A stretch of 64,000 nt of DNA. It comes from Geodermatophilus poikilotrophus. GTDB lineage: Bacteria > Actinomycetota > Actinomycetes > Mycobacteriales > Geodermatophilaceae. The notes under the pieces were generated by a model. It worked only from the letters and a program-made list of their open reading frames with translations, did no database searches and was not told the origin of the DNA. This document shows positions 1-64,000 of the stretch, in pieces (within the stretch, counting starts at the first letter, position 1; each line of letters begins with the position of its first letter). The position numbers and the translations under genes were made by a program. Location of the stretch: NCBI RefSeq assembly GCF_900111455.1, contig NZ_FOIE01000004.1, positions 186,001 to 250,000 of the forward strand, given 5' to 3'.

Positions 1-327
1 GTACTGGTCGACAATGCCACCACGCATGGCCGGGGCACCGTCACCCTCGCCGTGCGGGAGGCCTCCGGCGCGGTGGCGGTGGACGTTGCCGACCAGGGAC
101 CGGGCGTGCAGGACCCCGACGGCACGCTGTTCACCCGGCGGGCCGACCGGCGCGACGGGCACGGCATCGGCCTGGCCCTGGCCCGCCGCCTGGCCGAGGC
201 CGAACAGGGTCGGCTGACCCTCTCCTGCGCGGCACCACCGGTGTTCACGCTGCTGCTGCCCGCCGCTGCCGACACGGCGGATGCGCAGCAGGCGGGCGTC
301 GCGGTGACGCCTTCCACCGGCCAGTGA
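1..327 (+). CDS. Sensor histidine kinase, C-terminal fragment (ATPase domain)
   Basis: The gene enters from the left edge, so only the last 108 residues are visible. They form the catalytic ATP-binding part of a HATPase_c domain. An N-box-like LVDNATTHG lies near residue 2, a G1 box DVADQGPGV follows, then a G2 box with [14 protein letters not shown]. These are the nucleotide-binding motifs of two-component sensor kinases, which phosphorylate a response regulator. The sensor and phosphoacceptor His domains lie outside the window. The tail after the ATPase fold is short and Ala-rich. The family call is firm; the signal sensed is unknown. Confidence 0.85.
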
Positions 328-484
328 GCGACCGCCCGCCACCGATCGCGAACGCAGCCGGCCGAGTGTCGCCGGCGCCGGAATGTCGACCCGAGACTTG
401 TCCCACTCGGTGTTGCTTGATCCTGTGCTGGTCATCGATCCCCTGCGAGACCCCGTCGGCTGGCTTCCCCGTCCCTCTTGAACG

Positions 485-501
485 GTCGCCGTAGCGGGTT
501 C
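485..501 (+). repeat. 17-bp exact repeat, copy 1
   Basis: The sequence GTCGCCGTAGCGGGTTC is repeated exactly at 9400-9416. Both copies are outside genes and beside low-coding stretches. Here it is followed by bases that could fold back as GTAGC-GGGTTCG-GCTAC. Function is unknown. Confidence 0.5.
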
Positions 502-577
502 GGCTACCGGAACAGTGAGCTCTTCCCGCTTGGCTGCCGCCACAGCTGTGCCCGTGCAGCGTCGGCGAGGATGACGC

Positions 578-1243
578 ATGGTAGATGGGCCGCCAGGGGG
601 GTTCGGGGTGCAGAGGAATCCCAGTACCACTGGGCTGTCGATGGTGATTGCCCGTAGCACCACCTGGTGGATCGTGTGGGCAGGGGTGGCGGTCGAGGCA
701 TTGCGCCGGTCCGAGGCAGCTCGGCAGGTGCGTCTGGCAGGCGGGAGCTGGTACCCGCACTGGCGCTACGAGATGGAAGACGGGCTAGTTGCCGTAACCG
801 GGTCGGTCTTCGCCATGGAAGCGATCACTCGACAGCTCACCCAGGTCGACAAGATCGTTGACCCGCAGGCCCGTGCCAGGTGGGCCAAGCAGAAGAAGGA
901 CGCGGCGTGGCGCACCCGCGAGGTCCTCAAGCGGTGCATCCGTGGCGGTGAGGGGCAACAGTTGGGCGACCAGTGGAAGCCGCTGATCAATCGCCGCAAC
1001 GGAGTAGTGCACTTCGTCGCGGAGCAGCGGCCCTCCGTCCCCTACGACGGGATGAACATCGCGGTCGAGGACGCTGAGTTCACCGCAGTTGAGGCGGCCA
1101 GGGCCGTCGATCTGCTGTTCACCACCTTGGAGGGGCTAGGAACGCGGTCCAAGCCTGCCGTGCAGGGACATGCCGCGGGGTTCTCGGGGCAACTGGAGGA
1201 GCTACGCGAGCGGCGGCGTGTCGGCGGCGTCCCGACCATGTAG
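578..1243 (+). CDS. Hypothetical protein with a HEPN-type RxxxxH motif
   Basis: A 221-residue soluble, mostly helical protein. I do not recognise a named family by full length, but residues around 148-156 read NRRNGVVHF. This contains R-N-x-x-x-H, the Rx4-6H pattern with a polar residue after Arg that defines the active site of HEPN RNases, many of which are toxins or defence effectors. A helix with alternating hydrophobics follows, as in HEPN folds. The first ~45 residues are poorly protein-like, and ATG 638 is a plausible alternative start. Local base composition looks lower in GC than most of the window. It lies 177 bp upstream of a PH-SHOCT gene on the same strand. A HEPN function is inference from one motif. 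Confidence 0.6.
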   Translation: MVDGPPGGFGVQRNPSTTGLSMVIARSTTWWIVWAGVAVEALRRSEAARQVRLAGGSWYPHWRYEMEDGLVAVTGSVFAMEAITRQLTQVDKIVDPQARARWAKQKKDAAWRTREVLKRCIRGGEGQQLGDQWKPLINRRNGVVHFVAEQRPSVPYDGMNIAVEDAEFTAVEAARAVDLLFTTLEGLGTRSKPAVQGHAAGFSGQLEELRERRRVGGVPTM

Positions 1244-1420
1244 GGCCTCGAAGAGGCGCAAGACCGATCGCGCATGTTGACTGACCCCGCCGGTGCGACG
1301 CTGAGCGATGGGACACCGGATCGGGTGAGCATCCGGGTGGTGTCAGCACCTGCGCCGCTCGCCTGGTTACGGTGCAGGCCTCTTGAGGGTCGGGGCTCGC
1401 CGACCCGGTGAACTGGAGGC

Positions 1421-2467
1421 ATGACCGTGGTTGACACAAACACCAAGGACAAGGAGCTGACTAGGCTCCTGCCTCAGATAGGCGCCCATCTGGTGACAGG
1501 CGAGGATCCGGTCCTGGTCATGAAGGGGGCGTCGATGCGCCCGATGACTGACGTGCTTGTCGTCACCAATGCTCGCGTTGTCGCCTTCTCCAGCCTCAAG
1601 TGGGCGGACGGCGCAAAATTCGAGGCCAGAGCCGGGCAGATTGAGTCGGCCGAGGCCGATGGACGCAAGGTCGCAATCAGGACGCGCGAGGGCGAAGCGA
1701 TCTCCTTCTCGGTCGGCAAGGCCGAGGCCTCGCGCGCAGTCGATGCCATCAGCCGGCTCGCCTCCGGCGCCCCTGACGCCAGGGTCGACGCAGGTCTCGA
1801 CGCCGCTCGAGCAGCGAGCGATGCCAATGAGGCAGCCTGGGATGCCGTCCCCATAGCCGGGTCCGCCACCAGAAACCGGGTCAACAGAGCCACGTGGAGA
1901 GTTCTCCGGGCGGCGGCCTACGAGGACGAGGTCCCGCTCTTCCTCATCACCGGGGACGACGGCACGGGAGTGCTGGCTGCTTTCACCGACCGTTGCATGA
2001 TCATCAAGGCTGGCTTGATGACGAGCGCCCTTGCCGGTTCCTTCGGCGGCTCACGCCAAGCGACCTTCCACTACTCGCAGATCACCGGCATCGAGTACAA
2101 CGCCGGCCTGCTGTTGGGCGTCCTCGAGATCCTCACCGCCAGCTACAACGGAACGGCCAACAAGGACCGCTGGCGCGGCATCAGCGCCAGTCGGAACAAG
2201 GACGCCAACCAGGCGGAAGCGCTGTCGAACACGCTACCGCTGGCCAAGGACGGCTACAAGAACGCTCAGGGACACATCAACGAACTTCGCCGTCTGGTCA
2301 GCGCCTCGAAACAGGTTCAGGTCATGGTCGAATCACCGACGCCTTCCGACGGCGGCGGTAATCTGGCCAGCGAGTTGGGCAAGCTCGCAGAGCTCAAGCA
2401 GCAGGGTCTGCTGGACGATGCCGAGTTTGCTGAGGCCAAGAGGGCAGTGCTCGCTAAGTTCTCCTAG
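1421..2467 (+). CDS. PH-like domain protein with C-terminal SHOCT domain
   Basis: A 348-residue cytosolic protein preceded by a good GGAGG site. Residues ~30-110 and ~165-280 look like two bacterial PH-like (bPH) beta-barrel domains: both contain short beta-strands, and typical phrases include VLVVTNARVVAF and AAFTDRCMIIKAG. The last ~30 residues (LAELKQQGLLDDAEFAEAK) match the SHOCT domain, a small helical oligomerisation element usually found at the C-terminus of membrane-associated or phage-linked proteins. No enzyme motif is visible. Its neighbour is a HEPN-like gene, and both sit in DNA that appears relatively AT-richer, suggesting shared acquisition. Function is unknown; roles in membrane binding or stress sensing are possible. 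Confidence 0.75.
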   Translation: MTVVDTNTKDKELTRLLPQIGAHLVTGEDPVLVMKGASMRPMTDVLVVTNARVVAFSSLKWADGAKFEARAGQIESAEADGRKVAIRTREGEAISFSVGKAEASRAVDAISRLASGAPDARVDAGLDAARAASDANEAAWDAVPIAGSATRNRVNRATWRVLRAAAYEDEVPLFLITGDDGTGVLAAFTDRCMIIKAGLMTSALAGSFGGSRQATFHYSQITGIEYNAGLLLGVLEILTASYNGTANKDRWRGISASRNKDANQAEALSNTLPLAKDGYKNAQGHINELRRLVSASKQVQVMVESPTPSDGGGNLASELGKLAELKQQGLLDDAEFAEAKRAVLAKFS

Positions 2468-2947
2468 GAGGCGTCTTGCCGGCGCCGCCGGTGGTAGGTC
2501 CGTTCGATCTAAATCGCGATCGCGATCCGCAGCTTTTGATGAGTCGGTAGATGGGGCAGACTTCAAGGCGCCGAACCACCACCTCCTAGCTCCCTGCCAC
2601 GGAGACCGTCATCGGCATCATGGTCTTGACCCAGAGACCCGCGGCGCTGGAGGTCCTCGGTGGCGCGTGATAATCGCTGGCGTAGCCCTCCACCGCCCAA
2701 CGACACAGCCGCCGTGGTCGGCCGATGAGCGGGAGCCCAACACACCCCGTCCCGCGCAGACGTAGGCCCTCCAACGCCCATCCACACGATCCTGGCCGCT
2801 CCTCGCAACCTCCATCCGGCTGCAGCGGGCCGGGGGAAGGGTGGGCCGCAGGCCCATCCCAGACCGGACACCTTCCGGGCCGAGCAAGATCGATTACCTC
2901 ATCGGCCCGGCGAGTTCTTCAGGGCGAAGTAGCTAGGCAGCGGGGAG
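2468..2947. other. Gene-free stretch
   Basis: About 480 bases without a convincing gene. Possible frames are short and have poor codon use. It contains one copy of a dispersed 40-bp repeat (2821-2860) and ends at the esterase terminator. Base composition resembles the two genes to its left. Confidence 0.5.
2821..2860. repeat. Dispersed 40-bp repeat, copy 1
   Basis: Matches 23601-23640 at 37 of 40 positions by direct reading. Its core GGGTGGGCC-GCA-GGCCCATCC is a near-perfect palindrome that would form a hairpin with one G-U pair. Similarity continues weakly upstream of the unit. It lies between genes, as the second copy does, and may be a mobile palindromic (REP-like) element. Confidence 0.65.
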
Positions 2948-2988
2948 GGGTCGGGCCCAGGGGGGCGTGCGGGCGCCGGGCCCGACCC
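2948..2988 (-). terminator. Terminator of the carboxylesterase gene
   Basis: A perfect 11-bp stem, GGGTCGGGCCC against GGGCCCGACCC, begins 3 bases beyond the esterase stop codon. No T-run follows, as is usual in high-GC actinobacteria. Confidence 0.7.
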
Positions 2989-2991
2989 GGG

Positions 2992-4629
2992 TCAGGTCTG
3001 CGCCAGCGAGGTCCAGAAGGCGCAGTGCGACTCGGCGGCGACGTCCACCGGTCCGACACCGCCGGCGGAGGCGAGATCGAGGCCCTGCACGTCCCCGCTG
3101 TCGCGGTAGCGGTGCCACCGGGGGACGTCGGGCCCGTTGGGGTCGCCGGTCGCGGCGAAGGTGGTCCAGTAGCGGAGCATCGTCGCCGACAGCTCCTGCT
3201 GCTCCGCCGTCAGCGGCGCGCCGAACAGGCCCGGGAACAGGTACGGCAGCTCGGTGCCGTGCTGGGCGTCCTCCGGGTAGCCCGGGAACGGGAAGTCGAC
3301 CAGCGGAGGCGCCGTCCGGTCGCGGAACTGGTAGGCGTACACCCGCGTCGGCCCCCGGGCCGACGACAGGGCCTCGTGGGCGTCGACGTGCGCGCAGGTC
3401 GCTAGGGCGTTCCCGGCATCGCTGTCCACCGCGGCCAGGGCCCGCAGCGGCGAGGGGTAGGCGTCGGCCGGGTAGCGGGCGAGGACCTCACCCGACCGGT
3501 CGCCGTGGCGCGCGGCCAGCTCCGCCTGGTACTCCTCCGCGGTGAGGGTCGCGGACGGCGGGGCGCCGGTCGAGACGAGGGGCTCAAGCGGGGTGAACAG
3601 CGTGGTCTCGTCGCGGGTGTTGCCGTGCACCACCGGCACCCGCGCGTGCTCGCCCGCGGCGATGGCGTCCGCCGGCTGGACCGGCAGGGCCGAACCGCCG
3701 ACGACGAAGGCGCCGCCGGGCCAGGCGCGGAGCAGCGCCTCGACGTCGGCGTCCCGCAGGCAGGCGGCCACGTCGATCCCCCCGGCGCAGCCGACCGCGG
3801 CGGCGACCCGGTCGCCCGTGGCCTCGGCGGTGGCCAGGTCGTCGTAGCGCTCGGTGCAGCTGTAGCTCTGCGCGATCGCGCGGTCGAACAGCCCCCGCGC
3901 GCTCGGTGAGGCGAGCTGGACGCAGACGGAGGAGCCGCCGGCGGACTCGCCGAACACCGTCACGGTGTCCGAATCACCGCCGAAGGCGGCGATGTTGCGC
4001 TCCACCCAGCGCAGGGCGGTCTGCTGGTCGAGCAGTGCGGCGCTGCCGGAGGCGACGTCGCCGTTCTGCGCGGACAGGTCCCGCTGCGCCAGGAAGCCCA
4101 GTGGACCGAGCCGGTAGTTGACGGTCACGACGACCACGTCGCCGTCCTCGGCGAGCGTGCCCGCGTCGTACAGCGAGCCGGCGCCGGTGAGCCACGCGCC
4201 ACCGTGGATCCACACCATGACGGGCAGCTCCCCGCGCCGGCCCTCCAGGCCGGCCGGTGTCGTGACGTTCAGGGACAGGCAGTCCTCGTCCGTCGACGCG
4301 ATCGGGTTGAACTCGTCCTGCAGCTGGGGGCAGGCGCTGCCCGGCTCGGTCGCGTCGCGGACGCCGTCCCACGGCTCGACCGGCGCCGGCGGCCGGAACC
4401 GGAGGTCACCGACCGGCGGAGCGGCGTACGGGATGCCCTGGAAGAGGCGGGAGCCCTCCGCCAGGGCGCCCCGCACGGCGCCGTCCTCGGTGTCCACGAC
4501 GAGCGGGGGCTCACCGCCGGCAGGGGTTCCCGGTGCGGCGAGGGCCGACCCGCCGCCGGCCACGAGGGCGGCACCGAGACCGAGGGAGAGGAGTGCCCGG
4601 CCGAGCGGCCGGGGGAGGGAGGGTCGCAC
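2992..4629 (-). CDS. Secreted type-B carboxylesterase
   Basis: A 545-residue alpha/beta hydrolase of the carboxylesterase/lipase type-B family, which cleaves carboxylic esters outside the cell. An N-terminal signal peptide (basic start, then a Leu/Ala/Gly-rich core to about residue 31) precedes the enzyme. The family signatures are present: EDCLSLNV at ~115-122, the oxyanion-hole phrase IHGGAW near 141, and the nucleophile elbow FGESAGG with Ser ~229. A later QHGTELPYLF carries the likely catalytic His. The GTG start at 4629 was chosen because GGAGG precedes it and because it begins directly at the signal peptide; the open frame extends upstream to 5040 without protein-like content. The gene is transcribed alone. 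Confidence 0.9.
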   Translation of the reverse strand: MRPSLPRPLGRALLSLGLGAALVAGGGSALAAPGTPAGGEPPLVVDTEDGAVRGALAEGSRLFQGIPYAAPPVGDLRFRPPAPVEPWDGVRDATEPGSACPQLQDEFNPIASTDEDCLSLNVTTPAGLEGRRGELPVMVWIHGGAWLTGAGSLYDAGTLAEDGDVVVVTVNYRLGPLGFLAQRDLSAQNGDVASGSAALLDQQTALRWVERNIAAFGGDSDTVTVFGESAGGSSVCVQLASPSARGLFDRAIAQSYSCTERYDDLATAEATGDRVAAAVGCAGGIDVAACLRDADVEALLRAWPGGAFVVGGSALPVQPADAIAAGEHARVPVVHGNTRDETTLFTPLEPLVSTGAPPSATLTAEEYQAELAARHGDRSGEVLARYPADAYPSPLRALAAVDSDAGNALATCAHVDAHEALSSARGPTRVYAYQFRDRTAPPLVDFPFPGYPEDAQHGTELPYLFPGLFGAPLTAEQQELSATMLRYWTTFAATGDPNGPDVPRWHRYRDSGDVQGLDLASAGGVGPVDVAAESHCAFWTSLAQT

Positions 4630-5419
4630 GGGACCTCCAGGGACTGGTGGGTCCGCCGCGCGACCGTGAGCCGTGTCACGGCGGTCGTGCGGAGAGTAGG
4701 GGACCGACGGCCGGTGCGGGTCCGGGAGGCGCACGCTCGGCCATCCGGAGCCGGTCCCTGCGCGTGTCGGGAGGTCGTACGGGCACCCCGCGCGACCGGA
4801 GAGTCCGCTGTGTCCGGTTACCGATCGTCGATCGGAGCAGGGCCGCCAGTCGCGTGCCCACGACGGCGGGCCAGCTGCGCTCGTACTCGTCAGGTGGTGC
4901 CCAAGCTGAAGAAGTTCGCCTGCGTCCCGCGGCTGCTCTAGGGGCGCAGCGCGTCCAGCACCGTCCGCACCGGCCTGGCCGTCCCGGCGAGCGGCCGGTG
5001 TCGCGGCCGGGACGGTCGCGCCGATCACCCACAACCCCATCGCCGAGTCCGCCCACCCACCGCGTTTGGCGGTGCGGCCGGCCGCGCCAGCGCCCCGCCA
5101 TACGCCCCAGCTTCACCAGTAACAACGGGAAGGAGACCCCGGATTAGCGGCGGCTAGACGGGCGGTGGCCGCCGCGCGGTCGAAACGACCGCAGCAACCG
5201 TCCCTTCGTGGACACGGTTACGGGATCGACCGTGTCGTTGTGGATGGTGCATATCTGCGAGTAGGGCAGCTCGGCCATGGTCCGTGACGGCGGTGGAGCG
5301 GCGAACGAGTGGCACGGACTCTTCCAGTGCCACCTGGGGGCGCCCGGTCGAGTCGGCACCACTCTCAGCTACTGAACCTTAGGCTGGTGCAGAGGCGCGG
5401 CCGTCCGCCGGTCACCTGG
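4630..5419. other. Gene-free stretch with small inverted repeats
   Basis: About 790 bases without a gene I can support. Two small perfect inverted repeats occur: GACACGGT/ACCGTGTC at 5211-5236 and GTGGCAC/GTGCCAC at 5309-5333. The second could be a weak terminator for the CocE-type hydrolase operon, which ends at 5420. Short open frames here lack coding character. Confidence 0.5.
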
Positions 5420-7189
5420 TCAAGTGGTCGGGACGGGCACCTCCGTGACCTCGATCCAGCTGCTCCCCCCGAAGTGCACGGTGTTGCGGCACGGGTACGG
5501 CGGCACCGGCATGTCGAACTGCGCATAGCCCTCGCTCGGGTCCATGCGGAGCAGGTCGATCCGGCTGGCGAGCTCGAGCCGCAGGGTGTCACCGCGGCGC
5601 AGCAGCGTCGGCCCCGGGGTCAGGCTGAAGCGGAGGACGACCGGTTTGTCTGGGACGAGTGGCTCCCGGCGCCCGGCGTCGATGGCGATCTCGAGCGGCG
5701 TGCTGCGTTCCTCTTCCTCCGTGCGGGACACCGGACGGATCGCGCCGAGCGAGAGCTGGTGACGCTCCCCCGCTGCATCGAGCCGGGACAGTCGGGCGAC
5801 GACGTACGAGTCGATCTCGTTGCAGCTGTAGGTGAGCCGTGCGGTGACCGGGCCCGCGAGCTGGGTGTCCTGCTCGACCGGCAGGTCGAAGGCGAGTGTC
5901 TGGTCGGCCACGTCGTCCATGCCCCCGAGCAGCGGGAGCCCCAGGGGGACGGCGACCCAGGACCCGGAGCCCTCAGCCGTCGCCTCCCGGCTCAGCCGGT
6001 GGGTCGTGGCGTCCTCGTCGGGGGACCCGAGGTGCAGACGCCGGACGTCGCCGCCGGCGGGTGGGAAGGCGTCGGCGGTCTCGAAGCGCTCGGCGCCCTC
6101 GATCCAGTAGCGCACGCGCGGTTGCTCGGCATAGCCGTTGTCGGTGCCGCGCAGAAGATGGTCGAAGAAAGCCAGCGCCTCGCCCTGCCACGAGTAGACC
6201 GGCAGGTCGTATGCCGGCGGGGCGAGGATGAGCCACCGGGAGTCGGCGGGCGTCGCCGCGTTAGCGACCAGGTCGTAGCAGCCGAACTGGTGGAGGTTGA
6301 AGTACCCAAGGTTCTGCACGACCGTGAAGGGCACCTCGACGTCGCCGAGCGTGGCGGTCGGGCCCTCGGGGATCGTCGCTTGCGCGCGCGTCTTCTCGTC
6401 GAACATCCAGCGCGCGTAGATGCGGCGCATGAACTCCACGGGCGTGGCGGACTCGAAGGACTCGAACATCCCGGACACCCGGTGGTGGACCAGCCGCTCC
6501 AGGAGCGGGTGCAGCGGCCCGTTGGTGACCTGGCTGAGGAGTGCACGACGGCCTGGTGACAGGCGCTGGTCGTAGTTCTGCTGGGTGTAGTTCGCGCCCA
6601 TCCAAATGGCGGCGAAGAACCAGGCGGGCACGCCGGCAAAGTGCATCATGTGCCGCCACAGGTCGGTCGAGACCTCGTTGCAGAACAACGCCTTGAGCGC
6701 CGGTGGCTTGCGCGCGGCGACGCTGAGCTGGGACACGGCGTAGTAGGAGGTGCCGAAGAGCACGACCTCCCCGTTGCACCACGGCTGCTCACCCGCCCAG
6801 GCGATGACCGCCTCGTGGTCGTCGATGTCCTGCGGGTCGAAAAACATCACCTGCTCGCCGGTGGAGCGGCCCATTCCTCGGCGCTCGACGACGACGGGGC
6901 AGTAGCCGCGGTCGGTGAACACCGGCGGCGAGCCGATCTCGTTCGACCCCGTCGGGATGCCCGCCGTGTGCGTCTCCGTGGCGTAGCCGCCGAAGGACAC
7001 GACGGCCGGGTAACGGCCCGGCGCGCGCGGGGTATAGACGTCGGCGTGCAACTCGGCGCCACCGGCGACCGGGATGCGCTGGTCGGCCAGCACACGGTCG
7101 CCGAGCCCGTCCATCGCGACGGCGCGCGGCTGCCAGCCGGCATACTGCCGGCCGGCGGTCGAACCTTCCAAGGGGATGTGCGGGGTCAT
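5420..7189 (-). CDS. CocE/NonD-family (X-Pro dipeptidyl-peptidase S15-like) hydrolase
   Basis: A 589-residue cytosolic hydrolase. Residues ~30-330 form the S15 alpha/beta hydrolase core. RRGMGRSTG near 103-111 and the nucleophile elbow FGTSYY (Ser ~148) are typical of CocE-type esterases and acylases. The C-terminal ~250 residues form the PepX_C jelly-roll domain (for example RLTYSCNEIDSYVVARL). It probably hydrolyses an ester or amide; the substrate cannot be told from sequence. The ATG start overlaps the stop of the upstream TetR gene by 4 bases (ATGA), so the two are translationally coupled and the regulator likely controls this enzyme in response to its substrate. Confidence 0.88.
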   Translation of the reverse strand: MTPHIPLEGSTAGRQYAGWQPRAVAMDGLGDRVLADQRIPVAGGAELHADVYTPRAPGRYPAVVSFGGYATETHTAGIPTGSNEIGSPPVFTDRGYCPVVVERRGMGRSTGEQVMFFDPQDIDDHEAVIAWAGEQPWCNGEVVLFGTSYYAVSQLSVAARKPPALKALFCNEVSTDLWRHMMHFAGVPAWFFAAIWMGANYTQQNYDQRLSPGRRALLSQVTNGPLHPLLERLVHHRVSGMFESFESATPVEFMRRIYARWMFDEKTRAQATIPEGPTATLGDVEVPFTVVQNLGYFNLHQFGCYDLVANAATPADSRWLILAPPAYDLPVYSWQGEALAFFDHLLRGTDNGYAEQPRVRYWIEGAERFETADAFPPAGGDVRRLHLGSPDEDATTHRLSREATAEGSGSWVAVPLGLPLLGGMDDVADQTLAFDLPVEQDTQLAGPVTARLTYSCNEIDSYVVARLSRLDAAGERHQLSLGAIRPVSRTEEEERSTPLEIAIDAGRREPLVPDKPVVLRFSLTPGPTLLRRGDTLRLELASRIDLLRMDPSEGYAQFDMPVPPYPCRNTVHFGGSSWIEVTEVPVPTT

Positions 7190-7785
7190 GCCGGTGCCTC
7201 CCGTGCGTCGGTGCTGCGGTGGGTGATGCCGGTTCTGGTGCGCTGCTGCTCGTTGAGCGGCTCGGTGAGCAGCTGGGTGAGGACCTGCTCAGCGCGGTCG
7301 CGGAACGCCTCGCCGCCGGTGGCCAGGGCGAGCACGGCGATGCCGGTGGAGGTCGCCTGCAACAGGGCGAGTGAGGCCTCGGTGGGTTCCAAGCCGAAGG
7401 ACTCGAGCAGCCCGGCGCCGAGCGGGGCGATACCGGCGCCCAACGCGACGAAGGCGCGGCGCACGGCCGGGTCGGCGTCGGCGCTCTGCGTGAGAGCCGT
7501 CAGGATCCGCGTCTGGCGGGGGTCGACAAGCACCTCGACGAGCCCGGCGACCTTCGCAGCAGGGTCCTCGGCCGACACCGCCGCGCGGAGAACCTCGATG
7601 CGCCGGCGCACAGCCTCCTCGGCGACGGCGAGCAGCAAGTCCGCCCGCGTGGGGAAGTAGTAGGTGAGGTGGCTCTGCCGCAGCCCGGCGCGGTGGGCGA
7701 CCCGCGGCTGGGTGAAGCCACTGAGACCTTCTTCCTGGATGACGTCGAGCGCTGCCGCCACGATCGCCTCCCGCTTCTCCGACAC
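7186..7785 (-). CDS. TetR-family transcriptional regulator
   Basis: A 199-residue repressor-type regulator. The N-terminal helix-turn-helix spans about residues 6-50, with the recognition-helix phrase AGLRQSHLTYYFPTRADLL; the remainder is the helical ligand and dimer domain. The GTG at 7785 was chosen because AGGAGG lies 6 bases upstream; the open frame continues to 8037 but without conserved sequence. It is the first gene of a two-gene operon with the CocE-type hydrolase, overlapping it by 4 bases. Repeated CACTTACC motifs and an ACACT/AGTGT palindrome just upstream may be its own operator. Confidence 0.88.
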   Translation of the reverse strand: MSEKREAIVAAALDVIQEEGLSGFTQPRVAHRAGLRQSHLTYYFPTRADLLLAVAEEAVRRRIEVLRAAVSAEDPAAKVAGLVEVLVDPRQTRILTALTQSADADPAVRRAFVALGAGIAPLGAGLLESFGLEPTEASLALLQATSTGIAVLALATGGEAFRDRAEQVLTQLLTEPLNEQQRTRTGITHRSTDAREAPA

Positions 7786-7803
7786 GCTCGCCCTCCTGGT
7801 TGG

Positions 7804-7837
7804 TACACTTACCAGTGTGCTGGCGTGGGCACTTACC
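7804..7837. promoter_or_regulatory. Candidate TetR operator/promoter region
   Basis: Immediately upstream of the TetR start are a palindrome ACACT-TACC-AGTGT (7805-7818) and two direct copies of CACTTACC at 7806-7813 and 7830-7837, 24 bases apart. Position and symmetry fit autoregulation by the adjacent repressor. This is inference; no binding data. Confidence 0.45.
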
Positions 7838-8512
7838 GACAAGAGTTGGCGGACGTCCGCGTTGGTGAGTCCCCTTCTCGGGGCCTTCTTCGCCGGGTCG
7901 GTGACGTCGTCGGCTGAGGATGCGGACTCGCCCGACACCTCAGACGTCGAAGTCACCGTGGTCACTGACGCCCGCAGGCCTGTCGCCAAGCGGGGCAAGC
8001 TCCAGCATGCAGGAGTGCTGCTGGCGGTGACCGCCATGCCGCGCGACGTTCCGTCCGAGGTCGACGTCGTGGCCCGTACCTACTTCTTCGCGTCGAGCTT
8101 CCGCGGCGGACAGGTGATCGCCGACCCGACCGGTTGCTGCGTCCCCTCGAGGCCCACATCAGTCCTCGGTTCGGGCGGCCCGAAGCCGTTGGCGAGCGGA
8201 TCGAGGACGTGCTCACCCGGGTCACGCGGCGACTGTCGTCCCTCGATCCGCAGGCGCCGCGGCATGAGCGGGTCATCGCTCGGTTGCTCTCCGCCAGCCT
8301 GCCTCCTCGGGCGCCACTCGTCGCCCGACTGCAGACCCCACCGCGCGACGGCGGTATGTGGGTGGCAGGCCGAGCAGTTCTGCGCCCGCCTTACGCGGTC
8401 GTCGAGGACTCCGGCGGCTACCGAGGAACCCTGGGCGGCAGGGCGAGAAGGTTGTCCCGTCAGGGGAGCCCCTTCCGGCAACCGGCGGTCAGGCTCGCGA
8501 TGGGATGTCGGC
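7838..8512. other. Gene-free, degenerate stretch
   Basis: About 675 bases between the TetR gene and the broken recombinase. Several long frames are open on both strands, as expected at high GC, but none reads as a known protein or has a good ribosome site. A stray TTGTCCCG occurs at 8452-8459, echoing the hairpin at 8513. It may be the remains of a mobile element. Confidence 0.4.
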
Positions 8513-8543
8513 TTGTCCCGCAGCGGTCCTGCTTGCGGGACAA
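8513..8543. repeat. TGTCCC-type hairpin, copy 1
   Basis: Perfect 9-bp arms TTGTCCCGC and GCGGGACAA with a 13-base loop, about 25 bases beyond the end of the recombinase frame. Related hairpins of the form TGTCCC-N13-GGGACA occur at 13633 and 14195. It could be a terminator, a recombination site or a dispersed palindrome. Confidence 0.55.
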
Positions 8544-8567
8544 CCCGACTCTCGCCAGCTGCAGAGC

Positions 8568-9198
8568 TCAACCGGTTGTGTTCGCGCTGAGGACCGGAAC
8601 GGTGTGACCGCTCGGGTGGCCGCGGTCGCGGTCGCGTTCCAGGGCGCGGTAGACCGTGGAGCGTGCGACGCCGAACAGGTCGGCCAGCTCGGCGGTGCTG
8701 TGCTCGCCCTGCCGGAAGAGGTTGACGAGGTGGGCCTCTTGGCGGGGGTTGAGCTTGGGCTGCTTGCCGCGCAGCTTGCCCTTGGCCTTCGCCACGCGCA
8801 TACCTTCTCGGGTGCGCAGCCGAATCAGGTCGGCCTCGAACTCGGCGACCATGGCAAGCACGTTGAACAGCAGCCGGCCGACCGGGTCGTGCGGGTCGTA
8901 CACCGACCCGCCCAGGCTCAGCCGGACCTGACGGCGGGTGAGCTCCTCGGCGATGGCACGGGCGTCGGGCAGGGAGCGCGCCAGCCGGTCCAGCTTGGTC
9001 ACCACCAGGGTGTCGCCCCTCCCGGCAGGCGGCCAGCGCCTCGCGCAGCCCGGGGCGCTCGCGGTTGGTACCGGTCAGCCCGTGGTCGACGTAGATCCGA
9101 CTTGGCCCGACGCCGAGGGCAAGCAGCCCGTCGCGTTGGGCGGTGAGGTCTTGGGCGTCGGTGGACACCCGGGCGTAGCCGATCAGCAGCGCCGGCAT
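8568..9198 (-). pseudogene. Serine recombinase (resolvase/invertase family), frameshifted
   Basis: Two overlapping reading frames together make a ~209-residue resolvase. The first carries the catalytic N-terminus with IGYARVST (nucleophile Ser) and ends around ALAACREG. The second resumes exactly there with DTLVVTKLDRLARS, then the E-helix region and a C-terminal helix-turn-helix (LADLFGVARSTVYRALERD). The switch occurs in a run of four G on the coding strand (near 9017-9020), where one fewer G would restore a single frame. This is either a real inactivating insertion or a homopolymer sequencing error. Such enzymes cut and rejoin DNA at short sites in transposons or invertible segments. No transposase or partner remains nearby. 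Confidence 0.85.
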
Positions 9199-9399
9199 GG
9201 CGCACCTCCACAGGCAGGCCGATGCCGGCGCTCCGGTGCGTCGGTCACCGGCGACGGCCGCGGCCGCTACCCGGGGACGGTGATCACCACGAACGTTCCC
9301 GGCGTGCCGTCAAGACGCCGACCACCCGAGCAGGTGGACGAGTCGACACCTCAAGGGATGCCCTACGGGACCCGGCGACTAATGCCGGCTCGTCCGAAT

Positions 9400-9416
9400 G
9401 TCGCCGTAGCGGGTTC
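9400..9416 (+). repeat. 17-bp exact repeat, copy 2
   Basis: Exact copy of the 17 bases at 485-501, here inside a non-coding stretch between the recombinase remnant and another broken gene. Confidence 0.5.
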
Positions 9417-9507
9417 CTCTTGCGATACCAAGCGCCGGTTCAAGCTGCAGGCCCGGGACCGCGTCGAGGCGGTGCTCCGGGCCCGCGAGTCGGGACGGCA
9501 GGGACGG

Positions 9508-9755
9508 TCAGCGGACGGGCACGCCGGCCAAGTCGCAGGCTGCGGCTGCGGCGTCGGCGTCCAGTCGCTCAGCAATGGCCTCGTTGGAGCATTTCCTCGC
9601 GAAGTCCGCGGGGACGCCGAGGGCCTCGGCGATCTGCTCCCAGCTCTCGCCGCCGCGCAGGGCCGCGCGGATGCCGATCAACTAGCTTTCGTGCGCCTTC
9701 CGGACGACCACCTGTCGCCCAGGGCGAGTAGCTCGAGCGCCTCGTAGGTGTTAAG
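9508..9755 (-). pseudogene. Broken small helix-turn-helix-like protein
   Basis: Joining frames gives a ~83-residue protein. NTYEALELLALGDR is followed, after a one-base shift, by VVVRKAHES, then an in-frame TAG where a Gln codon would be expected, then LIGIRAALRGGESWEQIAEA and a short tail ending PVR-stop. The phrase with SWEQIAEALGV is typical of small DNA-binding or sigma-like helix-turn-helix segments that test for a regular repeat of helices. At least one frameshift and one nonsense change are needed, so the gene is probably dead. The exact family is not recognised. Confidence 0.5.
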
Positions 9756-9967
9756 CGAGGTGTCGCGGAACGATGCGCAGCCGTTCTCGTCGTCGTCACT
9801 GATCGTGTTGGGGGCGGTGTTGCCGTTGTCGCGGCGACTGAGCAAGTCAAGCGGGTGGTGGCAGTGGGAAGCGAGACCTCCGCTTCCAGGGCCTCGGCCC
9901 CGCACCGGTGACGTCTGCAACGAGGCCGTAACCGGGCACGGCCCTACCGAACGGGCCCGCGACGCAC

Positions 9968-10006
9968 GGAGGGTCCACACCCCGACGAGCGGGGCGTGGA
10001 CCCTCC
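9968..10006 (-). terminator. Strong terminator of the ferritin-like gene
   Basis: An 11-bp perfect stem, GGAGGGTCCAC with GTGGACCCTCC, is extended inside by CCCC/GGGG and closed by a short loop. It lies 15 bases after the stop at 10022. Confidence 0.8.
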
Positions 10007-10021
10007 GAGTGTCCTGCGGGA

Positions 10022-10993
10022 TCAGGCGTCGACGCCCACGGCCTCCTTGGCGAGCGAGGCGAGCTGGGTCTGCGCGGCGCTGACCACGTTCGCCCGGCTC
10101 TTGTGGGTCTCCTCGTAGCGAGTGATCACGCGGATGTCGTGCGACTCCTTGAGGCCCTTGATGGCCTCCACGGCGTCGCCGACCGAGAGCTGGTCGAAGT
10201 TCTTGATCGGCAGCTCGTCAGCGGAGACATCACCGAGCTCCTCGCGGGCGGACCGGGCGGCCTTGGCGGCGTCCTTGTTGCCCTCACGGCGGGCGATCTG
10301 CTCGGCGCGACGCAGCGAGGCGCTGCGGCCGGCGGTGAGCGTCTCGCGGACGGCGTCGGTGAGCTGCGCGGCGCGGTCGGTGACGGCGGAGACCCGGTCG
10401 GAGGTCTCCTCACCGGCATGCTTGACGGTGTCCACGGCGTTGTTGACCGTGCTTGTCCAAAAGCGGACCGGGGCGTTGACCGCGCGGGCCACACCGCCGG
10501 CGACCTTCTGGACGGGGGTCGCAACGAGCGCGGCGGGGCCACCGAGGGCCTCCTCGGCGAGCACGACGGTCAGCCACTCGACGGTCGCCTGGTGGGCGCC
10601 GATGAGCTTCGCGGCCAGCCGGCGCACCTGGGTCTCCTCGGCCTGCTCGGCGAGGACCTTGACGTAGGTGGCCCGGTCGAGCAGCTGGTGCTCCAGCGAC
10701 AGGTCGCTCAGCAGCGCCTCCTCGACGGGAGCCGCCTGCTCGAAGGTGGCCTTCAGCGTCGCGGAGAGCCGGCCGAGGGCCGGGGTGACGACGTCCGGGA
10801 CACCGCCGAGAGAACGGAGCGCCTCGGTGATCTCGATGGTGCGCGCCGCGGCGTTGTCGGCGTTCTGCGTGAGCTCGCGGCGGACGGCGTCGGTCCGGGC
10901 CTGCGAGATGCGGGTGCGCGCAACCTGCTCCTCGGTCTTGGTGAGCAGCACAAGGGCGCGAAGCTGGTTAACAATCTTGTTGTTGTTGGCCAT
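10022..10993 (-). CDS. Ferritin-like-domain helical protein (putative)
   Basis: A 323-residue, almost entirely alpha-helical, soluble protein starting MANNNKIVNQLRALVLL. The first ~150 residues have the length and heptad pattern of a ferritin-like four-helix bundle, with acidic and His residues such as EHQLLDRATYVKVLAEQAEE and GAHQATVEWL. The middle (~170-240) is rich in Ala, Thr and Asp like a coiled linker. The last ~60 residues form another helix region ending LASLAKEAVGVDA. Similar proteins are common but uncharacterised in actinobacteria; a stress or metal-handling role is only inference. It is monocistronic, with a strong terminator downstream. Confidence 0.6.
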   Translation of the reverse strand: MANNNKIVNQLRALVLLTKTEEQVARTRISQARTDAVRRELTQNADNAAARTIEITEALRSLGGVPDVVTPALGRLSATLKATFEQAAPVEEALLSDLSLEHQLLDRATYVKVLAEQAEETQVRRLAAKLIGAHQATVEWLTVVLAEEALGGPAALVATPVQKVAGGVARAVNAPVRFWTSTVNNAVDTVKHAGEETSDRVSAVTDRAAQLTDAVRETLTAGRSASLRRAEQIARREGNKDAAKAARSAREELGDVSADELPIKNFDQLSVGDAVEAIKGLKESHDIRVITRYEETHKSRANVVSAAQTQLASLAKEAVGVDA

Positions 10994-11231
10994 GTCTTCA
11001 CTGTGCCCCCAGAACCCCGAGTGCTAACTGTTGCAAGCGCATTGCTGGCAGTGAGTCCTGTCACGCCCACTCGGCGACGTAGCCCCAGTTCCTCCGCCGC
11101 TCCCACAAACCGACCGTCGCCCTGATCGGGTGCAGCCAGCCGGTCCCCGACCGACGTGCCCCCTCCCAAGGGATCCCTGCGGGACACCGGTGCCCGATTG
11201 CTGGACGGCGCGAACCTCGCCGTGGTCGGCG

Positions 11232-11249
11232 CCGTCACTGCAGTGACGG
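11232..11249. promoter_or_regulatory. 18-bp perfect palindrome
   Basis: CCGTCACTGCAGTGACGG is perfectly self-complementary and lies 23 bases upstream of the start of the sigma-factor remnant at 11273. A perfect palindrome without a loop is more like an operator for a dimeric regulator than a terminator. Confidence 0.5.
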
Positions 11250-11272
11250 GCGTCGACGAGAGGATGTGATCG

Positions 11273-11380
11273 ATGGACGAGGGAGCGGCAGGAGCGCAGC
11301 CGCTGGCCGAGCAGTTCGAGGCGCACCGCGCGCCTGCGGGCGGTCGCGCACCGGAGGCCGGGCTCCACCCATCCTGCATC
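11273..11380 (+). pseudogene. N-terminal remnant of an ECF sigma factor
   Basis: The sequence opens MDEGAAGAQPLAEQFEAHRA, the usual beginning of SigJ/ECF41-like sigma factors. After a two-base deletion it continues in another frame as ARLRAVAHRRPGST, which aligns with the conserved RLRAVAYRMLGST of region 2. Beyond that no sigma sequence is recognisable, and a single frame is open only to 11542 with non-conserved content. I read it as a decayed gene: start and upstream palindrome kept, most of regions 2-4 lost. Confidence 0.5.
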
Positions 11381-11552
11381 TTGTCGATGGGAATCCGTGC
11401 CCACCCAGGGATCCGCTTGCAGGCATCGCCACCGGCTGCGTCGCGCGCTGATGCCGTACTGGTCTCCGATCCCTGGGGGATGACGCCGAGGAGGTTGGTG
11501 GCAGAGGCATGCGTGCGCCGGAAGCGGCGCCTCGGTCGGTGAGACTGCTCCT

Positions 11553-12485
11553 GTGCTGACCGTGCCCGAGATGTTTGCCGCAGCCACACGCGCGCGGGAG
11601 GGAGCGGCCGGGGCGCAGTGGGTTTCGGGGTTGCCCGCCTTGGTTGATCGGTTGCTCACCAGGTGGGAGCTGAAGGTCGACGGTTCGTTGTTGCATGGGT
11701 ACGTGGCACTGGTGGTGCCAGTGCGCCGCGCCGACGGGCAGGCGGCGGTGCTGAAAGTGTCCTGGGTCGATGAGGACACCAGGGGAGAAGCCTCCGCTCT
11801 GACCCAGTGGGGCGGCGCCGCAGCGGTGACCCTGCTGAAATCCGCACCCGAGGACGGCGCGCTCCTGCTAGAGCGCTTGAACCCCTATCGGTCTTTGGAG
11901 CACGTCGATGAGGACAACGCCGTCCGGCTGGCCGCGACTTTGCTGCGTCAGCTACACGTCCCGCCTCCCGTCGGTCTGGTCAAAGTCGCGGACATCGCCC
12001 GCCGCTGGCAGACAGCACTGCCTCGAGAGTGGGAGACGTTGGGCCGCCCCGGGCGCCGAGAGCTGGTCGGGCACGCGGTCGCCGCCTGCGCCGAGCTGGC
12101 CTCCGGGCCAGGCACAGCGCGTCTGCTGCACGGGGACTACCACTACGGCAACGTGTTGGCCCGCCCATTCGTCCACCCGACATCCGGCGCAGCTGCTGAA
12201 CGGAAGGAGTGGGCGGCGATTGACCCCAAGCCGCTGGTCGGCGATGGGGAGTTCGACCTGATTCCGCTGCTGCGAAACCGCTGGGACGAGCTCGCCGCCA
12301 CCGGTGATGCGGCACAGGCATGCCGCCGGCGCCTGCACGCGATCGCCGACCAAGCAGACCTGGACCGGGAACGGGCTGGGCAGTGGTGCTTGGTGCGCGC
12401 TGTCGATGACGCACTGTGGGGGCACGAGCATCAGACGCCCGGCTTCGCGGCCGTCGCTTGGGAAATTGCGGGGGCACTCCACTGA
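11553..12485 (+). CDS. Aminoglycoside/hydroxyurea resistance kinase (APH(6)/StrB-like)
   Basis: A 310-residue small-molecule kinase of the aminoglycoside/hydroxyurea antibiotic resistance kinase family. The N-lobe has AVLKVSWVDEDTRGE (ATP-binding Lys). The catalytic Brenner-type motif LLHGDYHYGNVLARP lies near 191-205, followed by AAIDPKPLVGDGEFDL (metal-binding Asp), both characteristic of APH(6). Such enzymes phosphorylate streptomycin-like compounds, but chromosomal homologues often act on other metabolites. Start is GTG 11553 or ATG 11571; neither has a strong ribosome site. It stands alone between a sigma-factor remnant and a gene-free stretch. Confidence 0.85.
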   Translation: MLTVPEMFAAATRAREGAAGAQWVSGLPALVDRLLTRWELKVDGSLLHGYVALVVPVRRADGQAAVLKVSWVDEDTRGEASALTQWGGAAAVTLLKSAPEDGALLLERLNPYRSLEHVDEDNAVRLAATLLRQLHVPPPVGLVKVADIARRWQTALPREWETLGRPGRRELVGHAVAACAELASGPGTARLLHGDYHYGNVLARPFVHPTSGAAAERKEWAAIDPKPLVGDGEFDLIPLLRNRWDELAATGDAAQACRRRLHAIADQADLDRERAGQWCLVRAVDDALWGHEHQTPGFAAVAWEIAGALH

Positions 12486-12909
12486 CTGCCGCCCCAGCGT
12501 CCAGGCTCACGCCCGCGAAGGTGTCCCAGTGGCCGATCCCTTGCGGGACGCCGGCGAGGCACCTGCTTGGCCGCGCGGGGGTCACCACCGGGGTTCCTTC
12601 GTCTCACGGGACAGGGCTGCTGGTCGTCGGTGGTCTAGCCGTGTTGCGAGTCGCCCATAGCGGCCGACTACGGGACACCTTCGGGGCCTGCGGTTGCCGC
12701 CGAGTCGCCGCAGGTCCGGGGGCCCCGGAAACTGACTCGCAGCCGCAGCGGCATCCGCGGGGCTGTTTGCGGTTAGGCCCTGCCGTTCCAAGAGCGTGGG
12801 CGGCGGGGCCGCCTCTGCCATATCGCTTAAGCCGTCCCTGCGCGGCTGGACGGTTGCAAGTGCGGCTGGCGCTGGGGCGGCTGAAAATCCCGGCATGAGA
12901 GGGAGTGCC
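12486..12909. other. Gene-free stretch
   Basis: About 420 bases with no supported gene. It includes a degenerate TGTCCC...GGGAC inverted repeat (about 12521-12548) like those at 8513 and 14195. The promoter of the downstream GAF-ANTAR gene should be here, but no convincing hexamers were seen. Confidence 0.4.
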
Positions 12910-13608
12910 GTGACCGAGGACAGCTTCAACGAGCGGCTCGCCGCGATCGCCCGCGCGCTGCTCCACGAGCCGGACGTGCAGGCCACCCTGAAGCGGACCG
13001 TCGCCGACGCCGCGGCCACCCTGGACGGCGAGCTGTACGCCAGCGTCTCGCTGGTGCTCCATCGCCGGCAGGTGGAGACCCCGGTGTACACCGACGACCG
13101 GGCCCTGTGGACCGACCAGCTGCAGTACGAACTCGGGCAGGGGCCGTGCCTGGACGCGGTCTGGGACCAGGACACCTTCTACATCGACGACCTGACCACC
13201 GAGCCGCGCTACGGGGACTGGGGCCGCCGGGTCGTCGCCGAGACCGGCATCCGCAGCAGCCTGTCGCTGCAGCTGTTCACCGACCCCGAAGCCGTCGTCA
13301 GCCTGGGGTCGCTGAACCTGTACTCACCGCGGCCGCGCTCCTTCGACCCCGACACTCGGGCCGAGGCCGTGGCGCTCGCCGCCCACGCCGCCATCGCGCT
13401 GGAGAGCGCGCAGACCGAGGCGAATCTGCGCAGCGGGCTGGTCACCCGCACCGTCATCGGCCAGGCCGAGGGCATTCTGATGGAGCGCCTGAAGATCACT
13501 GCGGATCAGGCGTTCGGGGTGCTGAGCCGGCTGTCTCAGCAGAGCAACGTCAAGCTGCGGGACGTGGCCCGGAACCTCGTCGAGACCGGCGAGATCCCGC
13601 GCATCTGA
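12910..13608 (+). CDS. GAF-ANTAR signalling protein
   Basis: A 232-residue sensor-regulator. Residues ~10-165 form a GAF domain, including the motif ELGQGPCLDAV typical of this actinobacterial group. Residues ~175-230 form an ANTAR domain with VIGQAEGILMERLKITADQA and VKLRDVARNLVETG. ANTAR domains bind RNA stem-loops and act as transcription antiterminators, so this protein may link a small-molecule, light or redox signal to elongation control. GTG 12910 is preferred over ATG 12895 because GGGAG precedes it. It is the first of three similar genes in 5 kb. Confidence 0.9.
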   Translation: MTEDSFNERLAAIARALLHEPDVQATLKRTVADAAATLDGELYASVSLVLHRRQVETPVYTDDRALWTDQLQYELGQGPCLDAVWDQDTFYIDDLTTEPRYGDWGRRVVAETGIRSSLSLQLFTDPEAVVSLGSLNLYSPRPRSFDPDTRAEAVALAAHAAIALESAQTEANLRSGLVTRTVIGQAEGILMERLKITADQAFGVLSRLSQQSNVKLRDVARNLVETGEIPRI

Positions 13609-13632
13609 ACCACCGAGCCCCATCCTGGGGCC

Positions 13633-13659
13633 GTATCCCTGAAGCCGCCCTCAGGGACA
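13633..13659 (+). terminator. Hairpin after the GAF-ANTAR gene (TGTCCC-type, copy 2)
   Basis: TCCCTGA and TCAGGGA form a perfect 7-bp stem 25 bases past the stop. The sequence aligns with the hairpin at 14195, so it may be a repeat recruited as a terminator. Confidence 0.5.
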
Positions 13660-13779
13660 GGACGGAGGCGCGGCCGACGTCACCGAACAGGCATCCCGTG
13701 CGGAACGCCGGCGTAGCGGCTATGAGACCGCGCGGACGTTGTCACCAGCCGTTCGTCGAGCGGACGCGCGACGTCACTG

Positions 13780-14181
13780 TCAGGCGCGGAACGACGGGCT
13801 TTCGGCCTCGTCATCCAGGATCCGTCGGAGTCGTTCCAAGTAGTTAGCCGCCCAGTGCCGCCATCCTGTCTCACCGTCGGGCCGAAGACCTCGTCCGGCG
13901 GAAAGGTCCACCTCGAACATGAGGCGGACGATGCAGCCGGCTTCGATGGGCTGGACCCCAAACGTTGTCCGTGTCGGCACGGGCGGCGTTGGTGACATGA
14001 ACCGAGTCGTCGCGCAGCGTCCCACCTGGAAATGGATGATCTCCATGACGCTGGCGTTGCCCGCCAGGTCGATGAAGCACTGCTGTCTCCGACGCCGTCT
14101 GGAGTCCCCGGGAGTGTGAAGCCGCGTGCCGTGGTGGAGGAGAGCAAGGGGCGCATTCGGCCGGGTGGATGAGCGCCCCAC
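13780..14181 (-). pseudogene. SRPBCC (START-like) domain remnant
   Basis: The C-terminal ~60 residues read like an SRPBCC/AHSA1 family end: TTFGVQPIEAGCIVRLMFEV, then WRHWAANYLERLRRILDDEA. These proteins bind hydrophobic ligands in a helix-grip cavity. The N-terminal half does not match the usual opening, which suggests a frameshifted or replaced start. It may still be expressed as a short protein, but I favour a decayed gene, given the broken genes on both sides. Confidence 0.45.
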
Positions 14182-14194
14182 GCCGCCCCTCGCG

Positions 14195-14221
14195 GTGTCC
14201 CTGAAACTGCCTTTGGGACAC
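14195..14221. repeat. TGTCCC-type hairpin, copy 3
   Basis: GTGTCCC and GGGACAC are perfect 7-bp arms around a 13-base loop, the same loop length as the hairpin at 8513. The loop sequence resembles that at 13633. Confidence 0.55.
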
Positions 14222-14281
14222 CTCGCCGACCGGTGCCAGATGTCAGGTTCTCAGTCGTTCCTTGCCACGTGGTCGGTGGGC

Positions 14282-14575
14282 TCAGTGTGCGCCGAGTTCG
14301 ATGAGCAGGACGCCGGTGGCGACGATGATGATGCCGGCGGTCGTGGTACTGGGGAGCGGATCGCGCCACATGAGCCGAGCAAGGACGGCGGTGAGCGCGA
14401 TGCCGCTGGCGGCCCAGATGCCGTAGGCGACGCCGATGCCCATGCCGGTGGACACACGTCAGGGTGAGGAGGACGAGGGCGGGGGGTAGCCGCCGGCGAC
14501 GGCGGGCAGCCGGCGCTTGCTGCGCAGGCCGGCGGAGGCCCGCAGGGCGTGGTGGCGGCGATGGCGCCGGGCGCG
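14282..14575 (-). pseudogene. SMR-family drug/metabolite transporter, frameshifted
   Basis: On the minus strand, pieces in different frames reconstruct a small multidrug resistance (EmrE/QacE-like) protein. One piece is LRASAGLRSKRRLPAVAGGY, then an ALVLLTLT segment. After another shift comes VSTGMGIGVAYGIWAASGIA, followed by two hydrophobic helices and the end IELGAH. Intact SMR proteins have ~105 residues and four membrane helices; here at least two frameshifts interrupt the chain and the first helix is not recognisable. The gene is dead or badly sequenced. It lies just downstream of the SpoIIE-type phosphatase on the same strand. Confidence 0.6.
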
Positions 14576-14624
14576 TCCGGGGGCGACCTCGAGGACGAGG
14601 GGTTGCGCCCCCGCCTGCTGAGCA

Positions 14625-15917
14625 TCAGCCGGTGGGGGTTGCCTCGGGGATGTCGCGGTCGAGTTCGTCCTCCCGTGGCGGGCGCTTCCACTCCAGGAGC
14701 AGCAGCGAGGCGTCGTCACTGGTCCGGTCGAAGCGCGCGGCCATCAGTGCGTGCGAGAGCCGCCGCACGGATTCGGCACAGGTCAGGTCGGCCGCGGTCG
14801 TCTGCTCGATCAGGTCGCGCAGCCGGTCCTCGCCGAACTGTTCGCCGCCGAGCAGCCGCTCCTCGACGACCCCGTCGGTGAAGAACAGCACCCGGTCCCC
14901 GGGCTCCAGCTGCGCGGTCTGGACGACTGGGGTGCCGGCGCCGAAGCCGATCGGTCGGCTGATCGGACCGGTGAGCTCACCGATCACCCGGCTGCCGCGC
15001 ACCCACAGCGCGGGCGGGTGCCCGGCGTTGACCCAGCTGAGCACGCCGGTCTCGGTGTCCAGCCGACCCAGCTGGGCGGTCGCGAACCGGCCCGGGAACG
15101 ACGTGGCGACCGCCTGGTCCATCGCCGGGTACAGCTCGGTCAACGGGAGCTCGGCCAGCCGCCCGTGCCGGTAGGCGGCGATGATGACCGTGGCCATCGT
15201 CGCGGCCTCCAGGCCGTGGCCCATCGCGTCGAACACCGCCACGTGCAGCACGTGCTCGTTGAAGGCGTAGTCGAAGCTGTCGCCCCCGACCTCGTAGGCC
15301 GGCTCCAGGACCCCCGCCAGGTCGACGACGGGGGTGCTCATCGACAGCGGCGGCAGGGTTCGCCACTGCATGTGCGCCGACAGGTTCAGCGGCCGGGCGG
15401 TGCGCACCCGGGTGAACGCGTCGGTGTACTCGTCGTTGGTCACGATCATGTCCGCCACCAGGCCGGCCAGCCGCTGGGCGAGCTGCCGGTCGTAGTCGGT
15501 CAACCGGGGGAGCGTCAGGCCGAGCACCCCGACCCGGTTGGACCCGTCCAGCAGCGGCAGGTGCAGCCGGACCGAACCGTCGGGGAGCGGCTCCTCGACC
15601 GACTCCTCGGCGCTGAACGCCTGCCCGGCCAGGCTGCCGGCGATGGGAAGTGGATCGCCGACCAGCCCAGGCCCGGTCAGCGGCCGCAGTGTCAGCTGCG
15701 CGAGGTCCTGCAGGTGGATGCTGACGTCGGTGGCCCCGGCGATCCGCGCCTCCTGGCCAATGAGCTGGCCGACCAGCCGGGGTGCGATCAGGTGCACCCG
15801 GTCGAGCAGGGCCCCCAGCAGCCGTTCGCCCACGCTCTCGGCTGCGGGCCGGCCCTCGTCCCGATCGGTGAAGCCGGCGTGCAGCTGCTCCTCGCTCGCC
15901 GCCGCCTTCACGACCAT
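14625..15917 (-). CDS. GAF and SpoIIE-type PP2C phosphatase
   Basis: A 430-residue cytosolic serine phosphatase. Residues ~40-190 resemble a GAF sensor domain. Residues ~215-420 form the SpoIIE/PP2C catalytic domain, with metal-binding motifs VGGDSFDY, FDAMGHGLEAA, FFTDGVVE and SDDASLLLL all present, so it should be active. Such enzymes (RsbU, RsbP) dephosphorylate STAS anti-anti-sigma factors and release a stress sigma factor. No STAS gene is in the window, so its substrate is elsewhere. It is probably read with or after the Crp/Fnr regulator upstream (about 146 bases apart, same strand). Confidence 0.9.
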   Translation of the reverse strand: MVVKAAASEEQLHAGFTDRDEGRPAAESVGERLLGALLDRVHLIAPRLVGQLIGQEARIAGATDVSIHLQDLAQLTLRPLTGPGLVGDPLPIAGSLAGQAFSAEESVEEPLPDGSVRLHLPLLDGSNRVGVLGLTLPRLTDYDRQLAQRLAGLVADMIVTNDEYTDAFTRVRTARPLNLSAHMQWRTLPPLSMSTPVVDLAGVLEPAYEVGGDSFDYAFNEHVLHVAVFDAMGHGLEAATMATVIIAAYRHGRLAELPLTELYPAMDQAVATSFPGRFATAQLGRLDTETGVLSWVNAGHPPALWVRGSRVIGELTGPISRPIGFGAGTPVVQTAQLEPGDRVLFFTDGVVEERLLGGEQFGEDRLRDLIEQTTAADLTCAESVRRLSHALMAARFDRTSDDASLLLLEWKRPPREDELDRDIPEATPTG

Positions 15918-16063
15918 GAGCAGACACCGGCCCGGACGATCACGCCAGGGGTCGGGCTGCTGTTACAGCGGGCGCACGTGATCCCGGCAGCGGTCGCACG
16001 GCCGCGTTTGGTCCCCGCCCCTGCCCCCGCGGCCCGGGGCGAGTGCAGCCCCGCGGTCGGGGG

Positions 16064-16780
16064 CTAACGTGCCGCGAGCGCGGCGTCTGTGGCCCGACGG
16101 ATCGCCTCGTAGCAGGTGCAGGCGTGGGACTGCAGGCGCGGCCGGTCGATGATGGTGATCAGGCCGCGGGTGTAGGTGATGCAGCCGTCCTCGGCCAGCG
16201 ACTGGGCGACCTCGCTGACCGAGGTGCGGCGCACGGCCAGCATCTGGGCGAGGAAGTGCTGGGTGAGCTCGAAGCGGGGGCTGTCCATCCGGTCGGCGGT
16301 CGTGAGCAGCCATCGGGCGGCGCGCTGGCGGGCGGTGTGGACGCGGTTGCAGGCGGCGTTGCGGGAGACGTGAGTGAACAGCGCCTGCGCGGAGCGGCGG
16401 AGCATGGTCGCAAGGGGGCCGTCGACGTCGGCGATGTGCTCGCGGAAGTCTTCGGCGGTCATGCTCAGCGCCCGGCCGGGGACCTGCACCAGGGAGCGTT
16501 CGGTGGGGGCGTCGGCGCCGAGGTAGACGGAGATGCCCACCATGCCCTCCCGACCGATGGTGGCGGTCTCTACCACCTGGTCCTCGCCCAGGTCGGCGAG
16601 GACGGACACCACCCCGAGCAGCGGCAAGTAAACGTTGTTGACGGCTTGCCCGGGCTCGTGCAGCACCTGCCCGGCGGGCAGCGGAGTCTCCGACAGGTCG
16701 GGCAGTAGGGGCGCCAGAGCGTCCTCGTCCAGACCGCCGAGGACGGCGTTGCGGCGTGCCAGGCCGGGGTCGATTGCCAC
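16064..16780 (-). CDS. Crp/Fnr-family transcriptional regulator
   Basis: A 238-residue regulator. An N-terminal cyclic-nucleotide-binding-type beta-barrel (~20-140, for example TATIGREGMVGISVYLG) is followed by a dimerisation helix and a C-terminal winged helix with FLAQMLAVRRTSVSEVAQSL as the DNA-reading helix-turn-helix. The usual cAMP-binding Arg/Ser pattern is not obvious and there is no clear Fe-S Cys set, so the effector is unknown. GTG 16780 was chosen because GGAGG lies 8 bases upstream; the frame is open further upstream. It is divergent from a GAF-ANTAR gene. Confidence 0.85.
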   Translation of the reverse strand: MAIDPGLARRNAVLGGLDEDALAPLLPDLSETPLPAGQVLHEPGQAVNNVYLPLLGVVSVLADLGEDQVVETATIGREGMVGISVYLGADAPTERSLVQVPGRALSMTAEDFREHIADVDGPLATMLRRSAQALFTHVSRNAACNRVHTARQRAARWLLTTADRMDSPRFELTQHFLAQMLAVRRTSVSEVAQSLAEDGCITYTRGLITIIDRPRLQSHACTCYEAIRRATDAALAAR

Positions 16781-16946
16781 GATGAAGTCCTCCGGTGACG
16801 TGCGAGCGGTGCGCCGTGACCGGTCAGCGGGGATGGTGATCCCTCGTCCACGGTCGACACGCTCGGGCGGAGGCTGCCTCTTGCACAGAAGGGGCAGGAC
16901 CATCGTGACGCAGCCGAGCACCGGCCGCCAGGGGAGCACGTCTCTC

Positions 16947-16970
16947 GTTCTCACCCTCAATGTCGGGTAC
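16947..16970 (+). promoter_or_regulatory. Candidate SigB-type promoter for the GAF-ANTAR gene
   Basis: GTT at 16947 and GGGTAC at 16965 are separated by 15 bases, close to the actinobacterial general-stress (SigB-like) pattern GTTT-N14-16-GGGTA(C/T). It faces the GAF-ANTAR gene at 17124, leaving a ~150-base leader. Matching such a short pattern by eye is suggestive only. Confidence 0.4.
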
Positions 16971-17123
16971 CGTGCACATCGCCCACTGGGCGTGCGTGAC
17001 AACGGAGTGACCGGCGGCGCACGGCGACGGCCTGCCACCCCAACTACGGGCGCGCTCTCCGTCGGTGCCGGGCGGCGCGGGCCCCCGCGGCCTGGCCCAG
17101 GACGAGGTGAGGGGACCAGGTGC

Positions 17124-17879
17124 GTGACCGGCCCCGTTGACCGCTCGAGCCCGCGCGCGCGGGCGGCGTTGGACGAACTCGGCCGACTGCTGCTGGCCGA
17201 GCTCACCTCGCCGTCCGTGCTGCAGCGCATCGTCGACCTGGTCGCGCAGGCGATGCCGGCAGGTGTGGAGGTGTCGATCACCTTGGTACGCGGCGAGCAG
17301 CCGACCACCGCGGCCTTCACCGGCCAGCTGGCCGAGGAGCTCGACGAGACCCAGTACGAGCGGGGCTATGGCCCCTGCCTGGAGGCCGCGGTCGGTGGCC
17401 TGTTCACCGAGATCACCGACGCGCGTACCGAGAACCGGTGGCCGGAGTACGTACCGCTCTTCCTCGACGGCGGCGCGTTCAGCGCGCTCGCCGCGCCGGT
17501 GCCCGCGGCGCAGCTGACCGCGGCGCTGAACGTCTACGCGCGCACGGCGCGGGCGTTCACCGACGACGACCGGTCCGCGCTGGTCCAGTTCGCCGCCTAC
17601 GCCGGGGCTGCACTGACCAACATGGACGCCCTGCAGGACGCGCGTGACCTCGCGGAGAACCTGCAGAAGGCGATGGAGTTCCGGTCGGTCATCGAACAGG
17701 CCAAGGGCATCCTGATCGAGCGGCACAAGTTGACCGCCGACCAGGCCTTCCGGCTGCTGACCGAGGCCTCGATGCACACCAACCGCAAGGTGCGCGACGT
17801 CGCCGAGGACCTGGTGCTCACCGGCGAGCTGACCATTACACCCCCGACCCGCCGACCAACGCCGCCCCGCGGCAGCTGA
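17124..17879 (+). CDS. GAF-ANTAR signalling protein
   Basis: A 251-residue sensor-regulator. The GAF domain spans ~20-170 with YERGYGPCLEAAV. The ANTAR domain (~190-240) has VIEQAKGILIERHKLTADQA and RKVRDVAEDLVLTG, close to the family consensus, so RNA binding is likely. GTG 17124 follows GAGGGG. The C-terminal tail is Pro/Arg-rich. The gene is divergent from the Crp/Fnr regulator and is followed within 90 bases by another GAF-ANTAR gene, suggesting co-transcription. Confidence 0.9.
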   Translation: MTGPVDRSSPRARAALDELGRLLLAELTSPSVLQRIVDLVAQAMPAGVEVSITLVRGEQPTTAAFTGQLAEELDETQYERGYGPCLEAAVGGLFTEITDARTENRWPEYVPLFLDGGAFSALAAPVPAAQLTAALNVYARTARAFTDDDRSALVQFAAYAGAALTNMDALQDARDLAENLQKAMEFRSVIEQAKGILIERHKLTADQAFRLLTEASMHTNRKVRDVAEDLVLTGELTITPPTRRPTPPRGS

Positions 17880-17967
17880 GGCCAGGCTGCCGGCACACCA
17901 CCGGCCGACGGCGACTAGCGCCACCGGCCGCCCCGACGAGCGCGACCCCCGCTGGAGGGGACCACGG

Positions 17968-18744
17968 ATGACCGACCCCACCGCCGACACCCCGACACCC
18001 GGGCCCACCGAGCGCCTGACTCCGACCCCGTCGGTGGACCTGGGCATGGCACTGAGCCAGATGGCTGGGTTGGTGCTGTCCCGAGAGACCGTCGACACCG
18101 CCCTGGAGCTGGTCACCGCGCTGGCTGCGACCGCCACCGCCGGCACGCTGGGCGCTGCGGTCACCGTCGTCGACGAGCACGGCAAACGCTCCCGCGCCGC
18201 GTCCAACGCCGCCACCGAGGAGGCCGACGCTCTGCAGTACGAGCTCGACGAGGGGCCCTGCCTGACCGCCTGGCGCACCCGGGAGGTGGTGCGGATCGAC
18301 GACACCGCCACCGACGGCCGCTGGCCGCGGTGGAACGAGGCGGCCGGTCGGCTGGGCGTGCGCTCGGTGGTGAGCGCACCGCTGCTGGTGGGTGAGGAGT
18401 CGATCGGCGCGATGAAGGTCTACTGCGAGCGGCCGCAGAACTACGGGGCCCAGGATGAGCACGTCATGCGGCTGCTCGCCGGGCAGGCCGCGATCCTGTT
18501 GGCTAACTCGCAGAGCCTGCAGGAGGCCCGTCGGCTCGGCCGGCAGCTGACCGAGGCGCTGGCCAGCCGGGACGCCGTCGCCCGGGCCACCGGTGTGCTG
18601 CTGGCCCAGGGCGCGGCAAGCGAGCAGGAGGCGTTTGCCACCCTCGCGGCCGCCGCGCGGCAGGCCGACCGCCCCGTGCAGGACGTGGCCCGTGCCCTCG
18701 TGGCCGAAGTGACCGCCCGCAACACCCGCGCCGCTGGCGCCTGA
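17968..18744 (+). CDS. GAF protein with a degenerate ANTAR domain
   Basis: A 258-residue protein with a strong GGAGG site. The GAF domain (~30-185) contains YELDEGPCLTAWR. The C-terminal helical segment follows the ANTAR pattern but with changes: AVARATGVLLAQGAASEQEA and RPVQDVARALVAEV in place of the QAKGIL core. RNA binding may be altered. It is followed after 12 bases by a small conserved-type gene and appears to be in the same transcript. Confidence 0.85.
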   Translation: MTDPTADTPTPGPTERLTPTPSVDLGMALSQMAGLVLSRETVDTALELVTALAATATAGTLGAAVTVVDEHGKRSRAASNAATEEADALQYELDEGPCLTAWRTREVVRIDDTATDGRWPRWNEAAGRLGVRSVVSAPLLVGEESIGAMKVYCERPQNYGAQDEHVMRLLAGQAAILLANSQSLQEARRLGRQLTEALASRDAVARATGVLLAQGAASEQEAFATLAAAARQADRPVQDVARALVAEVTARNTRAAGA

Positions 18745-18756
18745 CCGACCTCGACC

Positions 18757-19110
18757 ATGACCAGCGACGAGCGCCAGCGACGCATGGACGCCGCCCGGGT
18801 CCGCGCAGAGCTGACCGTGCAGGACCTGTGGCTGCGCTACGTGGCCCTCGGTGGCACCTGCGACGCCTTCGACCTCGACGGCTACCTGCAGGGACTGGTG
18901 CCGTTGGAGACCTTCCAGCAGGACGTCCTCGCCCAGACCCTCAACGAGGCCCTCGAGGACAGCTACCGCGCCTACCACATCCCGCTGTCGCGGCCCCCGC
19001 CCGACCACGCCGACGACGAGCGGCTCAGCCGACTCATCGACGGCCTCATCGGCGACCAGGGGCGGGCGCCCCCGGCCGGATCCGAGCCGCCCAGCGCGGG
19101 TCCGGCGTGA
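18757..19110 (+). CDS. Small conserved-type hypothetical protein beside GAF-ANTAR gene
   Basis: A 117-residue, acidic, soluble protein. The core (LTVQDLWLRYVALGGTCDAF and DGYLQGLVPLETFQQDVLAQ) is a compact helical domain; the C-terminus is a Pro-rich disordered tail. I do not recognise a named domain. Its position 12 bases after a GAF-ANTAR gene, and the terminator that follows, suggest it is the last gene of that operon and may modulate the same response. Confidence 0.7.
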   Translation: MTSDERQRRMDAARVRAELTVQDLWLRYVALGGTCDAFDLDGYLQGLVPLETFQQDVLAQTLNEALEDSYRAYHIPLSRPPPDHADDERLSRLIDGLIGDQGRAPPAGSEPPSAGPA

Positions 19111-19148
19111 GGCTTCACCGGCCGCAGTCCGACGATGTCTGACGAGGC

Positions 19149-19179
19149 GGTCCGGCGGCCACTGCTTGACCGCCGGACC
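19149..19179 (+). terminator. Terminator of the GAF-ANTAR operon
   Basis: GGTCCGGCGG and CCGCCGGACC form a perfect 10-bp stem with an 11-base loop, 38 bases after the last stop. Confidence 0.75.
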
Positions 19180-19456
19180 TGGGCCGTCAGTGCTGCCAGC
19201 AGCGACGACGACCGTGCCCACACGTCTGCCCCCTCCCCACACCGGTAACCCTTTCGCGCCCACCAGTGGGGGCCCGGCACTCGCATGCCGCGCGACTCGC
19301 ATCACTGTTCCACTCGGCCCGACGTCACACGCCTGTCGCCGGGGCGCGACCGGCAGCTGAGGTGTTCCGTCCGGACGCTGCACGGAGCCCGCGGTCTACG
19401 CCTCCACGACCGGTTCATCCGCACCGAGGGCGAGGAGGTGTGCCGGGAAGCGGCGG

Positions 19457-19969
19457 TCAGCGAGCGTGCCGGTGGGCAGCGCCTTCCCCGCGGGCGCGCG
19501 GCACCGGCGCCTCTGGCGCGGGCTGGTCGGGGCTGTAGTCAATGCGGCACCACACAATCTTCTGCTCACCATGGGCGTCCCAGCCGTGCGCGGCGGCCAT
19601 GCGGGCGACTAGGTACAGGCCGAGGCCACCCTCCGCGGCGTCGCGGCCCACCGCGGGTGTCGGCGGCCGGTCGGCCGCGGCGTCGCTGACCTCGAGCAGC
19701 CACGCGTAGCGACCGGCGGTCACGGCCACCCACACCGGGCCGCGCCCGTGCCGGAGCGCGTTGGACGCCAGCTCTTCGAAGGCCAGCAGCAACCGCGCCA
19801 CCGCGACCTCGTCGGCGCCGGTGGCCCCGGTGGCGTCCTGCAGCGCGGCGGACAGCTGTCGCCGGTGGGCCGTCAGTTCGGCGGGGGTCGTGGGCTCCCA
19901 CCGCCCCACGGCGGTCGCGTCCGGGCCCGGCGTCGGCCGGGGTCGCTGCGCCCACAGCGCCTCGCTCAC
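19457..19969 (-). CDS. RsbW-like anti-sigma/ATP-binding kinase
   Basis: A 170-residue HATPase_c_2 protein of the anti-sigma regulatory factor type. The N-box is LAFEELASNALRHG (about residue 76-89), the G1 region is LEVSDAAAD, and GGLGLYLVARMAAAHGW forms the G2/ATP-lid. Such proteins bind a sigma factor or phosphorylate a STAS antagonist, and are opposed by SpoIIE phosphatases. GTG 19969 was chosen from the GGGAGG site 6 bases upstream. It is divergent from the PAS-GAF-SpoIIE phosphatase gene, a logical partner. Confidence 0.88.
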   Translation of the reverse strand: MSEALWAQRPRPTPGPDATAVGRWEPTTPAELTAHRRQLSAALQDATGATGADEVAVARLLLAFEELASNALRHGRGPVWVAVTAGRYAWLLEVSDAAADRPPTPAVGRDAAEGGLGLYLVARMAAAHGWDAHGEQKIVWCRIDYSPDQPAPEAPVPRARGEGAAHRHAR

Positions 19970-20244
19970 CGTGCGCCTCCCGGATCCTCCACCACGGCCC
20001 AGCGCATCGGGCCCTCCCCGTCTGTCATCGGCGTCCGCCGGGACCGCCATCGTCTCGGAACGGTGCCGGTAGCGCTCGCCGACGCACAGTGCTGCACCGG
20101 CGCACGCCGGCGTCCCGACCCCGGGAGCGGGAGACCACGTGTGCGTGCTGGACTGCAGGATCGCCCGTGGCCGCGGCTCACGGGCGTACTCTCCGGGTTC
20201 GTCCTCTGCCGTGGGGCCCCGCCCAGCATCGAGATGGAGCAGTG

Positions 20245-21924
20245 GTGAGTCAGCCCACCGCAGACCGGCTGCCGCAGGCGTGGCTCGCGGCGGCTGTGGG
20301 CCGGCTCCCCGAGGGCGTGGCCGTCTTCGACGGTGACTGGACCATCCGCTACACCAATCCGGCCGCCGCGCGGCTGCTGGGCGCCCGCACCGCCGAGCTG
20401 GCCGGCGGCAGCCTGTGGATCGCGCTGCCCGAGGTCGCCGGCAGTGTGTTCCACAGCTTCCTGCTGCACGCCCGGACCGTGGGCACGCCGGTGACCTGGC
20501 GCGGCTTCTACGCCCCCGCCGGGCGGTGGCTGTCGGCGACCGCCGAGATCGTCGACGACCTGCTGCAGGTCTGCTTCCGCGAGGCCGCCAACCTGCCCAC
20601 GGAGGGCCCCGGTGAAGCGGCCGACGGGCCGGTCAGCGAGGACGCCGACCACGACCGGCTGCGCTTCCTCGCCGAGGTGTCCGAGGCCCTGATCACCACC
20701 CTGGACCGAGGCGAGTCGGCCGGCCAGCTGGCCGAGCTGGCGGTGCGGCGGCTGGCCGACTGGGCGATCGTCGCGCTCCTCGGCGAGGACGGGGGACCCG
20801 GCGAGGAGGCTTGGGCGCACAGGGATCCGGCCCGCCGCGCCGACGTGGACACCTACATCACCGGGCGCCTGCGCGGCACCGGCGACGACGCTGCCATGGT
20901 CGATGCGCTGCTCACCGGTGAGCCGGTGCAGATCACCACCATCGACCAGGAGCGGGTCGCACCGTCGCTGCCGACCGAGGAGCTGCGGGCGGCCTGGCGG
21001 CGGCTGGACGCGACCAGCTGCCTGATCGTGCCGCTGCGGGCCCGCGGGGAGACCTTCGGCGTGCTGGCGCTGATGAACGCGGGCGCGCGGCCGCCGCACA
21101 CCGAGATGGAGATCGCCACCGCCGTCGAGGTGGCCCGCCGCGGCGCGCTGGCGCTGGACAACGCCCGGCTCTACGGCCGGCAGCAAAAGGTTGCCGAGAC
21201 CCTGCAACGCAGCCTGCTCACCCCGCCGCCGCAGCCGGACCACCTCCAGATCGCCGTGCGCTACCGCCCGGCCAGCGCGCACGCGCTGGTCGGGGGGGAC
21301 TTCTACGACGCATTCGCCCAGCCCGACGGCGCGACCCTGCTCGTCGTCGGGGACGTCGCCGGCCACTCGGTCGAGGCGGCAGCCGCGATGAGTCAGCTGC
21401 GCAGCACGGTCCGCACGCTCGCCTACGACCGTCCCGACAGCCCCGCGCAGACCCTGACCCGGGTCGACCGGGTGCTCACCGGTCTGTGCTTCGGCACACT
21501 GGCCACCGCCCTGGTCGCCCGCATCGAGCAACCGGTGCAGCAGGCCCGCGCCGGGCTGCGCACGCTGCGCTGGTCCTCGGCCGGGCACCTGCCGCCGCTG
21601 CTGCTGCACCCCAACGGCGCCGTCGAGTTGCTCGACAGTCGACCGGAGCGCCTCCTCGGCGCCGGTGAGCCGGTCGTCCGCAGCGACCACGAGGTGATCC
21701 TGCAGCCCGGCGACACGGTGCTCTTGATCACCGACGGGCTGGTCGAACATGGCCGGCTGGACATCGACACCGGGCTCGCCCGGCTCACCGACGTGCTCGG
21801 CGAGCTGGCCGGGGTCGGCGTCAACGAACTGTGTGACCGGCTGCTCGAGCGCATCGTCCTCGGCCGCGCCGACGACGACATCGCCCTCCTCGCCGTCCGT
21901 TGCCACCGGGAGAGCGAGGCGTAA
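20245..21924 (+). CDS. PAS-GAF-SpoIIE phosphatase
   Basis: A 559-residue multi-domain phosphatase. A PAS domain (~18-115, for example RYTNPAAARLLGARTAEL) is followed by a GAF domain (~140-315) and a SpoIIE/PP2C domain (~345-555). Metal motifs GGDFYDAF, VVGDVAGHSVEAAAAM, LITDGLVE and ADDDIALLAVR are intact. It resembles the family that couples ligand, redox or light sensing to sigma-factor release through STAS proteins. GTG 20245 begins directly at the PAS lead-in; the open frame upstream is non-conserved. It is divergent from an RsbW-like kinase. Confidence 0.9.
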   Translation: MSQPTADRLPQAWLAAAVGRLPEGVAVFDGDWTIRYTNPAAARLLGARTAELAGGSLWIALPEVAGSVFHSFLLHARTVGTPVTWRGFYAPAGRWLSATAEIVDDLLQVCFREAANLPTEGPGEAADGPVSEDADHDRLRFLAEVSEALITTLDRGESAGQLAELAVRRLADWAIVALLGEDGGPGEEAWAHRDPARRADVDTYITGRLRGTGDDAAMVDALLTGEPVQITTIDQERVAPSLPTEELRAAWRRLDATSCLIVPLRARGETFGVLALMNAGARPPHTEMEIATAVEVARRGALALDNARLYGRQQKVAETLQRSLLTPPPQPDHLQIAVRYRPASAHALVGGDFYDAFAQPDGATLLVVGDVAGHSVEAAAAMSQLRSTVRTLAYDRPDSPAQTLTRVDRVLTGLCFGTLATALVARIEQPVQQARAGLRTLRWSSAGHLPPLLLHPNGAVELLDSRPERLLGAGEPVVRSDHEVILQPGDTVLLITDGLVEHGRLDIDTGLARLTDVLGELAGVGVNELCDRLLERIVLGRADDDIALLAVRCHRESEA

Positions 21925-22098
21925 CCGATCGTCGGGGACGTCGGGCCGGCCTCGATCCGGGTCTGACCGAATGTGCCCTAGAGGTTCGACTCGATGGATC
22001 CGGATCTACGCCCCGGGGACCGAAGGCGAGGTGGCGCCCCATACTGGGCCGCTATGGGCGTGTGCCGGTTTCCACGTCGGCTGCTTCCCCCCACCCGT

Positions 22099-22529
22099 CT
22101 CGCCACGCACCGTGAGCTGTTTGCCGACTGGAGCGGATGGCCGCCGAGGTCGTTGCCTGGCTGCGGATGAACGCTGGCCGCCACCTCGACGACCCGCGCC
22201 TCTCGGCGGTGGTCGGTGAGCTGTCGGTGAAGAGCGAGGACTTCCGCCGGCTGTGGGCCTCGCACGACGTCCGGCACGAGCCGCACGGCCACAAGCGCTT
22301 CCGGCATCCGCTCGTCGGCGAGTTGGCCCTCTCCTTCGAGATCTTCCCCGCGCCCGAGGACCACGAGCTCTCCGTCGTCGTCTACTCCGCCGAGCCCGGC
22401 TCCCCGTCGGCCGATGCCCTGCGCCTGACGGCCAGTTGGGGCGACCGACGCCAGGCAGGCCGCCCTTCCCCGGCAGCTGACAGCGGGGAGATCAACCCCA
22501 TCGACGACGTTCACGAGGTCCACGCGTGA
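22099..22529 (+). pseudogene. MmyB-type regulator, N-terminally truncated and frameshifted
   Basis: The frame 22137-22529 encodes the ligand-binding half of XRE-family regulators with an MmyB-like C-terminal domain: VVAWLRMNAGRHLDDPRLSA, FRRLWASHDVR, HKRFRHPLVGELALSFE, VVYSAEPGSPSADAL. The preceding piece HRELFADWSG is in another frame and would join with a one-base change. The expected N-terminal helix-turn-helix (~80 residues) is absent. The protein, if made, could bind ligand but not DNA. It lies at the edge of a degraded segment next to tRNA-Lys. Confidence 0.7.
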
Positions 22530-22692
22530 GCCTGTTGACGCGGGTCCGACGCGAGGTCTCGCCTTCCCGAGTTGCTCTTCGACCGCGCTCGCTCACTCCA
22601 CGACCTGCCGAAGATTTCCACTCCTCCTCCAGTGCCTGGAACAGCCGCATCGGCGACGACTGCATGAGGGCCTGCAGCAGTTGCCTGTGATC

Positions 22693-22992
22693 ATGTTGTC
22701 GGCTGAACAGCATCTCGAGGCGCTGGACCTCGTCGTCGGCGCTGACGGCTCGGGTGTCATCGACGCAGCGCAGCTGGCTCGCTGGGGAGTCAAGCCGGGG
22801 ACGCACCTCGACGTCGTGCCCGTGACGACCGCGGCGTCGACGGTGCGCCGGCGCTCTCTCCGCGGCGCTCTCGCGAACGCTTCCGGATCAGCGCCGAGCT
22901 GGGAGGACTTCGAGGCAGCCAGCTCCGCCGCCGCCCAGGAGTCGGCTGCGCGCTTCAGTGACGGCGGCGCCTGGGACCTGCCGCCCCGGTGA
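22693..22992 (+). CDS. VapB-like antitoxin (AbrB-type N-terminus)
   Basis: A ~99-residue protein. DGSGVIDAAQLARWGVKPGT followed by HLDVVPV resembles the swapped-hairpin AbrB/VapB DNA-binding fold; the C-terminal helix-rich tail (SWEDFEAASSAAAQESAARF) would cover the toxin. Its stop overlaps the start of a PIN-domain toxin gene by 4 bases (GTGA), the standard toxin-antitoxin arrangement. The start is uncertain: ATG 22693 has no strong ribosome site, and GTG 22687 and TTG 22681 are in frame. Confidence 0.7.
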   Translation: MLSAEQHLEALDLVVGADGSGVIDAAQLARWGVKPGTHLDVVPVTTAASTVRRRSLRGALANASGSAPSWEDFEAASSAAAQESAARFSDGGAWDLPPR

Positions 22993-23395
22993 GGGTCGTC
23001 GCCGACACTCACGCGCTGATCTGGTATCTCCTCGACGACCCGGACCGACGACTCTCGTCCGCGGCGCTCGACGCCCTCGAGGAGGCAGCGGCAACCGAAG
23101 GCGTCGTCGTCTCCGTCGCCTCGGTGGTCGATATCTGCTACGTCATCCGCACGCGCCAGACTTCACCGATGATCAACTGGACGAGTTTGTCCGACTACTC
23201 TACGACCCCAGCTCTCCACTGGAGGCCGCGCCGGTGACCCTGGAGGTCGCAGCCGCGTTCCAGCGGATCCCTCGCGGCGCGCTCGGCGATCCGTGGGACC
23301 GCTTCATCGGCGCAACCGCGATGGCGCTAGATCTGCCTCTGGTCACCCGCGACCGGATGATCACCGAGCTCGGCCTGGTCCAGACCATCTGGTGA
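22989..23395 (+). pseudogene. PIN-domain (VapC-like) toxin, frameshifted
   Basis: The N-terminal frame reads VVADTHALIWYLLDDPDR with the first PIN metal Asp and continues to SVASVVDICYVI. The rest is in another frame from DFTDDQLDEFVRLL to DPWDRFIGATAMALDLPLVT and RDRMITELGLVQTIW, which carries the other acidic residues. A single missing base near 23150-23160 separates the halves. If real, the RNase is inactive while the antitoxin remains; alternatively it is a sequencing error and the pair is intact. Confidence 0.75.
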
Positions 23396-23911
23396 CTCCA
23401 CCCAGTCAGCCTGAGGTGGCCCACTCGGGGCACGCCTGCGGCGGCACCGGCGAAGGCATCCGGGCCGATGGGCGTGCCCGAATGTGTGGTGGGCGGCGCC
23501 CTCGTCGGGTAGGCGTCACGCCCACCAGGCGTCGAGATCTCGATGGTTGTGTGCTCGCCCAGACTCCCCGCCTGCTCTCCACAACCGCTGCAACGCCGGC
23601 TGCAGCAGGTCGGGGGAAGGGTGGGCCGAAGGCCCATCCCGCAGGGACGCGAAGCGCCCTTCCGGCGACCAAGGCAGCCGGCACCCTGGTGCGGGCGGGG
23701 AGCGGCAGAGGGTGGCCACTGTCCAGCTCGTGAAGCGGTTGCAGGAGCGCGGGTCCGCACGGGTCGCGCGTCCGCACGGTCTCGAGGTGCGCTGCTGCGT
23801 GAGCGGAGTTTTCCATGGGTTTTCCATGGCCTGGCGCGGCGCTCGTTACCCGGTGGCGGCCCCCATCGAGCCTGTAATCGCAGGTCAGAACGGGGATGGA
23901 AGTGAGGGAGG
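23396..23911. other. Gene-free stretch with dispersed repeat
   Basis: About 515 bases between the broken toxin and tRNA-Lys. It contains the second copy of the 40-bp repeat (23601-23640) and two close copies of GTCCGCACGG near 23755-23780. No gene is supported. Its position beside a tRNA suggests an old integration zone. Confidence 0.45.
23601..23640. repeat. Dispersed 40-bp repeat, copy 2
   Basis: Differs from 2821-2860 at three positions. The palindromic core GGGTGGGCC-GAA-GGCCCATCC is conserved, and one difference falls in the loop, as if the stem were under selection. Confidence 0.65.
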
Positions 23912-23984
<73 letters not shown>

Positions 23985-24162
23985 GTGTCGTCCGGCTGCG
24001 CCGGGCGACAGGGGAGAACGATACCAGCGCCCTCCTGCCCGCCGGCGAGGTGGTCCGGTGCCCAGCGGCCGTGTCCCTCGTCGGGCTCCGACGTGGACAC
24101 TGGCGGGCTGGTGCAACGAGTCGTCCGGGGTGACGGCTGCGTGGGACGCGGAGGGAAACGCG

Positions 24163-25353
24163 ATGAGAAGGACGTCTGCGCTGGTCACGGCGACGGCGTT
24201 GGCCCTGCTGGCCGGCTGCCAGGGCAGTGGCGGCGGCGGGACGGCGGCGGCGCCGACGACGACCGCGGCCCCGCCCCCGCCCCCGTCCCCGGTCGCGGTC
24301 GAGGTGTCGCCGGCCGACGGTGCGACCGATGTCTCACCCACCGTCCCGCTCGAGATCTCCGTCACCGACGGCGAGCTCGCCGACGTGAGCGTCGTCGACG
24401 GCGCCGGTGCCGAGGTGCCCGGCTCGGTGGCCGACTCCGCCGAGGACCCGGCCGTCGACGTCTGGACGCCGGAGACCCCGCTCGCGTACGGCACCAGCTA
24501 CACGCTGACCGCGACCGCCGAGGGCGAGGGCACCGGGCCCGCCGAGGCCGCGACGACCTTCACCACGGTCACCCCGCAGAGGCAGCTGACACCGTCCATC
24601 GGCCCGCTCGACGGACAGACCGTCGGCGTCGGCATGCCCATCCGCGTCTACTTCGAGCGGCCGGTCACCGACAGGGCCGCCGTCGAGCGGCAGCTGGAGG
24701 TGACCAGCTCGACCCCGACCGACGGCGTCTGGAACTGGTTCAGCGACACCGAGGTGCACTTCCGCCCGTCGGAGTACTGGCCGGAGAACACCGACGTGAC
24801 CCTCGACGCCGACCTCTACGGCGTGGACCTGGGCAACGGCGTCTGGGGCAAGACCGACCGCACGGTCTCCTTCTCCATCGGTGAGCGGCACGTGTCCATC
24901 GCCGACGCGGACACCCACCAGATGGAGGTCTACGACGGCGACCAGCTGGTGCAGACCTTCCCGATCAGCGCCGGCAGCCCGGACAACCCCAGCTACAACG
25001 GCGCCCACGTGGTCACCGAGATGAACCGCCACCGCGTGATGGACTCCAGCACGTACGGCGTCCCGGTCGACAGCCCCGACGGCTACCGCACGCCGGTCGA
25101 GTACGCCGTCCGCATCTCCGACAGCGGCGAGTTCGTGCACGCCGCGCCGTGGTCGGTGGCACAGCAGGGCCGGGAGAACGTCTCCCACGGCTGCATCAAC
25201 CTCTCGACCGAGAACGCCCGCTGGTTCTTCCAGTTCTCGCAGCCCGGCGACGTCGTGGAGATCCGCGGCTCCGACGCCGGGACGCTGCGGTCGGACGTCT
25301 ACGACTGGACCGTCCCCTGGGAGGAGTGGCAGGCCGGTAGCGCGCTCACCTGA
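24163..25353 (+). CDS. L,D-transpeptidase lipoprotein
   Basis: A 396-residue cell-wall cross-linking enzyme. A lipoprotein signal ends in LLAGC with the lipidated Cys at 19, followed by a Gly/Pro/Thr-rich linker. Residues ~45-235 form two Ig-like domains as in mycobacterial LdtMt2, with SIGPLDGQTVGVGMPIRVYF typical of the second. The YkuD catalytic domain (~240-375) ends with SHGCINLS, whose Cys (~344) is the nucleophile and whose His is the base. It makes 3-3 cross-links in peptidoglycan outside the membrane. ATG 24163 with GGAGGG upstream fits the signal peptide. Confidence 0.95.
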   Translation: MRRTSALVTATALALLAGCQGSGGGGTAAAPTTTAAPPPPPSPVAVEVSPADGATDVSPTVPLEISVTDGELADVSVVDGAGAEVPGSVADSAEDPAVDVWTPETPLAYGTSYTLTATAEGEGTGPAEAATTFTTVTPQRQLTPSIGPLDGQTVGVGMPIRVYFERPVTDRAAVERQLEVTSSTPTDGVWNWFSDTEVHFRPSEYWPENTDVTLDADLYGVDLGNGVWGKTDRTVSFSIGERHVSIADADTHQMEVYDGDQLVQTFPISAGSPDNPSYNGAHVVTEMNRHRVMDSSTYGVPVDSPDGYRTPVEYAVRISDSGEFVHAAPWSVAQQGRENVSHGCINLSTENARWFFQFSQPGDVVEIRGSDAGTLRSDVYDWTVPWEEWQAGSALT

Positions 25354-25413
25354 GCGTTTCCCCGCGCCACGCCCGGGGAACGATCACCCGGTCCCCGAGT
25401 CGAGGAGAGTGCC

Positions 25414-25872
25414 GTGGACACCTGGGTGATCGTGCTGATCGTCGTGGTCGTGGTGGCGTTGCTGGCCGTGCTCGCCCTGACGATGGCCAAGCGCAACCGC
25501 ATCAACGGGGCCCGCAAGCGGGAGCAGGCCCGCGACCACCTGCGCGAGGCCGAGTTGCGCAGGGCGCAGGCCGAGAAGGAGCAGGCCGCCGCCGAGGAGC
25601 AGGCGGCCCGCGCCCGGCGGGAGCGTGCCGAGGTCGAGGAGCGCACCCGGCTGGCCGAGCAGGAGGCGCAGGAGCGCGCGGCCCGGGCGGGTGAGCACGC
25701 CTCGGCGGCCGAGCAGCTGCGCGCCAAGGCCGAGAAGCTGGCGCCGGGTCTGGCCGACCAGCACGGCCGGCACTCCGACGGCCGCGCGCCGCAAGGCGCC
25801 GACGACCGGACGCAGACGTACCAGCAGGCCACCGACCCGGACCAGCCGACCGGTGGCGCCACCCGCCGCTGA
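25414..25872 (+). CDS. Membrane-anchored coiled-coil protein
   Basis: A 152-residue protein with one N-terminal membrane helix (IVLIVVVVVALLAVLAL, residues ~6-22). A long charged Ala/Glu/Arg/Gln coiled coil (~35-115) and a short hydrophilic tail follow. No enzymatic motif. The coiled coil would lie in the cytoplasm; similar small proteins are frequent and unstudied in actinobacteria. GTG 25414 follows GGAG. It is 60 bases after the L,D-transpeptidase gene and is closed by a strong terminator, so the two may form an envelope-related operon. Confidence 0.75.
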   Translation: MDTWVIVLIVVVVVALLAVLALTMAKRNRINGARKREQARDHLREAELRRAQAEKEQAAAEEQAARARRERAEVEERTRLAEQEAQERAARAGEHASAAEQLRAKAEKLAPGLADQHGRHSDGRAPQGADDRTQTYQQATDPDQPTGGATRR

Positions 25873-25879
25873 GTTCTAT

Positions 25880-25908
25880 GCCCCTCGGGGGTCTGACCCC
25901 CGAGGGGC
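25880..25908 (+). terminator. Strong terminator
   Basis: GCCCCTCGGGGGT and ACCCCCGAGGGGC form a perfect 13-bp stem around a CTG loop, 7 bases after the coiled-coil gene's stop. Confidence 0.85.
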
Positions 25909-25942
25909 GTGCCGCGCCCCGCCGAACGACCGGAGGGGCGCC

Positions 25943-27028
25943 ATGACCGACCTGCTCGCCATCGGCACGCGCAAGGGCCTGTGGCTGGCCCGCAGCGACG
26001 ACGACCGCCGCACCTGGACCCTGGGTGAACCGCACCTGCTCGCCCAGGAGGTCGCGGCTGTCTCGATCGACACCCGCGGCCCCGGCCCGCGCGTGCTGGC
26101 CGGCGTCCAGTACGGGCACTGGGGTCCGACGGTCATGCGGTCCGACGACCTCGGCGCGAGCTGGCAGGAGACCGAGGCCGGCGCCATCCGCTTCCCCGAG
26201 GACACCGGCGCGGCCCTCGCCCGGGTCTGGCAGCTGCGCCCCGACAGCGCCGACCGGCCCGGCGTCGTGTGGGCCGGCTGCGAGCCGCACTCGCTGTGGC
26301 GCAGCACTGACGGCGGCTGCAGCTTCGAGCTCGTCCGCGGCCTGTGGGACCACCCGCACCGGCCGACCTGGGAGCCCGGCGGCGGGGGAGGGGCGGTGCA
26401 CACGGTGCTGCCCGACCCCGCCTCGGACCGGGTGACCGTCGCGATGAGCACCGGCGGCGTCTACGTCAGCGAGGACGGCGCCTCGACGTGGGAGCCGCGC
26501 AACGCCGGCATCAGCGCCGTCTTCCTGCCCGAGCCCGCGCCCGAGTACGGCCAGTGCGTGCACAAGGTCGCCGTCGACGCGGCCGGCCCGGACCGGATGT
26601 ACGCGCAGAACCACTTCGGCGTCTTCCGCACCGACGACGCCGGCGGGTCGTGGACGTCGATCGCCGAGGGCCTGCCCGCCGACTTCGGCTTCCCGGTCGT
26701 CGCCTCGCCGTCCGCCCCCGGGACGGCGTGGGTGGTCCCGCTGGTGGCGGACATGCAGCGCGTGCCGCCGGAGGGCCGGCTGCGCGTGCACCGCACCCGC
26801 GACGCGGGCGGGAGTTGGACCGGACTGGGGTCAGGTCTGCCCGACCGGTTCTGGGCGGCGGTCATGCGGGACGGGTTCTGCGCCGACGAAGGCGACCCGA
26901 CCGGGCTCTACGTCGGCACCCGCGACGGCTGCGTCTACGCCAGCGCCGACGAGGGCGACACCTTCAGCCTCGTCGCCGACCACCTGCCTGACGTGCTCGT
27001 CGTCCGCGCCGCCCGGATCCCGGGATGA
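25943..27028 (+). CDS. BNR/Asp-box repeat beta-propeller protein
   Basis: A 361-residue protein with no signal peptide. Asp-box repeats of the type S-x-D-x-G-x-T/S-W recur: RSDDLGASW, RSTDGGCSF, SEDGASTWE, RTDDAGGSW, RTRDAGGSW, SADEGDTF, marking a six- or seven-bladed sialidase-like beta-propeller. It lacks the Arg triad context needed to call a sialidase and belongs to the WD40/YVTN/BNR-like group of unknown function. ATG 25943 follows GGAGGGG. Its stop overlaps the start of a MoaD/ThiS-like gene by 4 bases, so the proteins are likely made together. Confidence 0.85.
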   Translation: MTDLLAIGTRKGLWLARSDDDRRTWTLGEPHLLAQEVAAVSIDTRGPGPRVLAGVQYGHWGPTVMRSDDLGASWQETEAGAIRFPEDTGAALARVWQLRPDSADRPGVVWAGCEPHSLWRSTDGGCSFELVRGLWDHPHRPTWEPGGGGGAVHTVLPDPASDRVTVAMSTGGVYVSEDGASTWEPRNAGISAVFLPEPAPEYGQCVHKVAVDAAGPDRMYAQNHFGVFRTDDAGGSWTSIAEGLPADFGFPVVASPSAPGTAWVVPLVADMQRVPPEGRLRVHRTRDAGGSWTGLGSGLPDRFWAAVMRDGFCADEGDPTGLYVGTRDGCVYASADEGDTFSLVADHLPDVLVVRAARIPG

Positions 27029-27306
27029 GGGTCGAGGTGGTGCTGCCCGGTGTCCTCGCCGACCTGGCCGGCGGCACCCGGCACCTGGAGGTCGCCCCGG
27101 GCGGGGGCGCGCTCGCCGACCTGCTCGACACGCTTGCCGTCGTCCACCCGCGGCTGGCCCGCCGGATCCGCGACGAGGCCGGCGCGGTGCGACGCTTCGT
27201 CAACGTATACGTGGACGGCGAGGACGTCCGGTACGCCGGCGGGCTGGGCACGCCGGTGCCCGACGGCGCCGTCGTCCAGGTGCTGCCGTCGGTGGCCGGC
27301 GGGTGA
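27025..27306 (+). CDS. MoaD/ThiS-family ubiquitin-like sulfur carrier
   Basis: A 93-residue beta-grasp protein ending in Gly-Gly (PSVAGG), the feature through which MoaD, ThiS and ubiquitin-like modifiers are adenylated and thiocarboxylated. The middle has ALADLLDTLAVVHPRLARRI and FVNVYVDGEDVR, typical of MoaD-like proteins. The ATG overlaps the preceding BNR-repeat gene. No MoaE, MoeB or ThiF gene is nearby, so it may serve another sulfur-transfer or protein-tagging route involving the propeller protein. Confidence 0.88.
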   Translation: MRVEVVLPGVLADLAGGTRHLEVAPGGGALADLLDTLAVVHPRLARRIRDEAGAVRRFVNVYVDGEDVRYAGGLGTPVPDGAVVQVLPSVAGG

Positions 27307-27307
27307 G

Positions 27308-27553
27308 TCAGAGCGCGGCCAGGGTGGTGCACTCCGCGCACAGCTGCGAGCTGTCGTAGTCCTCCGGCGGCCACACGGTCTGCTCGTCCACCGCGACGTA
27401 GGCCCCGCACAGCGCCTTGCGGCTGCGGCCGTTCACCTTGCCGATGGTCGCGTGCGCCGGGCCGATCTGCCGCGGGACGAGGCCCTCCGCGGTGCCCACC
27501 GAGCCGACCATCACGACGGCGTGAGCGGTCCCGTAGGAGTAGGCGAGAGTCAT
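27308..27553 (-). CDS. Small Cys-containing hypothetical protein
   Basis: An 81-residue protein: MTLAYSYGTAHAVVMVGSVG, then LCGAYV and LCAECTTLAAL at the end. The three Cys residues (C-x-n-CxxC) could bind zinc. It is convergent with the MoaD-like gene, with one base between the two stops. Composition and codon use are normal for the window. Function unknown. Confidence 0.65.
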   Translation of the reverse strand: MTLAYSYGTAHAVVMVGSVGTAEGLVPRQIGPAHATIGKVNGRSRKALCGAYVAVDEQTVWPPEDYDSSQLCAECTTLAAL

Positions 27554-27806
27554 GGCCCCAGGGTCGCCACGACGAGCCGGGCCGGGCCAGCACCCGCGGG
27601 GCGCGTGTCGGCTGCACCCGCCCCAGCCGTCGCTGCCGTCACAGGGGCGCACCACCGGGGGCGGGACCGGATCGGACTCGACTGTCGCCGTCCGGGGACC
27701 GGAGCGCGTTCGTGACCGCACGCGGCGGGGCCCGACGGCGTCGGCGGACCCGGTCAGCCACTGCCGGTGCGCACCCCTGCCTGGAACCGGCGGGGTCCGT
27801 CGGCGG

Positions 27807-27995
27807 CTACTCGCGGACGACCCACACCTCGGCCGGTCCCTGTGGCGTGCTCCGCACCTCCACGGGCTCGAAACGCTGGTAGACCCCGAACCAGCGGGGC
27901 CCGTCGTAGACCAGCACCGAGGACGTCAGCATCTCGGCGGCCACCTCGTCGATCTCGCCGTGCCGCGGGCCACCCCAGTGGAAGATCAACGGCAT
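27807..27995 (-). CDS. Small hypothetical protein
   Basis: A 62-residue protein, MPLIFHWGGPRHGEIDEVAA to RSTPQGPAEVWVVRE. The alternation of hydrophobic residues (SVLVYDGPRWFGVYQRFEPV) suggests a small beta-rich fold, and codon positions look selected. No named domain and no clear ribosome site. It lies alone on the minus strand. Confidence 0.5.
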   Translation of the reverse strand: MPLIFHWGGPRHGEIDEVAAEMLTSSVLVYDGPRWFGVYQRFEPVEVRSTPQGPAEVWVVRE

Positions 27996-28475
27996 GGGGG
28001 CACGCTAGCCCTGTCCTGTTCCGACGTCGTGGGCAGGACGGCGCGGACGACCGGCATCGGGCCGGTCCGGGCGCGGACGTCGGTGTCCACGTCCCTCCCG
28101 ATGCACCCGGGGTCGGGGGCGCGGTACTGGGCGACGGCGGTTCGGGCCTCCGGGCCCACCCACCGTGACTTCGGCCGTCGGGAGGGGGCCCCGGCGCGTA
28201 GGGTCGGTGGCTGGGAGCGGCTCAGCCGCTCATGGGTGGCCCCGGACCCGGCGACCTCACCGGTTTCCTGGGGAGAACTCCGTGCGCGCCTCACTCGACG
28301 TCACGCCTGCCAGCGGCGAGTCGGGTCCTGCGGTCCCCGGGTACCGGGGCCGTTCGTCGCCGCCACGGGAGGGTGGCAGCCGGCGGCCACCGCGCGGGCA
28401 CCCGGACGCCCCGCGGCTGCCCGACGTCCGCCACGCCGACGGTCGCGGCGGAGCAGCGCCCGGCGTGAGGACGCC
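27996..28475. other. Gene-free stretch
   Basis: About 480 GC-rich bases upstream of the PRC/HATPase gene. A long frame is open through it but lacks conserved sequence. The promoter for the downstream gene should lie here; no clear hexamers are visible. Confidence 0.4.
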
Positions 28476-29459
28476 GTGATCACCCGGCAGCAGATCCGCG
28501 CCCTCCTGCGCCACGGAGGACAGGTCGTCGATCCCGCGGGCCACCCGGTGGGCCGCATCGTGCACGTGCTCCTGGGTGCGCAGACGAGTCAGCCGACGTG
28601 GGTGACCGTCGAGTGTCAGCTGTGCGACGGGATCCAGGTCTCCGTCCCGCTCGCCCGGGCGCACCAGCTGGGCGACTGCCTCCAGGTGCCCTACGCAGCG
28701 GCCGACGTCTGCGGCGCTCCGCGCACCGACGGGTCAGCCGACCGCCTCGACCGGCAGCCGGGGGAGGAACTCCTCCGGTACTACGCCCACCTGGACGACG
28801 GCGCCCCGGTGGTGCCACCCCGCCACACCGACCGGGCCACCGCCGCGGCCTGGTCGCCGGCGCCTGCCGGTCCTGGCACGCCTGTGGTGGCCACCAACGG
28901 CCACCGGCGGACGGGCGCCGCGTCACCGGGCTCGTTCCTCGGTCGCTCCGGGGTCGACGTCCTCCCCGTCCGTCCGGGGCTCGACGTCCACCCCGAGGAG
29001 TACAGCCTCCCCGCCTACCCGGTGACCCCCTCCGGGCCCTGGCCACCGGTGTCGATGTCCTCCCCCGAACCGCCGTGGTGGCACCGCCGACAGTGGCGCT
29101 GGCCATCGGTCCCCACGTCGATCAGGGGGATGCGGCTGGAGCTGCAGCCCCTCCTCGACATGACCGGACTGCCCGAGGACGAGCTCGACGACCTGCTCCT
29201 GGCCGCATCCGAGGCCGCCGCCAACGCCGTCGAGCACGCCCGCCTCCCCACCCCACCCTTCTTCGACGTCCTCACGGAGGTCGGTGAGCACCGGGCGCGC
29301 ATCGTCATCCAGGACCGCGGTCGCTGGCGGGCACCCACCGCCCCGGGCGACCGCGGCCGCGGCCTGCAGGTGATGGGCGTCCTGGCCGACGCCACGCTCA
29401 CCGTCGGGTCACGGGGCACGACAGTGGTCCTGCGCAACCGTCGGAGGGGGACCGACTGA
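28476..29459 (+). CDS. PRC-barrel domain fused to an RsbW-like ATPase domain
   Basis: A 327-residue protein with an unusual order. Residues ~8-105 match PRC-barrel proteins of actinobacteria (VVDPAGHPVGRIVHVLLGAQ, TWVTVEC, LQVPYAAADV, EELLRYYAHL). A Pro-rich linker (~110-210) follows. Residues ~215-325 are a HATPase_c_2 anti-sigma kinase domain with ASEAAANAVEHAR (N-box), IQDRGRW (G1) and RGRGLQVMGVLAD (G2). PRC barrels bind other proteins or ribosomal parts, so the barrel may recruit or localise a partner-switching kinase. GTG 28476 has a weak site, but conserved sequence begins immediately. Two GAF-ANTAR genes follow on the same strand. Confidence 0.8.
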   Translation: MITRQQIRALLRHGGQVVDPAGHPVGRIVHVLLGAQTSQPTWVTVECQLCDGIQVSVPLARAHQLGDCLQVPYAAADVCGAPRTDGSADRLDRQPGEELLRYYAHLDDGAPVVPPRHTDRATAAAWSPAPAGPGTPVVATNGHRRTGAASPGSFLGRSGVDVLPVRPGLDVHPEEYSLPAYPVTPSGPWPPVSMSSPEPPWWHRRQWRWPSVPTSIRGMRLELQPLLDMTGLPEDELDDLLLAASEAAANAVEHARLPTPPFFDVLTEVGEHRARIVIQDRGRWRAPTAPGDRGRGLQVMGVLADATLTVGSRGTTVVLRNRRRGTD

Positions 29460-29582
29460 CCGGAGGGCTCCGACGTCGGCGGGCAGCCCGGGCGGGGGGT
29501 GCCCGGACCTCACCGGCCGCCCCCGAGAGGGAGATGCTGATCGCCAGGCCGGCCGAGCACCGGTGCAGGCAGAGGGGTGGGC

Positions 29583-30272
29583 GTGGCGTCGAGACGGGTG
29601 GCCGAGATCCTGCGCGCAGCCTGGGCCGAGTCGCCCGACAGCAGCGGTCTGCCGGCCAGCCTGACCGCCGCGTGCGTCCGTTCCCTGCCGGTGAGCGGGG
29701 TGGGCATGGCGCTGATGACCGACGAGGGGCCGGCGGGGATCATCGCCGCGACCGACGGCGCGGCGATGGAGCTGGAGGAGCTCCAGTTCACCTTGGGGGA
29801 AGGCCCGTGCGTGGACGCCTCGCAGACCGGCCGCCCCGTGCTGCAGCCGGACCTCGCCCTGACCGCGCCGCTGCGCTGGCCCGCCTTCGCCGGAGGAGCA
29901 CTGGAGGCCGGCGTCCGCGCCCTCTTCGCCTTCCCGCTCCGGGTCGGCGTGCTCGACCTCTACCGGGACCGGGCCGGCCCGCTGTCGGCCGACGACCTCA
30001 CCGAGGCCCTGTCGTTCGCCGACGCAGCGACGCCGGTCCTGCTGAACGCGCAAGCCGGGTACCCGGTGCTGTCGCCGGTCCCGGTCCTCGACGACCGGGC
30101 CGAGGTGCACCAGGCGACCGGCGTGGTCTCCGTGCAGGCTGCGGTGGGACTGGCCGAGGCCCTCGTCCTGCTCCGTGCGCGGGCGTTCGCCGACCAGCGG
30201 GCCCTCGGCAACCTGGCGCGCGACGTCCTCACGGGGACGGTGTCGTTCCGGAAAGATGACGGGACCGGCTGA
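29583..30272 (+). CDS. GAF protein with degenerate ANTAR-like tail
   Basis: A 229-residue protein. The GAF domain (~10-150) contains FTLGEGPCVDASQ. The C-terminal helices (VHQATGVVSVQAAVGLAEAL and RALGNLARDVLTGTV) follow the ANTAR layout but lack the usual QAKGI core. GTG 29583 follows GGGG; GTG 29577 is also possible. It probably senses a small molecule or redox state and may bind RNA weakly or pair with another regulator. It is 62 bases upstream of a further GAF-ANTAR gene, a likely operon. Confidence 0.8.
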   Translation: MASRRVAEILRAAWAESPDSSGLPASLTAACVRSLPVSGVGMALMTDEGPAGIIAATDGAAMELEELQFTLGEGPCVDASQTGRPVLQPDLALTAPLRWPAFAGGALEAGVRALFAFPLRVGVLDLYRDRAGPLSADDLTEALSFADAATPVLLNAQAGYPVLSPVPVLDDRAEVHQATGVVSVQAAVGLAEALVLLRARAFADQRALGNLARDVLTGTVSFRKDDGTG

Positions 30273-30334
30273 CACGAGAGCGTGGTGGCGGACGCAGGAT
30301 GGGACCCGGTCGACCGGGGTGGGAGGGAGTGAGG

Positions 30335-31066
30335 GTGCGGGAACAACGCCTCGCGGAGGTCTTCGTCGAGCTCGCCGACACCCTGGTCGAGGAGTTCGAC
30401 GTCATCGACTTCCTGCAGACCCTCACCGAGCGCTGTGTCGAACTGGTCGACACCGACGCCGCCGGGCTGATGCTCGACGACCAGCGCGGCCACCTCCAGG
30501 TGGTCGCCTACACCGACGAGTCCGCCCGACTGCTCGAACTGTTCGAGCTGCAGAGGGCGGAGGGACCCTGCCTGGACTGCTTCGCCACCGGCGAGGCCAT
30601 CGCGAACATCGACCTGACCGCCTCCAGGAGCCGGTGGCCGGTGTTCACCGAGGCGGCGCTGGGATCCGGATACGCCTACAGCCACGCCCTGCCGCTGCGC
30701 CTGCGCCGGCAGGTGCTGGGCGCGCTGAACCTGTTCTCCGTCGAAGGACGAGCGCTCACCGACGAGCACCTGGCCGTCGCCCGGGGCATGGCTGACATCG
30801 CCACCATCGGCTTGCTGCACGAGCGTGCTCTGCGTGACCAGGTCGTCCTGGCCGAACAGCTGCAGACCGCGCTGCACAGCCGGATCGTGATCGAGCAGGC
30901 CAAGGGCGTGCTGTCGGCCCAGGCCGGGATCGGCGTGGGGGAGGCGTTCACCCGCATGCGCACCCACGCAAGGCGCAGCGGTGCACAGCTGATGACCGTC
31001 GCGGAGGCCGTGGTGACCGGCACGCTGGACGACGGCGACATCCGGCCGGTGGTCGACTCGGCGTGA
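30335..31066 (+). CDS. GAF-ANTAR signalling protein
   Basis: A 243-residue sensor-regulator. The GAF domain (~20-165) includes LQRAEGPCLDCFATG. The ANTAR domain (~185-235) has VIEQAKGVLSAQAGIGVGEA and then a conserved helix ending VAEAVVTGTL. Its family, with an intact QAKGV core, binds paired RNA hexaloops and prevents termination. GTG 30335 was chosen because GGGAGG is at the proper distance. It lies downstream of the PRC/HATPase fusion and the degenerate ANTAR gene. Confidence 0.88.
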   Translation: MREQRLAEVFVELADTLVEEFDVIDFLQTLTERCVELVDTDAAGLMLDDQRGHLQVVAYTDESARLLELFELQRAEGPCLDCFATGEAIANIDLTASRSRWPVFTEAALGSGYAYSHALPLRLRRQVLGALNLFSVEGRALTDEHLAVARGMADIATIGLLHERALRDQVVLAEQLQTALHSRIVIEQAKGVLSAQAGIGVGEAFTRMRTHARRSGAQLMTVAEAVVTGTLDDGDIRPVVDSA

Positions 31067-31340
31067 GCCGGGCGGGCCCACCTGCGGGGCGCGGGTCGGT
31101 CCACGTCGTGGACCGGCTCGACGGGCCCACCGCGCTGTTCCCGGGACAGGCGCCGCCGGTGTCCACTCCGCAACCCCTCCAGGCACCAGTGGGCACGGAA
31201 CGACACGAGGCCCCTACACGGGGCACCCATCGCGCGGGCCTGGTGTCGTTGCGGCCCCGCACGCGCCGGAACCCGCCCGGTGGCCTGGGCGCGGGTGCAG
31301 GCTGTGGCCCTCTCCGCCGTCGCACCCCGGGAGGACGACC

Positions 31341-31829
31341 ATGCCACCCCTGATCGACCTGGACAGCACGGCCACGTCCGCACCGCGGATGCGCGCGTCA
31401 GACGCCGACCGGCTGGCCACCGTCGAGCACCTGCAGGACGCGGTGGCCCGCGGCCTGCTCACGCCGGACGAGGGCAGCGAGCGGATGGCCGACGCGTTCG
31501 CCGCCGTCCACCTGACCGACCTCGACCCGCTGACCGCGGACCTCCCGCCGGCGCCGCCCGAGCACACGGCGCCGGGCTGGCGGTCGCTCGGGACGCTCGC
31601 GGTCGAGCAGCTGCGGACCTCCCTGACCAGCGCCGCCACCGGCCGTCTGAGGGCGGCGCGGATGGTGGTCGTGCTCCTCGTCACCGCCCTCTTCCTCGTT
31701 CTCGTCGGCGCCCTCAGCGGGGTGGCGCTGTCCGACAGCGGTGGCGGCGGGGGCGGTGACGGCGGCTGGTACGAGCACCGGCATCCCCACTGGGACGACG
31801 ACCGAGGCCACGACTGGGGCGACGACTGA
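31341..31829 (+). CDS. DUF1707 domain membrane protein
   Basis: A 162-residue protein. The N-terminal DUF1707 domain (MRASDADRLATVEHLQDAVA, then GLLTPDEGSERMADAFAA) is about 50 residues and common in actinobacterial regulators and membrane proteins. One membrane helix (MVVVLLVTALFLVLVGAL, ~108-126) precedes a short Gly/His/Asp-rich external tail that could bind metal (HRHPHWDDDRGHDW). GGAGG precedes the ATG. It stands alone. Confidence 0.85.
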   Translation: MPPLIDLDSTATSAPRMRASDADRLATVEHLQDAVARGLLTPDEGSERMADAFAAVHLTDLDPLTADLPPAPPEHTAPGWRSLGTLAVEQLRTSLTSAATGRLRAARMVVVLLVTALFLVLVGALSGVALSDSGGGGGGDGGWYEHRHPHWDDDRGHDWGDD

Positions 31830-32232
31830 CCTGCTCGGCGACCCCGCCGCCCGGAGGTCGGGTCGGGGGAGCGGCGGTGGGCCGCTGGGAGGAGTCACCT
31901 GGCGCGGACCAGGTCACCGTCCAGGAGCACCCTACGGACCCGGAGGACTTCGCCGCCGCCCACGGCACCACCGTGCTGCGGTTCGCCCCGCGGCGCCCGC
32001 TGCTCGGCCACCTCGCCCGCGATGTGCTCGATGGCTGCGTCCTCGAGGCGGCCGCCGGATGGGGATGCGCCGCGCCGCGCGGCGTCGAGACCCGGTGCCG
32101 GTCCGGGACGTGCCCCCGGGCTCCACCCGCCTGTCGCTGCGTGCGACCACTCGCCGAGAGGCGACCGTCGGGCCGGTCCCCAGCTCCAGCGGTCGCTGGG
32201 TCCTCGTGACCGTCGGCGGTGCCCGAACGCAG
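31830..32232. other. Gene-free stretch, possible broken gene
   Basis: About 400 bases. Protein-like pieces appear in two plus-strand frames (HGTTVLRFAPRRPLLGHLAR near 31960 and VRDVPPGSTRLSLRATTRRE near 32100), as if a small gene had been frameshifted. Neither piece is recognised, so no gene is called. Confidence 0.35.
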
Positions 32233-32266
32233 GGAGGCCCTGGTCAGGGAACTGACCAGGGCCTCC
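32233..32266. terminator. Strong hairpin next to tRNA-His
   Basis: GGAGGCCCTGGTCAG and CTGACCAGGGCCTCC form a perfect 15-bp stem with a GGAA loop, 7 bases beyond the 3' CCA of tRNA-His. It probably ends the tRNA transcript and works in both directions. Confidence 0.85.
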
Positions 32267-32275
32267 ACCGCGTGG

Positions 32276-32349
32276 GGTGAGTGACGGGGCTCGAACCCGC
32301 GACACCCAGGATCACAACCTGGTGCTCTACCAGCTGAGCTACACCCACC
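32276..32349 (-). tRNA. tRNA-His (GTG)
   Basis: A cloverleaf on the minus strand: acceptor GTGGGTG with CACTCAC, the extra 5' G (-1) facing discriminator C73 that is diagnostic of tRNA-His, anticodon GTG in the loop TTGTGAT, and T-arm GGTTCGAGCCC. The 3' CCA is encoded at 32273-32275, unlike tRNA-Lys in this window. GGTATCGT occurs about 50 bases upstream. Confidence 0.97.
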
Positions 32350-32415
32350 ACGTCTCCCGGACGGCCGCTCGGCAGCGGGTCGTCCGGTGAACCGGCACCA
32401 CGATACCGGAGACCC

Positions 32416-33093
32416 TCAGGCGTCCGACGCGGCCGGGGGTACCTGTCCGGGGGTGCCGCTGTCCTCGGCCGCGAACAGCCCCGCGAAGGACGCCGCGACC
32501 CGCGACGCGGCAGCCTGCGCCTGGGAGGTCGAGGGCCCGGGGCCGTCGACGAACAGCGTCTGCCGGTAGTAGGCGAGCTCGCGCACCGACTCGATGATGT
32601 CGGCCAGCGCGCGGTGGGCCAGCCCCTTCTGCGGCTGGGCGAAGTACACCCGGGGGAACCAGCGGCGGGCCAGCTCCTTGATCGAGGAGACGTCGATCAT
32701 CCGGTAGTGCAGGTGGTCGTCGAGCTCGGGCATGTCGCGGGCGAGGAAGCCGCGGTCGGTGCCGATCGAGTTGCCGCACAGCGGCGCCGTCCGCCGCTCG
32801 GGCACGAACCGCTTCACGTAGGCCAGCAGCTGCTGCTCGGCCTCGGCGACGGTGAGCGTCGAGGCCCGCACCGCCTCGGTGAGACCGGACTTGGCGTGCA
32901 TCTCGGTGACGACCTCGACCATGCCCTCGAGCGCGGCGTCGTCGGCGGAGATGACCAGGTCCAGGCCGGGGTCGAGGACGTTGAGGTCGGAGTCGGTGAC
33001 CAGCACCGCGACCTCGATGAGCTGGTCCCGGGTGAGGTCCAGCCCGGTCATCTCGCAGTCGATCCAGACCAGGTGTCCCGCACTGTCCGCCAC
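32416..33093 (-). CDS. orn: Oligoribonuclease
   Basis: A 225-residue DEDDh 3'-5' exoribonuclease that degrades 2-5-nt RNAs and pGpG from c-di-GMP turnover. The first acidic pair is in [12 protein letters not shown], the middle motif is FLARDMPEL, and the HRALAD-type end carries the catalytic His and Asp. Length is slightly above the ~180-210 usual, owing to a C-terminal Ala/Ser-rich tail. GTG 33093 starts just before the conserved core; the larger open frame upstream is not conserved. A GGDEF-EAL protein elsewhere in the window would produce its pGpG substrate. Confidence 0.95.
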
Positions 33094-33240
33094 GGGTGCC
33101 GACCCTACGTCGCGCCCCGGGCGGCCGCCCGCACGGCGGGTGATACGGAACCCGCCACTCCCGTACCCCTCGGGGAGCCGGGATCGTGCCCTGCGCGCCG
33201 CTAGGCTCCGCCGCACCGCCTCGAGTCCAGGAGTACCGCC

Positions 33241-34452
33241 GTGCCCCACGCCGCTCCCGTCGCCGACCGAGCGGCCCCGCCGGCTCCCGGCTCGGTGAGG
33301 ACCGCGTTCCGTCATCCGGTCACGACCCTCCGGTGGTTGTGGCCCGCCTACGTCACGCCGGGCCGCCCCGGCCGCCCGACGACCCAGCAGGAGCTGCGCT
33401 GGATCTACACGGCCTGGCTGGGCGCCTTCCTGCTGAAGATGCTCGGCTCGTCGTGGGACGTCTCCTGGCACTTCATGTGGCTGCGCGACGACCTCGCCCC
33501 GCCGCACCTGCTCAACTCCGCCGGCACCGTCCTGGTCGTCGCGCTGGTCCTCTTCTCCAGCTACACCGGCTACGGCGTCGATCGCCGTGCGCTGCGGCTC
33601 GTGCAGGGAGGCACCGCGGTCTTCCTCGTCGCCGTCCCGGTCGACATCGTCAACCACCGCATCAACGGGCTGGACATCACCAGCTGGAGCCCCAGTCACG
33701 CGCTGCTGTACCTCGGGACGGCGGTCATGCTGGCCGGGGTGATCCGCGGCTGGTGGCTGTACGCCGCGCCGGGCCGCGTGCGGGACGCCGTCGCCCTGGG
33801 GCTGTGGCTGTTTCTCGTCGAGAACGCCGTCTTCCCGAACCAGCACCAGGAGTACGGCGTCCTCTCGCTGCGCGCCTACGAGGCCGGGCGGACGACGGCC
33901 GAGCAGCAGCTGCTGGACTTCGCCGCCGCCCAGGGCCAGACGCCGACGACGTTCATGCTCCCGGTGCCGTCCTGGGTGCACCCGGCCTGGCTGCTGTGCG
34001 CCGGGCTGCTCTCCCTCCTCGTCGCCCGGCGGGTCACCGGCCTGCGCTGGGCCGCCACCACCGTCGCCGCCGTCTACCTGGCCTACCGCGCCGCCGTGTG
34101 GCTGGGACTGGTCGCGATCGGCTTCCCGCCGTCGGTGCTGCCGCTGGCGCTGCTCGCGGGCGCGGTCGCCGTCGACCTGGCCGTCTCCCGCCGGTTGCCC
34201 GGCTGGCTGGCCGGACCCCTGGTGGCCGCGGTCACCTACCTGGCCGGCGCGCTGCTCGCCGCGGTCGGTGCCCTGCCCCCGTGGAACTGGGAACCGGAGG
34301 TGGTGCTGCTCACCGGTGCGGGGTTCACGCTGCTCTGGGCGGGCCTCGACGTCGTCGCCCGCAGCCGCTCGCTGACCACCTGGTGCGCGCCCCTCGAGGA
34401 GCACGGGGAGCGGCCCCCCGTCCCGGTGGCGGGCGGCGCGCCGACCCGCTGA
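33241..34452 (+). CDS. Multi-pass integral membrane protein
   Basis: A 403-residue protein with about 8-9 predicted membrane helices (for example [46 protein letters not shown]). One extramembrane phrase is [20 protein letters not shown], and [20 protein letters not shown] lies in a loop. Trp/His-rich loops next to membrane helices suggest a conserved but unnamed family. No signal peptide or catalytic motif recognised. It is divergent from orn. Confidence 0.75.
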
Positions 34453-34580
34453 GCGTCCCGGACCGGCCCGTCACATGCCGTAGCGTCGGCGCCAGCCTCT
34501 CCCGCTGACCGCTCCGACCCGGCACGCCACGCCCTCCGTGCCGTTCCCACCGCCCCTGCTCCCCGCTCCGGAGGACCGAC

Positions 34581-36377
34581 GTGCTGGCCCTGACCCCCCG
34601 GCCGCTGCAGACGGCGGGGGAGCGTGCGCTCTTCGCCGAGCTGGCCCGCTGGGACACCGGCGGCGCGGTCCGGGGTGCGGTCGTCGCCTCTCTGCCCGTC
34701 CTCGACGGACCGGTGGGCCGCCGGATCTCCGACGCGGTGCTCTTCGTGCCCGAGGGGCTCGCCGTCGTCCGCATCGCCGAGGTGCCCCGGCAGCGTGGCG
34801 TGGTCACCGCGCTGCCCGAGGGGTCGTGGACCGTCGGCCCCGAGGCCGGCCGCCCGGGCGAGGTGCTGCAGCTCTCCGGCGGTGGGTCCACGCCGCTGGA
34901 CGGGCTGATGCGCGCCGGCATGGACACCGCCGTGCGGCTGCGCCGCGCCGGCCTGGAGCCCGGCCGGATCGCCCGGCTCACCGTGCTGGTCGGCGACCTC
35001 TCCGGCCTGGTCCCCACCGACGGCGACCTGGGTGAGGGTGACCAGGTCGCCCTGCTCGAGCCGCGCTCGCTGCTGCTGGGCATCGCCCGCTCGGCCCGCT
35101 ACACCGGTGTCGCCAACCCGCGCCTGTGGACGACGGCCGACGTGCGTGCCGCCCTGGAGGCCCTCGAGCTCGACGGCCGGGTGCCGACCACCCAGGAGCT
35201 CAACGGCGAGGGCTTCCCCTACTCGCCCTACGTGCTGCGCACACCCGAGCTGCTCGCCCCGGCCGCGATGGCCGCGGCGGTGGCGGAGACCGAGGCCGGG
35301 GGAGCGTCCCCGGTGCCGGCGGCGCACCACCCGGCGCCGCACGCCGCCGTCCCCGAACCGCTGCGTCCGCTGGCCGACCCGGCGGCAGCCGCGGCCGTGG
35401 CCGCCGCCGCGATCCGCGCCGACGAGGAGGCCGCCCGCGCGGCGGCCCCGGCCCACACGCGCGCCCAGGACCTCGCCTTCGCCGCGCCGGCCCGGCCGCT
35501 GGATACCCTGGTCGGGCCCACCGCCGGCGTGCGCGAGGACGAGAGCGGTGGCATCGGCGGGCTGTTCGCCGCCGCCGAGCCGATCGCCGCCGAGCCGATC
35601 GCCGCCGAGCCGATCGCCGCCGAGCCGATCGCCGCCCAGCCCGCTGTGCCGCCGACCCGCGTCGAGGCCCCGGCCGCGCCGCCCGCGGCCGGTGCCCGGG
35701 CCGCCGGCGTCCCCCTGGTCGGGCCGCGCCGGCGGCAGCGCTCGCCGCGGCGCACCGCGGTGCTCGTCGCGGCCGCCCTGCTGCTCGTCGTCCTCCTCGG
35801 GGTGGGCGTGACCGCGCTGTTCGGTGGGGACGACGAGGCGAGTGCCGATGCGTCCCCGTCCGCCGCCGGGCAGGCCGGAGCGCCCGCCGAGGCCCCCGGC
35901 GGACCGCAGCCCGGGCAGATCGAGACGGTGGACGGCCGCACCTTCGTCGCGCAGCGGGTGCAGAGCGACCCCACCTGCGTCGGCAACGCCTACGGCGCGG
36001 TGGCCGACTTCTTCACCGCCACCGACTGCTCGGGCCTGGCGCGCGCGTTGTACTCGACCGACGTCGGCGGCCGGCCGGTCGTCGTCTCGGTGTCGGCGGC
36101 CGACATGGGTGAGCAGAGCGGCGCCCTGGCGCTGCGTGCTCTGGCCGACCGGAACGGCAGCGGCAACGTCAGCGACCTGCTGCGCGAGGGCGTCCGCTAC
36201 CCCGGCGGTCCCGCGAAGCTGTCCGGCGCGGAGTACGCAAGCGTCGTCTCCGGCAGCACCGTGACGATCGTCGAGACCGCCTGGGCCGGGCCCGGTTCGA
36301 CCGGTTCGACCGCCGACCTCGACGCCGTCGCCTCGACCGCGCTGGTGCTGCCCGTGCCGGAGCCCGCCGCCGGCTGA
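34581..36377 (+). CDS. Large single-membrane-helix hypothetical protein with tandem AEPIA repeats
   Basis: A 598-residue protein. Residues 1-235 look like a soluble domain of unknown type (ALTPRPLQTAGERALFAELA, SDAVLFVPEGLAVVRIAEVP). A long Ala/Pro-rich low-complexity region (~240-385) contains four tandem AEPIA units. One membrane helix (AVLVAAALLLVVLLGVGVTALF, ~393-414) and an external domain (~445-598) with two Cys (PTCVGNAYGAV and DCSGLARALYS) follow. Topology predicts the first domain in the cytoplasm and the Cys domain outside. The arrangement resembles Ser/Thr-kinase-like receptor layouts, but no kinase motif exists. Confidence 0.65.
   Translation: MLALTPRPLQTAGERALFAELARWDTGGAVRGAVVASLPVLDGPVGRRISDAVLFVPEGLAVVRIAEVPRQRGVVTALPEGSWTVGPEAGRPGEVLQLSGGGSTPLDGLMRAGMDTAVRLRRAGLEPGRIARLTVLVGDLSGLVPTDGDLGEGDQVALLEPRSLLLGIARSARYTGVANPRLWTTADVRAALEALELDGRVPTTQELNGEGFPYSPYVLRTPELLAPAAMAAAVAETEAGGASPVPAAHHPAPHAAVPEPLRPLADPAAAAAVAAAAIRADEEAARAAAPAHTRAQDLAFAAPARPLDTLVGPTAGVREDESGGIGGLFAAAEPIAAEPIAAEPIAAEPIAAQPAVPPTRVEAPAAPPAAGARAAGVPLVGPRRRQRSPRRTAVLVAAALLLVVLLGVGVTALFGGDDEASADASPSAAGQAGAPAEAPGGPQPGQIETVDGRTFVAQRVQSDPTCVGNAYGAVADFFTATDCSGLARALYSTDVGGRPVVVSVSAADMGEQSGALALRALADRNGSGNVSDLLREGVRYPGGPAKLSGAEYASVVSGSTVTIVETAWAGPGSTGSTADLDAVASTALVLPVPEPAAG
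35574..35633 (+). repeat. Four 15-bp tandem repeats inside a coding region
   Basis: GCCGAGCCGATCGCC is repeated four times in frame, encoding AEPIA units. The copies are identical, so unit number may vary between strains without a frameshift. Confidence 0.85.
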
Positions 36378-36397
36378 GGCCCTGCCCGGGGGCCTCA
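36375..36397. terminator. Bidirectional terminator sharing both stop codons
   Basis: TGAGGCCC and GGGCCTCA pair as an 8-bp stem between two convergent genes. The left arm begins with the TGA of the membrane protein gene and the right arm ends with the reverse of the TetR gene's TGA. Confidence 0.7.
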
Positions 36398-36988
36398 AGC
36401 GGTCGCAGCGGCCTCGGCCATCGCGGCCAGCAGCGCCGCCGTCCGCCGGCGGGGCAGCCGGCCGGCGCTGTGCGGGGTGGAGTTGACCAGCCCGAAGACG
36501 GCGTGCGCCCGGGCCCTGCTGGTCGCGGCGTCCGAGGCCGGGTGCACCCGCCCCAGGACGTCGACCCACACCTCGACGTAGCGGCGCTGCAGCCGGCGCA
36601 CCTGCGCGGCGTCCTCGTCGGCCAGCGAGCCGAGGTCGCGGTCGTGCACGGTGATCAGCGCGGGGTTGTCCAGCGCGAAGTCGACCTGGAAGGCGATCAG
36701 CGTGCGCAGCTGCGCCATCGGGTCGTCGCCGGCGGCGGCCACCCGTGCGGTGCCGCCCTCGAGCAGCCGCTCGCTGATGCGCAGCAGCATCTCGGCGAGC
36801 ATCGCGTCCTTGCTGGCGAAGTGCCGGTAGATCGCCGGCCCGGTCACCCCGACGGCCGCCCCGACGTCGTCCACCCCCACCGCGCGCGAGCCGCGCTCGG
36901 CGAACAGCTGCGCGGCGGCCTGCAGGATCTGCTCGCGGCGCGACGGGCGGGACGCGTCCGCGTGCAGCGCGGTGTTGGCGTCCGTCAC
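36395..36988 (-). CDS. TetR regulator of the acyl-CoA catabolic operon
   Basis: A 197-residue repressor. The N-terminal helix-turn-helix (~17-65) contains ILQAAAQLFAERGSRAVGVD and GVTGPAIYRHFASKDAMLAE; the remainder is a ligand and dimer domain that often accepts acyl-CoA. GTG 36988 is close to the conserved start. It is divergent from mccB, with two operator-like palindromes in the 57-bp gap, so it probably represses both itself and the mcc genes until a pathway acyl-CoA binds. Confidence 0.88.
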   Translation of the reverse strand: MTDANTALHADASRPSRREQILQAAAQLFAERGSRAVGVDDVGAAVGVTGPAIYRHFASKDAMLAEMLLRISERLLEGGTARVAAAGDDPMAQLRTLIAFQVDFALDNPALITVHDRDLGSLADEDAAQVRRLQRRYVEVWVDVLGRVHPASDAATSRARAHAVFGLVNSTPHSAGRLPRRRTAALLAAMAEAAATA

Positions 36989-36993
36989 GGCGG

Positions 36994-37040
36994 GGATGTT
37001 AACGCTCGTTGACCCGGTGCGTGAACCCTCGTTAACATCC
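36994..37040. promoter_or_regulatory. Paired TetR operators between tetR and mccB
   Basis: The gap contains a perfect 11-bp inverted repeat, GGATGTTAACG (36994-37004) and CGTTAACATCC (37030-37040). Each arm belongs to an imperfect 16-bp palindrome of type GTTAACG-CT-CGTTGAC (36998-37013 and 37021-37036). The TTAACG...CGTTAA form is common for TetR repressors of acyl-CoA catabolism. Position and symmetry make this a strong candidate site. Confidence 0.7.
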
Positions 37041-37045
37041 CGCCC

Positions 37046-38659
37046 GTGGACGCCCCCGTGCTTGCCGGCAGGCCGACGACCGACGGCGCGGCCGCCGCGC
37101 GCAACGCCGAGGCGCACGCCGGGCTCGTCGCCGACCTGACCGAGCAGCTGCGCCGGGTGGCGCTCGGCGGCGGGGAGCGGGCGCGCGAGCGGCACACCGC
37201 GCGGGGCAAGCTGCTGCCGCGCGAGCGGGTCGACGCGCTGCTCGACCCGGGCAGCCCGTTCCTGGAGCTCTCGCCGCTGGCCGCGCACGGCATGTACGGC
37301 GGCGAGGCGCCGGCCGCGGGGATCATCACCGGCATCGGGCGGGTGGCCGGCCGCGAGGTGGTCGTCGTCGCCAACGACGCCACCGTCAAGGGCGGCACCT
37401 ACTACCCGATGACGGTCAAGAAGCACCTGCGCGCCCAGGAGGTGGCGCTGCACAACCGGCTGCCCTGCGTCTACCTGGTCGACTCCGGCGGCGCCTTCCT
37501 GCCGATGCAGGACGAGGTCTTCCCCGACCGCGAGCACTTCGGCCGCATCTTCTACAACCAGGCCACGATGTCGCGGGCGGGGATCGCGCAGGTCGCCGCC
37601 GTCCTCGGCTCGTGCACCGCCGGGGGCGCCTACGTCCCGGCGATGAGCGACGAGGCGGTCATCGTCCGCGAGCAGGGCACGATCTTCCTCGGCGGTCCGC
37701 CGCTGGTGAAGGCCGCGACCGGCGAGGTGGTCACCGCCGAGGAGCTCGGCGGCGGCGACCTGCACAGCCGGGTCAGCGGGGTCACCGACCACCTGGCCGA
37801 GGACGACGCGCACGCGCTGCAGCTGGTCCGCCAGGTCGTCGGCACCCTCGGCCCCCGTGCGCCCCGGCCGTGGGACGTCGAACCGGTCGAGGAACCGCTG
37901 CACCCGGCGGAGTCGCTCTACGACGTGGTGCCGCCCGACCCGCGCACGCCCTACGACGTCCGCGAGGTCATCGCCCGGCTGGTCGACGGCAGCCGGTTCG
38001 CCGAGTTCAAGCCGCTCTACGGCCAGACGCTGGTCACCGGCTTCGCCCGGCTGCACGGCCACCCGGTCGGCATCGTCGCCAACAACGGCGTGCTGTTCGC
38101 CGAGTCCGCGCTCAAGGGCGCGCACTTCATCGAGCTGTGCGACCGCCGGTCGATCCCGCTGCTGTTCCTGCAGAACATCTCCGGGTTCATGGTCGGCCGC
38201 GACTACGAGGCCGGGGGGATCGCCAAGCACGGCGCGAAGATGGTCACCGCCGTGGCCTGCGCCCGGGTGCCCAAGTTGACCGTCGTGATCGGCGGTTCGT
38301 TCGGCGCCGGCAACTACTCGATGTGCGGCCGGGCCTACTCGCCCCGGTTCCTCTTCACCTGGCCCAACGCGCGCATCTCGGTCATGGGCGGCGAGCAGGC
38401 GGCGTCGGTGCTGGCCCAGGTCCGCCGCGACGGCCTGGAGGCCCGCGGGGAGGAGTGGCCGACCGAGGAGGAGGAGGCGTTCAAGAAGCCGATCCGCGAC
38501 CAGTACGAGACCCAGGGCCACCCCTACTACGCCACCGCCCGGCTCTGGGACGACGGCGTCATCGACCCCGCCCGGACCCGCACCGTGCTCGGCCTGGCCC
38601 TGTCCGCCTGCGCGAACGCGCCCCTCGAGGAGGTCGGCTATGGCGTCTTCCGGATGTGA
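37046..38659 (+). CDS. Methylcrotonyl-CoA carboxylase beta (carboxyltransferase) subunit
   Basis: A 537-residue carboxyltransferase. Residues ~40-290 are the N-terminal and ~300-535 the C-terminal crotonase-like halves. Phrases such as [35 protein letters not shown] and [16 protein letters not shown] closely fit the 3-methylcrotonyl-CoA type rather than acetyl- or propionyl-CoA carboxylases. It transfers the carboxyl from biotin in leucine and isovalerate breakdown. GTG 37046 lies 6 bases after the operator region, so the mRNA leader must be short or absent. It pairs with the alpha subunit at 39516. Confidence 0.92.
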
Positions 38660-38678
38660 GCGGCGGACCGCCGCCGGT

Positions 38679-39203
38679 TCAGGCCCCCGCGACCGGTGGC
38701 GCGGTCGGGTCGGCAGCCTCGGCGGTGACCTCCCGGAGCACGTAGTCCTCGATCGTCTCGAGGTCGTGGGTGGAGCGCTTCACGATGGTGAGCAGGTCGC
38801 TCATCTTGCTGACCTCCTCGATCTGCTCCTTGATGAACCACTGCATGAACTGGTCGGAGGCGAAGTCGTTCTCCCGCCGGGCGACACCGATGAGCGCGTT
38901 GATCTGCTCGGTGACCCGCTTCTCCTGCTCCAGAGCGAGCTCCACGGGGGCGACGACGTCGGTGAACTCGTTGACCGGGGCGGGGACGCCCGGGATGCGG
39001 ACCGGCGCGTTGGAGTCCAGCAGGTACTGGACCATCATCATGGCGTGCTCGCGCTCCTCGAGCGCCTGGTCGAAGAACAGCTGGGCGGTCCGGGGCATGG
39101 TCAGCTCGTCGAAGTAGACGGCGCACGCCACGTACTGCTGGTGCGCGGCGAACTCGTTGCCGATCTGCGCGTTGAGCAGCTCGACGAAGGCAGGGGCGGC
39201 CAT
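38679..39203 (-). CDS. Ferritin (non-heme, iron storage)
   Basis: A 174-residue ferritin. The ferroxidase ligands are visible: NEFAAHQQYVACAVYF (first helix Glu), ALEEREHAMMM (ExxH), ELALEQEKRVTEQI and FMQWFIKEQIEE. The C-terminal ~15 residues (ADPTAPPVAGA) form a flexible tail. Assemblies of 24 subunits oxidise and store iron in the cytoplasm. The gene is convergent with mccB (19 bases between stops) and divergent from a small Cys-rich gene. Its insertion between mcc subunit genes is unusual. Confidence 0.93.
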   Translation of the reverse strand: MAAPAFVELLNAQIGNEFAAHQQYVACAVYFDELTMPRTAQLFFDQALEEREHAMMMVQYLLDSNAPVRIPGVPAPVNEFTDVVAPVELALEQEKRVTEQINALIGVARRENDFASDQFMQWFIKEQIEEVSKMSDLLTIVKRSTHDLETIEDYVLREVTAEAADPTAPPVAGA

Positions 39204-39319
39204 CGGGACTCCCGGACGTGTGCGGTGGCGGTTGCCGCACGCTATCCGGTGGCAGCTCGGTGCCGGTGGACCGGTCAGGAAGGCGAGGCTAACCTCGCCC
39301 CGTGGGGAAGTCCGGGCGC

Positions 39320-39487
39320 ATGCCCAAGAAGAAGTGCTGCCAGGACAAGCCGCGCTGCAAGCGGTGCCCCCTGCGGGCCCTCGCCGAGGGGACGCTGCCA
39401 CCGGGCTACACGGTCAAGAAGCGCCGCCTGGTCAAGCTCGACAAGGCGGAGAAGGTGCTCGCGAAGAGCACCCGGAAGGCTGCCTGA
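39320..39487 (+). CDS. Cys-rich basic mini-protein
   Basis: A 55-residue protein (from ATG 39320; GTG 39302 would add 6 residues). It begins MPKKKCCQDKPRCKRCPLRA and has four Cys in the pattern CC-x5-C-x2-C near the N-terminus, then a Lys/Arg/Leu-rich tail. The Cys cluster suggests a zinc or iron-sulfur knuckle. It resembles a conserved actinobacterial family of unknown function. It lies 28 bases upstream of mccA on the same strand and may be co-transcribed with it. Confidence 0.7.
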   Translation: MPKKKCCQDKPRCKRCPLRALAEGTLPPGYTVKKRRLVKLDKAEKVLAKSTRKAA

Positions 39488-39515
39488 CCGCACCTCCCGC
39501 GGGGGGTGCTGAGCC

Positions 39516-41516
39516 GTGTTCGACACCGTCCTGGTCGCCAACCGCGGCGAGATCGCCGTCCGGGTCATCCGCACGCTGCGCGCGATGGGCATCCGCTCGG
39601 TCGCCGTGTACAGCGCGGCCGACACCGGGGCGCGGCACGTCCGCGAGGCCGACGTCGCCGTCCCGATCGGCCCCGCGCCCGCCGTCGACAGCTACCTGTC
39701 CGTCGAGCGGGTGCTCGACGCCGCCGCCCGCACCGGGGCGCAGGCGGTCCACCCCGGCTACGGCTTCCTGTCCGAGAACGTCGAGTTCGCCCGGGCGTGC
39801 GAGAAGGCCGGGATCGTCTTCATCGGCCCGCCGGTCGCCGCGATCGAGGCGATGGGCGACAAGATCCGCGCCAAGCAGACCGTGGTGGCCGCCGGCGTCC
39901 CCGTCGTCCCCGGGCGGACCGAGCCGGGCATGTCGGACGACGAGGTCGCGGCGGCCGCGGTCGAGGTGGGCTTCCCGGTGCTGCTCAAGCCCAGCGCCGG
40001 TGGCGGCGGCAAGGGCATGCGGGTGGTGCGCGCGGAGGCGGAGTTGCGCGACGCCATCGCGGCCGCCCGGCGGGAGGCCCGCGGCTCCTTCGGCGACGAC
40101 ACCCTGCTGGTCGAGCGCTACGTCGGGTCGGCGCGGCACGTCGAGGTGCAGGTGCTCGGCGACGCCCACGGCACAGTCGTGCACCTCGGCGAGCGGGAGT
40201 GCAGCCTGCAGCGCCGGCACCAGAAGGTGGTCGAGGAGGCGCCGTCCCCGCTGCTGGACCCCGCCACCCGCACCGCGATGGGCACCGCCGCCGTCGAGGC
40301 CGCCCGCGCGGTGGGCTACACCGGCGCGGGCACGGTGGAGTTCATCGTCGACGCCGAGCGGCCGACCGACTTCTTCTTCCTGGAGATGAACACCCGGCTG
40401 CAGGTGGAGCACCCGGTCACCGAGATGGTCACCGGGCTGGACCTGGTCGAGCTCCAGGTGCGGGTCGCCGCCGGGGAGCGGCTGCCGCTGGCCCAGGACG
40501 ACGTCGTGCTCGACGGGCACGCCATCGAGGCCCGCCTCTACGCCGAGGACCCGGCCCGCGGCTTCCTGCCGCAGACCGGCACCGTGCTGGGCCTGCGCGA
40601 GCCGGCCGGACCGGGCGTGCGCCTCGACAGCTCGCTGGCCGTGGGCTCGGTCGTCGGCACCGACTACGACCCGATGCTGGCCAAGGTCGTCGCCTGGGGC
40701 CCCGACCGGGACACCGCCCGGGCCCGGCTGGTCGGCGCGCTCGGGCACACCGCCGTCCTCGGGGTGCCGACCAACACCGCGTTCCTGCGGGCGCTGCTCA
40801 CCGACCCCGACGTCGTCGCCGGGCGGCTGGACACCGGCCTCATCGAGCGCCGCGGCGAGGCGCTCACCGCTGCCGAGCCGGTGCCCCCGGCGGTGTACGC
40901 GGCCGCCGCGCTGGCCCTGCAGCTGGAGGCCGAGCCGGCCGGGCCGGTGGTCGACCGCTGGGACGTCCCCGACGGCTGGCGGCTGGGCGAGCCGGCCTGG
41001 ACGGTGCGCCGGCTGCAGGCCGCCGGCGGCGAGCAGGTCACCGTGCGGGTGCGCGGCCGCGCGTCCGCCGCCGAGGTGCAGATCGGGTACACCGACCCGG
41101 TGGCCGCCGCGGCGACGAGGGACGGCGACCAGCTGGCGGTGACCCTCGACGGGGTGACCTCCCGCTACGCCGTCGTCCACTCCGGTGGGCAGGTGTGGCT
41201 GGCCGCCGACGGCCGGGTCGTCGCGCTGCGCGAGCACGAGCGGCTGCACTCGACGGTCGAGGGCGCGGCCGGCGACGGCGCGGTCACCGCACCCATGCCG
41301 GGGACGGTGACGCTGGTCCAGGCGGCGGTCGGCGACCGGGTCGAGGCCGGCGCACCGCTGCTGGTGGTCGAGGCGATGAAGATGGAGCACGTGCTGACCG
41401 CACCCCTCGCGGGGACGGTCACCGAGCTCGGCGTGACGGCCGGCCAACAGGTCCGGCTCGACGAGCGGGTGGCCGTGGTGACCCCACCGGCCACCTCCCC
41501 TGAGCAGGAGACGTGA
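39516..41516 (+). CDS. Acyl-CoA carboxylase alpha subunit (biotin carboxylase and carrier)
   Basis: A 666-residue biotin-dependent enzyme. The biotin carboxylase N-domain begins [20 protein letters not shown]; the ATP-grasp part has [11 protein letters not shown] and [15 protein letters not shown]; a middle domain follows; and the C-terminal carrier has [11 protein letters not shown], where the Lys of AMKM is biotinylated. It carboxylates biotin with bicarbonate and ATP for transfer by the beta subunit at 37046. The order and neighbours suggest the methylcrotonyl-CoA carboxylase alpha subunit. Its stop overlaps the next gene's ATG by one base. Confidence 0.93.
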
Positions 41517-42670
41517 TGCTGGACTACCGGCTCGACGAGGAGACCGAGGCCCTGCGCAAGGTCGTGCGCGAGTTCGCGCAGGACGTGATCGCCCCGCAGA
41601 TCGGCGCGTTCTACGAGGCCGACGAGTTCCCCACCGCGATCGTGCGGCAGATGGGCGAGCTCGGCCTGTTCGGCCTGCCCTTCCCCGAGGAGTACGGCGG
41701 CTCGGGTGGCACCTACTTCACCCTGTGCGTGGCGCTCGAGGAGCTGGCGCGGGTCGACTCGTCGGTGGCGATCACCCTGGAGGCCGGCGTCTCGCTGGGC
41801 GCCATGCCGATCTACCGGTTCGGCACCGAGGAGCAGAAGCAGCAGTGGCTGCCGCGGCTGTGCAGCGGCGAGGCGCTGGCTGCGTTCGGGCTGACCGAGC
41901 CCGGCGGCGGCTCGGACGCCGGGGCCACCCGCACCACCGCGCGCCTGGAGGACGGCTCCTGGGTGGTCAACGGGTCCAAGGCGTTCATCACCAACTCCGG
42001 GACCGACCTGACCGAGCTGGTCACCGTCACCGCGGTCACCGGCACCCGTCCCGACGGCGGCAAGGAGATCTCGGCGATCGCGATCCCGTCCGGGACGCCG
42101 GGCTTCAGCGTCGGCAAGCGGTACTCGAAGGTCGGCTGGAACGCCTCGGACACCCGCGAGCTGTCCTTCAGCGACTGCCGGGTGCCCGCGGAGAACCTGG
42201 TGGGGGAGCGCGGCCGCGGCTACGCGCAGTTCCTCTCCATCCTCGGCGAGGGCCGGATCGCGATCTCCGCGCTCGCCGTCGGGCTGGCCCAGGGCTGCGT
42301 CGACGAGTCGGTGAAGTACGCGGCGCAGCGGGAGGCGTTCGGTCAGCCGATCGGCCGCAACCAGGCGATCCAGTTCATGATCGCCGACATGGAGGTCCGC
42401 GCCTCCACCGCGCGGCTGGCCTACTACCGGGCCGCCGAGAAGATGCTGCGCGGCGAGCCGTACGGGCGGGAGGCCTCGATCGCCAAGCTGTACAGCTCGG
42501 AGGTGGCGATGGACAACGCCCGCTACGCCACCCAGGTGCACGGCGGCTACGGCTTCATGAACGAGTTCCCGGTGGGCCGCTTCTACCGCGACGCGAAGAT
42601 CCTGGAGATCGGCGAGGGCACCAGCGAGGTGCAGCGGATGCTCATCGCCCGCGACCTCGGCGTCGGCTGA
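41516..42670 (+). CDS. Acyl-CoA dehydrogenase (isovaleryl-CoA-type by context)
   Basis: A 384-residue flavoprotein. FAD and substrate motifs AAFGLTEPGGGSDAGATRTT and FITNSGTDLT are in the N-terminal half, QREAFGQPIGRNQAIQF in the third domain, and the GEGTSEVQRMLIAR end carries the catalytic Glu. It oxidises an acyl-CoA to the enoyl-CoA. ATG 41516 overlaps the mccA stop, so it is coupled to mccA. With methylcrotonyl-CoA carboxylase the likely substrate is isovaleryl-CoA from leucine, but a general short-branched-chain enzyme is also possible. Confidence 0.88.
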   Translation: MLDYRLDEETEALRKVVREFAQDVIAPQIGAFYEADEFPTAIVRQMGELGLFGLPFPEEYGGSGGTYFTLCVALEELARVDSSVAITLEAGVSLGAMPIYRFGTEEQKQQWLPRLCSGEALAAFGLTEPGGGSDAGATRTTARLEDGSWVVNGSKAFITNSGTDLTELVTVTAVTGTRPDGGKEISAIAIPSGTPGFSVGKRYSKVGWNASDTRELSFSDCRVPAENLVGERGRGYAQFLSILGEGRIAISALAVGLAQGCVDESVKYAAQREAFGQPIGRNQAIQFMIADMEVRASTARLAYYRAAEKMLRGEPYGREASIAKLYSSEVAMDNARYATQVHGGYGFMNEFPVGRFYRDAKILEIGEGTSEVQRMLIARDLGVG

Positions 42671-42687
42671 GGGAGGACCACCCTCCC
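42671..42687 (+). terminator. Weak terminator after the acyl-CoA dehydrogenase
   Basis: GGGAGG and CCTCCC form a 6-bp stem with a 5-base loop immediately after the stop codon. Short for a strong terminator. Confidence 0.4.
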
Positions 42688-42879
42688 CCACGCCTCGTAG
42701 GAGGACGGGGTTCTCCCACCTGCAGGGGGCCGGGCTCGGCGATCCCGCCGGGTCGGGCGGGGAGCGCTCGGCGGGCGGCACCGCGCGGCGACGTGCGGTC
42801 CGGCGGCCGGTCCCAGGGCTATGGTGCGCGGGCGCCCGAGCCCAGGGCGGCCCGATTCCACGGGGACGACGGAGCGCAC

Positions 42880-43734
42880 ATGTGCACGGAGCACACCGGC
42901 AGGGTGGCGCAGCAGCACCGCGACGGGACCGGGGCCGGCTTCTCCCGGCGGGCAGCGCTGGTGGGCGGGGCGGCCGCAGCCGTGACCGCTGCGCTGACCG
43001 GTACCGCTCGGGCCGAGGACCGGACCCCGCCGGCCCCGAGCTGGGGCCGACGTGGCCTCGCCGACCTCACGCACCCGCTGACCACGAGCCTGCCGATGTT
43101 CGTGCCCAGCGAGGCGCCGTCGCGCCGCACCGCCGTGACGATCGAGCAGAACGGCTACTACCTGCAGGAGTGGCGCGTCTTCGAGCACACCGGCACGCAC
43201 GTCGACGCGCCGGGACACTTCACGGCGGGTGGTCGCCTCGCGCCCGAGCTGCGGATCGACGAGCTCGTCACCCCCGCCGTCGTCATCGACATCAGCACGC
43301 GCGCGGCGGACGAGCCCGACACCGTCGTGACGATCGACGACGTCCGCGCGCACGAGCAGCGCCACGGCCGGATCCCGGACGGCGCCGCCGTCCTCATGGA
43401 CTCCGGCTGGGGCGCCAGGATCGGCGATCCGGAGGCCTACCGCGGCGCGGACGCGGCGGGGGCGCTGCACTTCCCCGGCTTCGGTGCGGACACCTGCGAG
43501 TGGTTGCTGGAGCGCCGGCGCATCCGCAGCCTCGGCGTCGACACGCTCAGCATCGACCCGGGCGTGTCCACGACCTTCGACACCCATCTCCTGCTCACCG
43601 GCGCCGACCGCTACGGGCTGGAGAACCTCGCCCACCTCGACCGCATCCCGGCCACGGGCGCGACGATCGTGGTCGGCCTCATCCCGTTCGAGGAGGGGTC
43701 GGGCGGTCCCGCGCGCGTCTTCGCCTCCTGGTGA
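42880..43734 (+). CDS. Tat-exported cyclase/kynurenine-formamidase-like protein
   Basis: A 284-residue metal hydrolase of the cyclase family. The N-terminus has a twin-arginine signal (SRRAALVGGAAAAVTAALTG then ARAED), so folded export is likely. The family signature HTGTHVDAPGHF (HxGTHxDxPxH) near ~105 binds the metal. Later conserved phrases are VLMDSGWG and LGVDTLSIDPG. Members hydrolyse amides, lactones or polyketide chains; the substrate is unknown here. GGAG precedes the ATG. It lies 190 bases downstream of the acyl-CoA dehydrogenase and is probably separate. Confidence 0.88.
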   Translation: MCTEHTGRVAQQHRDGTGAGFSRRAALVGGAAAAVTAALTGTARAEDRTPPAPSWGRRGLADLTHPLTTSLPMFVPSEAPSRRTAVTIEQNGYYLQEWRVFEHTGTHVDAPGHFTAGGRLAPELRIDELVTPAVVIDISTRAADEPDTVVTIDDVRAHEQRHGRIPDGAAVLMDSGWGARIGDPEAYRGADAAGALHFPGFGADTCEWLLERRRIRSLGVDTLSIDPGVSTTFDTHLLLTGADRYGLENLAHLDRIPATGATIVVGLIPFEEGSGGPARVFASW

Positions 43735-43759
43735 ACCCGCGGCCCGCCCACACGCCTCC

Positions 43760-44893
43760 TCAGGTCGGGGTCGGCAGGTGCTCGGCGGCGATCCGGCGGG
43801 CCAGCCGCTCCAGCAGCGGGCCGGCCTCGGTCATGCAGCGGTCGGGGTCCGGCTCGATGTCGGTGAGCGCGGCGGCGGCGTCGATGCCGGCCTCCCGCAG
43901 CGCCGCGTCGTCCAGGTCGCGGCGCCCGCAGACGGCGATCACCTCGGGGACGCCGGCCGCGCGGGCCCGCCGGGCCACGCCGACCGGGGCCTTGCCGCGC
44001 AGGCTCTGCTCGTCCAGCGACCCCTCGCCCACCACGACGAGGTCGGCGCCGGCCACCAGCCGCTCGAAGCCGAGCAGGTCCAGCAGCAGGTCGATGCCCG
44101 GCCGCAGCTGCGCCCCGAGGACGGCGAGGGCGGCGAACCCGACCCCACCGGCGGCGCCCGCCCCTGGTTCGTCGCGCAGGTCCCGCCCGGTGGCGTCGGC
44201 GACGGCGTCGGCCAGCCGGGTCAGGCAGCGGTCGAGGTACGCGACGTCGTCCGGGTCGGCTCCCTTCTGCGGGCCGTAGACCGCGGCGGCGCCCGAGGGG
44301 CCGGTCAGCGGGTTGTCCACGTCGGAGGCGACGACGACCTCGGCGCCGCCCAGGGCAGCGGCCACCCCGCTGACGTCGACCCGGGCCAACTGCTCCAGCC
44401 CCGCGCCGCCGGGCCCGATGGGTGCGCCGTCCGCGTCGAGGAGCTCGGCGCCGAGGGCCTGCAGCAGCCCTGCGCCGCCGTCGGTGGTGGCGCTGCCGCC
44501 GATGCCCAGGACGACCCGGCGGGCGCCGGCGGCCAGCGCCGCGGCGACCACCTCGCCGGTGCCGCGGCTGGTGGCGGTGCGGGCAGCGCGCCGGCCACCG
44601 GGCAGCCGGGCCAGGCCCGAGACGTCGGCCATCTCCACGACGGCGACGTCCCCGAGCCGGGCGAACGCGGTCTCCACCGGCTCACCGGTCGGCCCGGTCG
44701 CGGTCACCGGGACCGCCTCGAACCCGGCGGCCAGGGCGGCGGCGAGGGTGCCGTCACCGCCGTCGGCGACGGGCAGGCAGCTCACCTCCACGTCCGGGCG
44801 CCCGGCGGTGAAGCCGCGTGCCACTGCCGCGGCCACCTCCGTGGCGGTCAGCGATCCCTTGAACTTGTCCGGGGCGACGAAGACGCGGGGCAC
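43760..44893 (-). CDS. Glycerate kinase (GK-II/GlxK family)
   Basis: A 377-residue kinase that phosphorylates glycerate to 2- or 3-phosphoglycerate in photorespiratory-type or glyoxylate metabolism. The start PRVFVAPDKFKGSLTATEVA is the family signature. DGGDGTLAAAL, VLGIGGSATTDGGAGLLQAL and SLDEQSLRGKAPVGVARRAR are typical substrate and nucleotide segments. Length matches the family. It follows a quinone-reductase gene by 55 bases on the same strand. Confidence 0.93.
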   Translation of the reverse strand: MPRVFVAPDKFKGSLTATEVAAAVARGFTAGRPDVEVSCLPVADGGDGTLAAALAAGFEAVPVTATGPTGEPVETAFARLGDVAVVEMADVSGLARLPGGRRAARTATSRGTGEVVAAALAAGARRVVLGIGGSATTDGGAGLLQALGAELLDADGAPIGPGGAGLEQLARVDVSGVAAALGGAEVVVASDVDNPLTGPSGAAAVYGPQKGADPDDVAYLDRCLTRLADAVADATGRDLRDEPGAGAAGGVGFAALAVLGAQLRPGIDLLLDLLGFERLVAGADLVVVGEGSLDEQSLRGKAPVGVARRARAAGVPEVIAVCGRRDLDDAALREAGIDAAAALTDIEPDPDRCMTEAGPLLERLARRIAAEHLPTPT

Positions 44894-44948
44894 CGAACAA
44901 TCCTGCCAGCAGGCTCCGTCCCCGGCGGCCCTGCAGGAAGCTCCTCCC

Positions 44949-45962
44949 TCAGGCCGTCACGTCGACCAGCACCTTGCCGACGGCGCCGTCCTCCACCGCA
45001 CGGTGCGCCTGCGCGGTCTCGGCCAGCGGGAAGACGTGCAGCGGCAGGCCGGCGTCCGCACCGACCCGCACCGCGCCGTCCAGCACGGCGGCGTTGACGT
45101 CCTCCACGCCGATCGCCTTGGCCCGCTCCGGCTCGGTGTAGACGAGGACGAACTGCCAGCGCGCGTTGGGGCCCATCTGCGCGCGGACCGGCACGGTGAC
45201 CTCCGCGCCGCCGTCGTCGGCGTACATCGCCACCGCCCCGTGCAGGCCGATCAGCTGCGCGTCGACGGCGGCGTTGGTGGCGGCGGAGACCTCGACGATC
45301 GCGTCCACGCCCTTCGGGGCGACCTTACGGACCTCGGCGACGACGTCCTGCTCCCGGTAGTGGACGACGTGCGAGGCCCCGGCCGCCGCGGCCAGCTGCG
45401 CCTTCTGCGGGCTGCTGACCGTGGCGATGACGGTGGCGTCGGCCCACCGGGCCAGCTGGATGGCGGCGTTGCCGACCGCGCCGGCCCCGCCCTGCACGAG
45501 GACGGTGGAGCCGGTCAGCGCCCCGGGCCCGAGCCGGTCGGGCAGCGACTCGGCGACCGTCAGGCAGCGGTGCGCGGTGAGGAACGGGATGCCCAGCGCC
45601 GCGCCGAGCTCGAAGGACGGTCCGGCGCCGAGCAGGACGACCTGCCGCGCCGGGACGACGGTGTACTCGGCCGCCGTCCCGTGCGGGCGCTGCCAGGCCG
45701 CCTCCCAGACCCACACCCGCTCGCCGACCAGCACGGGGTCCACCCCCTCGCCGACGGCGTCGACGGTGCCGGAACCGTCCTGGTCGGGTACCTGGCCGTC
45801 GGAGCCGGGCGGGTTGTTGCGCCGGGACTTCCAGTCGGTCGGGTTGACGCCGGAGAAGGCCAGCCGCACCCGCACCTCACCCGGGCCGGGCTCCGGGGTG
45901 GGGCGCTCGATGAGCTGCAGGACGTCGGGGTCGCCGTTCTCGGTGTAGACGATGGCTCGCAC
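44949..45962 (-). CDS. NADPH:quinone reductase-like zinc-less medium-chain dehydrogenase
   Basis: A 337-residue oxidoreductase of the quinone-oxidoreductase MDR group. The N-terminal GroES-like half has ERPTPEPGPGEVRVRLAFSG. The Rossmann half has VLVQGGAGAVGNAAIQLARW, the family's Gly-rich dinucleotide motif. Cys ligands of true zinc alcohol dehydrogenases are absent. It reduces quinones or other unsaturated carbonyls with NADPH. It is the first gene of a likely two-gene operon with glycerate kinase. Confidence 0.9.
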   Translation of the reverse strand: MRAIVYTENGDPDVLQLIERPTPEPGPGEVRVRLAFSGVNPTDWKSRRNNPPGSDGQVPDQDGSGTVDAVGEGVDPVLVGERVWVWEAAWQRPHGTAAEYTVVPARQVVLLGAGPSFELGAALGIPFLTAHRCLTVAESLPDRLGPGALTGSTVLVQGGAGAVGNAAIQLARWADATVIATVSSPQKAQLAAAAGASHVVHYREQDVVAEVRKVAPKGVDAIVEVSAATNAAVDAQLIGLHGAVAMYADDGGAEVTVPVRAQMGPNARWQFVLVYTEPERAKAIGVEDVNAAVLDGAVRVGADAGLPLHVFPLAETAQAHRAVEDGAVGKVLVDVTA

Positions 45963-46055
45963 CGTCCCGTCCTACCCGGTGCCGCCGCTGCATGCGCGGA
46001 CGGTTTGGTGCTGCAACGGCCTGGTAGTGCGACACGAGCACGTGTCGTGGCGCTG

Positions 46056-46730
46056 CTAGAACCCCAGGGCCCGCCAGGTGGCAGGCCCGACGACCCCGTC
46101 GGCGACCAGTCCGGCGCGCCCCTGGAAGTACCGCACCCGGGCGTCCGTCATCGGGCCGAAGTCGCCGTCGACGGCCAGGGGCGGGAGGCTCGGGTACCAG
46201 CGGTTCAGCGTCTCCTGGAGCCTGCGCACCGCATCCCCGGTGCTGCCCAGCCGCAGCACCGGCAGCGCGGGCGGGGGTGGGGGCGGAGGCGTGCCGCCCC
46301 GCATGACCTCGTTGAGCCGGTCCACGGTCAGCCCGCCGTTCGCGGCCCACCACATCAGCTCGACGTGGCCGTGGTCGGTGTGCGGCGAGGACCCGGAGTA
46401 CGGGCGCCAGTCCGGCGCGATCGACGACCAGATGCGCCGGTCGTGGATGACGCACTGGAGACCGAGCTCCTGGGAGTTGAGCCGGAAGGTGTCCATCACC
46501 CCCCAGGACCAGGGGTTCCCGACGGGGGTCCCCAGGTCGGCGGCACGCCCCTCGGCATGGAGGCTGAGGACGGCTCCGCCGCTCACCGGACGACAGTTGT
46601 AGATGCCGAGGTTCGTCGCGCCCCGGTTCCCGTAGGCGCCGAGCCACCAGGACATCAGGTTCCGTGCGCCCGGCGTGGGACCGCCGGTGCAGCTGCGTGC
46701 GCCCTGGTAGCCGCCGATCTGGATGGTCAC
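46056..46730 (-). CDS. Peptidoglycan-active protein: M15-like peptidase plus PG-binding domain
   Basis: A 224-residue protein. Residues ~1-135 resemble VanY/ARB-type D-peptidases: SLHAEGRAADLGTPVGNPW supplies metal-binding His and Asp, and HTDHGHVELMWWAANGG supplies further His. A Pro-rich hinge (~145-155) precedes a PG_binding_1 domain (LRLGSTGDAVRRLQETLNRW and VDGDFGPMTDARVRYFQGRA). No signal peptide is visible, as in phage endolysins, so the export route is unclear. The GTG start overlaps the stop of a 58-residue gene by 4 bases, forming a two-gene operon. It may be a domesticated phage lysis module. Confidence 0.78.
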   Translation of the reverse strand: MTIQIGGYQGARSCTGGPTPGARNLMSWWLGAYGNRGATNLGIYNCRPVSGGAVLSLHAEGRAADLGTPVGNPWSWGVMDTFRLNSQELGLQCVIHDRRIWSSIAPDWRPYSGSSPHTDHGHVELMWWAANGGLTVDRLNEVMRGGTPPPPPPPALPVLRLGSTGDAVRRLQETLNRWYPSLPPLAVDGDFGPMTDARVRYFQGRAGLVADGVVGPATWRALGF

Positions 46731-46903
46731 CGGCCGGCGTCTTCGGGTGCGGGTACCGTATGCGACGCCGGCTCGACGTAGTCCGGGTGCTCCGGGTCGT
46801 CGATGGGTGCAGAGACGGGTTCGGGACCCCCCTCATCGGCTCCGAGGGCCACCTGCGGGTCGACCTCGAGCTCGTTCGGCCGACCGGGGGCGTGGTCCGA
46901 CAC
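46727..46903 (-). CDS. Small acidic protein upstream of the peptidoglycan-active gene
   Basis: A 58-residue hydrophilic protein: MSDHAPGRPNELEVDPQVAL, then EPVSAPIDDPEHPDYVEPAS, ending PAPEDAGR. It is rich in Pro, Glu and Asp and probably disordered. A near-perfect ribosome site (GGAGGAGG, 6 bases before GTG 46903) and a 4-base stop/start overlap with the next gene support real translation. No domain is recognised; it could be an inhibitor, chaperone or leader for its partner. Confidence 0.7.
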   Translation of the reverse strand: MSDHAPGRPNELEVDPQVALGADEGGPEPVSAPIDDPEHPDYVEPASHTVPAPEDAGR

Positions 46904-47138
46904 GAGGCACCTCCTCCATCTCGTCGGGGACCGGGTTCCCTGCGCGTGCCCTCGTCAGGGCGCCCTCGGGTGACCGAGTGGTCCGGCGCCCGCGCCTCGT
47001 ACTCTGCCCGCGTCGGGCGGCGGTCGGCCACGGTCGGTCGCCGCCGTTCCCGCTCCGCGGGCCGGCTCGCGCGCGGCCATCGCGAGGAGGTCCGCAGTGC
47101 GCTACCGGGCGTGCAGGCGGGGCCGGTCCCTTGCAGCA

Positions 47139-47543
47139 CTAGGTCAGGTTGAGCTGCCAGGAGACGCCGAAGCGGTCGTTGACCCAGCCGAACCGGCGGC
47201 TGAAGCCGTGGTCGCCGGGCTCCATCAGGACGGTGCCGCCCTCGGACAGGCCCCCGAACAGCCGCTCGAGCTCCTCCTCCGACGCCGTCTCGACCCAGAT
47301 CGAGAAGGACGGCGTGAAGGTGAAGTCGTGGACCGGGGGGCTGTCGAAGCAGCGGAACTCCTGGCCTGCGATGGAGAAGGTGGCGCTCTGCACCGTGCCC
47401 TCCGCGCCGGGACCGCCGGCCCCCCACCGGGTGAGGTCGTGGACGCGCGCGTCGTCGAACAGCGACGTGTAGAGGTCGAGCGCCGGCCCCGCGTCGCCCT
47501 GGAACATGAGGAAGGGGATCACCTGCTGCGGCATGGCGGTCAC
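47139..47543 (-). CDS. VOC-family (PhnB-like) protein
   Basis: A 134-residue glyoxalase-fold protein. Paired beta-alpha-beta-beta-beta units are visible: VIPFLMFQGDAGPALDLYTS, FTPSFSIWVETASEEELERL and the end RFGWVNDRFGVSWQLNLT. This is the PhnB/3-demethylubiquinone-methyltransferase-like branch, whose members bind small molecules or antibiotics; metal-binding residues are not obvious. An internal ATG (47534) could be the true start. It follows the lipoprotein gene by 27 bases on the same strand. Confidence 0.85.
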   Translation of the reverse strand: MTAMPQQVIPFLMFQGDAGPALDLYTSLFDDARVHDLTRWGAGGPGAEGTVQSATFSIAGQEFRCFDSPPVHDFTFTPSFSIWVETASEEELERLFGGLSEGGTVLMEPGDHGFSRRFGWVNDRFGVSWQLNLT

Positions 47544-47570
47544 CGTAGAGGGAGCCGCTGACAGGAGGAC

Positions 47571-48170
47571 TCAGCCCAGGCGGTCGGCGACCGCGGCCAG
47601 GAAGTCGTCGACCCGCCGGAGGTCCGGCTCGTCCCCTGCTGCGACGACGAGCACGACCACCTCCTCGGCGCGCACCAGGCGGGTCTCGGCCACGGCCGGG
47701 TCGGGTCCGGAGACCACGGTGCGGATGGTCACGCCGTTCCACCCCGACCCCGACCAGCTGTCCACCGACCGGGTGCTCCCGGCTCCCGGGCCGGCGGCCA
47801 CCGACGGCGGCGCCGATGCGCAGTCCGGTGCCTCCATCTCCGCCTGGTCGAGGATCGCCTCCGCCACCATCGGCGCCGACGTGGCCCAGGCGTAGGCGTG
47901 CAGGGTCATCCCCTCGGAGGCGTGGCCGCTGGTCACCGGGTCCCCGAGCGCGGGGTCCAGGCGCGGTGGCCGCGTACCCGGTGCGGTCGTGCAGAGCTGC
48001 GCGGGTGGCGGGGGCGGGTCGACCGGCCGGGGACCGGGGAGCTGCACCGACAGGGCGGCCTCGAGGTCGGGCGGCCCGCCGGGGGAGGCGGTGCCCGCCA
48101 CGGTCGAGGTGCAGGCGGTCAGCCCGCCGACGACCGCAGCCACGGTCCACCCTCCCGCCGCCGTCCGCAT
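47571..48170 (-). CDS. Putative lipoprotein
   Basis: A 199-residue exported protein. The signal ends LTAC with the lipidated Cys at ~20, followed by Ser/Thr/Pro-rich linker sequence typical of actinobacterial sensor lipoproteins. The folded part (~85-199) includes HAYAWATSAPMVAEAILDQA and ends RRVDDFLAAVADRLG. It resembles small extracytoplasmic domains of unknown function. ATG 48170 follows a GAGG-like site. Confidence 0.7.
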   Translation of the reverse strand: MRTAAGGWTVAAVVGGLTACTSTVAGTASPGGPPDLEAALSVQLPGPRPVDPPPPPAQLCTTAPGTRPPRLDPALGDPVTSGHASEGMTLHAYAWATSAPMVAEAILDQAEMEAPDCASAPPSVAAGPGAGSTRSVDSWSGSGWNGVTIRTVVSGPDPAVAETRLVRAEEVVVLVVAAGDEPDLRRVDDFLAAVADRLG

Positions 48171-48289
48171 CGCCGTCCTCCTCCGGCAGGCGGTACCCAC
48201 CCCTCCGGCAGGCGGTACCCGCCGGCGAGCGGGGCAGGCGGCCGGCGTCCCGCGTTGCCGGGTCGCCGGATCGCTGATGGGGTCGGGCG

Positions 48290-49135
48290 GTGCGCTCCCC
48301 GCTGCCCGGCGTCCTGCCCGCGCCGGTGCGCCGGACCCTGCTCTACCGACAGGCCACCGGGCACCTCCCGCCGCTCCTGCGGCCACGGACCTTCACCGAG
48401 AAGCTGAACTGGCGGATCACCCTCGACCGGCGGGACCTGCTCGCGCCCACCTGCGACAAGCTGGCGATGAAGGACCACGCCCGGCGGTTGGCGCCGGGCC
48501 TGGTGCGCGTCCCCCAGACCCTCTGGGCCGGCAGCGGCGTCGACGAGCTGGCGGACGTCGACCTGCCGGACCACTGGGTGCTCAAGCCCAACCACTCGTG
48601 CATCCGGCGGCTGTTCGGCCGCGGGCCCGCCGACGTCGCCGACCTGCGCCGGCGCACGGCCGGCTGGGTGGCGGAGCGGTACTGGCGCAAGAGCGAGGAG
48701 TGGGCCTACCGGCGGGCGCGGCCGTGCCTGCTGGTGGAGGAGTTCATCGGCGTCCCGGGCGTGGTGCCGGCCGACCTCAAGGTGGTGGTCGTCGATGGCG
48801 AGCCCCGGCTGGTCGAGCTGCACACCGGCCGGGACGACGACCACGGCACCCGGCTCTACTCCCCGGAGTGGGAGCCGCTGCCCTGGACGATCGGCTACCG
48901 GCCCGGTCCGGACGCCGACCCGCCCGAGCGCCTGGAGGACCTGCTCAAGGCCGCCACGGCCCTCGCCGACGGTTTCGACATGCTCCGCGTCGACTGCTAC
49001 GAGGTGGACGGCGAGCTGTGGTTCGGCGAGCTCACCCCGTACCCCGGCGCCGGGCTCTCGCCGCTGGAGCCCGACCTGGACGCGTGGCTGGGTGCGGCCT
49101 GGACGCTGCCACCGTGGTGGCGCACCCGAGGCTGA
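48290..49135 (+). CDS. TupA-like ATP-grasp protein
   Basis: A 281-residue ATP-grasp enzyme of the TupA-like group, associated with teichuronopeptide or other amide-linked cell-surface polymers. FTEKLNWRI and DKLAMKDHAR occur near the N-terminus, WVLKPNHSCIRRLFG in the centre, and RPCLLVEEFIG then DLKVVVVDGEPRLVEL carry nucleotide and metal residues. LRVDCYEVDGELWFGELTPY is the family's end motif. It probably ligates an amino acid to a glycan. Divergent from the lipoprotein gene. Start chosen at the first conserved residue; no clear ribosome site. Confidence 0.85.
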   Translation: MRSPLPGVLPAPVRRTLLYRQATGHLPPLLRPRTFTEKLNWRITLDRRDLLAPTCDKLAMKDHARRLAPGLVRVPQTLWAGSGVDELADVDLPDHWVLKPNHSCIRRLFGRGPADVADLRRRTAGWVAERYWRKSEEWAYRRARPCLLVEEFIGVPGVVPADLKVVVVDGEPRLVELHTGRDDDHGTRLYSPEWEPLPWTIGYRPGPDADPPERLEDLLKAATALADGFDMLRVDCYEVDGELWFGELTPYPGAGLSPLEPDLDAWLGAAWTLPPWWRTRG

Positions 49136-49137
49136 CC

Positions 49138-49201
49138 CGGCGAGATCGGCGATCTCGCACGGCTGCACCGCCCGGGGCGTGCGAGACCGCCGATCTCGCC
49201 G
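49138..49201 (+). terminator. Long hairpin after the TupA-like gene
   Basis: Two 23-base arms (49138-49160 and 49179-49201) pair with one mismatch, beginning 2 bases after the stop codon. It probably ends the transcript; the left arm itself contains a small palindrome, CGAGATCGGCGATCTCG. Confidence 0.8.
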
Positions 49202-49322
49202 GGGGTGACAGCTCGGACCGTGCACCACGGGGAGCAGCACGGAGTCGGTCGAGCGGCCGTCTCGTCCTGTACCCGCGCCGGCGTGCGCAGGTGTGCGACC
49301 TCGCCACCCGCCCACGACCGAG

Positions 49323-49358
49323 GACGCCCGCCCCGATCGGCGGATCGGGACGGGCGTC
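49323..49358 (-). terminator. Second terminator downstream of the ABC importer operon
   Basis: Sixteen-base arms around GGCG, with a single mismatch, lie just beyond the primary terminator when read on the minus strand. It may act as a backup. Confidence 0.7.
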
Positions 49359-49365
49359 GTCGGTT

Positions 49366-49403
49366 CGTCCGGCCGGCGGGCGAGGACGCCCGCCGGCCGG
49401 ACG
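49366..49403 (-). terminator. Primary terminator of the ABC importer operon
   Basis: A perfect 17-bp stem with an AGGA loop directly abuts the permease stop codon at 49404. Very stable and GC-only inside. Confidence 0.85.
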
Positions 49404-50423
49404 TCAACCGCTGGCGCGGGAGAACCGCTTGAGGCTGTCGAGCGCGATCGCGATGATGATCACGACGCCCTTGATGACGAGCTGGTAGAAGAACGGCACG
49501 TCGAGCAGGATCAGCCCGTTGGACAGCACCCCGATGATGACCGCGCCGACCAGGGTGCCGAAGATCCGGCCACGGCCACCGGCCAGCGAGGTGCCGCCGA
49601 GCACCACCGCCGCGATCGCGTCGAGTTCGTAGCCCTCACCGGCGGTCGGTTGGGCGGACAGCACCCGGGCGGAGAAGATGAGGCCGGCCACCCCGGCTGC
49701 GGCACCGGCGAGCATGTAGGTGTACAGGAGCACCCGCTTGACGTTGATGCCCGCCAGACGCGCCGCCTCCATGTTCCCGCCCACCGCGTAGACGTGGCGG
49801 CCGAACCGCGTGCGCTCCAGCAGGAACCAGAAGATGGCGTAGACGACGATCATCACGACCACCGGCTGCGGGATGCCGGCGACGCTGCCGTTGCCGATCC
49901 CGCGGAACCCGAGGTCGCTGGCCACCAGCGGCTGGCCGTCGAGCAACGAGTAGGCCAGGCCCCGCAGGTAGGTCATGGAGCCGAGGGTCACGATGAAGGC
50001 AGGCAGGGCCAGCCAGGCGACGAACACGCCGTTGAGGGCTCCGCACAGCGCACCGATGAGGATGCCGCCGAGCAGGGCCAGGGGTGTGGGCACCCCGTCG
50101 ACCGCGAGCAGCACGCTGCCCACGCCGGCCACGGCGAGGATCGATCCGACCGACAGGTCGATGCCGGCCGTCAGGATCACCACGGTGAGCCCGGCGGCCA
50201 GGATGGCGTTGATCGAGACCGACCGGGCCACGTTGATGGCGTTGTCCACCGAGAGGAAGTTCGGGGCCAGCACCGCCATGAGGGCGATGAGGAGCAGCAG
50301 GACGGCGAAGATGCCGACCCGGTCCCACCAGTAGGCGATGGCCGCCCCGCGGCCGGCCGTCCCGGGCTCGACCCGGGTGTCCGGGATGGGGTTGTCCGGC
50401 GTCGTGACGGTGTTCGGGTTCAT
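49404..50423 (-). CDS. Ribose-type ABC transporter permease (RbsC/MglC family)
   Basis: A 339-residue inner-membrane permease with about 9-10 helices. Phrases typical of sugar permeases include AAGLTVVILTAGIDLSVGSI and ARLAGINVKRVLLYTYMLAG, the latter being the coupling (EAA-like) region. The short N-terminal lead is polar and cytoplasmic. Its ATG overlaps the ATPase gene's stop by 4 bases. It completes an importer with the ATP-binding and binding-protein genes upstream. Confidence 0.93.
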   Translation of the reverse strand: MNPNTVTTPDNPIPDTRVEPGTAGRGAAIAYWWDRVGIFAVLLLLIALMAVLAPNFLSVDNAINVARSVSINAILAAGLTVVILTAGIDLSVGSILAVAGVGSVLLAVDGVPTPLALLGGILIGALCGALNGVFVAWLALPAFIVTLGSMTYLRGLAYSLLDGQPLVASDLGFRGIGNGSVAGIPQPVVVMIVVYAIFWFLLERTRFGRHVYAVGGNMEAARLAGINVKRVLLYTYMLAGAAAGVAGLIFSARVLSAQPTAGEGYELDAIAAVVLGGTSLAGGRGRIFGTLVGAVIIGVLSNGLILLDVPFFYQLVIKGVVIIIAIALDSLKRFSRASG

Positions 50424-51973
50424 CGGGGGATCCCAGCGTCCTCGTTCGGAGTGGCGTCGTCGGAGTAGACGCCGGTGGCGTGTTGCATGACTGCCTCCTC
50501 GGTCGCCTCGCGGGCATCGAGCGACGCCGCGATCCGCCCGCCGCGCATGACCAGCAGCTGGTCGCTGATCCCCAGGGCCTCCGGCAGGTCCGAGGAGATC
50601 ACCAGCACCGCGGTGCCGGTCCGGGCGATCTCGTTGACCAGGCGGTAGATCTCGCTCTTCGCCCCGATGTCGACGCCCCGCGTGGGTTCGTCCAAGATCA
50701 TCAACTTGGGTCGCTGGAGCAGCAGCCGCCCCAGGACGAGCTTCTGCTGGTTCCCGCCGGACAGTGCGCGCGACTCGAGCCCCAGCGCGTTGGAGCGCAC
50801 CTTGAGTTGGTCCATCACGGTGCGGACCGCCTTGACCAACGGTCCGCCGCGGACCACACCGACGCTGCTGTAGTCCGCCAGCGTGGAGATGCCGACGTTG
50901 TCCTTGACCGTCAGGTCGAGGAACAGCGCCTGGTCCTTCCGGCTCTCGGGGAGCAGGCCCACCCCGGCCCGGATGCCGTCGATGGGGTTGCGGACCTGCA
51001 ACGGCCGGCCGTCCAGGGTGACCGTGCCGCCCGTCCGGCGGTCGGCGCCGTAGATTAGGCGCGCCACCTCGGTGCGCCCGGCGCCGATCAGGCCCACCAT
51101 CCCGACCACCTGGCCGCTGCGGACGTCGAACGAGACCGGGCCGATCCCGCCGGGGCCGGTCAGCTCGCGCACCGACAGCCGGACGTCCCCGGCCGGGTGC
51201 GGGGTGCGCACGTAGAGGTCGTCGATGTCGCGGCCCACCATCATCCGCACGATGTCCCCGGGCTGGACGCGGTCCGGACCGGTCGCCCGCATGTCGCGGG
51301 TGCCGATCAGCTGGCCGTCCCGGAACACGGTGACCCGGTCGGCGAGCTCCCAGACCTCCTCCATCCGGTGGCTGATGTAGACCAGCCCCATGCCGCGCGA
51401 GCGCATCGCCCGGATGAGGGCGAACAGCTGCTCGCTCTCGGTGCGGGACAGTGCGGCCGTCGGCTCGTCCAGCACCAGCAGCTTGGCGTTCTCCGCCACG
51501 GCGCGGGCGATCTCGACCATCTGCTGCATCCCGACGCTGAGCCGGCCGATCGGGCGGTTCGGATCGATGTCCGCGCCGACCCGGGCCAGCTTCTCCCGGG
51601 CCTGCTCGACCATCTTCCGCCGGTCCAGCATCCCGAACCGGACCGGCTCGTTGCCGGTGGCCAGGTTCTCGGCCACCGTCATCTCCGGGATGGTGTTCAG
51701 CTCCTGGTGGATGATCGCCACCCCGGCGGCCATGGCGTCGCGAGGCGAGGCCAGGGCCACCGGGGAGCTGTCGATCCTGACGGAGCCGGTGTCCGGCTGG
51801 TAGTTGCCCGAGATGATCTTCATCAGCGTCGACTTCCCGGCGCCGTTCTCGCCCATGAGGGCGTGCACCTCGCCCGCCCGGACGTCGAAGCTCACGTTCG
51901 ACAGAGCGAGGGTCGCGCCGAAGCGCTTGCTGATCCCCTCCACCTCGAGCAGCGGAGCTGGTGTCCCACTCAC
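50420..51973 (-). CDS. Monosaccharide ABC transporter, fused double ATPase (RbsA/MglA family)
   Basis: A 517-residue protein with two ATPase domains in tandem. The first has an intact Walker A (GENGAGKST near ~43) with LSVGMQQMVEIARAVAEN as signature and LLVLDEPTAALS as Walker B. The second domain has a degenerate Walker A (GLIGAGRTE) but keeps LSGGNQQKLVLGR and LMILDEPTRGVD, as is normal in this family. It powers import of a pentose or similar sugar. GTG 51973 follows GGAGG. The gene overlaps the permease by 4 bases. Confidence 0.94.
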   Translation of the reverse strand: MSGTPAPLLEVEGISKRFGATLALSNVSFDVRAGEVHALMGENGAGKSTLMKIISGNYQPDTGSVRIDSSPVALASPRDAMAAGVAIIHQELNTIPEMTVAENLATGNEPVRFGMLDRRKMVEQAREKLARVGADIDPNRPIGRLSVGMQQMVEIARAVAENAKLLVLDEPTAALSRTESEQLFALIRAMRSRGMGLVYISHRMEEVWELADRVTVFRDGQLIGTRDMRATGPDRVQPGDIVRMMVGRDIDDLYVRTPHPAGDVRLSVRELTGPGGIGPVSFDVRSGQVVGMVGLIGAGRTEVARLIYGADRRTGGTVTLDGRPLQVRNPIDGIRAGVGLLPESRKDQALFLDLTVKDNVGISTLADYSSVGVVRGGPLVKAVRTVMDQLKVRSNALGLESRALSGGNQQKLVLGRLLLQRPKLMILDEPTRGVDIGAKSEIYRLVNEIARTGTAVLVISSDLPEALGISDQLLVMRGGRIAASLDAREATEEAVMQHATGVYSDDATPNEDAGIPR

Positions 51974-52003
51974 GACGGTTCCTCCCACCAGCCGGTCCGG
52001 CCG

Positions 52004-52984
52004 TCACCAGCCTTCGTACGAGCTCACGTTGTCCTTGGTGACGAGCGTCGGCTCCAGCAGGGTCACGCGCTCGGCCGGGGGGTTGCCGGCGACGATCCCC
52101 TTGCCGACCTCGAGGGCCTCGAGCGCCATGCCGCCCGGGTCCTGCGCGGCGCTGGCGACGAAGTTCGAGTTCGGGTCCTGCAGGGCCTTCACGGCCTCGG
52201 GCGAACCGTCGACCCCGACGATGGTGATGCCGCTGCGCCCGGCCTGCGCGACGGCCAGGTCGGCGCCGAGCGCCTCCGGGTCGTTGATGGCGAAGATCCC
52301 CTGGACGTCCTGGTTCGCCGTGAGCATGTCGGTGGTCAGGGCCAGTCCGCTGGCCCGGTCGTTCTCGCCGGCCTGCCGAGCCACCACCGTGACACCGGGG
52401 TTGGCGGCGAGGACCTCCTCGCAGCCCTTCACCCGGTCCTGCGGAGCCGTCGTCGGGGTGCCCTCGACCATGAAGATGTTCCCCTGGCCCCCGAGGGCGT
52501 CCACCAGCGCCTGGCAGGACTGCCGGCCGGCCTCCACGTTGTCGGTGGTGACCGCGGCGTCCGCGCCCTCCGCGTCCACGTCCACGGCGACGACCGGGAT
52601 GCCCGCGGCCTGGGCCCGGACGACCGCGGAGGCGATCCCGGAGCTGTCGACGGCGTTGAGCAGGATGAGGTCCATCCCCTGCTGGATGAAGGCGTCGATC
52701 TGGTCGTTCTGCGCCGCGAGGTCCTGGCGCCCGTCCTGCACGTTGAGGGTGAAGCCCTGCTCCTCGGCAGCCTGCTCCATGCTGTCCTGCATCGAGGCGA
52801 AGAACGGGTTGGAGATGTCCTGGAGCATCAGCCCGACCCGCTCGACCTCGCCGCCGCCACCTCCGCCGCCACCGCCACCGCTGCCCGCGGTGGTGTCACC
52901 GTCGCTGCACCCGGTCAGTGCCACCGCGCCCAGGATGACCAGGGCGGCGGTGGACGTCGTCCGCGCCCGAGAGATGGACCTCAT
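52004..52984 (-). CDS. Sugar-binding lipoprotein of the ABC importer
   Basis: A 326-residue periplasmic-binding-protein-like lipoprotein. The signal ends LTGC (lipidated Cys ~26), followed by a run of ten Gly as a flexible tether. The sugar-binding fold begins RVGLMLQDISNPFFASMQDS and shows IDAFIQQGMDLILLNAVDS and FAINDPEALGADLAVAQAG, typical of ribose/galactose/inositol binders. It captures a sugar outside the membrane and delivers it to the RbsC-like permease. First gene of the three-gene operon; a GGAGG site precedes ATG 52984. Confidence 0.93.
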   Translation of the reverse strand: MRSISRARTTSTAALVILGAVALTGCSDGDTTAGSGGGGGGGGGGEVERVGLMLQDISNPFFASMQDSMEQAAEEQGFTLNVQDGRQDLAAQNDQIDAFIQQGMDLILLNAVDSSGIASAVVRAQAAGIPVVAVDVDAEGADAAVTTDNVEAGRQSCQALVDALGGQGNIFMVEGTPTTAPQDRVKGCEEVLAANPGVTVVARQAGENDRASGLALTTDMLTANQDVQGIFAINDPEALGADLAVAQAGRSGITIVGVDGSPEAVKALQDPNSNFVASAAQDPGGMALEALEVGKGIVAGNPPAERVTLLEPTLVTKDNVSSYEGW

Positions 52985-53246
52985 CGTCTGCTCCTCCGTT
53001 GGCTCGTGCTCGACTTGCGCACCGGGTGTGTGGCCGCGTGCAGTCCTGCTGGACGACGGAGCCGTGGACCGGCCGCGCATGAAGATAGCTCTGCCCAGGG
53101 TGTTTGCCGGATGAGGCACCCGGTGTCGCCGTCCCGGGGGTGGACGCCCCGTGGTGCCGGCCGCCGGCGGCGGGCCCGGCTGCGCCCCTCGCGCCGTCCG
53201 GTCCGCCGGACCCCGGGGGCTGCCGCGCCGGGCGTTCGGCGGGACC

Positions 53247-55844
53247 TCAGAGCAGCTTGAGGTCGAGGGCGCGGCGGCCCTCCTCGGAGCGGGCGGTGGC
53301 GATGCGCTCCGCCGAGGGGGTGCCGTACTCCGTCGTCCGCTGCCGGGCCGGGCGGCCGATCGCGGCGGCCGTCGACTCCAGCTCGGCGATGGTCTTCAGC
53401 GAGCCGTTCTCGCTGCCGGCCATCCGGCTGATCGTCTCCTCCATCAACGTGCCGCCGAGGTCGTTGGCCCCGCCCTGCAGCACCGCCTGCGTGCCGACGT
53501 CACCGAGCTTCACCCACGACGTCTGGATGTTCGGGATCCGCCCGTGCAGCAGCAGCCGGGCGACGGCGTGCACGGCCCGGTTCTCCCGCACCGTCGGCCC
53601 GGGGCGGGCCACACCGGCCAGGTAGATCGGCGAGCTGTGGTGCACGAAGGGCAGCAGCACGAACTCGGTGAAGCCGCCGGTCCCGTCCTGCACCCGCGCC
53701 AGCGTGCGCAGGTGCGCCACCCAGTGGGCGGGGGTGTCGACGTGGCCGTACATCATCGTCGACGTCGTCGGGAGCCCCACCCGGTGCGCGGTGGTGATGA
53801 TCTCCAGCCAGGTGGCGGTCGGCAGCTTGCCCTTGGTGAGCACCCAGCGGACGTCGTCGTCGAGGATCTCCGCCGCCGTGCCGGGGACGGAGTCGAGGCC
53901 CGCCTCCTTCGCGGCGAGGAGGAACTCCTGGAACGACAGCCCGGTGCGCGCCGCGCCGTTGACGATCTCCATGGGCGAGAAGGCGTGCAGGTGGATGCCG
54001 GGCTGCCGGCGCTTCACCTCGCGGGCGAGGTCGAGGTAGGCGGTGCCGGGCAGGTCGGGGTGGATGCCGCCCTGCATGCAGATCTCGGTGGCCCCCGCGG
54101 CCCACGCCCGGTCCACGCGCGTCCCGACCTCCTCGAGGGACAGCGTGTAGGCGTCGGCGTCGGTGCGCCGCTGGGCGAAGGCGCAGAAGCGGCAGCCGGT
54201 GTAGCAGACGTTGGTGAAGTTGATGTTCCGGTTGACGACGTAGGTGACGTCGTCGCCGTTGACGTCCCGGCGGACGGCGTCGGCCAGCGCGCACAGCGCG
54301 TCGAGGTCCGGGCCGTCCGCGCCGAGCAGCGCCAGGTACCCGGCGTCCGACAGCCCCGCGGGGTCGGTCTCGGCGTGCCGCAGGGCGGCGTGCACCGCCG
54401 GGGCGCCGGCGGCGAGCGCGGTCGAGCGCCCGTCGCGGGCGCTCTCGGTGCGGGAGCGCAGCTCGGCCCAGTCGCCGTAGACGGCGTCGAAGTCGCCGCG
54501 CCGGTCGCCGGTGCGCCCGGTGGTGTCGACCTCGACGTGCAGGTCGGTCCGCCCGGACGACGTCCACGCCTCGTCGGGCTCCTGCCACGGCAGCCCGACC
54601 GGCAGGCGCCCCTCCACGGCCAGCCCGTCGGGGCCGGCCAGGGCGGCGACGTGCGGGCGCACCCGCGGGTCCAGCCACGGCTCGGGGGAGAGCACGTAGG
54701 GCGGCTGGGCGGCCAGCCGCTCGCGCAGCTCGAACCCGGCCTCGGCGCTGAGCGCGGCCAGCTTGTCGCTGTTGGGCCACGGCCGCTCGGGGTTGACGTG
54801 GTCGGGGGTGAGCGGCGAGACGCCGCCCCAGTCGTCGACGCCGGCCCGCAGCAGCAGGCCGAGCTCGGTGGAGTCGGACAGGTTCGGCGGCGCCTGCACC
54901 CGCGCCCTGGGGCCGAGCAGCAGCCGGGTGACGGCGACCGCGGCGACGTACTCCTGCAGCCCGAGGTCGTCGTGCGCGGCCATCGCGGTCCGCGGCTTGG
55001 CGCGGAAGTTCTGGACGATGACCTCCTGCACGTGCCCGTGCCGCTGTGCGGCGCCCCGGATCTGCAGGACGGCGTCCACCCGCTCGGCGTAGTCCTCGCC
55101 GATGCCGAGCAGCACGCCGGTGGTGAAGGGGACGGCGGAGCGGCCGGCGTCCTCCAGCACCCGCAGCCGGACGGCGGGCTCCTTGTCGGGGCTGCCGAAG
55201 TGCGGGCCGCCCTTCTCCGACCAGAGCCGGGTGGCGGTCGTCTCGAGCATCATCCCCATCGAGGCCGAGACGGGCTTGAGCCGCTGGATCTCCTCCCACG
55301 ACAGGACGCCGGGGTTGAGGTGGGGGAGCAGCCCGGTCTCCTCCAGCACCCGGATCGCCATGGCGCGCAGGTAGGCCGGCGTGGAGTCGAAGCCGTGGGC
55401 CTCCAGCCACTCGGCGGCGACCGGCCAGCGGTCCTCCGGGCGGTCGCCGAGGGTGAACAGCGCCTCCTTGCAGCCCAGCGCGGCGCCGGCCCGGGCCACC
55501 TCGAGCACCTCGTCGGGGGAGAGGAACGGTGCCTTGCCCTGTGCGCGCAGCTCCCCGGGCGTGGTGACGAACGTGCAGTAGTGGCAGCGGTCGCGGCACA
55601 GGTGGGTGAGCGGGATGAACACCTTGCGGCTGTAGGTCACCACTCCCGGCCGCCCGGCGGAGGCGAGGCCCGCATCGCGGACCCGCCCGGCCGCGGTCAG
55701 CAGCCGGTCCAGCGGCTCGCCCTCGCCCAGCCCCCGGGCGTGCAGCAGCGTCTCGGCCTCGACGGCGTCCAGGGTCACCCCCCGCTCGGCGCGGGTGAGG
55801 GCACGGCGGACGGCGGACTCCGACGGGTTCAGCGGCTCGCTCAT
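53247..55844 (-). CDS. fbiC: FO synthase (fused CofG-CofH radical SAM enzyme)
   Basis: An 865-residue bifunctional enzyme that makes the deazaflavin FO for cofactor F420. Two radical-SAM [4Fe-4S] motifs are intact: CRDRCHYC near 83-90 (CofG half) and CYTGCRFC near ~550 (CofH half). The CofH half also has [20 protein letters not shown], and the end contains [20 protein letters not shown]. Actinobacteria have this fused form; methanogens have two proteins. ATG 55844 starts at the first conserved region. It is monocistronic here, so other F420 genes are elsewhere. Confidence 0.96.
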
Positions 55845-55915
55845 CGGCCCCGACGCTAGTTGACGGACCCCCTCGCCCCCCAGCCGCGGCCGCGCCTCCC
55901 GGCGATCACGGAGCC

Positions 55916-55957
55916 GCGGTGGCGACACGTCCAGTCCACCCGGTGTGTCGCCACCGC
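55916..55957 (-). terminator. Terminator of the sigma/ABC operon
   Basis: GCGGTGGCGACAC and GTGTCGCCACCGC form a perfect 13-bp stem with a 16-base loop, between the exporter operon and fbiC on the same strand. The GGCN tandem repeat lies between it and the permease stop. Confidence 0.6.
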
Positions 55958-55975
55958 AACTCCATGATCATCGCC

Positions 55976-56034
55976 GGGCAGGCGGGCAGGCGGGCAGGCG
56001 GGCAGGCGGGCAGGCAGGCAGGCGGGCGGGCGGG
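55976..56034. repeat. GGCN simple tandem repeat
   Basis: About 59 bases of GGCA/GGCG units, partly as an 8-base GGCAGGCG period repeated several times. Located between the ABC exporter operon and fbiC. Likely to vary in length between strains. Confidence 0.85.
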
Positions 56035-56103
56035 ACGCGAACCGGGGTCAGGGGTGCGCCGCGCCCGCCCCGAGCCCGCGAGGGGATCCGGGACGGAGGC
56101 CCC

Positions 56104-56961
56104 TCACAGGTCGCGGCGGGAGAAGGCCAGTGCGGCCAGTCCCCACACCATCGCCACCCAGACCACCGTCCACGCCAGGTACGCCAGGGTGAGCGGGGCC
56201 TCGCTGAGGAAGGGGAACCCCTCGAGCTCCACGCCGAACTGGGCGAGCGCGGAGGGGTCCTGCAGGGAGTGCATGGCCCCGCGCCAGAGCCCGTCGGTGG
56301 GCAGCAGCACCCGCGACACCGTGCCGACCCGGGCCACGTCGTCGTTGCCCAGCGCCTGCCCGATGCCGCCGACCACGCCGGCGATCCAGGTCGCGCCGAA
56401 CAGCCCGACGGCGACCACGCCGGAGGCCATCGGGGACACGACGGTCGACAGCAGCAGGCCCAGCGTCAGCAGGACGGTGGTCTGCCCGGCCAGCAGCACC
56501 AGTGCGCCGACGATGTCGGGAGGCCAGTAGCCGACGGTCAGCTCGACGACGAGGCACTGGGCCAGACCGGCGAGGACGACGAACCCGCTGCCGAAGACCA
56601 CCAGCCCCAGCCACTTGCCGAGCAGCACGGTCGAGCGCCGGACCGGCCGGGCCAGCATGGCGAGGGAGATGCCGCTCTCCACCTCGCCGGACAGCGTCGG
56701 CCCCGCCAGGAACGCTGTCCCCAGGGCCGCGATCAGGCTCATCCCGAACATGACCAGGTTGAGCAGCTGGGACGCCACGAGCCGCGCCTGGCCGCTGGTC
56801 ATCGCCCCGAACTCGGTCTCGACGGAGGCCAGCCGGGCGAAGCCCCAGCCGCTGAGCACCAGCAGCGCGGCCGTGAGGGCGACCAGCGCCCACAGCACCC
56901 GCCGCCGCGAGGCCTCGCGCAGGGTGAGCGCGGCGATCGTGAGCACCGTGCGGGCGGTCAC
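56104..56961 (-). CDS. ABC-2-type exporter permease
   Basis: A 285-residue membrane protein with six predicted helices (for example VLWALVALTAALLVLSGWGF, LVVFGSGFVVLAGLAQCLVV, LLSTVVSPMASGVVAVGLFG). An internal VESGISLAMLARPVRRSTVL is typical of ABC-2 permeases near the coupling site. GTG 56961 overlaps the stop of the ATPase gene by 4 bases. It exports an unknown substrate together with the ATPase. Confidence 0.9.
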   Translation of the reverse strand: MTARTVLTIAALTLREASRRRVLWALVALTAALLVLSGWGFARLASVETEFGAMTSGQARLVASQLLNLVMFGMSLIAALGTAFLAGPTLSGEVESGISLAMLARPVRRSTVLLGKWLGLVVFGSGFVVLAGLAQCLVVELTVGYWPPDIVGALVLLAGQTTVLLTLGLLLSTVVSPMASGVVAVGLFGATWIAGVVGGIGQALGNDDVARVGTVSRVLLPTDGLWRGAMHSLQDPSALAQFGVELEGFPFLSEAPLTLAYLAWTVVWVAMVWGLAALAFSRRDL

Positions 56962-57962
56962 GGCCGGCCGTCCCCGGACCCGGCCCGCAGGATGCCGAGC
57001 AACCGCTCCTCCAGGCTGATCCGCGCCGGCTCCACCGCGTGGACCAGCACGCCGAGCCCCACCAGGTCGCGCACCAGGCAGGGGACCGCAGTCCCGTCGT
57101 CGTCGGCCGGCAGCGCGACGGTGGACCACTCGCCCTCGCGCTCGACCGGCCCGGCGGCGGCCAGCCGCGCCTCGGCCGCGGGGCCCACGCCGGTCAGGTG
57201 GAGCCGGACCTCGCGCTGACCGAGCAGCTCGGCGAGTGTGCCGGAGGCGGCGACCCGACCGCGGTCCAGCACGACCACCCGGTCGCACACCCGCTCCACC
57301 TCGCCGATGAGGTGGGAGTTCAGCACGACCGCCACGCCGCGCTCCCGGAGCGACAGCACCACGTCGCGCACGTCGGCCCGGCCGAGCGGGTCCAGGGCGC
57401 TGGTCGGCTCGTCGAGCACCACGAGCTCGGGGCGGGCCACCAGCGCCACGGCCAGCCCGAGCCGCTGCTGCATGCCCTTGGAGAAGCCCCCGACGCGGTC
57501 CGCGGCGCGGGCACCCAGCCCGACCAGCTCCAGGCAGCCGTGCTGCTCGTCCGGCGGGACGTCGGCGCCGGCCAGCCGGACGTGCAGCCGCAGCACCTCG
57601 GCCGCGGTCAGCCAGGGCTGGTAGCGGAACAGCTCGGGCAGGTAGCCCACCCGGGCGCGGGCCGACGGGTCGGCGCCGGGCCGGCCGAGCACCATCACCT
57701 CACCCGCGTCGGGACGGACCAGCCCCAGCAGCATCTTGATGACGGTGGTCTTGCCGGCCCCGTTCGGCCCGAGCAGGCCCACCACCTCCCCGCAGCCCAC
57801 GGACAGCGAGACGCCGTCCACGGCCGTGCGCCGTCCGTAGCGCTTCCGCAGGCCGTCGCACCACAGGGCCGGGGTCGGGGGCAGGTCGCGGACCAGCTGC
57901 GCCGCGGCCCGGACGGCGGCGTCGCCTGGAGCCGCGACCGCGGGTGCGTCGGCCGTGTTCAC
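56958..57962 (-). CDS. ABC exporter ATP-binding protein
   Basis: A 334-residue ATPase. Walker A is GLLGPNGAGKTTVIK, the signature is GFSKGMQQRLGLA, and Walker B is LVVLDEPTSALDP. The C-terminal ~100 residues (LLGQREVRLHLTGVGPAAEA onward) form the extra domain of drug/lantibiotic-type exporters. It is coupled by 4-base overlaps to the anti-sigma gene upstream and the permease downstream, so the exporter is made with the sigma/anti-sigma pair. Confidence 0.92.
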   Translation of the reverse strand: MNTADAPAVAAPGDAAVRAAAQLVRDLPPTPALWCDGLRKRYGRRTAVDGVSLSVGCGEVVGLLGPNGAGKTTVIKMLLGLVRPDAGEVMVLGRPGADPSARARVGYLPELFRYQPWLTAAEVLRLHVRLAGADVPPDEQHGCLELVGLGARAADRVGGFSKGMQQRLGLAVALVARPELVVLDEPTSALDPLGRADVRDVVLSLRERGVAVVLNSHLIGEVERVCDRVVVLDRGRVAASGTLAELLGQREVRLHLTGVGPAAEARLAAAGPVEREGEWSTVALPADDDGTAVPCLVRDLVGLGVLVHAVEPARISLEERLLGILRAGSGDGRP

Positions 57963-59023
57963 CCCAGGTCCTCGGCGATGCCGAGCACCTCGTCGGTGCC
58001 CAGCGCGCCGCCGACCAGGGTGACCACGCCGTCGTCGACCCAGACCACGGCGGCCAGCGCCTGGTCGCGTGACTCCAGCACGGTGGCGGGCAGGTCGTCG
58101 ACCTCCGCCTGCGAGGTCTCCACCAGGTCGGCCGGCACGGGGACGGGCAGGGTGGAGCCGTCGGCGGTGTAGGTGCGCAGCTGGGCCGCCACGTCCTCGG
58201 GCAGGCCCGGCAGCGAGAGCAGGAAGTCCCGCACGGTCTCGAACGGGACGCCGGACGAGGACGCCGAGGGCGCCACCGCGCGGCCGACGACCAGCGTGGG
58301 CATCCCGGACGTCTGCGACCAGACCGCCGCGACGCCCGGACCCGCGGTGAGCCGCACCTGGCTGCCGTCGAGGCCCGCGGGCAGGGGCGGCAGGGGCTCC
58401 CCGGACGCCGCCGCGGCCTTCTCGGCGGAGAAGGTGAAGACGCCGCTCAGCTCGCCGACCACTTGGTACACCGGCTCGCCGTCCACGCCCCGGGGCAGGT
58501 CGGCCACCTCGGGGACCTCCAGGCCGGTCTCGTCGCGGGCGGCCGCAGCGTCGGGCACGGAGTGCGGACCGCCGTCCCCGGTGAGCTCGACGTCGCCGTA
58601 GGCGGTCAGGTCGGGCAGCGCCACGAGGTCGTCGGGGCTCACCTCGAGCGGGGCGACCTGCTCGGTGCGGAAGATCGGCAGCCAGTCGTTCGCCGCCGCG
58701 ACACCGGCGCCACTCAGGACGACGGCGAAGGCGAGCGCCGCGGCGGCCGGACGGCGCAGCAGCCCGCTCCGCCGCCGGGGTGCCGTGGGTGCCGCGGCCC
58801 GGGCGGGCAGCGCCGTGGACAGCCGCTGCCAGGCGGCCGCCGGGTCGACGTCCGCGGCGCCGTCGGTGTGCAGCGCGGCCCCGACCACCATGGCGTCCTC
58901 GCGCGCGGCGGCCAGGCCGGTGAGGCAGACAGGGCAGTCGGCGACGTGCTGCCGGTCGGCGTCGGAGACCCCGGCCGGCTCGTCGACGAGTCGGCGCAGC
59001 ACGCCCTCAGTCGGATGACGCAT
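57959..59023 (-). CDS. Transmembrane zinc-finger anti-sigma factor
   Basis: A 354-residue regulator. The N-terminal zinc-binding anti-sigma (ZAS) domain has RQHVADCPVC (HxxxCxxC). One membrane helix (AAAALAFAVVLSGAGVAAAN, ~93-112) leads to an external domain (~115-354) rich in Pro, Ser and Asp, probably a sensor. The ZAS domain should hold the sigma factor encoded just upstream, whose gene overlaps it by 17 bases. Release could follow proteolysis or a signal at the external domain. Three downstream genes overlap in series. Confidence 0.88.
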   Translation of the reverse strand: MRHPTEGVLRRLVDEPAGVSDADRQHVADCPVCLTGLAAAREDAMVVGAALHTDGAADVDPAAAWQRLSTALPARAAAPTAPRRRSGLLRRPAAAALAFAVVLSGAGVAAANDWLPIFRTEQVAPLEVSPDDLVALPDLTAYGDVELTGDGGPHSVPDAAAARDETGLEVPEVADLPRGVDGEPVYQVVGELSGVFTFSAEKAAAASGEPLPPLPAGLDGSQVRLTAGPGVAAVWSQTSGMPTLVVGRAVAPSASSSGVPFETVRDFLLSLPGLPEDVAAQLRTYTADGSTLPVPVPADLVETSQAEVDDLPATVLESRDQALAAVVWVDDGVVTLVGGALGTDEVLGIAEDLG

Positions 59024-59630
59024 GACGGTTCAGCTCCTCGCGCAGGGCGGATTCGGCGCGCCGCACCGTGGTGCCGACGCTGCCGGGGGACAGATCGAGC
59101 GCCGCCGCGACGTCGGCGTAGCTCAGGCCGCTGTGCCGGAGCACGAGGGCCACGGCCTGCCTCCGGGGCAGCCGGGCCAGCGCGGCCCGGACCCGGCGGC
59201 GTTCCTCGAGGGTCACGACCGCGTCGGCCACGTCGGGCGCGACGACGTCGTCCGCCGCGGCGGCGCTCTTCTCGCGGGAGGCGCGACGGCGACCCGAGCG
59301 GAGCAGGTTCAGCGCGGTGTGGGCCGCGGCGACCGAGAGCCACCCGCGGGCCTCGCCGGCCGGCACCGAGGAACGGCCGAAGGACAGGAACACGTCCTGC
59401 GCGACGTCCTCGGCGGAGTCCCGGGACCCGAGCACCCGGGCGGCCACGCCGACGACCCGGGGGTACTCCCGACGGAACACCTCGTCGAGGTCGGCACGCA
59501 CGGCCCCGGAGGCCGCGGACCGGGGGACCGCCACGCCGTCCGTCCCCCCGATCCGCACGCCCGCGCTCCGCTGCACCGCGCCCGGGAGGGCCAGGACGGC
59601 CTCGGGTCGCGCCCGTCGAACGAGGTCCAT
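59007..59630 (-). CDS. ECF-type RNA polymerase sigma factor
   Basis: A 207-residue sigma-70-family factor. Region 2 (LDEVFRREYPRVVGVAARVL, SAEDVAQDVFLSFGR) binds core and the -10. Region 4 (LARLPRRQAVALVLRHSGLS, YADVAAALDLSPGSVGTTVR) reads the -35. The N-terminal ~45 residues are extra and unusual. ATG 59630 is the likely start. It overlaps the anti-sigma gene by 17 bases, which suggests coupled translation and a fixed ratio. It probably transcribes its own operon, including the ABC exporter. Confidence 0.9.
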   Translation of the reverse strand: MDLVRRARPEAVLALPGAVQRSAGVRIGGTDGVAVPRSAASGAVRADLDEVFRREYPRVVGVAARVLGSRDSAEDVAQDVFLSFGRSSVPAGEARGWLSVAAAHTALNLLRSGRRRASREKSAAAADDVVAPDVADAVVTLEERRRVRAALARLPRRQAVALVLRHSGLSYADVAAALDLSPGSVGTTVRRAESALREELNRHASSD

Positions 59631-59721
59631 GTCCCTACAGCACCGCCCGGACGGGGAATGTGACACCCGCCGAGGATGCCTGCCCGTGGCCCCTGCAGGG
59701 TCCTTCCACGGCGGGGGTCTC

Positions 59722-60234
59722 TCAGGCGCGACCGGCCAGCGAGCCGGTCTCGTCCACGTAGCGGCCGCGCAGCCGCACGAGCGGGGCGCCGCCGCGCGCC
59801 AGCACCGGGACGCCGGTGACCTCCAGCAGCGCCAGCACGTGGTCGCCGGCCCCGACCAGCCGCTCCAGCCTGCAGTCCAGCGCCGCCAGCCCTCCCGCGA
59901 GCACGATCGCCGCGCTGTCCTCCGCCCGCCGCCACGGCACCGACTCGAGCAGGTGACGGGCGCTGGGCCGCCCGGCCGAGGAGAACCGGCTGGCCACGAT
60001 GGCGTGCTCGGCAGCGAGGACGGTCAGCGCGCACCGGCCCACCTCCTCCAGCACCTCGGCCGGGTAGCCGCCCGCCGTCAGCCCCACGGCGACCAGCGGC
60101 GGCTGCGCGGACACGCTCATCACCGAGGTGACGGTGGTGCCGACGTCGTCCATGTCGTCGCGGACGGTCAGCAGGCACACCCCGGCGGCGTACTGGCGGA
60201 GCGCCTCGGCGAACGTGGCGGGGTCGACCGGCAT
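59722..60234 (-). CDS. Flavin reductase-like domain protein
   Basis: A 170-residue FMN-binding protein of the flavin reductase (HpaC/RutF-like) family. AAGVCLLTVRDDMDDVGTTV and TSVMSVSAQPPLVAVGL are the typical flavin-binding opening, followed by FSSAGRPSARHL; later segments end RLRGRYVDETGSLAGRA. It supplies reduced FMN to a partner monooxygenase or handles F420/FMN-type reduction. No partner oxygenase is adjacent. ATG 60234. Confidence 0.88.
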   Translation of the reverse strand: MPVDPATFAEALRQYAAGVCLLTVRDDMDDVGTTVTSVMSVSAQPPLVAVGLTAGGYPAEVLEEVGRCALTVLAAEHAIVASRFSSAGRPSARHLLESVPWRRAEDSAAIVLAGGLAALDCRLERLVGAGDHVLALLEVTGVPVLARGGAPLVRLRGRYVDETGSLAGRA

Positions 60235-60544
60235 GGCGGCCAGTCGACCACATCCCGGTGACCCGAGAGCACGGACGCCGTGGACTCGACCCGCCCGAGG
60301 TCGACGGCCCGCACCGGACCGGTGCTGCAGCCCTGACCGACGCCCGCGCCGCCGCCCGCAGCCGGGTCGAGCTCTCGCTGGTCGACCTGCCGGTGCTCCG
60401 GCACGAGCTGGTCGAGCTGCTGCCCGACGACGTCCGCCGTCGCATCGACACCTCGGGAGGTCGACGTCGCGGCCGTCCTACCCGGCCGTGCTCTGCGGGG
60501 TCCTGCCACGAGCTCACGAGTCGCGGGGAGCAGGGGGTCCTCCC
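60235..60544. other. Gene-free stretch
   Basis: About 310 bases. A plus-strand frame from about 60258 has one protein-like piece (RVELSLVDLPVLRHELVELL) but no good start and would run into the NUDIX gene, so it is not called. Confidence 0.4.
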
Positions 60545-61072
60545 TCACTCGCGGTCGAGCAGCAGCAGGCCGTAGGCGGCGAGGCTCGGCCCGTCGGTGA
60601 ACCGGCCGTCGCGGACCATGGACCGCAGCTCGGCCTCGCTCACGAACGCCGAGCGCATGTCGGCCTCGGTAGCCTCCCGCGCGGTCGGCCCCTGCGCCAG
60701 GTCGGTGGCCAGCCAGACGTCGAACTCCTGCGTGGACAGCCCGGGCGCGAGGTCCAGGTGCCCGAGGTGGCGCAGCGAGCCGGCGCGCAGGCCGGTCTCC
60801 TCGGCGAGCTCCGCGCGGGCCAGCTCCTCGGCGGAGCCGTCCGAGCCCGTCGTCCAGGTGCCCTGGGGGAACTCCCAGGCCCGCCGGCCGACCGGGTGGC
60901 GGAACTGCTCGACCAGCCAGAAGCCCTCGCGCTCGTACGGCAGCACGAGCGCGAAGTGCGGCTTCTCCACCACGCCGTAGACCCCGACGCTGCCGTCGGC
61001 GCGCTCCACCGCGTCCTCCCGCACCCGGATCCACGGGTTGCGGTAGACCTCCCTGCTGCCCGTCGTCCGCAC
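60545..61072 (-). CDS. NUDIX hydrolase (ADP-ribose pyrophosphatase-like)
   Basis: A 175-residue NUDIX protein. The Nudix helix is GSDGSAEELARAELAEETGL (the first Arg of the REUxEE core is Ala here). VEKPHFALVLPYEREGFWLV and QFRHPVGRRAWEFPQGTW are typical of ADP-sugar pyrophosphatases. It cleaves a nucleoside diphosphate linked to a sugar or similar moiety, removing toxic ADP-ribose or recycling sugars. GTG 61072 was preferred with AGGA upstream; an upstream GTG at 61114 is possible. Confidence 0.88.
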   Translation of the reverse strand: MRTTGSREVYRNPWIRVREDAVERADGSVGVYGVVEKPHFALVLPYEREGFWLVEQFRHPVGRRAWEFPQGTWTTGSDGSAEELARAELAEETGLRAGSLRHLGHLDLAPGLSTQEFDVWLATDLAQGPTAREATEADMRSAFVSEAELRSMVRDGRFTDGPSLAAYGLLLLDRE

Positions 61073-61181
61073 GCGGCCATCCTGCAGCAGGACCCCGTCC
61101 TCCCACCCCCTCACCGGCTGAGGGCGGTGCCCGGGACGGGGCCGGCGGCTGTGTGCCCGGTCACCGTGCTGGAGTGGGGGC

Positions 61182-61976
61182 GTGCAGCTCGGACCCTCCC
61201 GCACCACCTGGCGCCGCTACGTCGCCCTCGGCGACTCGTTCACCGAGGGGCTGGCCGACGCCGATCCGCAGCGGCCGGGGGAGTACCGCGGCTGGGCCGA
61301 CCGGCTGGCCGAGCACCTGGCGGCCGCGGCCGACGGCGACGTGGAGTACGCCAACCTGGCCATCCGCGGCCGGCTGCTCGCCCAGGTGCTCGACGAGCAG
61401 GTGCCGGTCGCGCTGGCCGCCGGGCCAGACCTGGTCAGCCTGGTCGCCGCCGGCAACGACCTGCTCCGCCCGGGCGCCGACCCCGACCGGCTCGCCGCCG
61501 ACCTGGAGGACGCCGTCGTCCGCTTCCGGTCCGCCGGCGCCGACGTGCTGCTGGCGACCGGCGTCGACCCGCGGCAGACGCCGATCCTGCGGCGCACCCG
61601 CGGCCGGGTCGCGGTGTTCAACGCCTCGCTGTGGTCGATCGCGGCCCGGCACGGCGCCGTCGTCCTCGACCAGTGGGGCGCCCGGTGGGTGCAGGACTGG
61701 CGGATGTGGGACGGCGACCGCATCCACCTCACCGCCGAGGGCCACCGGCGGACGGCGCTGGCCGCGGCGACCGCGCTGGGCCTGCGGGTGGACGACGACT
61801 GGCGCACCCCGCTGCCCCCGCAGCCGCCCCGCGCACTGCGGGCGGCGCTGGCCGAGGAGGCGGCGTGGGTGCGCGGGTTCGTCGCGCCGTGGATCGGCCG
61901 GCGGCTGCGCGGCCGGTCCTCGGGGGACGGCCGCGCAGCCAAGCGGCCGGTGCCGCTGGCGCTGCCGCGCGCCTGA
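61182..61976 (+). CDS. SGNH/GDSL-family hydrolase
   Basis: A 264-residue lipase/esterase-like enzyme without a signal peptide. Block I is RYVALGDSFTEGLADA (nucleophile Ser), block II has ANLAIRGRLL, block III has VAAGNDLL (Asn), and block V is GDRIHLTAEGH (Asp and His). It hydrolyses esters of lipids or other molecules; substrate unknown. The C-terminus is basic (GRRLRGRSSGDGRAAK), which could bind nucleic acid or membrane. Start is GTG or near; conserved sequence begins ~12 residues in. It is divergent from the NUDIX gene and converges with the c-di-GMP protein. Confidence 0.88.
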   Translation: MQLGPSRTTWRRYVALGDSFTEGLADADPQRPGEYRGWADRLAEHLAAAADGDVEYANLAIRGRLLAQVLDEQVPVALAAGPDLVSLVAAGNDLLRPGADPDRLAADLEDAVVRFRSAGADVLLATGVDPRQTPILRRTRGRVAVFNASLWSIAARHGAVVLDQWGARWVQDWRMWDGDRIHLTAEGHRRTALAAATALGLRVDDDWRTPLPPQPPRALRAALAEEAAWVRGFVAPWIGRRLRGRSSGDGRAAKRPVPLALPRA

Positions 61977-61977
61977 G

Positions 61978-63903
61978 CTACTCCTGCTCCAGCCGGCGGT
62001 CCTCGGTGGGCAGGCCCTCCGAGATCAGCTCGTCGACCGTCATCGCCCGGGTCGCCGGCGGCTGGGGCGGGGGCACCGGCGGCAGCCCGGAGGCGACCAC
62101 GGCCTCGCCGTCGAGCACGTCCTGCACGGTGACCTCGCCGGGCGGCAGGGTGCCGGTCAGGTCGACGTCCCCGGTGCTCGGGATGGTCGTGGGCAGCGGG
62201 GCCGGCCGGCCGAAGGCGTAGCCCTGGGCCATCTCGCAGCCGTGCTCGCGCAGCCAGTCGGCCTGGTCGAGGTCCTCGATGCCCTCGGCGATGACCTGCA
62301 GGCCCATGCCCAGGCCCAGCTGCACCAGGCCCTGCACGAGCGCCGCGGTCGAGGGCTCGGTGACCACGTCGGCGACGAACGAGCGGTCGATCTTCACCGT
62401 GTGGATGGGCAGCCGGTGCAGCGCGGTGATCGCCGAGTAGCCGGTGCCGAAGTCGTCGAGGGCGAGGGTGACACCGGCGTCCGTCACCTCCGAGACCGCC
62501 TGCAGCGTGGCGTCGGCGGCGAACAGCGCGGTCGACTCGGTGATCTCCAGCTCCAGCCGCTCCGGCGGCAGGCCGGACTCGGCCAGCGCGTCGGTGACCA
62601 GCTCGGCGAAGCCGGGCTCGGCGAGGTGGCGCGCGGAGATGTTGACGTGCACCCGCAGGCCGGCCGGCCAGCCGGCGGCGTCGAAGCAGGCCTGGCGGAG
62701 CACCCAGACGCCCAGCCGGGAGGTGAGCCGGTTGTCCTCCGCGGCGGTGAGGAAGGCCCCCGGCGGCAGCAGCCCTCGGGTGGGGTGCTGCCAGCGGATG
62801 AGCGCCTCGTAGCCGAGCAGCGTCTCGTCGTGCAGCGACACGATCGGCTGGTAGAAGAGCCGCAGCTCGTCGGACTCCAGGGCGTTGCGCAGGTCGGCCT
62901 CCAGCTGCAGCTGGTCGACCTCGCTGTCGGACAACCCGCCGTCGTGCACCTCGATGCGGGCGCGGCTGCCGTCGGCCTTGGCCCGGGTGAGCGCGGCGTG
63001 CGCCTGGCGCAGCAGGTCGTCGGGGGCAACGTCGGACCCCAGGGTCAGGCCCACGCTGGCCGACAGCACGATCTCGCGCTTGCCGATGAGGAACGGGTCG
63101 TCGAGCACGCCGAGCAGCCGGTCGGCCATGGTGCGCAGGCCGTCGAGGTCCTCCACGTCCTCGGCGAGGATGAGGAACTCGTCGCCGCCCAGTCGCACGG
63201 CGGTGTCCTCCACCCGCGTGCTCCAGCGCAGCCGGTCGGCGACCTGGATGAGCAGCTGGTCGCCGGCCTCGTTGCCGAGGACGTCGTTGACCGCCTGGAA
63301 CCGGTCGAGGTTGAGGTGCACCAGCCCGACCTGCAACCCGCGGCGGCGGGACAGCGCGAGGGCGTGGTTGAGCCGGTCGTTGAGGGCCCGCCGGTTGGGC
63401 AGCCCGGTCAGCGGGTCGGTGAAGGCCCGCCGGACCAGGTCCTCCTCCGCGCGGCGGCGGTCGGTCACGTCGACCAGCGAGAGGACGACGAACTGCGGCG
63501 TCCCCGTGTTGGTGTGGACGACCTCGTGCGACTGGGTGGCCCACAGCTCGCTGCCGTCGGCCCGGCGCAGTCGCCGTTCGCCGTCCACCCGCAGCCACGG
63601 GTCCAGCGGGCCGTCGCCGCGGTCGGGCACCGGGGCCTCGTCGGGGTGGGCGAGCAGGTCGACGTGCCGGCCGACCATGTCCTCGGGCGTGCGGCCGGTC
63701 ATGGTGCACAGGGCGTCGTTGACGACGAGCAGGTGGCCGTCGAGGTCGACGAGGGCCTTGGGGATCGGCGCGGCGACGAACAGGGCGCGGAAGAGCTGTC
63801 CTCGGTCGGCCAGCAGGGTGTCGATCGCGCGGAGCCTCGAGCCGGCGGCGGCGCCGGCGGTCCCCTCCGGGGGACGCGACACGTCGTGGGCGCTCAGGTT
63901 CAC
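61978..63903 (-). CDS. PAS-GGDEF-EAL cyclic-di-GMP protein
   Basis: A 641-residue two-activity protein. A PAS domain (~35-150) is followed by GGDEF (~155-320) with the active-site GGDEF at 239-243 and a product-inhibition I-site RVED five residues before it (230-233). The EAL domain (~335-590) keeps YQPIVS, EAL at 366-368, and DDFGTGYSAI, so both synthesis and cleavage of c-di-GMP are possible. A Pro-rich tail ends the protein. GTG 63903 begins just before conserved sequence. Convergent with the SGNH-hydrolase gene (1-bp gap). orn in this window could finish pGpG breakdown. Confidence 0.92.
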   Translation of the reverse strand: MNLSAHDVSRPPEGTAGAAAGSRLRAIDTLLADRGQLFRALFVAAPIPKALVDLDGHLLVVNDALCTMTGRTPEDMVGRHVDLLAHPDEAPVPDRGDGPLDPWLRVDGERRLRRADGSELWATQSHEVVHTNTGTPQFVVLSLVDVTDRRRAEEDLVRRAFTDPLTGLPNRRALNDRLNHALALSRRRGLQVGLVHLNLDRFQAVNDVLGNEAGDQLLIQVADRLRWSTRVEDTAVRLGGDEFLILAEDVEDLDGLRTMADRLLGVLDDPFLIGKREIVLSASVGLTLGSDVAPDDLLRQAHAALTRAKADGSRARIEVHDGGLSDSEVDQLQLEADLRNALESDELRLFYQPIVSLHDETLLGYEALIRWQHPTRGLLPPGAFLTAAEDNRLTSRLGVWVLRQACFDAAGWPAGLRVHVNISARHLAEPGFAELVTDALAESGLPPERLELEITESTALFAADATLQAVSEVTDAGVTLALDDFGTGYSAITALHRLPIHTVKIDRSFVADVVTEPSTAALVQGLVQLGLGMGLQVIAEGIEDLDQADWLREHGCEMAQGYAFGRPAPLPTTIPSTGDVDLTGTLPPGEVTVQDVLDGEAVVASGLPPVPPPQPPATRAMTVDELISEGLPTEDRRLEQE

Positions 63904-64000
63904 CCGGACAGCCTGCGGGACCGGACCCGTCCAGCCCGGGACCTCGTGGACGGAGAGTCGTGGTCGACTCGTCACAGATCGTGACACCTTGAGCACGGTG

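Follow-up and report, generated by a model that had tools for sequence, protein, structure and literature searches.

A rare PRC-barrel/RsbW-like kinase fusion gene behind a candidate RNA leader in Geodermatophilus

Architecture and distribution of the fusion gene

The forward strand of the window, by which we mean the whole 64 kb stretch of DNA analysed, carries a gene that joins a PRC-type barrel to an RsbW-like kinase domain (28476..29459, 327 aa). Read directly from the sequence, its stop-free frame runs for 327 codons from a GTG at 28476 to a TGA at 29459 and encodes three successive parts: the predicted barrel with an RYY-type tail helix (residues 1-108, 28476..28799, supported by sequence matches, an AlphaFold model, and Foldseek), a proline-rich linker of very low model confidence (residues 109-203, 28800..29084), and a HATPase_c_2 (RsbW-like) domain (residues 204-327, 29085..29456, supported by Pfam, Foldseek, and alignment). 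The linker comprises 95 residues, 20 of them prolines. An earlier sequence-only reading of this DNA had proposed that barrel, HATPase_c_2 domain, and Pro-rich linker share one frame, which the 327-codon open frame confirms. Block-mean pLDDT values of the AlphaFold model are 66-87 for residues 1-80, 23-36 for residues 111-200, and 36-65 for residues 201-327; the barrel is therefore modelled with fair confidence and the kinase part poorly.

The same architecture occurs at five loci, namely in the window genome, twice in G003 and once in G023, all of the same genus, and once in G086, from another genus, so that the fusion does exist in other genomes, a point that the sequence-only reading had proposed to check. 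The four orthologues compared with the window copy are L039, L040, and L041 (same genus; L041 is the G023 copy) and L084. With 19 candidates scored per genome, the fusion is present in 4 of 112 family genomes belonging to two genera (another family search scored at most 36 per genome). Scanning a collection of genome contigs with two peptide patterns yielded 42 loci, three of them with the barrel, from G003 and G086, and among the matches listed for 394 genomes of the class, with five candidates scored per genome, both halves shared a frame in the window genome only. We found no published description of a PRC-kinase fusion in the titles and abstract openings searched, most of the subscription literature lying outside this search. 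It is very improbable that the fusion is a missed stop, a frameshift, or an assembly error. One copy (L041) does carry a one-nucleotide shift at its start, but the fusion recurs at five loci in two genera with a frame that is continuous across the linker, and for the window the artefact is already refuted by the other loci. The fusion is rare, lineage-restricted, and genuine, a rare variant of known parts. The shift in L041 (8339-8341) lies right behind the usual GTG and disrupts the junction, so that either the start of this copy is ambiguous or the copy is damaged.

Identity of the two halves

The N-terminal half of the window protein has no PF05239 match in a Pfam scan, and a PF05239 search of its own genome returned eight other places, the fusion not being among them. 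The four orthologues scanned score 21.3 bits (L041, cut-off 21.2), 15.0 bits (L039), 14.5 bits (L040), and nothing (L084). Sequence comparison links the N-terminal residues to many PRC proteins in the family, one of them a PF05239 hit of the same genome (G000:C8, E 2.1e-10), and residues 1-108 share 38% identity with L049, a PRC protein of canonical appearance. A Foldseek search with the whole AlphaFold model gave two kinds of match: RsbW/SpoIIAB/UsfX chains on the one hand, reaction-centre H subunits (2i5n_H, E 1.8e-4) and MTH1859 (1pm3_A, E 9.5e-4) on the other. The latter are assigned to the barrel half because the other kind of match corresponds to the kinase, the search output giving no aligned residues. 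On these sequence matches and the predicted structure, the N-terminal half is a PRC-type barrel despite the missing Pfam match in the window copy. It resembles PF05239 and the PRC proteins encoded in these same genomes, which we take to be of the DUF2382 type, in its barrel fold and RYY-type tail, and differs from them in being joined to a kinase and, for the window copy, in falling under the Pfam threshold.

The C-terminal half matches HATPase_c_2 (PF13581) over residues 211-320 (E 7.8e-15, 55.4 bits, cut-off 27.4). In an alignment with RsbW and Rv1364c, it keeps the residues that align with the RsbW ATP site: E246 and N250, presumably the Glu and Asn of the N-box, D280 and G282, which we take to be the Asp/Gly of G1, and GRGL (within GRGLQVM), presumably the Gly-rich G2 box, all with assumed roles in the ATP site. 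It shares with RsbW, SpoIIAB, and UsfX the ATP-binding fold and these boxes, 6m37, 1thn, and 8ih8 being among the best Foldseek matches, and the only solved sequences that it matches are RsbW and Rv1364c (3ke6, the best-scoring one for the kinase half). It departs from the RsbW/SpoIIAB/UsfX proteins by its N-terminal PRC barrel, its long linker, and its place in the genome, since none of the four neighbouring proteins scanned (two GAF-ANTAR, one ThiS-like, and one DUF1707) is a STAS protein or a sigma factor. Its NCBIfam scores also lie far under the equivalog cut-offs (26.6 versus 145 bits for RsbW and 30.8 versus 210 for RsbA), which could mean that this half is not a kinase and serves instead as an ATP-binding or purely protein-binding module. 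We consider this unlikely in view of the conserved ATP-site residues and of the restriction of the solved matches to Rv1364c and RsbW, the former having a similar box itself (drgqw).

A dual-hairpin leader and its genomic neighbourhood

Upstream of the fusion gene, on the same strand, lies a dual-hairpin leader (28199-28285). This stretch holds a -10-like hexamer of the form TAnnnT (TAGGGT, 28199..28204), read directly from the sequence, followed by hairpin 1 (GAGCGG-CTCAG-CCGCTC, 28215..28231), recognized in an alignment of 23 leaders, and by hairpin 2 (28235..28256), supported by the pairing tests given below, whose stem GGTGGCC/GGCGACC has one G-G mismatch and closes an 8-nt loop, CCGGACCC. 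This loop is nearly invariant and the hairpin adjoins the ribosome-binding site of a leader ORF, a Shine-Dalgarno-like GGGGAG (28270..28275); no other such hairpin with a ribosome-binding site and start context occurs in the 64 kb window. The leader ORF itself (28282..28479, 65 aa) ends in a TGA that overlaps the GTG of the fusion (GTGA). At loci with this direct layout, 42-49 nt separate the start codon from the first base of hairpin 2 or of the core, and a Shine-Dalgarno-like motif falls in between. By eye, -10-like hexamers are similarly placed upstream of the leader in other loci. At L064, L065, and L044, inspection by eye further shows GTTT or GTGT, 15-16 bases, and GGGTA upstream of the leader, a pattern that we take to resemble a sigma-B-type promoter.

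Downstream of the fusion on the forward strand are gafA (29577..30272, start codon putative), with a GAF domain and a weak ANTAR match (18.9 bits, cut-off 27.3), and gafB (30299..31066), with a GAF domain and an ANTAR match of 57.7 bits. Four of the five fusion loci (window, L039, L040, and L041) have gafA and gafB downstream, >80% identical to those of the window, and the G086 fusion has no GAF-ANTAR homologue within the 7 kb fetched. Matches to gafB at E <= 1e-45 occur in 29 of the 112 family genomes. On the other side, a ThiS/SAMP1-like small protein is encoded at 27025-27306 (57.1 bits, NCBIfam cut-off 60), its own neighbour being conserved along with it in G003. In that genome (L039, 3237-6463), about 3.2 kb, including another GAF-ANTAR-like stretch, separates the homologue of orf27 from the fusion, the corresponding distance in the window being about 0.75 kb.

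All five fusion genes lie behind the conserved leader. The four same-genus loci share a strongly conserved block that lies about 190-240 bases ahead of the fusion start. When its 24-base core was searched for in the 112 family genomes, 54 of them yielded a total of 86 sites with <=3 mismatches, many of these being chance matches. The 18 sites with <=1 mismatch in a 22-base core all precede a gene of one of two kinds, a HATPase kinase (14 sites) or a STAS gene (four); the conservation of the core reflects in part the selection of the leaders, which were found through it. GAF-ANTAR homologues lie within about 3 kb of 15 of these 18 close leaders, one of them (G010) being weak and on the opposite strand; the leaders without a nearby homologue are G003:C14, G023:246298, and G086:C7. 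The 14 leader-linked kinases comprise the five fusions and nine barrel-less genes, one of which is shortened and another frameshifted.

Rfam gave no match within 27600-30400 at E <= 1, and at the gathering score the window yields only two tRNAs; the leader is likewise undescribed in the titles and abstract openings of the literature on leaders and ANTAR, on the genus, and on anti-sigma factors, most subscription literature being outside the search. A narrow leader model (R1) matched 200 of 298 order genomes at E <= 0.05, a level at which chance matches are expected. Among 27 of these order loci inspected (L108-L134), L108-L111 are family leaders, and none of the sites re-found at <=3 mismatches in the remaining L112-L134 has a kinase or STAS gene placed in the leader layout; elsewhere in L112-L134, the best 22-mer has 5-7 mismatches and the site of R1 itself is mostly not displayed. 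The leader has so far been seen within the family alone, and might conceivably occur outside it. In the window genome, there are ten matches of the 14-mer GCCCCGGACCCGGY, the window site being the only one that combines >=6 pairs with a start at leader spacing; L262 and L268 likewise reach six pairs, and L268 has a GTG at +58.

Evolution of the barrel relative to the kinase

A tree built from 42 PRC domains places the barrels of all five fusions in one clade (98/83), and 96% of 200 bootstrap trees require a single change for the fusion; the tree is flagged for long branches and for two compositionally odd rows. A tree built from 21 kinase domains unites the four fusions of the same genus in a clade (98/96) and joins the G086 fusion to two kinases that lack a barrel (90/88), which means two changes of the fusion label on the kinase tree. 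One gain followed by a later loss is compatible with both trees, helped by the shared junction, recombination being a further possibility; the barrel has probably been lost at least once, as these sequences suggest. A gene with the start MISAEDI at a similar junction and no barrel is found at L081 (met again as L145).

Between the window copy and L039, L040, and L041, dN/dS is 0.82, 0.51, and 0.53 for the barrel, 0.63, 0.63, and 0.86 for the linker, and 0.49, 0.42, and 0.43 for the kinase; against L084, it is 0.80 for the barrel and 0.72 for the kinase, and pN/pS between L040 and L041 is 0.83 for the barrel versus 0.36 for the kinase. In a further alignment (A5), rows L049 and L002 were used, and row L050, which is out of frame, was left out. 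Judged by the dN/dS and pN/pS ratios, the barrel evolves faster and is less tightly constrained than the kinase. It could accordingly be a passenger: a PRC domain that was once captured, plays no part in docking, and is drifting to loss next to a kinase that works alone. Such a course, which we regard as a serious possibility although not the probable one, agrees with the nine barrel-less genes among the 14 leader-linked kinases, with the barrel dN/dS of up to 0.82 and the L040-L041 contrast in pN/pS, with the sub-threshold PRC score of the window copy, and with L081, whose PRC-like start persists where the barrel is gone. Against it, the barrel remains open at five loci down to about 40-50% identity and is modelled with fair confidence, and its dN/dS falls to 0.51-0.53 in the comparisons with L040 and L041. 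The sequence-only reading had imagined a kinase that carries its own docking domain, to be abandoned if orthologues split the two domains. Such splitting exists in part, in the nine kinases without barrel behind close leader matches, and five loci keep the fusion; the recurrence of the fusion and the conserved ATP-site residues support this reading in part, the barrel-less orthologues and the weaker constraint on the barrel weigh against it, and docking would be a hypothetical role of the barrel.

Pairing in the leader and comparison with ANTAR targets

The alignment of 23 leaders predicts two hairpins. In helix 1, 86.7% of the cells are paired and four of five pairs show changes on both sides. 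For the 23 leaders, 93.2% of cells pair, with 10 both-side-changed cells versus 3.8 in shuffles; the covariation score and the number of pair types both exceed those of all 500 shuffles, and the number of double-change pairs is reached by 15 of 500. Sliding by +2 columns as a control likewise gives five pairs with double changes, and all these figures flatter the structure, which was obtained from these very rows, themselves related to one another.

A less biased set consists of 20 loci collected by gafB homology with the known leader loci excluded (one of them, L252, had been seen earlier as a weak match, L089). Requiring the exact loop and >=6 of 7 pairs, we found eight hairpins in 7 of the 20 loci, compared with a mean of 0.08 (maximum 2) in shuffles and of 0.28 (maximum 3) with 100 permuted loops. 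The same test gave eight hits in 114 controls; 31 controls that had been fetched through the leader hold four of them, which leaves four hits in 83 loci (416 kb). When the loop was relaxed, to a definition fixed after the variants had been seen, and >=5 pairs plus a ribosome-binding site and start were required, 11 hairpins appear in 10 of the 20 gafB loci, against none in the 83 controls and a mean of 0.3 (maximum 2) in shuffles; in the other 10 loci, the hairpin is absent even under this looser search. The 14-mer GCCCCGGACCCGGY alone, with no demand on outer pairing, has 11 sites in the 20 gafB loci with a mean of 3.27 of 4 outer pairs, versus 1.56 of 4 at the nine sites elsewhere in the window genome, and has no site in the 83 control loci, which span 416 kb at nearly the same GC content (0.723 vs 0.724).

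The stems diverge widely and yet pair, for example TGTTGCC/GGCAGCA, TACTGCC/GGCGGTA, and CGCCGCC/GGCGGTG. Over 20 chosen sites (17 distinct), eight of them preselected by the pairing filter, the covariation score is 0.450 versus 0.239 in shuffles (reached by 0/500), with 18 double-change cells; the double-change pairs are matched by 89 of 500 shuffles and the pair types by 63 of 500, so that neither stands out. In single-sequence folding, most shuffles of the leader region come out more stable than the region itself (z +1.67). Hairpin 2 is also an inverted repeat with a constant centre, located in many loci downstream of a -10-like hexamer (by eye), as might be expected of a DNA operator for a transcription factor rather than of an RNA element. 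An operator seems improbable to us, however, because the loop of the hairpin varies less than the outer stem does, because the stems vary between loci and still pair, G-U pairs included, where a symmetric operator would be expected to retain its half-sites, and because the distance to the ribosome-binding site and start codon is nearly fixed. The genes behind the hairpins at gafB-homology loci encode, among others, STAS-ANTAR proteins (L242 and L243), a fatty-acid desaturase (L248 and L245), and GAF-ANTAR proteins (L256, with GAF assigned by Pfam and ANTAR below the cut-off, and L257, assigned by position). In two same-genus genomes, the hairpin (L248, 4005-4026, and L245, 4008-4029) precedes a desaturase gene located just behind gafB, identified by PF00487 (112 bits) in L248 and by likeness in L245.

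ANTAR-target RNAs are dual stem-loops, often near a ribosome-binding site, with a consensus of hexanucleotide loops that have A at position 1 and G at position 4 (PMC8164766). Compared with that description, the leader is similar in its two stem-loops, its short linker, its position as a 5′ leader by the ribosome-binding site, and its linkage to ANTAR genes, and differs in lacking A1/G4 hexaloops, the window loops being CTCAG in hairpin 1 and the CCGGACCC octaloop in hairpin 2. Because it deviates from the hexaloop consensus as given there (PMC8164766), we do not file it as an ANTAR target; by analogy, it may work like one.

The leader ORF and its junction with the fusion gene

An NTGA overlap between the leader ORF and the next start is found at 9 of the 10 loci examined, L249 being the one without it, and the leader ORFs range from 18 to 174 codons. 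Such an overlap is cheap, as an A, G, or T before the TGA suffices, and what carries weight is that the overlap start is also the PRC-like one (V/M-I-T/S) in L039, L040, L146, and the window, and that it is in frame with the kinase in barrel-less loci. Between the window and L039, the 65 codons of the leader ORF have 15, 6, and 11 mismatches at the first, second, and third positions, respectively. There is no third-position excess, and the leader peptide itself is thus probably not under selection; we rejected it as a conserved product on the basis of this comparison.

A proposed mode of action

We propose that these elements form a small regulatory operon in the order RNA leader, leader ORF, fusion kinase, GAF-ANTAR, and GAF-ANTAR. 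The trees and the shared junction suggest that, in a module that already existed, a PRC barrel was inserted on a single occasion between leader and kinase; this barrel is related to PRC proteins that are present several times over in these genomes. The leader would be a cis-acting RNA, as its pairing with changed stems and its place by the ribosome-binding site indicate. It would set initiation at the leader ORF, ribosomes finishing this ORF would re-initiate at the GTG with which the fusion overlaps it, and the leader may in this way control the amount of kinase made. The GAF-ANTAR products of the operon are, by linkage, the likeliest readers of the leader. Judging from the domain families, a STAS protein encoded elsewhere would be the partner that the kinase domain binds or phosphorylates, and the barrel, on its flexible linker, might act as a tether. 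Taken as a whole, this model of a lineage-restricted fusion in a leader-controlled operon, with coupled translation and GAF-ANTAR proteins that read the leader, appears to us somewhat better than an even bet.

The leader is a more surprising result than the fusion. More tentatively, and at odds that we would place below even, it could represent a new class of cis-regulatory RNA in which GAF-ANTAR proteins read the octaloop, wiring these RNA-binding sensors to partner-switch kinases, STAS proteins, and a fatty-acid desaturase across Geodermatophilaceae through NTGA-coupled re-initiation. To our knowledge, few GAF-ANTAR proteins have known targets, and the leader would, if this is true, offer them a short and testable candidate RNA. 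It would also link two styles of regulation that tend to be studied separately: partner switching, based on a kinase and a STAS protein, and the binding of RNA by ANTAR sensors. As related genomes retain the operon without the barrel, the fusion lends itself to a natural comparison that would show whether a kinase can be redirected by a PRC barrel. One further locus (L147, G086:C2; core at 5557, minus strand) has the leader followed by a 72-aa kinase remnant and then by homologues of gafA and gafB, as if leader and GAF-ANTAR genes had outlasted the kinase.
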